From Cristatella mucedo (Eukaryota; Bryozoa; Phylactolaemata; Cristatellidae): a stretch of DNA of 64,000 nt. Within the stretch, counting starts at the first letter, position 1, and each line of letters starts with the position of its first letter. The notes beneath the pieces are model-generated. The model saw only the letters and a program-made list of their open reading frames with translations. It was not told the DNA's origin and made no database searches. The translations under genes were made by a program, and so were the position numbers. Below are positions 1 to 64,000 of this stretch, piece by piece. The stretch is taken from positions 6,858,501 through 6,922,500 of the forward strand of contig WPIO01000008.1 of NCBI GenBank assembly GCA_009760855.2. The letters run 5' to 3'.

Positions 1-460
1 TCTCAGTTTTTCTATCCTTGTATCTAATTTAATCTATCAATCTATGCTGTCTTTAATTCTTTCTCTGCTACCCTCATCTCCCCATCATTCTTGTCCTACC
101 TGCTAAGAATGTTATCCAAGTCGGTGCTGCTCAGTTGACTATATTCCTCGACTGAAAAATACTAGGTGCTTATCGAGACTGGTAAGTGGCTGCTTCAAGC
201 AAGCAGCGCCGGTGGGTCATAGTTTAACTTTTGAAAACTACTAGATTCATTATTGGCGTATGAAGGAATTATTGAGAATGCAGCTCCTACAACATCTTTA
301 ACTGAGGGCGGTCACTGATAAATCAACTGAGGACGAGATTACTAGTCGATTAAGACCCAATTACTAATACCTTATCAGCAGCCGTGTCAGTTCATGGTCT
401 GTCGCTAGGTATTCTAGGTCTAGCTGACGGTAGGCAGGAGTTGGCAGATTTAAGAATAAT

Positions 461-617
461 AATAATGTACTTGATAAAGCACCCTCAGAGAACTAAATCT
501 CTCTCTACGCCCTACACATTTGCTGCAAAGGGAAATGCAATTGAATAGTGAGTAATATCATGCTTGATAAACAAACAAAATGAATAACTTGGTTAGGGGT
601 GATATGCACAGATTTTA
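461..617 (-). repeat. LINE family 1, 3' tail fragment
   Basis: AAT-repeat, then the element's 3' block (the AAAGCRCCCTCAGAGAACT motif, then TTTGCTGCAAAGGGAAATGC) in reverse orientation. It matches the 3' ends of the longer copies at 17025 and 46080. Confidence 0.75.
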
Positions 618-1289
618 AGTAGCTGACTTTCTCATCGAATACTAATAGAGTTGTGTAAAACCATGTATACCCATAGCTGCACAACCGTACCTTTGAGAAA
701 TACAGGTCAAAGTGTCTTGGAGACCAATTAATGCATTATTTAACTGTATAACTCTCCACACTACCTAGAGGATCTGCTACACTCTTAATCGAGCTGCCAG
801 TTCAGTCAATCTTAACTTGATTATGGGCGGCAAGTTGTCCCCTAACCCCTTTTAACTCGATTTAGCTGTTGCTCTTAATACTTTGGTCATTCCTATATCA
901 CACTGCAGTGCATGCCATCACTGCAAAAGATATTTACATGGGTTGCTGTTTCCACACCATCTATTTTCAGAATTCTGGCTTAGAATGCACTGGTATCACG
1001 ACACTTGAAACTGCCCAACCACCAGTAACCCCTAACTCAACAAGAAGATCTGGGCCAGATTACCTTCTATTCATCTTACCACAATATTGCTTGAACTGGT
1101 ACTGATTCTGAATGGCCTTGGGAATGCACACTGTGGGTCAAGCAATCAGCCTCACAGCCTGCTCTAGACATTATTCTAAAGTAGCATCAAAGCGAACAAC
1201 CATGGTGCAAGATTTTTTAGTTTACACACAGGTGATTCCACGCAAAAAACAAAGCATGCTTATTTTCTCAATAGATTAATCGTGCATAC
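618..1289. other. Unassigned stretch left of the last STKLD1 exon found
   Basis: Moderately AT-rich. I searched the minus strand for the next phase-1 exon of STKLD1 and found none I could support. Bases 1-460 likewise show nothing recognisable. Confidence 0.4.
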
Positions 1290-23771
<22,482 letters not shown>

Positions 23772-23786
<15 letters not shown>

Positions 23787-23803
23787 AGCGGCTAACCGGA
23801 AGT
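23772..23803 (-). promoter_or_regulatory. STKLD1 start-proximal region with ETS-type site and 15-nt first coding exon
   Basis: The plus strand at 23795-23803 reads ACCGGAAGT, an exact ETS-family core. It lies 9 bp upstream of the ATG at 23786, a usual position for such sites in TATA-less promoters. The first coding exon gives only five residues (MERFK) before a GTAAGG donor. A 97-bp intron follows, and the reading resumes with IVKKLGQG, which starts the kinase glycine loop. The site is seen directly; its use in transcription is inferred. Confidence 0.5.
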
Positions 23804-24149
23804 CACTGACTAGCAACGGGCCCACGCTGAAGGTTCAGCACCCATCCTGCTGGGCGTGATCAGGAGAGACGAATTTGCCTATGCGAGCACAAAGGCGCCA
23901 TCCAAAACTAGCATAACTTAAGCAATATTATTAATAATTGTATGAATTTTATTTTAAATCAAAGCTCGACTTTTGTGATAGCTTTTGATGCAAACAACCG
24001 CGGGAAGGAACTTCAGGAGTGGCAGTTGGACCCGCAGGTAGGGGTCGCAGCTTTTGACATTGTATAACACAGCTGGGCCGGGCTACGAACGCCGGTTAAG
24101 GCGTGCTACACCTACAAACTTTCATGTGATTGGTCGGCCGGTGTAAGGT

Positions 24150-24810
24150 AAAGGTTCTGCCCCTTAAAAAATGTCTCGTATAGCAGTCGTCTGCAGCAAA
24201 GAGAATTGAGACGCACAGCTGAGTCAGGAGAGCAGATGAGGTAAATAGTAGCGTGGAAGTAGCAGCTCGCTACGGCTGGAAAGTAAGTGCCCTAGCCGGC
24301 AGCAGGAGAGCATATGCCATTGCGTAAGAATTTCGGAAGTGAGTTCCACAGCCTTGGACGTTCAGTGCAAAAGCTTCTGTCGCCGAAGGTCTTAGAGAGA
24401 AGGAATGGAACAGCTAATTTATTGTCCATACATGACCGGAGGGCATGAAGAAGCTGAAACTGGTGCAGAAATTCAGCCAAGTACGAAGGAGCCAAGCCAT
24501 GGCGAGCTTTGTAGCTCGGCGTCAGACTTTCCTCTGCATCCGTCGATCAACCGGAAACTGTCGAAGCTCCTTCAGCAAAGGAGACACGATGCTTAACTTT
24601 TTCGGATTTTCTGACTAGGCTTGCAGCCACATTCATCACTATCTGCAGTGGCTTAATGACATTTTTGTAGCCCAGCCAAAATGGAATTGCAATAATCTAG
24701 CCTAGACAGAACCAAGGGGATAACTTTTTTGCAAGCCACCGTAGAAGACAGTCTCTAAGCTTGGATGGAGATCGGACGTGATAGCTAGCAGCTTAAGAAT
24801 AATCATTGCG
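24150..24810 (-). repeat. LINE family 2 fragment
   Basis: The same 3' end of ORF2 and UTR as 6050-6720, in the same orientation (SLPKFLRN and ELAAPSYLAEF-type end, then the IQKTV region). More mutated. It lies just upstream of the STKLD1 promoter region. Confidence 0.75.
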
Positions 24811-25239
24811 CATGCAGTCTATTTCAGAACAGTTTTATATTTCGAAACCCTAAGTGGCATCCCAACGGAGGAGTGCCGTTCGATGAAGATAACATGCGTG
24901 GTTGAGCTGCGTTTCCATATACCCTAATTGTTTTAGCTCAAACTTCTCGACATGCAGTGACATTTAAATTTTGCGCCTACTAAATAACTGTAGCCCTTTA
25001 ATAGAGGTCTTACTCATGTTGCACTATCCCAACTGTGTTTGTAACTAAAGCTAAAGCTACCTTAATTTTTATTATACGTGATGATTGCTTAAGAATCGAA
25101 AGCTCGGTGAATTAGGGACTGCTTTTAGTGGATCTGAAATTGAGAACGCCATGACGAGAGTCTGCACGAAAATTTAAGCTATAATGATAAGATGATAATG
25201 GCCATCTGAAGAACTTCCCGAGGTACACTATGCGGACAG

Positions 25240-25530
25240 GTAATGGCTACTGTTGCATAACAGTGGCTCCGGTGGCGGCTACTCTTGTGGAGTCTCACGG
25301 AGACACAGTGCGGACGTGAGCGATAAACGAGACTCAAATCTTTATTCCCTCGATACGTACATATATGAGCTGGTCGACTCACCGCAGATGGGGGAGTGCA
25401 TCTGTGGCGGGCAACGTTCTTACATCAAAGGCCGGACGCTGGGCCTAGTCAATTGCCCAACCACCTGCTGCACGTAGCGCATACATTAGTGGCCGATGCT
25501 GCAGCGCTAATTACAATAGCAGAAGCGGCA
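25240..25530 (-). repeat. LTR of Ty3/Gypsy-like element, minus strand
   Basis: Its reverse complement matches 48240-48545 along its length. Shared blocks include CTTCTGCTATTGTAATTAG, CAGCAGGTGGTTGGGCAATT, a TATATATA-type box, AATAAAGAT and GTCTCCGTGAGACTCCACAA. A TATA-like box and a polyadenylation signal are expected of an LTR. It lies downstream of the minus-strand gag-pol remains and is probably their 3' LTR. Confidence 0.8.
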
Positions 25531-25719
25531 GGTGCACACAAAGCTACTCTGTCAATTCTCACAAGGATAAATTTTGAATGTAGCCCTATTTCTATCCCTA
25601 TAATATGGGCACGTTAGCTTGGGATAAACAAGCGAACGAGAGCGTTTAGACGACGCCCTATTTTCCCTCCATAGGAATTACGAGTTTGGCGTTGCATTAT
25701 GAGGTTCTACCAATGCCTT

Positions 25720-25895
25720 TCAACTTGCCACAGATCGCCTACAGCTCCACATTCACTCACAACGGACCCTTTGAAAACATTTGCTTTGGATGGTTACTAA
25801 CTTTCTAAAGCTTAACGACGATAGGACCAACGTTATTGTCATTGGCAAGCCCTGTTTAACCTAAACTTGGACGACTTCACTCTTAAGATTGGTTC
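25720..25895 (+). repeat. LINE family 1 fragment
   Basis: A degraded LKLNDDRTNVIVIGKP region on the plus strand, abutting the inverted RT copy of the LTR element. Confidence 0.55.
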
Positions 25896-27560
25896 ACCTA
25901 GGATTGTCGCCTACCAGGGGAGGCGGTTCTGCCTTACGCGGCTAGACTTCGGATTAAATGTAGCGCCTAAGATAATGACCGCCATGTTAAATAAGGTGCT
26001 TTCTATGGACCGACGGGTGCGCGAAGGCACTGACTTATTGTTGGTGATTATCGTCAATGTATAAGTCAGTGCCTTCGCGCACTTATTTAACACTGCGGTC
26101 ATTATCTTAGGCGCTACATTTAATCCGAAGCCTAGCCGCGTAAGGCAGTACCGCCTCCCATGGTAGGCGACAACCTGATGTCTCCACAGGGAAGGGTCGA
26201 CATGAAGCTGTAAATACGCTTTGCGAAGGTCGATAATGCGGACATTACTTCCCATGCGGCGCCATGCCCGAAGTTTCTCGCTGCAAACGTCACCGTTGGC
26301 AGTGTGGCTGGAAACGTATTGGTTCAGCTCGCGGTAGTCTAAAACGGGCCGCACTTTGTCTTTATTCCTCTGGAACACTGCCATTAGCGGCACGAGCCCT
26401 TCACACTCCCCTTCGTAGGGCTTCAGCCAGCCGAGTTGGATCCACTCTTGGATCTCCTTATCGTAGTCGGCCTGCAAATTGGCGGGCACGCGGTAAGCCT
26501 CGACGCGGTTTATCAATGTGGGAGAAATCACGCCGTCGGCCCAATGCCACTTTATGACCAATTTTCCAATACGGTACACCACCAAAAAGTCTCTGTCGGA
26601 AACACTGATGTCGCTCGACAGTGCCCCGATTGAATTGCACTGCCCATTGAAGGTTACTACACCGCCTTCAGGGCTTATCACCACGCCTCCCAGCTGTCGC
26701 ACAGCATCCATGCCAAGGAGCATATCATACCCCGGTACGATCTCGGATTCGAGGCAGTCCAGCTCTATTGCGATGCCCTACACAGAGCATGTCATGCGGC
26801 ACGCCGACCGGCAACGAGCGACTGCTCCATTAAACGTAATTGCTGGCTCGTTAACCGGATAAGACTTCGCCGAGGTGGCACGCAGTACCGAAGATTTAGT
26901 CACGATCGACCGAGAGCAGCCAGTATCAAGGAGCGCCTTCATAATACGACCACCGTTGAGAACATTTATTGTTGGCAGTCGAGTTGACCAGCAGGGGAAT
27001 GCACCGGCGCTATAACATGCGTTTCCCCTTACTCGTTTTTTGGCTTCGCATCGGTGCGACGCTCCGGACTAATCGCTGCTAGGTGCGAGTCGTCTCCGCA
27101 TACACAACACAGCCTTCGCTGCCTTTGCGACGAACGGCAGTCGTGACTTATGTGCCCTTCCATTTTGCAGAAGAAACAAATACGCTTCCGTAGAGTCGGG
27201 CGAGAGCCTCTAGCTCGTAGTGCCTCAGCAGCGGCCGCGTAGCTCGGCTCCTGGCAACTCATAAGCGCTCGAGCCTTCTCAACAACCTCAGAAATCGCCA
27301 TCTTTTTGAGCGCACACGCCGCGCGTAGCTGCTTTCGAATGTCCTCTGGAAGCACGGTGACGAAAGCGCATTTTAACAAGTCATCCTTCGCAGCCGCACT
27401 CACCAATCCGGCCAGCCGGGCCAAAATCGATGCGTATACGTCCACCTTGGAGCCGCCGTGTCGTGAGCTCCTCATAAGCTTTAAATCTATCCGTCGAAAA
27501 TGCAGCCAGAGGAGCCTCTTTTACGATGGATCTAAACGTGCTGTTCCAAAATGACGACAT
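25890..27560 (-). mobile_element. Broken Ty3/Gypsy-like LTR retrotransposon (gag, protease, RT)
   Basis: Read on the minus strand. The gag end (27560-27029) has a frameshift near 27450, then a VDVYASILARLAGL segment and a CCHC knuckle (CFFCKMEGHISHDC). A second, damaged knuckle CCVCGDDSHL follows. A retropepsin site LLDTGCSRS lies at about 26950. The RT frame (26723-25911) has MLLGMDAVRQLGG, RPVLDYRELNQ, RIIDLRKAYLQL and CLTRLGFGLNVAPKIM. A YIDD box lies at 26061-26050. RNase H, integrase and the 5' LTR are absent, and the 3' side ends in an inverted duplication. Ty3/Gypsy-like is the best family call. The copy cannot be active. Confidence 0.8.
25907..26170. repeat. Inverted duplication (foldback) of RT sequence
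   Basis: The plus strand at about 25907-26039 repeats, inverted, the sequence of about 26062-26167. Both encode the CLTRLGFGLNVAPKIM region (one with LDFG). The spacer is about 22 bp around the YIDD codons, and the left arm has about 24 extra bases. Confidence 0.85.
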
Positions 27561-27589
27561 TTCATGAGCACATAGCCTCCACTGTCAAG

Positions 27590-28075
27590 TGGGCCCACTA
27601 TCAGGGGAAGAACATTGCAAAAATCAGAGCCTGCTTACACAAGAATAGTAATGCGTATCTAGCTCACGCATTTCGGCCAAGTTACTCTAACTGTATTCAG
27701 GACTCCCAGTAAGTGCCCCTAACAATGTGCACCTGGTGCAGAATTTCAGCTCCGTGTCCGATCTGTCTTCAACATCATATCTACCAAGTCACACCACTGC
27801 TGTCTGAGCTTCTTCAGTGGTTCTATAAGATCGATATCAAGTATCGAATCTACTTCAAGAATCTCTCTCTGTCCCTCAGGTTTCTACACACTCTTATACA
27901 AGCCTACCTAACCTCCCTTTTTGCTTCTCCGCTGCGCTCTTGCACCACCCGCTTCTCGGATTCCAGTCATCTTGTGGTTCCTTTTACAAAATTAAAATCT
28001 TTAGGTGACCGCGGCCTTAAGTTCGTATGCACTGAAAGTCTGGAACGCGCCTCTGGCTTCTGTCTCCACCTGTAA
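27590..28075 (+). repeat. LINE family 1-like ORF2 C-terminal fragment
   Basis: The plus-strand frame 27713-28075 has TPLLSELLQWF, LSLSLRFLHTLIQAYLTSL and SCTTRFSDSSHLVVPF, matching the LLADLHWLPV to TRFSESNSLQIP end of family 1 but more diverged. It may be a third, related family. Confidence 0.6.
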
Positions 28076-28084
28076 AGACTAGGC

Positions 28085-28300
28085 ATCGTAGCCGCGATGG
28101 CACACTAGGTAAGGCGGTTGCTTTCTCGACCTTGGTCCCGAGGTCGTGGGTTCGATTCCTGCGGTAGGTGGTCCTTTATCGCCACGGCAAGCGGTGGCAA
28201 GTAGTCAGCCGTAGTAGTATCAGCCGTAAAGGCTCTTCTGTCGCTGTATAAAAAGAGGCTGTTTAATCAGCTAGGATTTATTTAAGCCTCAGCTAAAGAT
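28085..28300 (+). repeat. tRNA-derived SINE (family A)
   Basis: An A-box-like TGGCACACTAGGTAAGG (28099-28115) and a perfect B-box GGTTCGATTCC (28149-28159), then a body with GCCACGGCAAGCGG, ending CTCTTCTGTCGCTGTATAAA and GAGGCTGTTTAATCAG. It reads like the 5' end of a tRNA gene but does not fold into a full cloverleaf, so it is a SINE and not a tRNA gene. Confidence 0.8.
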
Positions 28301-28339
28301 GCATCTTTTCCACTCATCCTTCCATTCACCGGAGGCTTT

Positions 28340-28880
28340 TTCCGTGTGTACTGTGAGAGCTTACTTTGCTAAATGAGCTTGGATGGCTGCCGGTTGATTA
28401 ACGGACACAGAGCAAAGTTCTTACGCTGACCCACAAGGCCGCCACGGGTTGACTCCTTCTTATCTAGCAGAAATGCTGTACTAGTTTCAGCCTCGTAGTG
28501 TCCTCAGGTCCTGTATGGGCTATAAACTAACTTTCCCATTCCTCCGCTTAAAGACCGCTGGCGACAGAAGCTTTTACTTTGCAGGTCTAAGAATACGGAA
28601 CTCATTTCCACAATTTTTATGCAACGACATCTACTCTTCTTCTGCCGACTACGGCATATCCTTTTCAGCCGCCCTGAGCTGTTACTTCCATGCTACTCAC
28701 TACCTCAACTGCTCTCCCGACTCAGCTATGCCTCTCACTTTTTGTTTCGTGAGATGAAGTCTGTTGGCTACCGAATGCGTACCAAAAGCCTCTTAGGCTT
28801 CGAGTGCTTTAAAAAACTCTTCTGAGTAATATCCGCATTGTCCGCTTGTGGCTGTGTGGAGTTACAGACGGAGATACGTG
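28340..28880 (+). repeat. LINE family 2, 3' fragment
   Basis: Begins with the ELGWLPVDQRTQSKVLT region (GAGCTTGGATGGCTGCCGGT) and runs through the 3' UTR to GAGTTACAGACGGAGATACG. Confidence 0.85.
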
Positions 28881-29331
28881 GCAATAACTCTATTAGTTGC
28901 ACGGCATCGTTCGGTTGAGCTCAGGCTTATACGCTGCCTCGCTTTCACTCTCGTACATCTGCTGGAGCTTCTCATATACGCGTTAAGTCCTGCATGCGAC
29001 CGTTTTAGCGTATTGTACAATTTAAAAACGAAGGATATGCACACTCTCGAGCAAAGCTACATTCGGCCTTCCTTTCAGATACATTTCAGACGCACGGCGA
29101 TTGCCGGAAAGTACACCCCAGCGTCTGCGGCGCTTATGACGCTGACGGCGACGCGTTACGCAGGAGCTAACAAGTCGCTCGTGGCACTCGGCGGCCTCGC
29201 ATGCACTAGACAGCGGAGTGCACAGTCTTTGCGATCCCGTAATGCGCAGGGCATAATTTAAAGCGCAGTCTTTGCGGTCGCGTAATTTGCGGGACCTAAT
29301 TTAAATCCACGCGGGGGTGACAAGTAGTACA

Positions 29332-30980
29332 TTAAGTGGCGGTTGACATCGTGGCCATGGGCGTCTTCTTTGACTTGTTCGTTTTCAAGAACTCAGCCAT
29401 GGCCGCGTGCCGCTGGTCGTCCGTGATTTGGCTCAGCAGCTGGTCGGCGAAGAAGAGGGCCTACAGCAAGAGCAGAGGAGGTCGCAATCGCACGAAAACA
29501 AAAATTTCGTGGCCAACGGTGCATGCGAGAAAGCGTCGCGCACCCTAGCTGAAGACGCATCACTCAGCCAGCGCCGTAGCTACCGCCTGCATAGGCACTG
29601 CAGATCGCCCGACTTAGTGCTCTCCACTCTGAGCAGCGGCGGCAGAAGAACCTCGGCGGCCACCGCCACCGCTGGCCGTTGGCAATAAAAAGATTATTAA
29701 AACGAAATAAAATATAAAAAAATTGCCAGCTGCAGGGCTCGAACCCAAGGCCAGGGTAATAGTAATGGTGCATTTGATCTAACCCTCTCAGCGAACTCAA
29801 TCTCTTTCTAGACAACTTACATTTGGCGAAGTGCGAGCGCCTTACCGCCTCGCCAAGACTCGGGGACCGGCAAATGGCGCAGGCGGCAAACGCGGCGCGA
29901 TGTGCTCGCTCGCCGGAACGCGTTACCTTCGGGGCGCTCACAGTCTGCACCGATACGGATTTGGTGAGCACGCGGCGCACGCCATCGGCGTGGCTCTGCT
30001 CCTCGCGTCCGCGCGTCATTTCCACTTTGGTTGGTATGACGTGCGCCAGACGCGGCACCAGACCGAGGTCGCCCAGATGGTAGCGCGGTCCATGCAGCGC
30101 GGCCGCGGCCGCCGCGGTCCCTCCCGCTCGCGGTGCGATAGGCTCGTAGACGTCGTCGTCATCCGCCGCCGCCGCGGCGTCGCCGTCCGCCAGCCTCGAG
30201 CCGCCGCCTCGCGAGGCCAGCCGGCTGCCCGGCATTTCACTGAGCGTCGTCTTATCTCGCAGCAGAGCGTAGGGAGACGGCGCTTCGAGCAGGCCGAGTC
30301 GGCCGCCGCCAACGCCGTCGTGGCCGCCGCCAACGCCGTCGTGGCCGCCGCCGCTAGGGGCGCCGACGCGGCTTGCCGCGGCCAGCAGCTGCGGCAGGAG
30401 ACCGCTCTGCTTCGCCAGTGCCATGGTCTTGCCGCCGCCGCCGCCGGCCTTAAGATCGGTCGGGTTGGACTAAAAGAGAAACAAAAGACGGGCGAGCATA
30501 TTATGCGTGTGAGTAGCGACATCGGCAGAAAACGCGCTGGCACGCGAAGCGACAATTCCGTCGCTGCCTCTGAGTGGCTTACTGAAAAGCAGAACGAGAG
30601 GGGGTGTTGTGGCGTCTCCGAGTTATTCCGCTACATGCAGCGGTGCGATTTTCTCATAGCCGCGTAGCTGCAAGGCGGATCTAGGGGTCAATTTGTAAAG
30701 AATTCTCAAACTTGACGTCACGAATGCGAAACCCAGCTGATGTACGAATTTCAGCCAGCCGTTCGAAAGCGGGACGTAACTGGAAAGTTCATGGTGCATT
30801 TACAGCGTCCTGGCAAGACGGCAACGTGAAGACTGCAGCAAGAACCAACTATGGCGACGAGGAGGCGTGACGGCGCTCAAGCGCTCCTGCTGTCAGCTTG
30901 GCTACGTTTACTATTTACATTCTTATCGTTCTGCATTTCTTTAGTGACGTGTGGGTCGCCGACTGCTCAAAATCACGAAG

Positions 30981-31042
<62 letters not shown>

Positions 31043-31559
31043 TATATATATATATATATTTATTTATTTATTTATATAGAGAGAGAGAAATGAAAGGCAA
31101 AGGACAGAGGGGAGGGGGAGATATTTCACATTTCCTCAGTGCATTGATTTTCTGTATTTTCTACGCCCCACGAGTCCCAGCAGTGTGCAGAGAAATGCTC
31201 ACTGAGCGCGCTGCTAATTTTTGTTATTCGATCATCAATCGATGTCCAGCGCGTATACTATTGGTGATTCCACGCAATTCGTCTTTTATGTGCTTATGCG
31301 TGCTGACACTATGCATGCTGCTACTAACCATATTTGCAAGCTGACACTGTGTATATCATCCCTAACCATGTTTTGCATGTTGACATTGAGCACGCTACCA
31401 ATAACTATACTATAATGCTTCCTTCACAGCTTCTGTCAAGTGCCTAGAATGAGATTAAGTTCTCTGAGGGCGCTATATAATGAATTAATATTATTGTAAC
31501 TCGGTCCAGCGTCTCGGCGGCGCGCTGGCGTGAACCAAATGGACAGCGGGCGCCACGCT

Positions 31560-31607
<48 letters not shown>

Positions 31608-34600
31608 GACCCAGACAGCCCACCAGCCCTTCAGCGAACGACCGTAACACAGCACAGGTGTAATTCACTTACATCGCAAGCGGAGCTAGCGGCAATAGTT
31701 AGCGAGGGGCGGGACTCAAGGCGCTTACCATAAGTATCTTTTTCAAGACTTCAATGACGTCGCCAAGGACCTTATCCGTTTCTTTTTCCTTCAGGGATTC
31801 GTGATGCAGCTCCTTGTTCAATACATCCAACTCTTTTTGCGAATCCTCGTTTCTTTTCACCAGCGATTCAATTCTTTCCCTATCGGCCAGCGGAGCAGGT
31901 AAGCGATGCACGAAGCGTGCAGACAAGGGGCCACAACTCGCCAATAAAGCACGTCACATGTCCTCGTGGCTCCTCCCTTGTGCGGGTTTTACGGATTGCG
32001 CAGTGCTGCCGCGGTGGTGGCTCAACCCTGACGCCTTTCTGCAGCCGCGAACTTAAATATCGCTCTATTCGAGAGCCAGAAGCCTTAAAATTCAGGCGAC
32101 AGAGTTGCATTCGGGTGCAAGTCGCCTCTCTTGGACCATTTTGAGCGGCTAACCGCATCAACTTGGCACTAGGCCCCTGGATCTTTGCCATGGGTAAGGT
32201 GCTCGCACTTCGACTCGGCTAGTGAGTTCGAGTCGCGAGGGGAAATTCTGCATTGCCCCCTGCAAGCGGGGGGGGTGGACGGGGTGACAGCCGCAAAGGC
32301 TCTGCTGCAGGTACATAAGTGAGGCTGCTAAATCGGCCGACCTATACTTTAACTTTACATGACGTCGCATAGCGGGCATGTACCTATTCGCTTCCAGCTC
32401 ATCGCGTAAGGCGGCAACGTCGTCCTCTAGTTGAATATAGTACTGGTCTCTTTCCTCAAAATCTGTCAGTACCGACTCTTGAGCCGCACTTTTTCCGGTT
32501 AGCATCATGGCTACCTACAAACAGCACGCCGGTTGACCGTGCCCTTCCGTATCGAGCAATCGTAGGAGCGCAGTCGGACTCCGACGACAGACGTCCAGGC
32601 GGCAAGCACCAGGTGTAAACGACAGGCCGACGGCGCCAACGCACTTCCGCTACGCCAATGCACTCGCGCTAGCACGACGAACAGCTGTCACTGGGCGAGC
32701 GCTCCGCTACGGTACATATTAGATGTCAACTGCAAATAAAAAAAACACACTCGTGCGTTCAGTCGCCACACCGGGATTCGGATTTGGGCATAGTACGCGA
32801 ACATTTAAAGCCAATTCGTGAAGCCCGGTGTTTACGGCGCTTGAACGCCGGTTTCGATATCTCAACCGGTTGAGCACAAGACCGGTAGGCCAGATAGGTT
32901 GTGAGATCTGAGGTGAAGTCTTTTGGATACGAATGCGTACTGAAAGTTGTTTTGAGTGTGCTATAGAAAACTCTCCTGCGTAGCACTCACTTAGTCTATG
33001 CAACTCTGTGGCATTACAGAGGAAGATACATTACATTTCATCGCGCCTCGCTCGAGGCGGGAAATTTCTATGCACTCAGTCCTGGGTCAGACGGCCCTTC
33101 ACTCATTGTGTACTTCAAGATTACAGCGACGCTAGCTTTTTAATAGATTTTTCTCGCGCAGCGCGGCAGCCGTTAGTCGAGCGTCGCACAGCTTGCGACT
33201 GCTTCGAGCCGCTGGTGACGGCTGGACGCAGGCATGCCGTTTAATTCGCCTCCGTACGAATCAAATTCGCAAAGGGCCTGCTACGTCAGCAAGGCATACG
33301 CGCGCGAGTTTAATCGACGCGAGTCAGTCTCGGAGCTAGCTCGAAGAAAAAGGAACAAAGTCAAATTGAACTGGTGAGTACCCATCCCAAGCTGAGTCTG
33401 TACCCGAAGATCCGGCACTCGGTGGCTGCCAGAGAGACGGGCTTCGCGCATTTATGCCGTTAGTAGAGAGGTGCATTAAGCGGGAAGCGAATACGAAGTA
33501 GGACAGGCATCCGGTAAAGTAGTCGGAGTTGAAAAGCAGCCCTACAATTCAGCTGCCATCGTACACTGGTAGCTTAAATTCCTTTTAGCACAGCGAATTA
33601 GCTGCATCTGAAAATCTGTCCATTGTTCTCTGCACCGGCGCTGCACATACGACTACGGCCATGAAATAAGCGCCGGTTTCCAATAGTCGTAGGTGTGCGA
33701 AACTTTAAATAAGTCAATTTCCTTCATCTACGTTAATTTCCGTAATTATTGGAGACTAAGGAGAGCCCAGCGCACGAGTTTAATAATAATAATAATAATA
33801 CATTTGATACAGCGCCCTCAGAGAACTCAATCTATTTCTAAGCACTGTAAATTTGCTGCAAAAACTATTGGAGATAACCCAACGTCCGGGTGCTGCACAT
33901 TGTTCTCGATGAGCGAACGAGTGGTCCGATGGATGACCAAGGTGCGCCGCTGTGAACCCCGAGGTTCATTGGCTAAGTTAAGGAGTGATTAAACTGGCTT
34001 ACCACTGTCGCCAGTACGAATCTCCTACACCCGCTCCCACCGCCGCCGCTACAGCTGCGCGAGAAGAGCGCCATACCCGGTGGTTGCTGCTGTTGCGCTT
34101 GGCCAGTTCCTTCTCGTTTTGCTCCATCTTCTCGATGGTCTCTTTCTGCTTTCTGGTCTTCTCCGTGAGGTCTGCGTTCTCCTGCTCCAGCTCCGCTGTC
34201 TTGTCGTGCATTTTAGAAATCTGAGCATTTATGGAGACATTTTCGCGGATGGTACGTTTCGTCGTTTCTGCCATCTGCTTGTTCGACACCTTTCGGAAGT
34301 CGGCCGCCACTTGGTTCACGCGCATGACCATTTCCTTTTTCAGCCTAGAAGGAGGACATGCCATAGAGTAGATCGAGTTTCTTTTAAAAATTAAGCTGTA
34401 TCAGCGTCTCGATTACAGTGTTCAATATATGACCTTAACTATTAGGAAAAGTAAAGATGCTCTTACCAAACTAGAGTAGACAATTTTTTCTTCAATTTCA
34501 TATCTTTACTAGTCAATAACACAAGTTCTGCACCCATATCGCTTCATCTGCATCAGCTCCTGCGTCTACTTAAACGCCTCATACCTTAAGTACTAGTAGT

Positions 34601-35014
34601 TCAAAGGTGAACACCCACACGACACCAGTACCAATGATTTGTACGTTTCCAAAGTTACAATAAAATGTTCTTCTCCTCACCTAGAATGCAAGCCTTAACA
34701 ATTTATTTTTTCTTTCGCACGTACCTTGTTGCACGTGCATCATTCCACTGAACTACAGTGTATTCATGCACATGCATACATGCACTCACCAGAACACGTG
34801 TGCTTTCAGATATACCGATCATACAAACAAATAAGTATGGATCCATAACTGTGTCTCGTAGGGACGCACGTTTTCGTAGTAAGCACACAAAAGCCCAAGA
34901 TTCTTGCGGTAGAACAAACCCAGCTCAATTGGATACCACTTTCATCCACTCTCAGCTTTTGGCTTAAGTCGCTCGCATTTTCTATAGTGCATATTTCCCT
35001 GGCATATATACAGG

Positions 35015-35048
<34 letters not shown>

Positions 35049-37252
35049 CAAGTCTACCGTATATAATAGCTTGGAAAGTGAATCTACATAGTGAGTCTAA
35101 ATCTCAGTATGCTATCATTATTAAATGGATTACAACTGTTTTGGTGATAAAAAATACATCGCTTCTGCTGTAACACGAGCACTATGTAAACTATCTGGTA
35201 AATTATACTTTCTCACCTGTCCTTGTCATAGACCGACTTTTCCTGGAGTACTTGAACTTTTTCTCGATGTTCTTTCTGCTGCTGTACAAGCTCCGTTTCC
35301 ATATCTGTCAGTCGAGTTTGCAATTCATCTTTCTTGTACTTGAACTCATCAAGTGATGCCAACTTCGCAGCTGTTTGAAGGATAACAGAAGCCGAGTGCA
35401 ACGCTCGTACCGATTGCAGTCGGAGAATGATCGCCGCATTTCTCGGACGCGACCTAACAGTGCATTGCTGGTGAAAATAAGGTTCTAAGCTAAAATGGAA
35501 TGAGCAATACGGATGATCTATGTAGTTAACGAGCCTAAATTGCACAGCGACGATTCGCGGTGAATATCAAATTGAATTATAGGCCGTAGACTAATGCAAA
35601 CGCCTTTAAAGGCGTAATTGACTTACTACAATCTGACCGTAAAAGACGTAAAACTGTGCCGTTGTATAGCCAAGAAGCTTGAACACTTACGAACACGTGT
35701 GCTCGATTTTCATGCCTTAGGCATACTTACTTAGGCATACCTACCCCCTTAAGCGACAAAAAAGCAGCTTCAAAATAAAGGCTCACAATCAGAGTACACA
35801 TTCATTTAAAGGTAAGTAGGAATGACAGAGATATTAAATCTTGCAGCCTTTGTTTGATTTTGCTCTGTGAACATGTGAGCTCATTAGCGATAGCGGAGCT
35901 TTTTAAAATCGTCATCTCTCAAGGCAAGCTCCTCTATGATTCTTCTGCGCCTCCTTTAGTTGTGAGTGGACAAGGAAGAAACAATGTGCTTCACGTCGAA
36001 CTTCACTGTTCAATGGACCAGCATGTGATCCTGCTAAGGGCGCTTCAGCATTTCAGAGCTGACTGGATATTAAAGCACGCCAAAGTCAACATACAAAACC
36101 GACGTATGAGTTAGCAAGGGTAGCATTCCGCTAGTTTACTCGCTACATTGATCCTTCTCAGCCCTTAAGTACGTCGAATGATCTCAACTTTCTTGAATGC
36201 ATTGCTGACATACACACACGAATGACAGCTAACTTTCTTAAAGTGAATGACGATAAAACCAGCTTACTTTTCATGTTAAAACCAAGTATGACTCAGAAAT
36301 GGGAAAACTCGACGCTCAAAATCGGCTGTGACAGTATATTTTTCGTTGCATCTACCCGAAATACGGGCGTCCTCTTCTATTGCGACCTTTCACTTGACGA
36401 CCACATAAGGTCTACTGTCAAATCTTCCTACTTTCAGCTACATGGCATTGCTAAAATTAAGGCTTGCTCAGACAGGAATACCACATCCAAATTGGCCGAT
36501 GCATTTGCAACATCCAGTCCCGATTTCTGTAACTTACTGCATGCTGGTCTACCGGCCTGTGTAGTCAGGGGCTTACAGTTGATGCAAAACTCTGCAGCTA
36601 GACTTGTCTGTCGCGAGCGTCGCAGTTTCCACATTACACAGCTTCTCGCCGATCTCACTAGCTTCCAATCAAGCAGGGTATCGACTTCAAGTTTCCGTGA
36701 CTCACTTTTAATTTCCTTCATTCGCTGGCTTTAGCCTATCTATCAGAACTACTCTCCCATCAGGCTAAGCTTCGTAATACCCGATTTTCTGAACCCGATC
36801 GTTTAGCTATACTTCGTACAAACCTCAAACCCTTTGGAGGCTGTGCCTTGAGTTCTTATGCTCCCAAAGTTTGGAACTCACTCCCCGACCTGCGTCACTA
36901 CATCTTCTGACTTGTTCACACTTAAAAAAGAAACTAAAAAGCACATGTTTCTCACAGTTTTCGCTGGGTCCCTTGTGTGCTTATGCGAACTGACAATGTC
37001 CCTGCTGACACTAACCGTATTTACATGTTGACACTGTGCATGTCACCTCTAACTATGTCATGCTTGATGACATTGTGCATGTTATCAATAACCATTTGAT
37101 TATGTTTCATTTACAGCAAAATGTAAAGTGCCTAGAAAGAGATTAGGTTCTCTGATGACGCTATACAAATACGTATATTATTATTATTATTATTTTGGAG
37201 AAGAGGAGGACCTGAGCCTAGCACTCAATGCATAAACAACCAGATTATATAA

Positions 37253-37289
<37 letters not shown>

Positions 37290-40200
37290 GACACACACAC
37301 ACACATACATGTATATATATATATATTTATTTATTTATGTGTGTGTTTGCCTGAGTATCTGTGCATGTGTGCGTGTGTGTGTGCGTGTGTGTAGGACTAA
37401 GGCAAACGAGTGAAGAGTGGATCTCAGAATTTGCACATAAAGTAGCCAAAACGAATCTAGTGATCTCATGCTGCGTCGGTGGGTACCAAACTCTATTTGC
37501 GGTTGGTCTCTCTTAATATTTTTTCTAACCTGGCTCATTCAAGATGGAACTCGTGGCCAAATCAATGATGATGGTGACCCCACAAGCGATCAGCACAGAA
37601 AACAGTGACCATGGGTACAACTGAGTATGTAGAAAATCAAAATCAATTCAGTCCTTCCGTAATAATTACTATGCAAGGGACTGCTCACTGCTCATCATTT
37701 TACTAACCACACTTGCATGTTGACCCTGTGCATTTCACCCCTAACCATGTTATTCATGTTGTTTATCAAGCGTGATACCACTCACCATTCAATCATAGTT
37801 CGTTTGCAGCAAATGTAAAGCCTCTAGAGAGAGATTGAGTTCTCTGAAGGCGCTTTATCAAGTATACTATTATTATTGTATTGTATTGTATTGTATTGTA
37901 AGGCAAACATATTGTGTCGTGTATTTAAGATACTAAACACCACACTAGCAGAAGGGTATGTGGAAAGGCTTTGCTAACATTTAGCGAATTAACAGGGAAG
38001 CTTTTCAACTGGTAACTGTAGAGGAATAACTAGCGTCAACCGATACTCGACGCCGCTCAATAACATTGCTTTGTCAGATAACGAAGTGCATACCCAAAAT
38101 AGATATAGGCCCAGAATCGAACCCTTTGGTTTCGGGTGTGTAATGCGCATCTATTCAAGAAACTTGCGAAGAGATCGTGAAATCAAGAAGTCGTGCGATC
38201 CTTTCTCATTCGAGAGGGGGCTATAAACACGTGCATTTTTTGGTCAAGACAATGGCAGCAGCCATTCCAGGGCAGGCTTACACAAATGTGCGACGAATAG
38301 AAATATGTAACTGAAGAGTGCCATAGCTAGCACTGCGCTTCAGGAAATTGTATAAAAACAGTATAGCAGAAGTCGTGCACAAATTCGGGTCAATGGGCCA
38401 TGGTCTGCTATAGCGAAGACCTGTTGCTACACATACTATGCCGTGGCTGCTGACCCTCACACTCAGCTCTTTAGGTGAACGTTAATCCATAAAATGTGCG
38501 GGGGGGGGCGAAATCAAACTGAAGACAAGCGCGAGAATACGTGAATTTCGCATAGTGCATAGTGGAACGTAGCATCTTAATTGCAACGAAAGGCAAATTA
38601 ACACATTGGCCGAAGCAAAACATGGAATTTTTATCGATTTCTTTACGAGTAAAGGCCAAAGATCAAACTATAGCAGCCTGGCTATGTGTAGAACGTCAAC
38701 AAAGACAGAAATCAGCTCAGAAGTCACGCCCTACGGACAAGAAAGTTAATAACTAGTAACAGCAGTATTTAGTAGGCGCCAGCAGTGCTATTGTGCGACG
38801 GTTATCACAGGCTTACTGAAGTGCCATGATCGTGCACCGATCAGAGGAACGTACCCTGTTGGCTGCCCGGGACACCACGTGCACAAAATCAACGATTTCT
38901 CCTTCCTCATTGCCCTTAATTCCGATTACTACGCCCCTGCTGTTCATAAGCCAAATAAATTCCCATCGCGAAAATCTGCGTCGGCGTAACTAAACGCTAC
39001 AGTTGACACAAAAGGTCTTCGAGAAAATACCGTTGTTGCTGTTGAAGGCTTTCCACAAAATTATCATTGCTCGGCAGGGTAACCACTTTGTGGCACGATG
39101 AAAAGAGAAGATGCCCCCACGTTCAAGTTGTACTCGGACGGCTGAATTAACGCAGACAGACGGGCGGCGTACATACAGGTGTTGATTCGTATGCCAAGGG
39201 TCTGCAAACTCCACTAGAGAGAGAGGAAAGAATGGCATCCGTGCAGGTCGGTGTACTGGAAAAAGCGTAGCTGGCGATGCGATGTGCAGTCACATATAAT
39301 TCATTTGTATAGCGCCCCAAGAGAACTAAATCTCTATTCAGGCGCTTCACATATGCCTCAGGGCTCGAGCCCACGACCTCAGCCAGACCTTAGTCGGGGC
39401 GAGCACCTTAACCACTGGACCAACCCAGCTCGGCACAAGACCCGTGAGACAAATTCATCGGCCCGAGCACGGCCGACGCACAAGGCGAGGCAGCCGCCTG
39501 CAGAGGTCGAAGTCCCGGCAATTGAAACGTCACCTGGAGTTACTCGGCTGAGTCACACTCAGGCAATCGAACTCGAAACCACTGACTGGTAAACTGCAAT
39601 GCTTCCGTTGAGCTTCAGCAGACTATTAATTTCAATATTACACAATCAGGATTAAAAAAATATATAACTAATTTATATAGTGCCCTAACAGAACTTAATC
39701 TCTAATCAGGCGCTTCATATATGTTACAGGGCTCGAGCCCACGACCTCGGCTATGCCTTGATCGGGGCGAGTACTTTAACCACTGGGCCAAACCAGCTAA
39801 CGGGTTACTACTAGTGAACTCGTATTGGTACGGGGGGGGCGGGTCCTCATAAGTTTGGATTATGATCTTTAACTTTTTAAAGATAAAATTCAATCGAGCA
39901 GGAGTCACAAGGCGCGCAAGCGGCGCCGGAGGATATAGGGTTTAAGAGGGGACTTCATTATTCTACTGTTGGAGTTGGCGCGGGGCATCGGAGGGGGAAG
40001 CTGTGAATCTAGGAGGTTACTGTTCATCATTAGCTGACATGCGCAAATGCGCAAAGCGCTAGAGATTGTAAAACCGTTTGGTTAAAAGTGCGATAGCTAA
40101 ACTGAACTCGGAGCTACCAACTCCCTGTGCATCACGCTCGTGCGGTCCGAGCGAGAGTGGCAGCGAATACATGCTTACTGAGCTGCACGTTTTCTCCCCG

Positions 40201-40742
40201 CAGGGTCTCTTTTGTTTCCTGCTGCTCATTCTTCATTCGTTGCAGCTCTGCCTCAATGTACTCTCGGTCTGCCTCCTTTGTTTGTAGAAGACCCAAGTAG
40301 CGGCTGTGTAGGTCGGCCAGTTCGTCCGCGCGCTGCTCGAGAGATCTCTTTAGGAATGCAATCATCTCGTCTCTGTCCTTTACGGTATGATAGTACTCGT
40401 CCTCAGACTTCTTACCAGAAACACTTAATTCAGCCCATTTCTTTTGGTATCTACAAAGATTCGTTTTAACTGTTGTAATGCTCTGCTTGGCTCACACGTG
40501 GATGCGGCAGCAGGTTCGCAAAAAATCATCCGACATTCAGGCAGCCATTCAGGCTGTCTAGTGGTCATACTAATGGAATAATTCAGAACAAAATTGTACC
40601 TGTTCATTCGGTTTTCCAAGTCTCGTATTTGTAAGAGGTAGAAATCCCTGCCCATCGCTGCGGTCACCGGCTCAGGCATCGCTGGAGCCGTCGACTTTCC
40701 GCTCTTTTTGCCCTTCTTGCCGCTCTTCTTTTTAGGAGGCAT
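29332..40742 (-). CDS. CFAP157: CFAP157, cilia- and flagella-associated coiled-coil protein (8 exons, complete)
   Basis: Exons in gene order: 40742-40600, 40450-40179, 35370-35217, 34344-34077, 32514-32384, 31879-31729, 30469-29927, 29460-29332 (TAA). All introns are GT-AG, phases agree, and the product is 596 residues (human about 520). A Lys-rich start (MPPKKKSGKKGKK) precedes the family segments FYLLQIRDLENRMNRYQ, IAFLKRSLEQRADELADL, LASLDEFKYKKDELQ, SVYDKDR, RVNQVAADFRKVSNKQM and DLGLVPR, in the order remembered for human CFAP157. Residues about 40-370 are almost continuous coiled coil. Exon 7 adds a Gly/Ala/Asp-rich low-complexity insert. The last exon gives ALFFADQLLSQ and a Lys-rich end. 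In mammals the protein is a basal-body/axoneme factor needed for sperm flagella. The ATG has A at -3. Confidence 0.92.
29735..29900 (-). repeat. tRNA-derived SINE (family B) in the last CFAP157 intron
   Basis: On the gene strand: GGCGAGGCGGTAAGGCGCTCG (A-box region), then the tail AAGAGATTGAGTTCGCTGAG shared with LINE family 1 and a TACTAT run. A second B-box (GGGTTCGAGCCC) lies near 29735. The CFAP157 exon 7 frame stays open through it to 29564. Confidence 0.65.
30983..31088 (+). repeat. (GA)n-(TA)n compound microsatellite
   Basis: About 29 GA units (30983-31040), then TA/TTTA repeats to about 31076 and more GA, in a CFAP157 intron. Confidence 0.9.
31245..31495 (+). repeat. LINE family 1, 3' end
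   Basis: Plus-strand 3' UTR (GTGATTCCACGCAATTCGTC, GTGCCTAGAATGAGATTAAG) with a TATTATTG tail. Opposite in orientation to CFAP157. Confidence 0.8.
31560..31605 (+). repeat. (GA)n microsatellite
   Basis: About 23 GA units in the CFAP157 intron between exons 6 and 7, 120 bp from the exon 6 donor. Confidence 0.9.
32185..32360 (+). repeat. tRNA-derived SINE (family A), degraded
   Basis: GGGTAAGGTGCTCGCACTTCG (A-box region) and GAGTTCGAGTCGCG (degraded B-box), with the family A tail GAGGCTGCTAAATCGGCCGA. In the CFAP157 intron just below exon 5. Confidence 0.7.
32900..33037 (+). repeat. LINE family 2, 3' terminal fragment
   Basis: TACGAATGCGTACTGAAAG through AGATACATTACAT, the terminal 130 bp of family 2. 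Confidence 0.75.
33038..33780. other. CFAP157 intron, unassigned
   Basis: GC-richer sequence without recognised repeats or exons. No exon is required by the phase-consistent CFAP157 model between exons 4 and 5. Confidence 0.4.
33781..33870 (-). repeat. LINE family 1 or SINE-B tail fragment
   Basis: (TAA)n plus the CAGCGCCCTCAGAGAACTCA block only. Too short to say whether it came from the LINE or from the SINE that shares the tail. Confidence 0.65.
35018..35048 (+). repeat. (CA)n-(TA)n microsatellite
   Basis: A short CA run followed by about 12 TA units in the CFAP157 intron between exons 3 and 4. Confidence 0.85.
36150..37193 (+). mobile_element. LINE family 1, plus-strand copy in CFAP157 intron 2
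   Basis: The frame 36222-36734 carries ANFLKVNDDKTSLLFMLKPS, LSLDDHI and LVCRERRSFHITQLLADL. A frameshift follows, then the FGGCALSSYAPK-type end and the 3' UTR with the CTAGAAAGAGATTAGGTTCT block and a (TTA)n tail at 37178-37193. It is the best plus-strand copy in the window and is dead. Confidence 0.85.
37253..37395 (+). repeat. (TA)n, (CA)n and (TG)n microsatellite cluster
   Basis: TA at 37256-37286, CA at 37290-37306, TA/TTTA to about 37338 and TG to 37392. Strand-symmetric, so a hairpin could form. Confidence 0.9.
37690..37900 (+). repeat. LINE family 1, 3' end
   Basis: 3' UTR (ACTAACCACACTTGCATGTT through CTAGAGAGAGATTGAGTTCT) and then (TATTG)n at 37868-37900, an unusual pentamer tail. 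Confidence 0.8.
37901..39290. other. CFAP157 intron 2, unassigned
   Basis: No recognised repeat. A nine-base G run occurs near 38501. The small open frames have no domain. Confidence 0.4.
39295..39434 (-). repeat. tRNA-derived SINE (family B)
   Basis: On the minus strand: TGGTCCAGTGGTTAAGG (A-box), GTGGGCTCGAGCCCTG (B-box region), then a tail GCGCCTGAATAGAGATTTAG ending in TATACAAATGAATTAT. The tail matches the 3' end of LINE family 1. Confidence 0.8.
39655..39805 (-). repeat. tRNA-derived SINE (family B), second copy
   Basis: The same architecture as the copy 220 bp to the left: A-box TTGGCCCAGTGGTTAAAG, B-box GTGGGCTCGAGCCC, tail GCGCCTGATTAGAGATTAAG, then TATATAAATTAG. The two are head-to-tail neighbours but clearly diverged, so separate insertions are more likely than a recent duplication. 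Confidence 0.8.
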
Positions 40743-40892
40743 TCTCGATTAAGCTAAAAAAGCTTCTTACTACGATAGCACTCTCAGCCACTTCAAACAA
40801 AGAGAGCTTACGGACCGCTGGTCAGGGCTGCCCGTAAGTTATTAGCCTAAACGTCATAGCGCGCGTCGCCATATTGCTCGAGGTTGACAACA

Positions 40893-40917
40893 CCACGCCC
40901 CTAGTAACGGGGCGTGG
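40893..40917. promoter_or_regulatory. Inverted GC-box pair upstream of CFAP157
   Basis: CCACGCCCC (40893-40901) and GGGGCGTGG (40909-40917) form a perfect 9-bp inverted repeat with a 7-bp spacer, 151-175 bp upstream of the CFAP157 ATG. CACGCCCC matches the binding core of Sp/KLF factors. An ATGGCGAC stretch nearby on the gene strand resembles an RFX half-site. Regulatory use is inferred. Confidence 0.4.
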
Positions 40918-41479
40918 CAATACCAATCCTGTCCTCAATACCCCCTTTTTTATGAGATTGCCACGGCAGAATCAGTTGAAACAAGATTAAATTGGATTAT
41001 TTCCATCTGAAACCAAGACCTTGCACATTTCACCACAAGAAAGAACATACTCGATGCATCCCTTCCACCTTACTAACTCCGCTATCCATTTGGAATTTCG
41101 CAGCCTCCCACAGTTAGCTTGCTCAATACTCAGGCTATTAGATATGGCTTAAACTTTCAGCGGGAGATCATTTGACTGGTTTTTGGTACTCTGGACACGA
41201 CGTACCAGCCGTTTCGACTCGAGCTCCGCTAAGGAACAACGAGCCCATTCATTACCTTTCGTCCTCTGCTACCGCAGGTGTGGGCCAAAAGTTCCAGCGT
41301 GGCTACTTGCGATTGGCAATAAAGATCTTGCTGTCTGTATCATATTTTAACGTCTGTGAAAGATCTCATCGCACCCTGGTTCGGTTCAATGGATTTTATT
41401 TACTTAACTCCATCCCCTATCTGAAATTAGGATATGTATTATCCAAATGGAAGGCAGACGTCGACGGATGCTTCGAAGA

Positions 41480-41513
<34 letters not shown>

Positions 41514-42185
41514 CACTTTATAAAGCACCCTCAGATAACTCAACCTCTTTCTAGGCGCTTTACATTTGCTGCAAAGGGAAATGCGATTGAATGCTGAGTA
41601 ATATCATGCTTGATAAACAACATGAACAACATGGTTAGGGGTGACATGCACAGGGTCAGCATGCAAATGTGGTTAGTGGCAGGCAGCATGCACAGTGTCA
41701 GCACGCATAAGCACATGAAGGACGAATCACAGGGACCCACTAAATGCTGTCCTAAATAGGTGTTTTCAAGTTCTTTTTAAATGTGGTCAAGTCATGGGAC
41801 GTTCTGACGCAAGTCGGGAGGGAGTTCCGGGCTTTGGGAGCATACGAACTAAATGCACAGTCTCCCAAGGATTTGAGGTTTGTACGAGGTATTGGTAATT
41901 TTTTGGATTCCAAAAAGTGGGTGGTACGATGCTTGGCCTAGTGGGGGAGTAGATTTGAGAGATAGGCTGGAGCCAACGAATGAAGTGACCTAAAAGTGAG
42001 CGACAAAACCTTGAAGTCGATCCGTTGCTCGACTGGTAGCCAGTGCAGGTCGGCGAGAAGTGGTGTAATGTGGCAACTGTGACGCTCACGACAGACAAGC
42101 CTAACTGCAGAGTTTTTTACCAACTGTAATAGCCTGATTGCACATGCCGGTAGGCCAGCAAGCAGTGAGTTACAGAAGTCAAGAG
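41480..42185 (-). mobile_element. LINE family 1, 3' copy
   Basis: (TAA)n at 41482-41512, 3' UTR, then minus-strand RT end (LVCRERHSCHITPLLADLHW at 42123-41938). Broken off near 42185. Close in sequence to 17025-17660 and 46080-46400, so among the younger copies. Confidence 0.85.
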
Positions 42186-42344
42186 GTGCAGCTCAATCAG
42201 GCAGTGGCAGCCCATAGACGTCGCGATTGGGGTGTTGCAGTATCCGATTCACCCCCCCCCCCCATCTACCCTCCCAAGGGACGTGGCGAGCTGCTAATCA
42301 CTCGCCACGCCTCTTCAGCCTACTCGAGATTGACTGCCGCTGTC

Positions 42345-42445
42345 AATAAAAATAATAATAATACATTTGTTGTAACGTCCCCAGATAATTCGATCTCTTT
42401 CTAGGCACTTCACATTTGCTGAAAAGAAATATTTGGTTCAGGCCC
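42345..42445 (-). repeat. LINE family 1 or SINE tail fragment
   Basis: (AAT)n then GATAATTCGATCTCTTTCTA and GGCACTTCACATTTGCTG. A 13-base C run lies at about 42252. A more diverged tail occurs again at 42655-42720. Confidence 0.6.
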
Positions 42446-42779
42446 CAACTTAATCTTGGCTAAGCCTTTTTGATGGCTTAATCTTCACGTTCTTTGTGTG
42501 AGGACTTAGCCACCTGTTCCGCGTGTGGGCCTCAAGCAACCTCTCACGGCTGTGCTCGGTTCATTTGCCTGTGAAACCGTTAAGGCGTCTTTTAAATTTT
42601 GTCAGGAGCGCAGAGTTTTGTGTAGGAATATGATCATAGCAAATAACAAAACCTCTGTCTAGTGCCCTGAGATAACTAAATCTCTATCTACTCACTTAGC
42701 ACGTACTGGAAAGGAGTTGCAGAAGAGTCGGGATACACGGAGCAGGTTGAGGGGCAATGTAGGCGCTACGAAATGTCGT

Positions 42780-45700
42780 CAGTATTATTTACCAGTTGGG
42801 TTAAAAGATTCTAGCTGCAACGGGTAAGAGGCCACTAGCTAATTGGCTGCTCTAAGTAGCTTCCCCGGTCGATGTGAGTCGAGCCCGCCCGCTTCCGCGG
42901 CGGTCGCCAGTTAGTGGCAGTTTGAAACACAGGCGGTCGGTGGGTCATTGGTTCTCTGGCAGAGCACGCTGCTGCACAAGCAGAAGTTGCCGTGAATATG
43001 TCAACTTTCGGTTTTATATCAGAAAACTCGTTGTTTTCCTCAAGCACCGCGACATATTTGGTTCTCAATCGTTACGATTCAGGAACCTCTAGTAATCTCA
43101 AGCATAATCTGACAGATTTAGCATGCGCTCGTTTCACCGCTACTGAGCCAGGGCTCTTTAGGCTCACCCCACGCAATCGGACTAATATACTGGGTTTAGA
43201 GCTTAAGATCAGAGCCCGTTGCTGAAGCTAGCAACGTAAGTCCTTTTTTAGGAAGTATACACTGAGGTTAATTTAAATCAAACTGAGTCGCTCTTTACTG
43301 CAAATGGTTTGTGGAAAGTTAAGAGTAATGTATGTTTAGAGCATTACATTTCGCACCGCGGTATCAAGCCGTTGCTCTGTGACTGCACATTGAAGTTGCA
43401 AAAATTGGCTAACAGCCCGTTTTCATGTAACACGTGGCTGTATACCTGTCGCGGGTCCGCCCACTCGCTTGGACAGCGCTTGGCAACCCCTTTCAGCACG
43501 ATTCGTTTGCCCAGTACTCGCGTCCTCGGTGTGCGCTCGCTAATTTTAGCTGTTTGCATGACGGTGCACGAAATATATTAGCGTGCAAGCACTTGCTTTG
43601 CGAACATGCGCTAGACGGGTCGCCGCGTGGTGGTGCTAATCTAGTGGGCTGTCGCGCTACGATGAACAAAATGGCGCTGCTCAACCTCCCTCGCGCACCG
43701 CCACCTCTCCATCGCAGCTATGAGCTGGCCTTGAATGCATCTCAAGAACTGCTTTTTAGATGTTCAGGTCATCAGAGCATCGCTATGAGCTGGACTTCAA
43801 TGTTTCCTTGGCCGTCCGGATGTTCAGGTCAGGCCGCCGCAGCCGTTCAAGCCCTCGCTTGCCGTCACTACACCTCCGGCTCGTCCATAGGAAATCCGGC
43901 AGCTTCTCTAGTAGTGCTACCATTCCTCCGCGGGGCGGCTACCGGGTATGGGAACGAGGCGCTAGAACCTTTTCGGGCGCCGCACTGAAGGTGCACGTTT
44001 TCAAGGTGCTTCATCATAGGAGAGCCGCCGCTTTTTTACAGATCGGACATGATAGGCTGCTGAGGTGGCGCACCTTCGGCGTGTGGGTTAAGGGTGAGCT
44101 TCCGGATGGTGAGACGATATTTTTCCAAAAGAGATGGTCATAAAATATTTTTAGACACTAAAGAGGTAAATTTGATTTCTGAAATCTCGAGAGACCTGCC
44201 GAGCGACTCTTTCGTTTAGGAATATTTATATTTATATTTATTAGTATTATTATATTTTTTAGAATATTAATACTCTCATTCGACGGGTGGGTACAGTGGA
44301 GGCTTGAGAGGCAGTTGGCAGTGGCTGGCGTCACTTCCGGCACCGCATGCTTCAGGCTCTGTGCACCGACGGGAAAAGCCGTTACTTTTTCCAATGGTCT
44401 GCAGAGCCTTTCCGAGCGCGGCGCCTTCGGCTGCCAAGATGCTTGTCCAGACAGACGGACAGAGCCAGCCGGATTCGATAGACGGGACTACAGAGGCCTG
44501 GCGGAGGACGGGGAGCGCCCCTCCCGGCCATGCCCCGGCTCTCCAAATGCGAGGCGCCAGTCGTCTCGCGCTAAGACCAGAGGAGAGAGGTGCTTCCGGA
44601 ACGCTAACTTCGGAATGGAGCTCCGTCGCCGTCGGGACTCGGGCTCTCCTAACGTAGGACGAGAACTTAACGTGACTGCAACGTTTGTAGAGGCTCCGAG
44701 TGGCCCTCTCGGGCGCCGCTTCTTCGGTGCCCAAATCAGCCTGGCTCTAGATAAGAGGCTACCGTGTCATTTTAGAGAAGCTGAGGCCCTAAAAAGCGCA
44801 CCGGGTGGCGCACGGTGAGGTGCAGCCTCATCGTCTGCGCAGGAGCCGCCACCAGACCTAGATGGCCCGTAGGTCTACAGAGGCTTTTCGTGCTTATTCT
44901 CCATCGTCGTGCAATTGCTGCGTCGCCGTACTCTATCCATCGCCACTCTTCGATGAGCGTCAGAGCCGGGAAAGCGCTCTCATTGATTTCTTCTATGCAT
45001 CCGCAAGCCATCGCTGGCGTCTTTTAAGTTTTTCTGAGCGGGACTTGTCGTTTTCTGCACGGTCAGCGAAATTCACGTGTTCTTATCTGCTTGGCTGATT
45101 TCGCGAGCAGAACCGCTACTGCGACCTGCCTTTCCTGACCATTACAGCCCACGTGAAAATTATAAAATGATCACAAAGTGATCAGCAGAGTGATAGATTA
45201 TGAGCTCCTTTTCTCAGATATTGCTTAAATAAGATCAAAGATAAAATTGTTAAAACTTAGCAGAAAACGCGGAGTATTCAGTGCATTCAAAAATAAAATT
45301 CTACGGATAAGAAAAACGTGCAGAGTTCGCTTCCGTATAAGTCAGAAATTGAACTTCCAAAACTGCGTTTTACACGCACCGCGATTACTAATTTTTGCAT
45401 GCTGAATGCTATCACTTTTTGCCATTTAATAGCTCCAAAGAAAAGTTACGGAACTTTAGAAGCCATTTCAATGCTCTATTCTTTAGAAAAGAGAGCGATT
45501 AATGCAGGAGTAGTCCTTTTTCAATTCTCAAGCTGTGTAGCATTAAACTTTTTGGGTTCTAGGAGGAATGTAAACAGAAATGTATCAGAAGCACAAATAC
45601 TCTGCTTGTTTCACTTTCCCATGTTCCACATTTACGGCTGCCTGTAACGAAAAAACCAACGGGTTGCCATTGTAAGTGGTTAGCGATTCTTTAATTAGAT

Positions 45701-46080
45701 GCATGACTATTTGCAATACAAGGCTACATTTATTGCAGGAAAACTATTCGAATGCTGATTGGAGGAGTTTATATGAATTTCACCTCAAGCTGCGGAAGGC
45801 CTGGGTTCAACTACAAAAGACGAATTTTTATATCCTTGTTTCTTTCTAGAGCACCACGTCTCTTTGCGGGGCTTTTCATTAGCGCTATTTCCTTCCTGGT
45901 ATCGGTCCAGCTACATACAGTGTGTACTTCAATAGGTACCGAAAAATGACCGTCAAATTTGAAGGATACCAATTTTCGCTTGAATAGTTATTAGCGCATA
46001 CGGTTCTACAATTTCCGTATAGCAAATTCTACAATTTCAGTATGGCAAAGGACAAACTGCATGCCGTTATGCGTATAAAG
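42780..46080. other. Intergenic, unassigned, partly GC-rich
   Basis: Between CFAP157 and NMRAL1. The part 43430-45100 is GC-rich with several overlapping open frames on both strands (for example 43434-43988 plus and 44734-44276 minus), none with a domain I recognise. A repeated GAGCTGGACTTCAATG/GAGCTGGCCTTGAATG segment occurs at 43720-43830. The part 45150-46080 is AT-rich and empty. Confidence 0.4.
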
Positions 46081-46081
46081 G

Positions 46082-46082
46082 C

Positions 46083-46113
<31 letters not shown>

Positions 46114-47780
46114 ATGCAATTGATAAAGCGCCATCAGAGAAATCAATCTCTCTCTAGGCGCTTTACATTTGCTGCAAAGGGAAATGCAATTGAATGGTGA
46201 GTAACATCAAACTTGAAAAACAAACAAAGTGAATAACATGGTTAGGGATGACATGCACAGGGTCAGCATGCAAATGTGGTTAGTGGCAGCATGCACAGCA
46301 TAAGCACATGAAGGACGAATCACAGGGACCCACTAAATGCTGTCCTAAATAGGTGTGTTTTAGGTTCTTTTTAAATGTGGTCAGGTCAGGGGATGTTCTG
46401 CCCTACATGCTGGTTGGCCAGTAAGCAGTGAGTTGCAGAAGTCGAGACGGGATGTCACGAATGCACAGACCAACTTGGACGTGGTATCCATGTCTAAACA
46501 AGCTCGAATTTTCGCAATGTTATGAAGCTGAAAATAGGCAGATTTGACTGTGGAGCTGATATGGTCGTCTAACGAGAGGTCGCTTTGGGACATGACACCT
46601 AGATTTCGAGCTGATTCAACAGGAGATATGCTGGCAGAGCCAATTTTGAGCGTCGGCCCTTCCAATTTGTGAATCACACTGGGTTTGCCCATTACTAGTA
46701 AGTTGGTTTTATCATCGTTTAGTTTTAGAAAGTTTGCTGCCCTCCACGTGCGGATGTCATCAATGCATGCAGCAAGTGAGTTGAGAGAATTTGAGGTGCT
46801 CGAAGGCTGGGAAGGATCAAAGCAAAGGTACAACTGAGTGTCATCCACATAGAAGTGAAAGCCTAGATTGTGCTTGACAATCACATCAGCAAGAGGGTGA
46901 GTATAAACTAGGAAAAGAACCAGACCTATCATGGAGCCCATATTTCAGAGTTACCTCAGATGATCTTTGTCCATTCACGTCAATACTCTTGTGTCTTCCA
47001 CTGAGATAGGACCTGAACCACTGCAGAACAGTGCCAGTGGTGCCCAGGCGAGATGAGAGGCGCTCTAGAAGAACTTTGTGATCGATAGTATCAAAAGCTG
47101 CCGAAAGATCGAGCAAAACAAGCAGAGATACTGTCCCCGTTTCTGCATTCCTACGTAGGTCGTTGTATACCCTAAGCAATGCTGACTCTGTGGAGTGATT
47201 AGCTCTAAAGCCAGACTGGAACTTACTAGCAAGGTGTGAGGTTTCGATATATGAGTTCAGCTGGTCCGCCACGACCCGTTCCAGTGTCTTTGATAGGAAT
47301 GGTAGAAGGGAGACTGGGCGGTAGTTGCTTAAGTTCTCTTGTTCTAGTGTCGCTTTCTTGAGAAGCCTGACTACAGCTTTTTTGAAAGGTGCTGGGGCAT
47401 GACCTGAGGCTAATGACATATTAATGACGTTAGTTATGCATGGCAGCAGCAGATTAATGCAAGCATAGGAGCAGGACAGTGGAAATAGGGTCCAGAGGAC
47501 TTGTTGTCTTCTTTGATTGAGATACGAACTTCAGGACTATATCACTAGTGACCTGCTTAAATGTAGACATTGAGGTGCAGCCAGGAATCGGGGAACAGCA
47601 TTCTAGTGGGGATGTTGTCATCGCAGGGATGGATTCCCTGATCTTGTCTATCTTCTGCACAAAGAATCGAGAGAAACGATGGGCTAGATCATCACAAGGA
47701 TCATCAGGTAGGGAGCTAATCAGGGAGCGGTTGAGGAGACGGTTTATCGTCGACATCAGCATTTTTGGATTGTGCATTTC
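46082..47780 (-). mobile_element. LINE family 1, long minus-strand copy with two RT frames
   Basis: The frame 47419-46886 has LLKKATLEQENLSNYRPVSL (RT start), FQSGFRANHSTESALL and LLVLLDLSAAFDTIDH. The frame 46941-46381 has FYVDDTQLYL (YVDD in place of YADD) through ARNLGVMSQSDLSLDDHI. A piece at 47777-47454 carries the upstream ORF2 part. About 30 bp is deleted at the GVPQGSVLGPVL junction near 46935, and the C-terminal RT end is deleted at about 46400. Dead, but it gives the widest view of this element's ORF2. Confidence 0.9.
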
Positions 47781-48239
47781 ATCGGTTATTTATTCCGATG
47801 GTATGAGAACTATCCTAATGGAGGATGTTATGCTTGTGCGGGCAGTGGCACACAGATCAAGACGGCTCAGGCAGAAGCCGTTTATTAAGGAAACCCGGGA
47901 CAAGTGGGCCCACAGTTCTCGCCTCAGCGGCTTCCGCCGGACTGGTCGGCCGTCGCAATACAGCAGAACCAACTGAGGAATTACCGTCCTTCAAAACTGA
48001 ACTGACGATATCAATCGAATATTACATGCTTGCTCTTATCTTCAGCTCACGGCCTCTGAGTGGGGTTTTTTGGCTCATAATGTTCCTCGATTAGCAATGA
48101 CACGTAATGATTCTTTTTTGCTCCCTAAACAATTGAAGCTGCTTGATGCATACCAACTAAACCCTGCCTCCCCCTCCCCACGTGAACTGTACGAGGACGA
48201 AGCGTACGCTTCACTTAGAAACGTAGAGCCTCTATTGTG

Positions 48240-48545
48240 CGAGTCTGCTGCTTCTGCTATTGTAATTAGAGTAATTAGCAGCATCGGCTACTGATGTATG
48301 CCCCATCTGCAGCAGGTGGTTGGGCAATTGACTCGGTGCATCGTCCGCAGCCTTTGATGTAAGCATGTGGCCCACCACAGATGCACTACCCTTCGTGTCG
48401 CGAGTCAGCCAGCTCGTATATATACCCGCAGAGTGAAATAAAGATCGAGTCTCGTTTACCGCTCATGTTCTCCCGCTCGTCGTGTCTCCGTGAGACTCCA
48501 CAAGAACAGCCGCCGCCGGAGCCACGGAGTCATACAACACCTGAT
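48240..48545 (+). repeat. Solo LTR of the Ty3/Gypsy-like element
   Basis: Matches the reverse complement of 25240-25530 throughout. It has TATATATAC (about 48418), AATAAAGATCGAGTCTCG (about 48438) and GTCTCCGTGAGACTCCACAA. No gag or pol lies on either side, so it looks like a solo LTR left by recombination, or an end of a deleted copy. Confidence 0.8.
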
Positions 48546-48639
48546 GATCAAGAGACCTACACTTGGTGAGTTAGTTGGAGCCACCCATCTGCCACAATTC
48601 TCTTATTTGTGCCGTTTGTCATCGCCTATATCTGATCTG

Positions 48640-48713
48640 CCGGGTACGGACATTTCCCCTTGGGGTAGGACGTTTTCCCCCTGGAGTAGGGCATTTCTTT
48701 CCCTCCCGTAAGG
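48640..48713 (+). repeat. GGACATTTCCCC-type short repeats
   Basis: Three degenerate units (ACGGACATTTCCCCTTGG, TAGGACGTTTTCCCCCTGG, TAGGGCATTTC) next to a perfect inverted repeat. The same units form the ends of the insertion at 58460-59191. Confidence 0.8.
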
Positions 48714-48724
48714 AAATGCCATGA

Positions 48725-48913
48725 CAGAAGCCGTGTTGTTTACGTATGTTTTAAAATATAATATAGTATATAATATATACCATATTCGTTCATGGTGGTC
48801 CGCCGAAAAGCCGGGCCGCAGCGACGGCATTTCTAATGACTGCAATGTACGAATATGGTATATATTATATACTATATTATATTTTAAAACATACGTAAAC
48901 AACACGGCTTCTG
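48725..48913. mobile_element. Perfect 65-bp inverted repeat (hairpin MITE or foldback)
   Basis: Arms 48725-48789 and 48849-48913 are exact reverse complements across all 65 bases, beginning CAGAAGCCGTGTTGTTTACG, with a 59-bp spacer. Perfect identity implies recent origin or continuing arm conversion. The RNA would be a long stable hairpin. It could be a palindromic transposon or a source of small RNA. Confidence 0.9.
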
Positions 48914-49089
48914 GCCACCAAGTTCAAGGTCAAAGCTCTGCCCCAGGCGGCCAGCAGCAGACGCTCTCGACAGCAGCCGCAAGCGTGTAGCAGTATTCTC
49001 GGCCGCCGCCGCCCCTCCCGACATCGACACCCCCGGCTAGCGCCCTTCCAAACCTCACCGCCGCCGCCGCCGCCGCCGCAGTCGTTTAT

Positions 49090-49342
49090 GACAGCATTTA
49101 GTGGGTCCCTGCGGTTCGTCCTTTATGTGCTTATGGGTGGTGATATGTGCATGCTGCCACTAACAACACTTGCATGCTGACCCTGTGCACGTCACCCCTA
49201 ACCACGTTTATTCTTGCTGTTTATCGAGCACGCTACCACTAACCATCCAATTGTGCTTCCTTTGCAGAAAATGTGAAGCGCCTAGAGAGATTGAGTTCTC
49301 TGGGGGCGTTTTATTAAGTTTTATTGTTATTATTATTATTCT
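49090..49342 (+). repeat. LINE family 1, 3' end
   Basis: AGTGGGTCCCTGCGGTTCGT through GCCTAGAGAGATTGAGTTCT, then (TTA)n at 49322-49340. Directly preceded by a (CCG)n run at 49058-49079. Confidence 0.8.
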
Positions 49343-49459
49343 ATACGACACTTACATCCTTTATGGCCGTACGCAGCTTTACCCCACGTCAACGCCTACA
49401 GATGTGCTCTAGTAGATCCGGTATGGCATACGATTTCCGAGTTATATATATATATCTAT

Positions 49460-49560
49460 ATATATTGTATAGCGTCCTAAGAGGACTTAATCTCTACTCC
49501 GGCGCTTCGCGTATGCTATTGGGCTCCTGCTCACGACCTCGGTTCGTTAACTGGATTCAC
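49460..49560 (-). repeat. tRNA-derived SINE (family B), partial
   Basis: The tail GCGCCGGAGTAGAGATTAAG and a degraded B-box (GAGCAGGAGCCC) on the minus strand. The A-box end is lost. Confidence 0.6.
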
Positions 49561-49627
49561 TTTGCCATCGAGTAGCCGCTTATACTGAGTTGATTTTATT
49601 TCAAGAGAGCGCGAACTTAATTCGATC

Positions 49628-49687
<60 letters not shown>

Positions 49688-49700
49688 ATATATATATATA
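49628..49700 (+). repeat. (TA)n microsatellite
   Basis: About 36 TA units with rare CA, directly abutting the end of the pogo-like element, which inserts at TA. Confidence 0.95.
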
Positions 49701-50480
49701 CAGTCGACCCTCGTTTGTCACGGTTAATCCGTTCCAGACTCTACCGCGATAGGTGAATTTCCGCGAAGTAGGATTCTATATTTATAAATCAAATATTTTC
49801 ATAGTCACAATATAGAAGACCTATTTATAACTCTCTAAATACGGTTTTTAACATTATTATGGCCCTCCGGATATAAAATAACTCCTTTTTTAGTCACCAT
49901 TACGCTCGTATTACCAAATATATTAGACAAAATAAGAGAAAATAAGACAAATTAGACGTTAAAAATACCGTACTAATATTATTGTACATTTAATTGCACA
50001 CGCAAAATTCTTACGCATAAACACAAAGCTATGAAAATAGTGCGTTTTGTGATGAATCGACTAAGATGAAGAGATGTACAGCACAGCAAAGAAGAGCAAG
50101 GCTACTGCTCCCCTGAAAGCCCGACTTCAGTAGGAGAGTCTTCAGGTGGTGCAAAATCTTCAACAGGTGCGTCGTCGTCTTCTTCCGTGGCAGCAAGTGC
50201 ATCCTGTTGCAGGCTGAGAGAATGGCGTGCTGGCGGCAGCTTCGGCTTCGCAGAAACTCGAGGTTATGTCGTACGCATCGACCGTTAGAAGCGGCCAACA
50301 AACTAATCAAACAGTTGGCCGTGCTTACCAATGTCATTGCTAGTCAAAAAGCAGAAAGTCTACGGCGTTTGACACCTCGACAGCCTCAATGTTTCACGCG
50401 ATCCAAAGCAATTGCTGATCAAGTTGTGGACCCACCAGGCGGACCCAAACCACGGCTTCCTGGGGCGATTCTACGAATTT
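49701..50480 (-). mobile_element. pogo/Tigger-like DNA transposon, one end and transposase tail
   Basis: Starts at 49701 with CAGTCGACCCTCG after a TA, followed by a CGCGAT/GGATTCTATATTTATAA end typical of Tigger-like elements. On the minus strand a frame ending TAG at 50102 has an acidic tail (EEDDDAPVEDFAPPEDSP), as I would expect at the end of a pogo/Tigger transposase. The catalytic domain and the other end are not visible, so it is truncated. Confidence 0.6.
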
Positions 50481-51294
50481 GAGGTTCTTCGGAGAAAAGC
50501 TATACCCCTTCGAAACATACAGACCGCAACGACAGACTCATTCTTTCAATATTAGGCTGTCGATGCCGATAATTCTCAAATATTCTAATGCTTTTTACTG
50601 CGTTCTCCGTGGAGATTAGGCAAACGGAATACCAATCGGCGCGCGCATTCCTTGCTGCTCACCAGCTACTGAATTTTTTTGCAAAATAGCGTACGAATTT
50701 GTTACTTTATCGTGCGGTATTAAATCTGCCCGGTATCCACATGGAACCCGTCAGGATACCGTTCACGCTCAGAGATTTGTTTCGGTCAGGAGTATACCAG
50801 CAGCTCTGGGAAGACGGACTTCTGTCTGGAGCCGGCTACCAGTATTTTTCACCCAAAATTACGACCGGGTTTTTTTGAACGGCTGCGAACTAAATTTGAT
50901 CAATCTACTCATTTACACGTAGGCCAAGAGACGGGTCGGTCGATGCGACCCGGAGAAGGTACTCGGTCTGAACGCTCAGGAGGCGGCGGTCGCAGCGCAG
51001 TGCGCATGCGTGGCTTCCCGTTGCTGGGCTGCAAGAGCAGGACCGCCGGGGGTTTGCGGTCCTCGGTCAGAGTCTCTGTTGCTCCACCGAGCTGGTAAGC
51101 ACCTTCGTCAGTGCACCAACTCTCATTCGACTAACTCTCGCAGTGAGAAGCTTCCTTGCTTTCCCTTGCTGTCAGCTCGTGTACAAAGTAAACGTCCGGC
51201 TCCGGGTCTCCTTCACGTGTACGGATGCAACTAACTGAAGCGGCACCAGAGCAACGACCGACTCATTTATTTTGCCGCTGTAGGGTGAGTCGCA
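50481..51294. other. Region upstream of NMRAL1, no element recognised
   Basis: Moderately GC-rich toward 51000. Contains no repeat I recognise and no clear TATA box. The NMRAL1 promoter should lie here. AG/GGTGAGT near 51283 may be a 5' UTR splice site. Confidence 0.4.
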
Positions 51295-52297
51295 ATGGAA
51301 AAGATAGTCCTCTTCATCGACGGGGACCTGGGTTGGAAAGTCGTCGAAGCTGTTGAAGAAGACACGCGATGGGAAACTTCAGTGCTTTTTACTGGGAGGA
51401 AGCGCGAATCCTGCAAGTCGCCCGTTAGAGACGTAGGCGTATCCGATGCAAAGACATTAGAGCAAGTTTTGTCTGGTGCTCAAGTATGCTTTATTGCCAC
51501 TGAAACAGATCTTGAAGACCCGCAAGGCAAAGACAAGGAAGGTACAAAATATGTCCACTTGGCTTAACCAACTAACCGTACATTTCTCACTAACACAGGG
51601 TAAAACGTCCCACTGCTGAATATATGCGTTGTCGACTGAAAACCTTAACTTTGCCTGTGAGTTCCCATTTATCCGACAGCCAAATTTAGCGAAGATGTGC
51701 GCCTCCTGAAATTTACTTCGAACTGCTACCTTATTTTATTCTAAATAAATCGTCTCTCTCCTGATATACACACTGACCGGTATACCTGAACCTGAACAAA
51801 ACTCGTGCTTTCTGCAATGTAATGCATGATCAGTCTCAAAACTATCGTCAAGCATAACAAATAGCCCCCTCTAAATCAAGCGACTGAATTAATCTAAGCA
51901 AATAATTATACTACGTCTGGCTAAGTTTTGCATCCGTGCAAGCTACCTCAACAATAGCATGCTTTTAAAATAATGTCTAGGAGACGTTGCAGTTCTCAAA
52001 TAGCTGAACATCGCTGATGCTATTTTACTTTAGGCATCAAATTGTTCTTAGCCATTGAGTAACGTTTGTCCTGTATCTAATTTCAGTATTATTGCTACTA
52101 GAATGGCCCCATTTATTGTGTACATTTAACCACGACTGAATGGTAGGTTACTTCAGTAAAGTGAACTTTTTTAGATGCAGCTCTTGCTGACCAAGCCTTT
52201 GCAAGGTTCGACTACGTACTGCATCGATTAATAAATTCATTGAAACGCTGCGTTTGTGATCCCTCTGAAGAAGCCCTGTAGTATAACTCTTCTGTAT

Positions 52298-52349
<52 letters not shown>

Positions 52350-52376
52350 ATATATATATATATATGTATATATATG

Positions 52377-52458
<82 letters not shown>

Positions 52459-55009
52459 CATGTGCAATATACATGCATATTAGCATATGTATGCATCTAT
52501 ATATCTTCACCTTCAATTATGTAATCAATCGATTTTCTTTCGATGTTTATCAGCAGTTGCCTGCTTTCCCTGATTGAGCCTTATGCTGCGATGCACTTTC
52601 ATTGTTGTTCTTGTGCACAGGTGAATTCTTGGACAAGGCATAGTACACAATGACCGCCATCTAGTGGTTGATTGCTTGAGTGCCCATTGCTGCGATTTCT
52701 TGCTACTTGAAAAAATTCCATCTTATTACACTTGCCCACTCATTCTCAGTTACAAGCATGCTTTCTTTACTCAGAGCACTCGCGTCAGCAAACTCGTGAG
52801 TTCTTCAGTGATTCAACTGCACTTTGGTTTGGGCTTCACACACAACCGTTTGTGCTCATGTGATAGTGTAGACACAGCAGGCATGCAAGGCTGGGCGTGT
52901 GCATGCGCACATATATTTGCACGTTGAATGCATGCATGCACTTGTATGCATGGTGGTGCGTGATACATGCATGCATCCACTCGTTGTGCTGGTGCATGCA
53001 TGCTGTCCAACGGAATTGCACACGACGGTACCTTTGCAACATAACTGTTACATCATGCGGTCAAACCTGCTTTCGGTCTTTCCTGCCTCTGGCACACATA
53101 CAGTCAAAAACAGTTTGGTGACTTACTCGAATTGTATGTGCAGCAGCAGCAACTATTGATCAGAAGAGACAGCATTACAGTAAACGGTGCTAGAAACCTT
53201 GCCCACTCTTGAGCTCCTAGTTGCCGCCGATGGAAACGAGGTGGAAACAGGCGAATATGCCAGCCAAAGGTCACTAATTGACAGCGACACACGAAAACGC
53301 ACTCAGCAGATAGTAGAATAGAGTTTGACAGGAGAGGCGTGATTCTAACAAGCTCTTCTCCGTGGATGGCCCATATGCCTCCAGCATGACTTTGAATGTT
53401 GCCAATGCTCCTGGCTGCCTGAGCTAAACAGCTTAGGATTGCCATCGGCCGTGTAATCAGTAATAATGGCAACCTCGTTCTCTCCCTCGCCCAGAGCACA
53501 GAAAAAGGTGTACTGCAATGCAGCCATGCATCTCTAGCTCCTACAGCCACCTTGCTCTAGGCCCGGCTGGAAAAGGCCGGTCCCAATGTCTCCACTCCTG
53601 AAGTGTTGGTGTCGGTCGGCCCCTTGCCATGGCCACAGCAACCAGCAGCAGCAGCGACCTGAGAGGGCATTCTGCTGTCTATTGGGCGTCGTATTTCGTA
53701 TATACAGTTGCCATCGGAAAGTCCATTGGACAAGCTTGTAAGGTGGCTCGCGTGCCGTGCGTCATTGTGCTGACGCACGTCAGCGTCGAGCGCACAATCG
53801 GCATTCCGGCACGACACTACGACGCTAAGGCCGAGATCTTCGAGCATCTCAAATTCAGTCTGCAGCTGCCTGTAACGGCCGTCAGCGTGCCTCCCTTCTA
53901 CGAGTACTTTACCGGCCTTCTTAAGCCAGCCACCAAAGATCACGTCAGCTACGTGCTAGGTACGTGCGAATGTCGGCCAGAAGAGAGGCCACGTGCAGCC
54001 AGCTCTCAGCCTCTGCCGCTAGCAGCTAGCCGCTTCGGACTGGTTTACTCATTCTTTGATGCCAAAATATGGGCATTTGTTTAGTATGGAGTAGTGCAGC
54101 AGCCACGGACATGATGCAACACAGCGAAAGGAGTTGGCAGCCCAAGTTAGATGCAGGATGGTGTTGTCACCAGTCGGCCATTCCTGCTTCGTCTGCTGGT
54201 TGCTCATCACTTACGCAACGACGTCTGCTATCCTGCTGCCGACTATGGCAATCCTATCCAGCCTTCTTCGTCCTGAGCTGCTACTTTCATGCTACTCACT
54301 TCCTCGACTGCCCTTGTGACTCGGCTATGCTTCTCATTTCTCTTTGCTGCGTGAGATGAAGTCTGTTGGCTACCCTATGTGCACCGAAAGCCACTTAGGC
54401 TTTGTGTACGCCACTGAGAACTCTCCTGGGTAACATCGACCTAGTCCTTGAGGCTTTGTGGAGTTTCAGACGAAGAAACATTGTATTTCATTCCCGTGAT
54501 GGCTCACTAGGTAAGGTGATTGCTTTTCAGGACTTCGGTCTCGAGGTCGTGGGTTCAAATCTGCTATATTGTATTGCCATTGCAAGCGGCGATGATAGCC
54601 GTCAAGGCTCTTCTGTTGCTATACAAAAGAGGCTGTTAAATCAGGTAGTATTACAATTCACTTGTCTTCAGCTGTTCAGCTCTCATGTTGGTTTGAGATG
54701 CATGCCAATCGGCTACCCAGCTAATAATAATAATAATAATAATGTACTTGATAAAGTGCCCTCAGAGAACTTAATCTCTTTCTAGGCGCTTTACATTTGC
54801 TGCAAAGGGAAATGCAATTAAATGGTAAGTAAAATCATGCTTGAAAAACAAACAAAATGAATAACATGGTTAGGGGTGACATGCACAGGGTCAGCATGCG
54901 AAGGACGAATCACAGGGACCCACTAAATGCTGTCCTAAATAGGTGTTTTTAAGTTCCTTTTAAATGTGGTCAGGTCAGGGGATGTTCTGACGCAGGTCGG
55001 GAGGCAGTT

Positions 55010-55098
<89 letters not shown>

Positions 55099-58000
55099 CA
55101 GAGAGAGACAGAGAGAGACAGAGAGAGACAGAGAGAGACAGAGGAAAAACTGTCCTGCTCAGCTCAACTAAGGCAAGCTCACACATTTTTCGCCCGCACG
55201 CACGTGAGCGCACTTGCACGCACACACCCACCCACTCACTACTGCACATGTATGAAGCTGGGCTAATACCTGGCTCATGGCCTTGGCCAGGTGCACACCA
55301 GAACGCAGCCTTGTACGACAGCACAAGCCTATCATGGCCAAGTACAATTGAATAACCTGGTGTGATTAACGGATGCGAGTTAATTTGTTCAAAAACCTTG
55401 ATGAAAAGAGTTTGAAGCGCTAAAATTTGAGCAAATAAAATCTCAGCGCTCAGGCGAATGCGAATGGATATATGCTGCCGGCGGTATTACAACAGATAGC
55501 CACTATGGGAAACGGACATTTGCCCCAACGGATGGTTTTGGAAACGGACAGTTGTCCCAAAGGATAGTGGTCCTGACCCAAAATCGAAATTAAGAAAATC
55601 TCTGCCTATGTCTCCAATATGTCTTTGTTGCTAATCCATTGGAGACGGAATTGCAGCAAGCGAAATGTAATAACAATGACAAAACAATTTCATAGCACCC
55701 TAAGATAACCAAATCTCTGTCTAGATGCTTTACATATGCTGGAAAGAAAAAATGTCCACTGCAAGCGGTGACATGAAAAGTGTCAGTACGCATAAGTACG
55801 CAAAGGACAATTCACACGGATGTAGCGAATGCTGTAATGAGCCGGCGGTTTTTATCGTCTATTTAAATTTCTCGATGTTAATGGATGTCGTGACGTCACT
55901 GGGAGATAGTGGGGCTTCCTGGCTTTGGGAACATACAAATTATAGGCATGGTATCCTCCGGATTCAATGTTGTTTGGAGGTATAGCTCACAGGCTTGAGT
56001 CAGGAGAGCGAGTGGTACGATGCCTAACCTGGTTGGAAAGTGGCTAAGATAGGTAGGCCTTTGCAAAAGAATGGAGCGGTCTAAAGCGAGTGCAAGCTGA
56101 TGAGAAGTGGTGTAATATGGCGATTGCAACGTTCTATGCAGCGGGTGAATTAGTACGGCCCGTTATTACAAGGCACAACCAATAAAGATGGCTGAGAATC
56201 AACATGTCAAACATGTACACGACACTTGCAAAGATACCTTAAAGATAGCTTATTGCAAAATTTTAGCAAACGTGGAGCGGATCTTGTTCGTCAAAGGCTG
56301 ACAAAAAGCTCTTATTTCAACAACTTTGATATAAAGACCCGAAGCAAAATATGTAACTTCTACAGATTTTTCTTCCTAACGCTCTGAGAATGCACCGAAC
56401 ATACCGAAGCATTCCAAACGGCCACCCAGAACCTCATAGAGCGGCACATTCATTACCTTAAATGAGATGCTGATAAAGACCGGTACGTCGGCGCATTGTC
56501 CGACTGGTTAGCACTGCTGGGGTTCAACTGATCATGCTTGAGGGGGCAAAACAAGCTAAGCTTTTATGAACTTTTCATATATCTTTATACAATTATCTCA
56601 CTGCTAGAGAGAGTTGCTTGAGCACCAGATTCCCAGCAGACGGCAAAATGGTTATATTTACGTAAATATCCGTTAGTATCGTGTTTGATTGGTATGATGA
56701 GCGTTAAAAAAATTGGCTGTTAAATCGACGCTTCGTTGAGTAATTTGCTATCATGATTTTAGATTTTCCGGATCTTGGAGGGGCGGCGCTGGATATGATC
56801 TCACTGGCCGACGCAGCAGAATGCATCAGGCAAATCTTAACTCATCGAAACCAATTTATTAACAAGACCCTGAGTCTCAGCGGTACCAAGTTAACAGGCA
56901 AGGACGTAGCATCGACGCTCACCCAGCTATTTCCCAAGAAGACTTTCAAGTTCCGCCAGGTGAGAGTGCCATATTCTTATTAATTTAACTCAGCCGAGTC
57001 ATCCCCATCGCCACACTGGCGAGTTTTATTTCATTACTCGAACGTTGTTTTTGAATCCAAGCGGCGCTCGCGTTGTCAACGGATTGCTTCTACGCAGCGG
57101 ATTCCGGCCCTAGCGGCTTTAGTATTCGCTAGGGCGCCATACCTTACGTTCGCCAATGGTTCGAGATAACTGACCGAGGCTTGTGACCCACTTGTCGAGA
57201 ATTCGCACATGAGGTCAGTTTGGGTGCTGAAAATTTGTTGACAATATAAGTTCTGACGGATTGGCAAACGTCGTTCAAGTTGAGAAATATTCAGCAGGAT
57301 AGATGATGAGACGGGTGTGTCCGTGCAGAACCTGAGCCCAATGTATGGGGTGGAGAACTGCTAACCTCGTAAGACGGGTCTCGTAAGAGTGGGGAAGCGC
57401 CTAGCGTCTCATTCATTGCACAGTAATTTCGCGCTCTTTATCGCACCTGGTCGCTCTCTGGCAATGGAGAGTGACCACGCTTAAGTAGAGGAAAGGGCAG
57501 CCGATTCACCAACCTTGTCTGCGCAGCAGCAGAAGATCCTCGGTGGCTTTCACCGCGCTTGCATCCGGCGATACCGAGTTGCGACCCGAGTAACGAGGCA
57601 TGAATCGCGAAGCGAGAGCTCCTCGCCGCTGGGCTAAGACCAAGGGTCAGACGGCCACGTGACAATAACCAAAATGGCAAAATCGAAGCAAAATTTATGC
57701 TAAGCATTTAGATTGCTGATGTAAGGAGCAAGTACACCTGACCCAGGAGTGGTGCCGTCGTCATTGCAGAGGTGAAATTTCTCTCGCATAAGATTTATTG
57801 GTGTTAAAATCTGATATTTAAATGAAAGCTTTTGCACACTTATGCTTCTTCGTGCGCCGCAGTCAATTCTCGCGCAGTCATACCTTGCCCAAGCACTCCA
57901 GTATCCAATCCCCAGTCACAATGTGCACGAACACTAAACATTCCACGAAAGAGATTTATTTTCATAGGGCGCAATAAAAATCTCGCATCCTTATTACTGT

Positions 58001-58565
58001 TAAAATTATTATTACTAGTAGAACTAGTACTGTTTGGGCTTCGGGAGTTACAGTCGCCGCTCTGGGAAAGCGTCGTTGGTCGAAGCAAACAAGTGCAAAT
58101 TATAAGCAATATTCGTACTGTAATTGACTGAATTGATTAAATGAACTGACTTGGTGACTGAAATTTTGGATGCGTTGAAATTGGCTCTGGCATTTTTAGG
58201 TAGGAATTTTTTAGCGTGCCGTAGATCAGAATAGGATATGCCAATGTCTCGTTTCCTGACGCTTGTCGCATTGCCCTTGATCGTCGGCGACTGATGCAAA
58301 ACTGAGCAGCTCGTTTGGTCAGTCACAAACGGCGTAGCTGCCGCATAGCGACACTTCTGTCTGAGCTACACTGGCTCCTTATCAAACATCAAATCTATTT
58401 CAAGATACTCTGTCTGTTTTACAGGTTGCCTCGCATATCTGCACCAGCCTACCTATGCGGTTGTAGGACGTTTCCTTACTGGTGGACCCTAGGACATTCC
58501 CCCCCGGACATTTCCCCGCTGGGGTAGGACATTCCCCCTATGTTGATGAATATATAAATAAGAAT

Positions 58566-58607
<42 letters not shown>

Positions 58608-60506
58608 TCATGATCAAATGAAATTCACGCTTTATTAAAATAAAACCAACTCAGTATAATTAGAAGAATAATGGATGGATTGGAAGGATGGTCTCTAATG
58701 GAGCGAGCGGCGGCGGCGGTTGCAGCGGCAGCGGCGAGCTATACTGTTCGGTCCCGCGGAAGTTCGGTCCCGCTCGACGCCGCCAGGAACGTGTTCCTAG
58801 CCGTCAAAGTGGGCTTGCGCTACGGCGTGCCGCGCGTTCCTGCAACTGAGCGCTAAGCCTAAGAGGTCTACTGAGTATAAATCGAGCTCAAGAGATCTAG
58901 TTACGCCCTAATACACAGTAATTAAAGCGCGGAGTACGAGCAAGGGTGAATTTAGAAGGCGGAGGCGCAGCCCACCCTAAACCCTAAAACCTAAAACCTA
59001 AACACTAAACCCTAAAACCCTAAACACTACACGCTAAAATCCCAAAACCTTAAATTATAAATCCTAAATCCTAACAACCCTAAACCTTAAACTCTAAACC
59101 CTAAACACTAAAACCTAAACCCTAAACCATATACCGAGGGGGGAATGTCCTACCCCAGGGGGGAACGTCCAGGGGGAAATGTCCGTACCCCACCTATGCG
59201 ACCTGCTTGCTCCTGTGATGTGTTCTCGCATCGCCCGGTCCTCGACGTCTAGTTGTCTCGCTATGCTGCGTGCTAATTTGAAATCTGTTGGCGATAGAGC
59301 ACTAAGTTCGTTTTTCAGCCCCGGAAGTATGGAATTCGCTTCCGGCTACAGTCACTACCGGAATGACCGTGCATGGAATAAGTCTCAGTTAGAGACTCCT
59401 CCGTTCCATTCATCCCCTCGCTTTAGCGAACTTCTCTTTTTTGTTCCTCTTACCTGTGCACGATTCGGTAAATGCAACTAGCCAGAGGTCAAACCAACCG
59501 ATAGCCATAAGGGTCTTCACGTTTGCATTAGCATGCTGGCCTAAGCACGATACTGGATGCTTAATACCTTGCATGTCACTAATCCTTGGTTATTAATTTT
59601 TCTCTAGCGAGTTTAAAGCGTCTGGGTAGAAATTTAGATATCTCAGGGAGCTACAAAGCGACACGTTATAATAATTAAATCTTAGCATAAGCAATTCCTA
59701 TTTCTCGCGCAAGAGAAATTGAAGACTCACCTCCTCGTCCAAGCCGCTCTTGATGTATCCTCGTTCTCACACTAACTAGTTGTGAGGGAACTTGACTTTG
59801 CAGTCTGTGGAGACCGTACGAGGGCTCGCAGACTGCCTAAGCAGCCGCAAGCTCACGGGCGGTGGAAGGGCAGACGATGATTTGGCAGATGAATCGGCAG
59901 TCCTGCCCAAATCCATGCATTGGCAGCATCTGTGGGGACATCCCTCTATCACAAACTGCCGCCAGCTGTCGGGCGGGTTCGGAATGAACAATGGCTCGAC
60001 AGTGCAAGAAGCAACGCTTGCGTGAAATATAAGGGCTGCCGAAGGAGTACAACGAGAGGGGAGGGCTAGATCCCTCGACGCCAGCAGCCGTCTAGTGTGT
60101 GTAGACTGGGCTTGGGCGGCGTAGTTTGAAATCAAGGTTTTGGTGCTGGAGCCAGCAGACTTGTTGCTCGGTCGCGTTACCCGGCCCAACGACAGGTCGT
60201 TCGGAGGGCTGTCACTCTAGAGCTAAACGGTTTAATGGCATTGCGGAAAGGGCACAGTGCCATTCTTTTGTTGTTTTCGTTCATTCTCAATGGTACAATC
60301 CTTTTATTATCAATTTGAAGGCCACCATACAGGAATTCCGAGATCGTCAGTTTCCTGGAAGCATTGACTACGCCAACATGTTCGAGTTTTTAAGACGAGC
60401 AGATCTGAAGAACAGCGTCGAGCTGACTCGGCAGATTCACCCCCAGTTGCAGGACTTCAGTTTGTGGCTGAAAGACAACCGAGGCGCACTTGAGGCAGTG
60501 CTGTGA
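51295..60506 (+). CDS. NMRAL1: NMRAL1-like NmrA-family protein (4 exons, complete)
   Basis: Exons 51295-51541, 53708-53959, 56763-56959 and 60321-60506 (TGA), all GT-AG with phases 1, 1, 0, giving 293 residues (human NMRAL1 about 299). The family is an atypical short-chain dehydrogenase fold that senses NADPH and does not reduce a substrate. Matches to the remembered human protein: VAIGKSIGQAC for VKQGKLLADLA, HYDAKAEIFEHL for HFDGKGEVEEYF, LDMISLADAAECI for MDGMSVSDLGPVV, and FPGSIDYANMFEF for FPGARDLANMFRF. The first exon is diverged: FIDGDLGWK replaces the glycine-rich FGGTGAQGG loop, keeping two of three glycines and one residue shorter. NADP binding may be weak or lost. The ATG has G at -3 and +4. 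Confidence 0.88.
51542..52280. other. NMRAL1 intron 1, AT-rich unassigned part
   Basis: No repeat recognised before the microsatellite cluster at 52300. Confidence 0.4.
52300..52456 (+). repeat. (TA)n-(TG)n microsatellite
   Basis: TA at 52301-52342, TA/TG mix to 52382, then about 36 TG units to 52455, in NMRAL1 intron 1. Z-DNA-forming in principle. Confidence 0.95.
53104..53556 (-). other. Unrecognised minus-strand open frame in NMRAL1 intron 1
   Basis: The frame 53550-53104 runs 148 codons, and a second frame (53527-53345) contains LQYTFFCALGEGENEVAIIT, which looks protein-like. Switching frames near 53420 would keep plausible sequence (IGNIQSHAGGIWAIHGEEL). It may be a frameshifted pseudogene or chance. 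I do not recognise the family. Confidence 0.25.
54195..54490 (+). repeat. LINE family 2, 3' fragment
   Basis: CTTACGCAACGACGTCTGCT through TTTGTGGAGTTTCAGACGAA, matching the end of the family 2 copies. Confidence 0.8.
54493..54665 (+). repeat. tRNA-derived SINE (family A), full-length-like
   Basis: A-box TGGCTCACTAGGTAAGG, B-box GGGTTCAAATCTGC, GCCATTGCAAGCGGCGATG body, then the tail CTCTTCTGTTGCTATACAAA and GAGGCTGTTAAATCAGGTAG. It sits directly after a LINE family 2 end, as does the copy at 13270. Confidence 0.8.
54720..55010 (-). repeat. LINE family 1, 3' end
   Basis: (TAA)n at 54722-54743 and the 3' UTR block, cut at 55010 by the (GA)n tract at the place where ORF2 would continue (GGGAGGCAGTTCCAG). 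Confidence 0.85.
55012..55143 (+). repeat. (GA)n and GACAGA microsatellite
   Basis: About 40 GA units, then GACAGAGA hexamer/octamer repeats. It begins exactly at a CCAGAG in the LINE sequence, so it probably expanded from the LINE. Confidence 0.9.
55675..56150 (-). repeat. LINE family 1, old diverged copy
   Basis: ATAGCACCCTAAGATAACCA tail, then GGACAATTCACACGGATGTA and the ORF2 end (GGAACATACAAATTATAGGC). About a quarter of positions appear changed against the 17025 copy, so it is an older insertion. Confidence 0.7.
56160..56762. other. NMRAL1 intron 2, unassigned
   Basis: No element recognised. Plain AT-rich intron. Confidence 0.4.
56960..58260. other. NMRAL1 intron 3, left part, unassigned
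   Basis: No repeat or domain recognised. The short frames at 57438-57707 and 57840-58109 are not supported. Confidence 0.4.
58265..58450 (+). repeat. LINE ORF2 C-terminal fragment, split by a later insertion
   Basis: The plus strand encodes LLSELHWLLIKHQIYFKILC and RLPRISAPAYLC. It resumes after the insertion at 59192 with LCDLLAPVM and LRANLKSVGDRALS, ending about 59380. It belongs with LINE family 1 or its relative at 27590. Confidence 0.75.
58460..59191. mobile_element. 732-bp insertion with inverted GGACATTCCCC arrays and telomere-like core
   Basis: Flanked by 9-bp copies of ACCTATGCG (58451-58459 and 59192-59200), which interrupt a LINE reading frame that is otherwise continuous. The ends are inverted arrays of a TAGGACATTCCCCC/GGGGGAATGTCCTA unit (58464-58540 and 59138-59188). 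Inside are (CA)n(TA)n at 58565-58608, a GCGGCGGCGGTTGCAGCGGC patch and a CCCTAAA-like array. It carries no credible protein gene. It behaves as a non-autonomous DNA element of unknown superfamily. Confidence 0.8.
58976..59130 (+). repeat. Degenerate telomere-like (CCCTAAA)n array
   Basis: About 20 irregular units of CCCTAAA, CCTAAAA and ACACTAAA. The unit corresponds to TTTAGGG, not the usual animal TTAGGG. It lies inside the inserted element, so it need not mark an old chromosome end. Confidence 0.85.
59385..60320. other. NMRAL1 intron 3, right part, unassigned
   Basis: The part 59770-60190 is GC-richer with open frames on both strands and no recognised domain. The minus frame 60189-59776 is 137 codons. 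No exon of NMRAL1 is missing here. Confidence 0.4.
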
Positions 60507-60509
60507 GAT

Positions 60510-61833
<1,324 letters not shown>

Positions 61834-61994
61834 GCCAAGTGGGCGCCTATCTCGCTAGCTTGGCCCTTGTCCGCTCGACCTTTGAAACTGCGTTTCTCAA
61901 GAAAGACAGGCATTATGCCGGAGGGATGAGGCACAGACGCAAGCCCGCGATTTCCAGCAGCAAGGACGTCATTCGACTTGGATGAGGCGGCTAC
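61834..61994 (-). CDS. Candidate isolated exon of an unknown minus-strand gene
   Basis: Bounded by an acceptor (TTTAAGCAG) and a donor (GTGAGT) on the minus strand. It is open for 161 nt and encodes protein-like sequence including SGIMPVFLEKRSFKGRA. I do not recognise the family. If real, the gene's other exons lie right of 62100, possibly beyond the window. It could be chance. Confidence 0.35.
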
Positions 61995-62199
61995 CTGCTT
62001 AAATGCCAGGCATTTTGGTGGTCGCAACAAGCCTCTAACTAGTATAATTATTGAGCCTTTTTTTAAAGTGAAATAGTGGCTTACCATGAGCTTACTCGGA
62101 TTCTGCTCACCGAGAAAAGGTCGATCAAATGGGCTTTCTTAGTCCTCAAAAACCGGGATTACTACGTGTTTTGGAAAACTCGAAATATCAACCAAAAGA

Positions 62200-63085
62200 A
62201 TAATAATGCACTTGATAAAGCGCCCTCAGAGAACTCAATCTCATTCTAGGCGCTTTACATTTGCTGTAAAGGGAAATGCGATTGAATGGTGAGTGTTATC
62301 AGTTGGGGTTAGTGACAGCAAGCACAGTGTCAGCACGCATAAGCACATCAAGGACGAATCACAGTGATCCACTATATGCTGTCCGAAATAAGTGTTTTTA
62401 AGTTTTTTTTAATGTGGTCAAGTCAGGAAATGTTGCGATGGAAGTCGGGAGTAAGTTCCAGGCTTTGGGAGCATACGAACTAAATGCACGGTCTTCAAAG
62501 GATTTTAGGTTTGTATGAGGTATTGGTAAACTATTGGATTCCGAAAAGAGGATGGTACTATGCTTGGCCTGGTGGGGGAGTAGATCTGAGAGATAGACTG
62601 GAGCCAAAGAATGAAGTGACCCAAAAGTGAGCGACAAAATCTTGAAGTCGATCCGTTGCTTGACTGGGTGGGAGCCAGTGCAGGTCGGTGAGAAGTCATG
62701 TGATGTGGCAACTGCGACGCTCACGACAGACAAGCCTAGCTGCAGAGTTTTGCTCCAGCTGTCAGTGCCTGATTGCACGTGCCGGTAGGCCAGCAAGCAG
62801 TGAGTTACAGAAGTCAAGACGAGATGTCACAAATGCATGGACCAAATTAGATGTGGTATCCTTATCTAAACAAGCCCGAATTTTAGCAAAGTTATGTAGC
62901 TAAAATTAGGCAGACTTGATTGTAGAGCTAATGTGATTGTCTACCGAAAGGTCGCATTGGAACATGACACCTAGATTTCGAGCAGATTCAACAGGAGATA
63001 CGCTGGCAGAGCCGGTTTTGAGTGTTAGCCTTTCCAATTTCTGAATCATACTTGGTTTGCCCATAACTAGTAAGTTAGTTAGATT
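62200..63085 (-). mobile_element. LINE family 1, minus-strand 3' copy
   Basis: AATAATG and the 3' UTR, then ORF2 end (LVCRERRSCHITxLLADLHW area near 62700, KILSLTFGSLHSLAPVYLSD), up to NLLVMGKPSMIQKLERLTLK at about 63020. Truncated at 63085 inside the LVMGKP region. Confidence 0.85.
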
Positions 63086-63089
63086 CGAT

Positions 63090-64000
63090 AGGCGACCGAC
63101 GACTTTACGAACACGCCTCCTGCCTCTATATTCCTGGTCTCGCCCTGTTGGTGCCTCCCTCGCCAGAGCATGGACGTTCAGCCGGCCTCGGACGAGAAAG
63201 GGGAAGGAGCGCTGGCCAGTCAGACTACCGCCGACCGAAGCCTTTTTAAAACGCCATTTATAAAGAGTGTAACCCATTTACTGAACACGAGTCTGCGCCC
63301 GAAGACTAACTACGCGACAGATTTACGTAAACACAACTAAAACTATGGCAGAACATTGCCGAAAGAAACAACTTGAAACGCCAAAGGCGCATTGCCCAGA
63401 AAAGCTCCCAGGCCCCTCTTTAAAGTTTGGCATGCGGGTACAAATCTCCGCGAAGAGGGCGTTGCATCCTGTAGCATCTGCAGGCGTGCACATCAAAAAT
63501 GAAATATGCAGCTTCATGGTAGCCTCCTCTATCCCATAATGATGGCACCGACCGGAAATCTAACCTGAAAACGGACGACTCTGACCTTTCGCGGAATGCG
63601 GCCGTGCTAGCATACTTTATGAGCTCAGTCCTGGAAAAAAGTGGTAGGTCTTCTCCGGAGGGGAGACCTTAGATGTTCCCGCCGAATGCACGTAACCCTA
63701 AGCGCCTCTAGCTAGATTCGTCTTCTCAGCTCCAACAGCTTCTCCTTAGAAGCTGTTGGAGAGCCTCGATCGCTCGACAAAGCTGCGCTGGTGCACAGCA
63801 TCTGTGCACAATGAATAGAGACTTCCTCATTCGTTCGCTCGCAATGGTGCTCACCATCATCGGAGCGTGCAAAAACGGGCCGCGAAAGCAAGGGCATGGG
63901 TGAGTTTAGGCGGTTGAAATCCCTCCCAAAGATCTGGCTTACGGAAGGGGCTGCCACAACCACTATTATAGCCTTTCCAGTCTCTCCCTCTGTCAAGTCC
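63090..64000. other. Right edge, unassigned
   Basis: GC-moderate. A minus-strand frame 63996-63712 (94 codons) and short plus frames show no domain. A 19-base near-palindrome AGCTTCTCCTTAGAAGCT lies near 63738. Confidence 0.35.

Follow-up and report, generated by a model that had tools for sequence, protein, structure and literature searches.

Tm1, a Mutator/Foldback element of the root-knot nematodes (Meloidogyne), has two different 7-bp termini, A1 and A2, which lie outside the inverted repeat and are followed by GGA and then by inverted arrays of repeats of about 14 bp (PMC3169594). Duplications of 8-10 bp accompany 45 of its 53 complete elements, most copies are short and non-coding, and the coding member, placed in the Phantom subclass, has both a FLYWCH and a MULE domain (PMC3169594). 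A GA-rich motif, D, borders the Tm1 arrays on their inner side (PMC3169594). Galileo, a foldback with a P-type transposase, has several transposase binding sites located in its repeated TIRs (PMC3688188). For Tetris, a non-autonomous foldback of Drosophila with 8-10 bp duplications, a coding partner was not found, and a sea urchin foldback is mentioned in the same source (PMC4079207).

In this study we follow up an insertion in 64,000 nucleotides of DNA from the bryozoan Cristatella mucedo, the whole stretch being called the window below. The initial annotation had described it as a non-autonomous element with array-type inverted ends and had seen in it no known family of such design. The first half of this description is borne out by many copies, paired ends and target duplications, with no MULE coding trace in 19 copies; the second half has to be given up, since Tm1 has the same plan as published (PMC3169594). 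What is found here is thus very probably a non-autonomous Mutator/foldback family of known design, new when judged against the published description of Tm1. Tetris is like the family in being non-autonomous and in having tandem repeats in its inverted ends; however, its repeat unit is about 220 bp and comes with a long flanking domain, whereas short units stand right behind a 7-bp terminus in the family.

The insertion in the window and its empty site

A 733-bp insertion at 58459-59191 interrupts an open LINE frame, whose left part lies at 58306-58459 and right part at 59201-59478, both on the plus strand, with LINE-protein similarity reaching to about 59283. On both sides of the insertion stands ACCTATGCG (58451-58459 and 59192-59200), which had been annotated as a 9-bp duplication around a 732-bp element beginning at 58460. 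The insertion as such stands, but in the register of the family it covers 733 bp from 58459 onwards, and the duplication is 8 bp (58451-58458 and 59192-59199), the last G of the left copy being shared with the element. Because the terminal motif A1, GGTTGTA, takes its first G from this ninth base of ACCTATGCG, the window element is grouped below with the copies having 8-bp duplications.

The ends of the insertion are inverted arrays of GGACATT(C/T)CCCC units. On the left, the plus-strand motif A1 (58459-58465), where the window copy departs from the 14-mer GGTTGTAGGACATT by one base, is followed by the left array at 58466-58538, also on the plus strand, with units at 58466 (degenerate), 58492, 58506 and 58527. 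An (AC)n/(AT)n microsatellite at about 58566-58607 adjoins the A1 array, and then come a non-coding core at 58608-58973, which is common to other copies and has similar stretches among the copy matches listed, and a degenerate CCCTAAA array on the A2 side at 58974-59128, all three read on the plus strand. The right array (59138-59184, minus strand) has inverted units at 59140, 59160 and 59174, and is closed by the minus-strand motif A2, GGGGTAC (GTACCCC on the plus strand), at 59185-59191. All the parts named in the initial annotation, namely the flanking repeat, the inverted arrays, the microsatellite, the telomere-like array and the split LINE frame, are present. The single-strand foldback potential of the element (z -3.7, 20 shuffles) follows from the inverted arrays and hence gives no independent evidence.

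When the LINE flanks are joined with one copy of ACCTATGCG kept, a 144-aa open frame runs over the junction. Residues 1-79 of this frame, junction included, align without gaps to an RT-bearing ORF at 17374-18402 of the window (36 of 79 identical, E 4e-17), which itself matches RVT_1 (E 5e-16), and the gapless alignment over the junction means that the paralogous LINE has the empty site. Such a site and further copies of the element were what the initial annotation had proposed to look for, and both exist, the one in this paralogous LINE without the insertion and the other genome-wide.

With at most one mismatch, the unit is seen 7 times in the 64-kb window against 0.42 expected and a largest shuffle value of 2; six of the 7 lie in the element at 58459-59191, and one, at 48648, in a second family copy. 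This truncated copy, missed by the initial annotation, is on the minus strand from 48641 to about 49700, with an A2 end at 48641. No A1 end was found for it, its similarity ending within a (TA)n tract.

Copies, paired ends and target duplications

In the genome of 572 Mb there are 857 occurrences of the 11-base unit and 79 of its reversed control, while the exact A1 14-mer GGTTGTAGGACATT occurs 245 times (4 for the reversed control) and the exact A2 14-mer GGGGTACGGACATT 207 times (1 for the reversed control). A chance repeat is ruled out by these copy numbers against reversed controls and by the window shuffles. As a first sample, 20 loci were fetched around listed units, 13 of them with two close units in opposite orientation and 7 taken as further matches in list order. 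Plus-strand units stand left and minus-strand units right in 18 of the 20; the two exceptions are L021, where the arrays face outward, and L026, which has no array. At L015 there are two nearly identical copies, separated by 4 kb.

Typical copies have the two different 7-bp termini just outside the arrays, GGTTGTA as A1 and GGGGTAC as A2, with variants in some copies. GGA stands directly inside the terminal motif, both A1 and A2 running into GGACATT, a string which forms part of the 14-mer search patterns, the motif having been noticed before those searches. Among 100 of the 245 A1 places and 100 of the 207 A2 places listed, there are 14 inward-facing pairs of exact ends within 10 kb, and all of them join A1 with A2 at lengths of 570-1174 bp; five more nearby end pairs among these places lie on the same strand and so do not face each other. 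Were the two kinds interchangeable, about half of the pairs would be expected to be alike, and 14 unlike pairs out of 14 would have a probability of about 6 in 100,000. The constant pairing of A1 with A2 shows that the two ends are not interchangeable.

The number of array units differs between ends and between copies. A profile of 229 units from 31 copies gives the consensus GGACATTYCCCC. The commonest unit spacing is 14 (26 cases), 12-15 accounting for 58 of at least 135 spacings counted and 18-28 being frequent too, in a count limited to units that deviate from the pattern at no more than one base.

A target duplication was scored where at least 7 of 8 places matched in the best of three registers, mismatched pairs under the same scoring serving as the null. 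The first set comprised 20 copies: the window element, L059, the outer element of L060 (with a manually placed right boundary) and the 17 fetched loci that remain once L015, L021 and L026 are set aside, these three having paired ends only with 3-4 mismatches per end. A duplication is recognisable in 10 of the 20 copies (null 0/380) and not in the other 10. In a test set of 12 further copies, fixed before reading, it is recognisable in 8 (null 0/132) and not in L068, L069, L073 and L074. Of the 18 positive copies, 11 have a duplication of 8 bp and 7 one of 9 bp, with L060 ambiguous, and both sizes fall within the 8-11 bp range given for the Mutator superfamily (PMC6446971).

The conserved core and the CCCTAAA array

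Each of the 12 test copies can be aligned with the window element, although for L071 the alignment covers just 122 bp. The core could be aligned in 21 of the 31 copies, of which 18 differ from the majority sequence by 5-14% and three by 16-30%, the window copy itself being 7.3% different over 355 columns. A stop-to-stop frame of 134 codons is the longest that the 12 test copies contain. With 26 MULE proteins, 24 of them from the two lineages treated below and two others, no match was found in the other 19 family copies, which means that these did not arise from the sampled MULEs by internal deletion alone.

The microsatellite and the CCCTAAA array are features of the family. A dinucleotide tract, mostly near A1, is present in 16 of 19 copies (at least 12 bp) and in 10 of 12 test copies (at least 10 bp), and, with the copies oriented from A1 to A2, 10 of 19 and 8 of the 12 test copies have four or more CCCTAA repeats on the side of A2. 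This recurrence in both sets of copies rules out that the core repeats are accidents of the window copy. L017 has a single CCCTAA, which lies on the A1 side.

Four exact tandem TTTAGGG repeats are found 3712 times genome-wide (overlapping matches) against 0 for the control, and genome-wide searches for TTAGGG x4 and TTAGG x5 both gave 0. Contig C43, the only contig end seen, has a terminal TTTAGGG array, its G-rich strand pointing outward; the contig may alternatively break inside a family copy. Besides this end, three other array loci were read: L083 lies in a family copy with units beside it, L081 apparently does so too, judging from core similarity, and the array of L080 has no similarity to the family. 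In the A1-to-A2 orientation, TTAGGG is absent from all 31 copies, and CCCTAA is present at least once in 23. It is conceivable, if rather doubtful, that the family took up its CCCTAAA array from telomere DNA of the host and has carried such arrays to interstitial sites, always in the same orientation relative to its ends, lengthening them there.

FLYWCH-MULE relatives and the mobilisation of the family

A search with PF10551 gave 59 MULE-domain matches in the genome. Among the 30 loci listed of these 59, 17 have GGACAAAATGTCC-type units beside the transposase (lineage A) and 11 have GGACAATTCGGAGC-type units there (lineage B), L055 and L057 having neither. The termini are GGTACTA and GTGACA in lineage A, with C before GTGACA in 12 of 13, and GGTTCTA and GGTAACC in lineage B. 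Both ends were found for 13 of the 17 elements of lineage A and for 10 of the 11 of lineage B (L034 with five mismatches), and target duplications for 8 of the 13 (null 3/156) and 6 of the 10 (null 2/90), respectively; two of the six lineage B positives, L033 and L045, have identical flanks and probably go back to one event. The exact 18-base end of lineage B occurs 26 times genome-wide against 0 for the control. Six transposase proteins were scanned, four of which have FLYWCH and MULE domains and two MULE alone, and the two lineages are 37% identical in protein over 332 aa. For one transposase, a PDB sequence search up to E 0.1 was without a match. The inverted repeats of L064 and L067 contain a different repeated motif, and L062, L063 and L066 have no inverted repeat at the threshold used; the protein of L063 resembles lineage A.

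With the family, both lineages have in common two short termini of different sequence, GGACA-type units in inverted arrays, and 8-9 bp duplications; they differ from it in the unit sequences, in their size of about 1.5-2.5 kb and in coding for MULE proteins with FLYWCH. No transposase was found inside GGACATTCCCC ends among the 59 MULE matches, for 38 of which the flanks were read (the 30 loci of the first listing, L059, L060-L061 again, and L062-L067), proximity being judged against 100 of the 245 A1 and 100 of the 207 A2 places listed. Only 2 of the 59 matches lie within 8 kb of one of these 200 of 452 places; one is a lineage B MULE nested in a family copy and the other lies outside its neighbouring copy. 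At L060, a lineage B MULE nested in a family copy has a 9-bp duplication with one mismatch.

Compared with Tm1, the family has the same asymmetric 7-bp termini with GGA next to them, variable inverted arrays of short repeats, and duplications of 8-9 bp against 8-10 bp. By eye, A1 of Tm1 (CGGTTAA) looks like GGTTGTA of the family and GGTTCTA of lineage B, and A2 of Tm1, CCTACCC, looks like GGGGTAC if it reads GGGTAGG inward, as the orientation stated for Table S1 would have it. The repeat units differ, however, being CGATTCAGTATCCGC in Tm1 and GGACATTYCCCC here, and the Tm1 repeats are mostly 14 bp whereas the spacing here is less regular; the family is therefore Tm1-like, and not Tm1. In addition, its core with microsatellite and CCCTAAA array is unlike Tm1, its ends number in the hundreds against 39 and 22 Tm1 elements in two species, and Tm1 has a FLYWCH-MULE coding member whereas none with GGACATTCCCC ends was found here, the parallel ends being those of lineages A and B. 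The TU elements of sea urchins are presumably a further array-ended relative.

In our view, the family very probably belongs to the cut-and-paste DNA transposons of the Mutator superfamily, as a non-autonomous member in foldback (Tm1-like) style that is probably moved in trans by a FLYWCH-MULE transposase. The alternative of another superfamily with 8-bp duplications, P-like as the Galileo transposase or hAT, in which the foldback ends would have arisen by convergence, is improbable. Duplications of 8 bp are compatible with hAT and P as well, this register is seen in 11 of the 18 recognisable duplications, and the family's own transposase was not found among the MULE matches examined; Galileo, moreover, joins foldback ends with a P-type transposase (PMC3688188). 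However, 7 of the 18 duplications are 9 bp, and in its termini and GGACA-type units the family resembles FLYWCH-MULE elements of the same genome. Slightly less probable still is a derivative of Rehavkus, a Mutator-related element of the 9-bp duplication class with a PHD-finger transposase and a minisatellite before one TIR (PMC6446971). The CCCTAAA minisatellite just inside one end of many copies recalls this arrangement, but PHD occurs in none of the six array-ended transposases scanned (FLYWCH in four, no second Pfam domain in two), and asymmetric 7-bp termini and array-type ends do not figure in the part of the Rehavkus description cited here (PMC6446971). That the insertion is no transposon at all, and the locus just repeat-rich DNA with minisatellites formed by slippage inside a LINE, has a negligible probability, for although simple repeats abound in both core and ends, satellite formation or slippage alone is ruled out by the target duplications and the restored LINE frame, and is further refuted by the empty paralogous site, the paired unlike termini and the homologous cores at unlinked loci.

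For the Mutator-type transposon preferred here, the following course may be proposed. A FLYWCH-MULE transposase supplied in trans would probably recognise the GGACATTYCCCC units, each of them a weak site, and the many sites per end would provide affinity and synapsis. Since each unit is short, specificity would come only from unit number, as argued for Galileo. The two different 7-bp termini would mark the two cleavage points, and staggered cutting of the target would leave the duplication of 8-9 bp. Slippage or unequal exchange may add and remove units, and the array differences within and between copies would result from this.

The Tm1 design, with unlike termini outside inverted repeat arrays, is thus common to two divergent FLYWCH-MULE lineages in one genome, and the same genome has a derived short family whose ends are present in hundreds. 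This system allows a direct test of the array units as transposase binding sites and of a joint change of unit and transposase. Should the CCCTAAA array be of telomeric nature, the family would also serve to carry telomere repeats to interstitial sites.

Copies of the family in the window

One element of this non-autonomous Mutator/foldback family had been reported in the initial annotation, but a second, truncated copy at window positions 48641-49700 had been overlooked there. Its similarity to the family ends within a (TA)n tract, and the A1 end (GGTTGTA) was sought in the copy without being found. Beyond the tract a different repeat starts at about 49701, and its start is pogo/Tigger-like. 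Elsewhere in the window, positions 60484-61263 hold a 128-bp tandem duplication and, after it, a long CT-rich array.

Paired, outward-facing and nested arrangements elsewhere in the genome

At locus L015 (G000:C23:951814-960203), two near-identical family copies are separated by 4 kb and share the same flanks, and the pair probably reflects local duplication of host DNA. At L021 (G000:C22:1926528-1932318), the family arrays point outward, with minus units first and plus units 1.7 kb further, and adjoin perfect TTTAGGG units; this arrangement is perhaps two adjacent elements or one rearranged element. A transposon within a transposon was read at L060 (G000:C69:2500-9500), where a MULE of lineage B, one of two transposase-coding FLYWCH-MULE groups, lies at about 3371-4911 inside a family copy and the target duplications of both elements are visible. 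The inverted ends of the MULE loci L064 and L067 are made of a different repeated motif, CTACGACAATTGACCTG-like, and the two possibly represent a third array-ended MULE lineage.

A TTTAGGG array at a contig end

At locus L082, the end of contig C43, the sequence terminates in an array of TTTAGGG units whose G-rich strand points outward, while a genome-wide search for four units of TTAGGG and five of TTAGG gave zero exact matches. If the host is an animal and the array a telomere, TTTAGGG would be an unusual telomere repeat.
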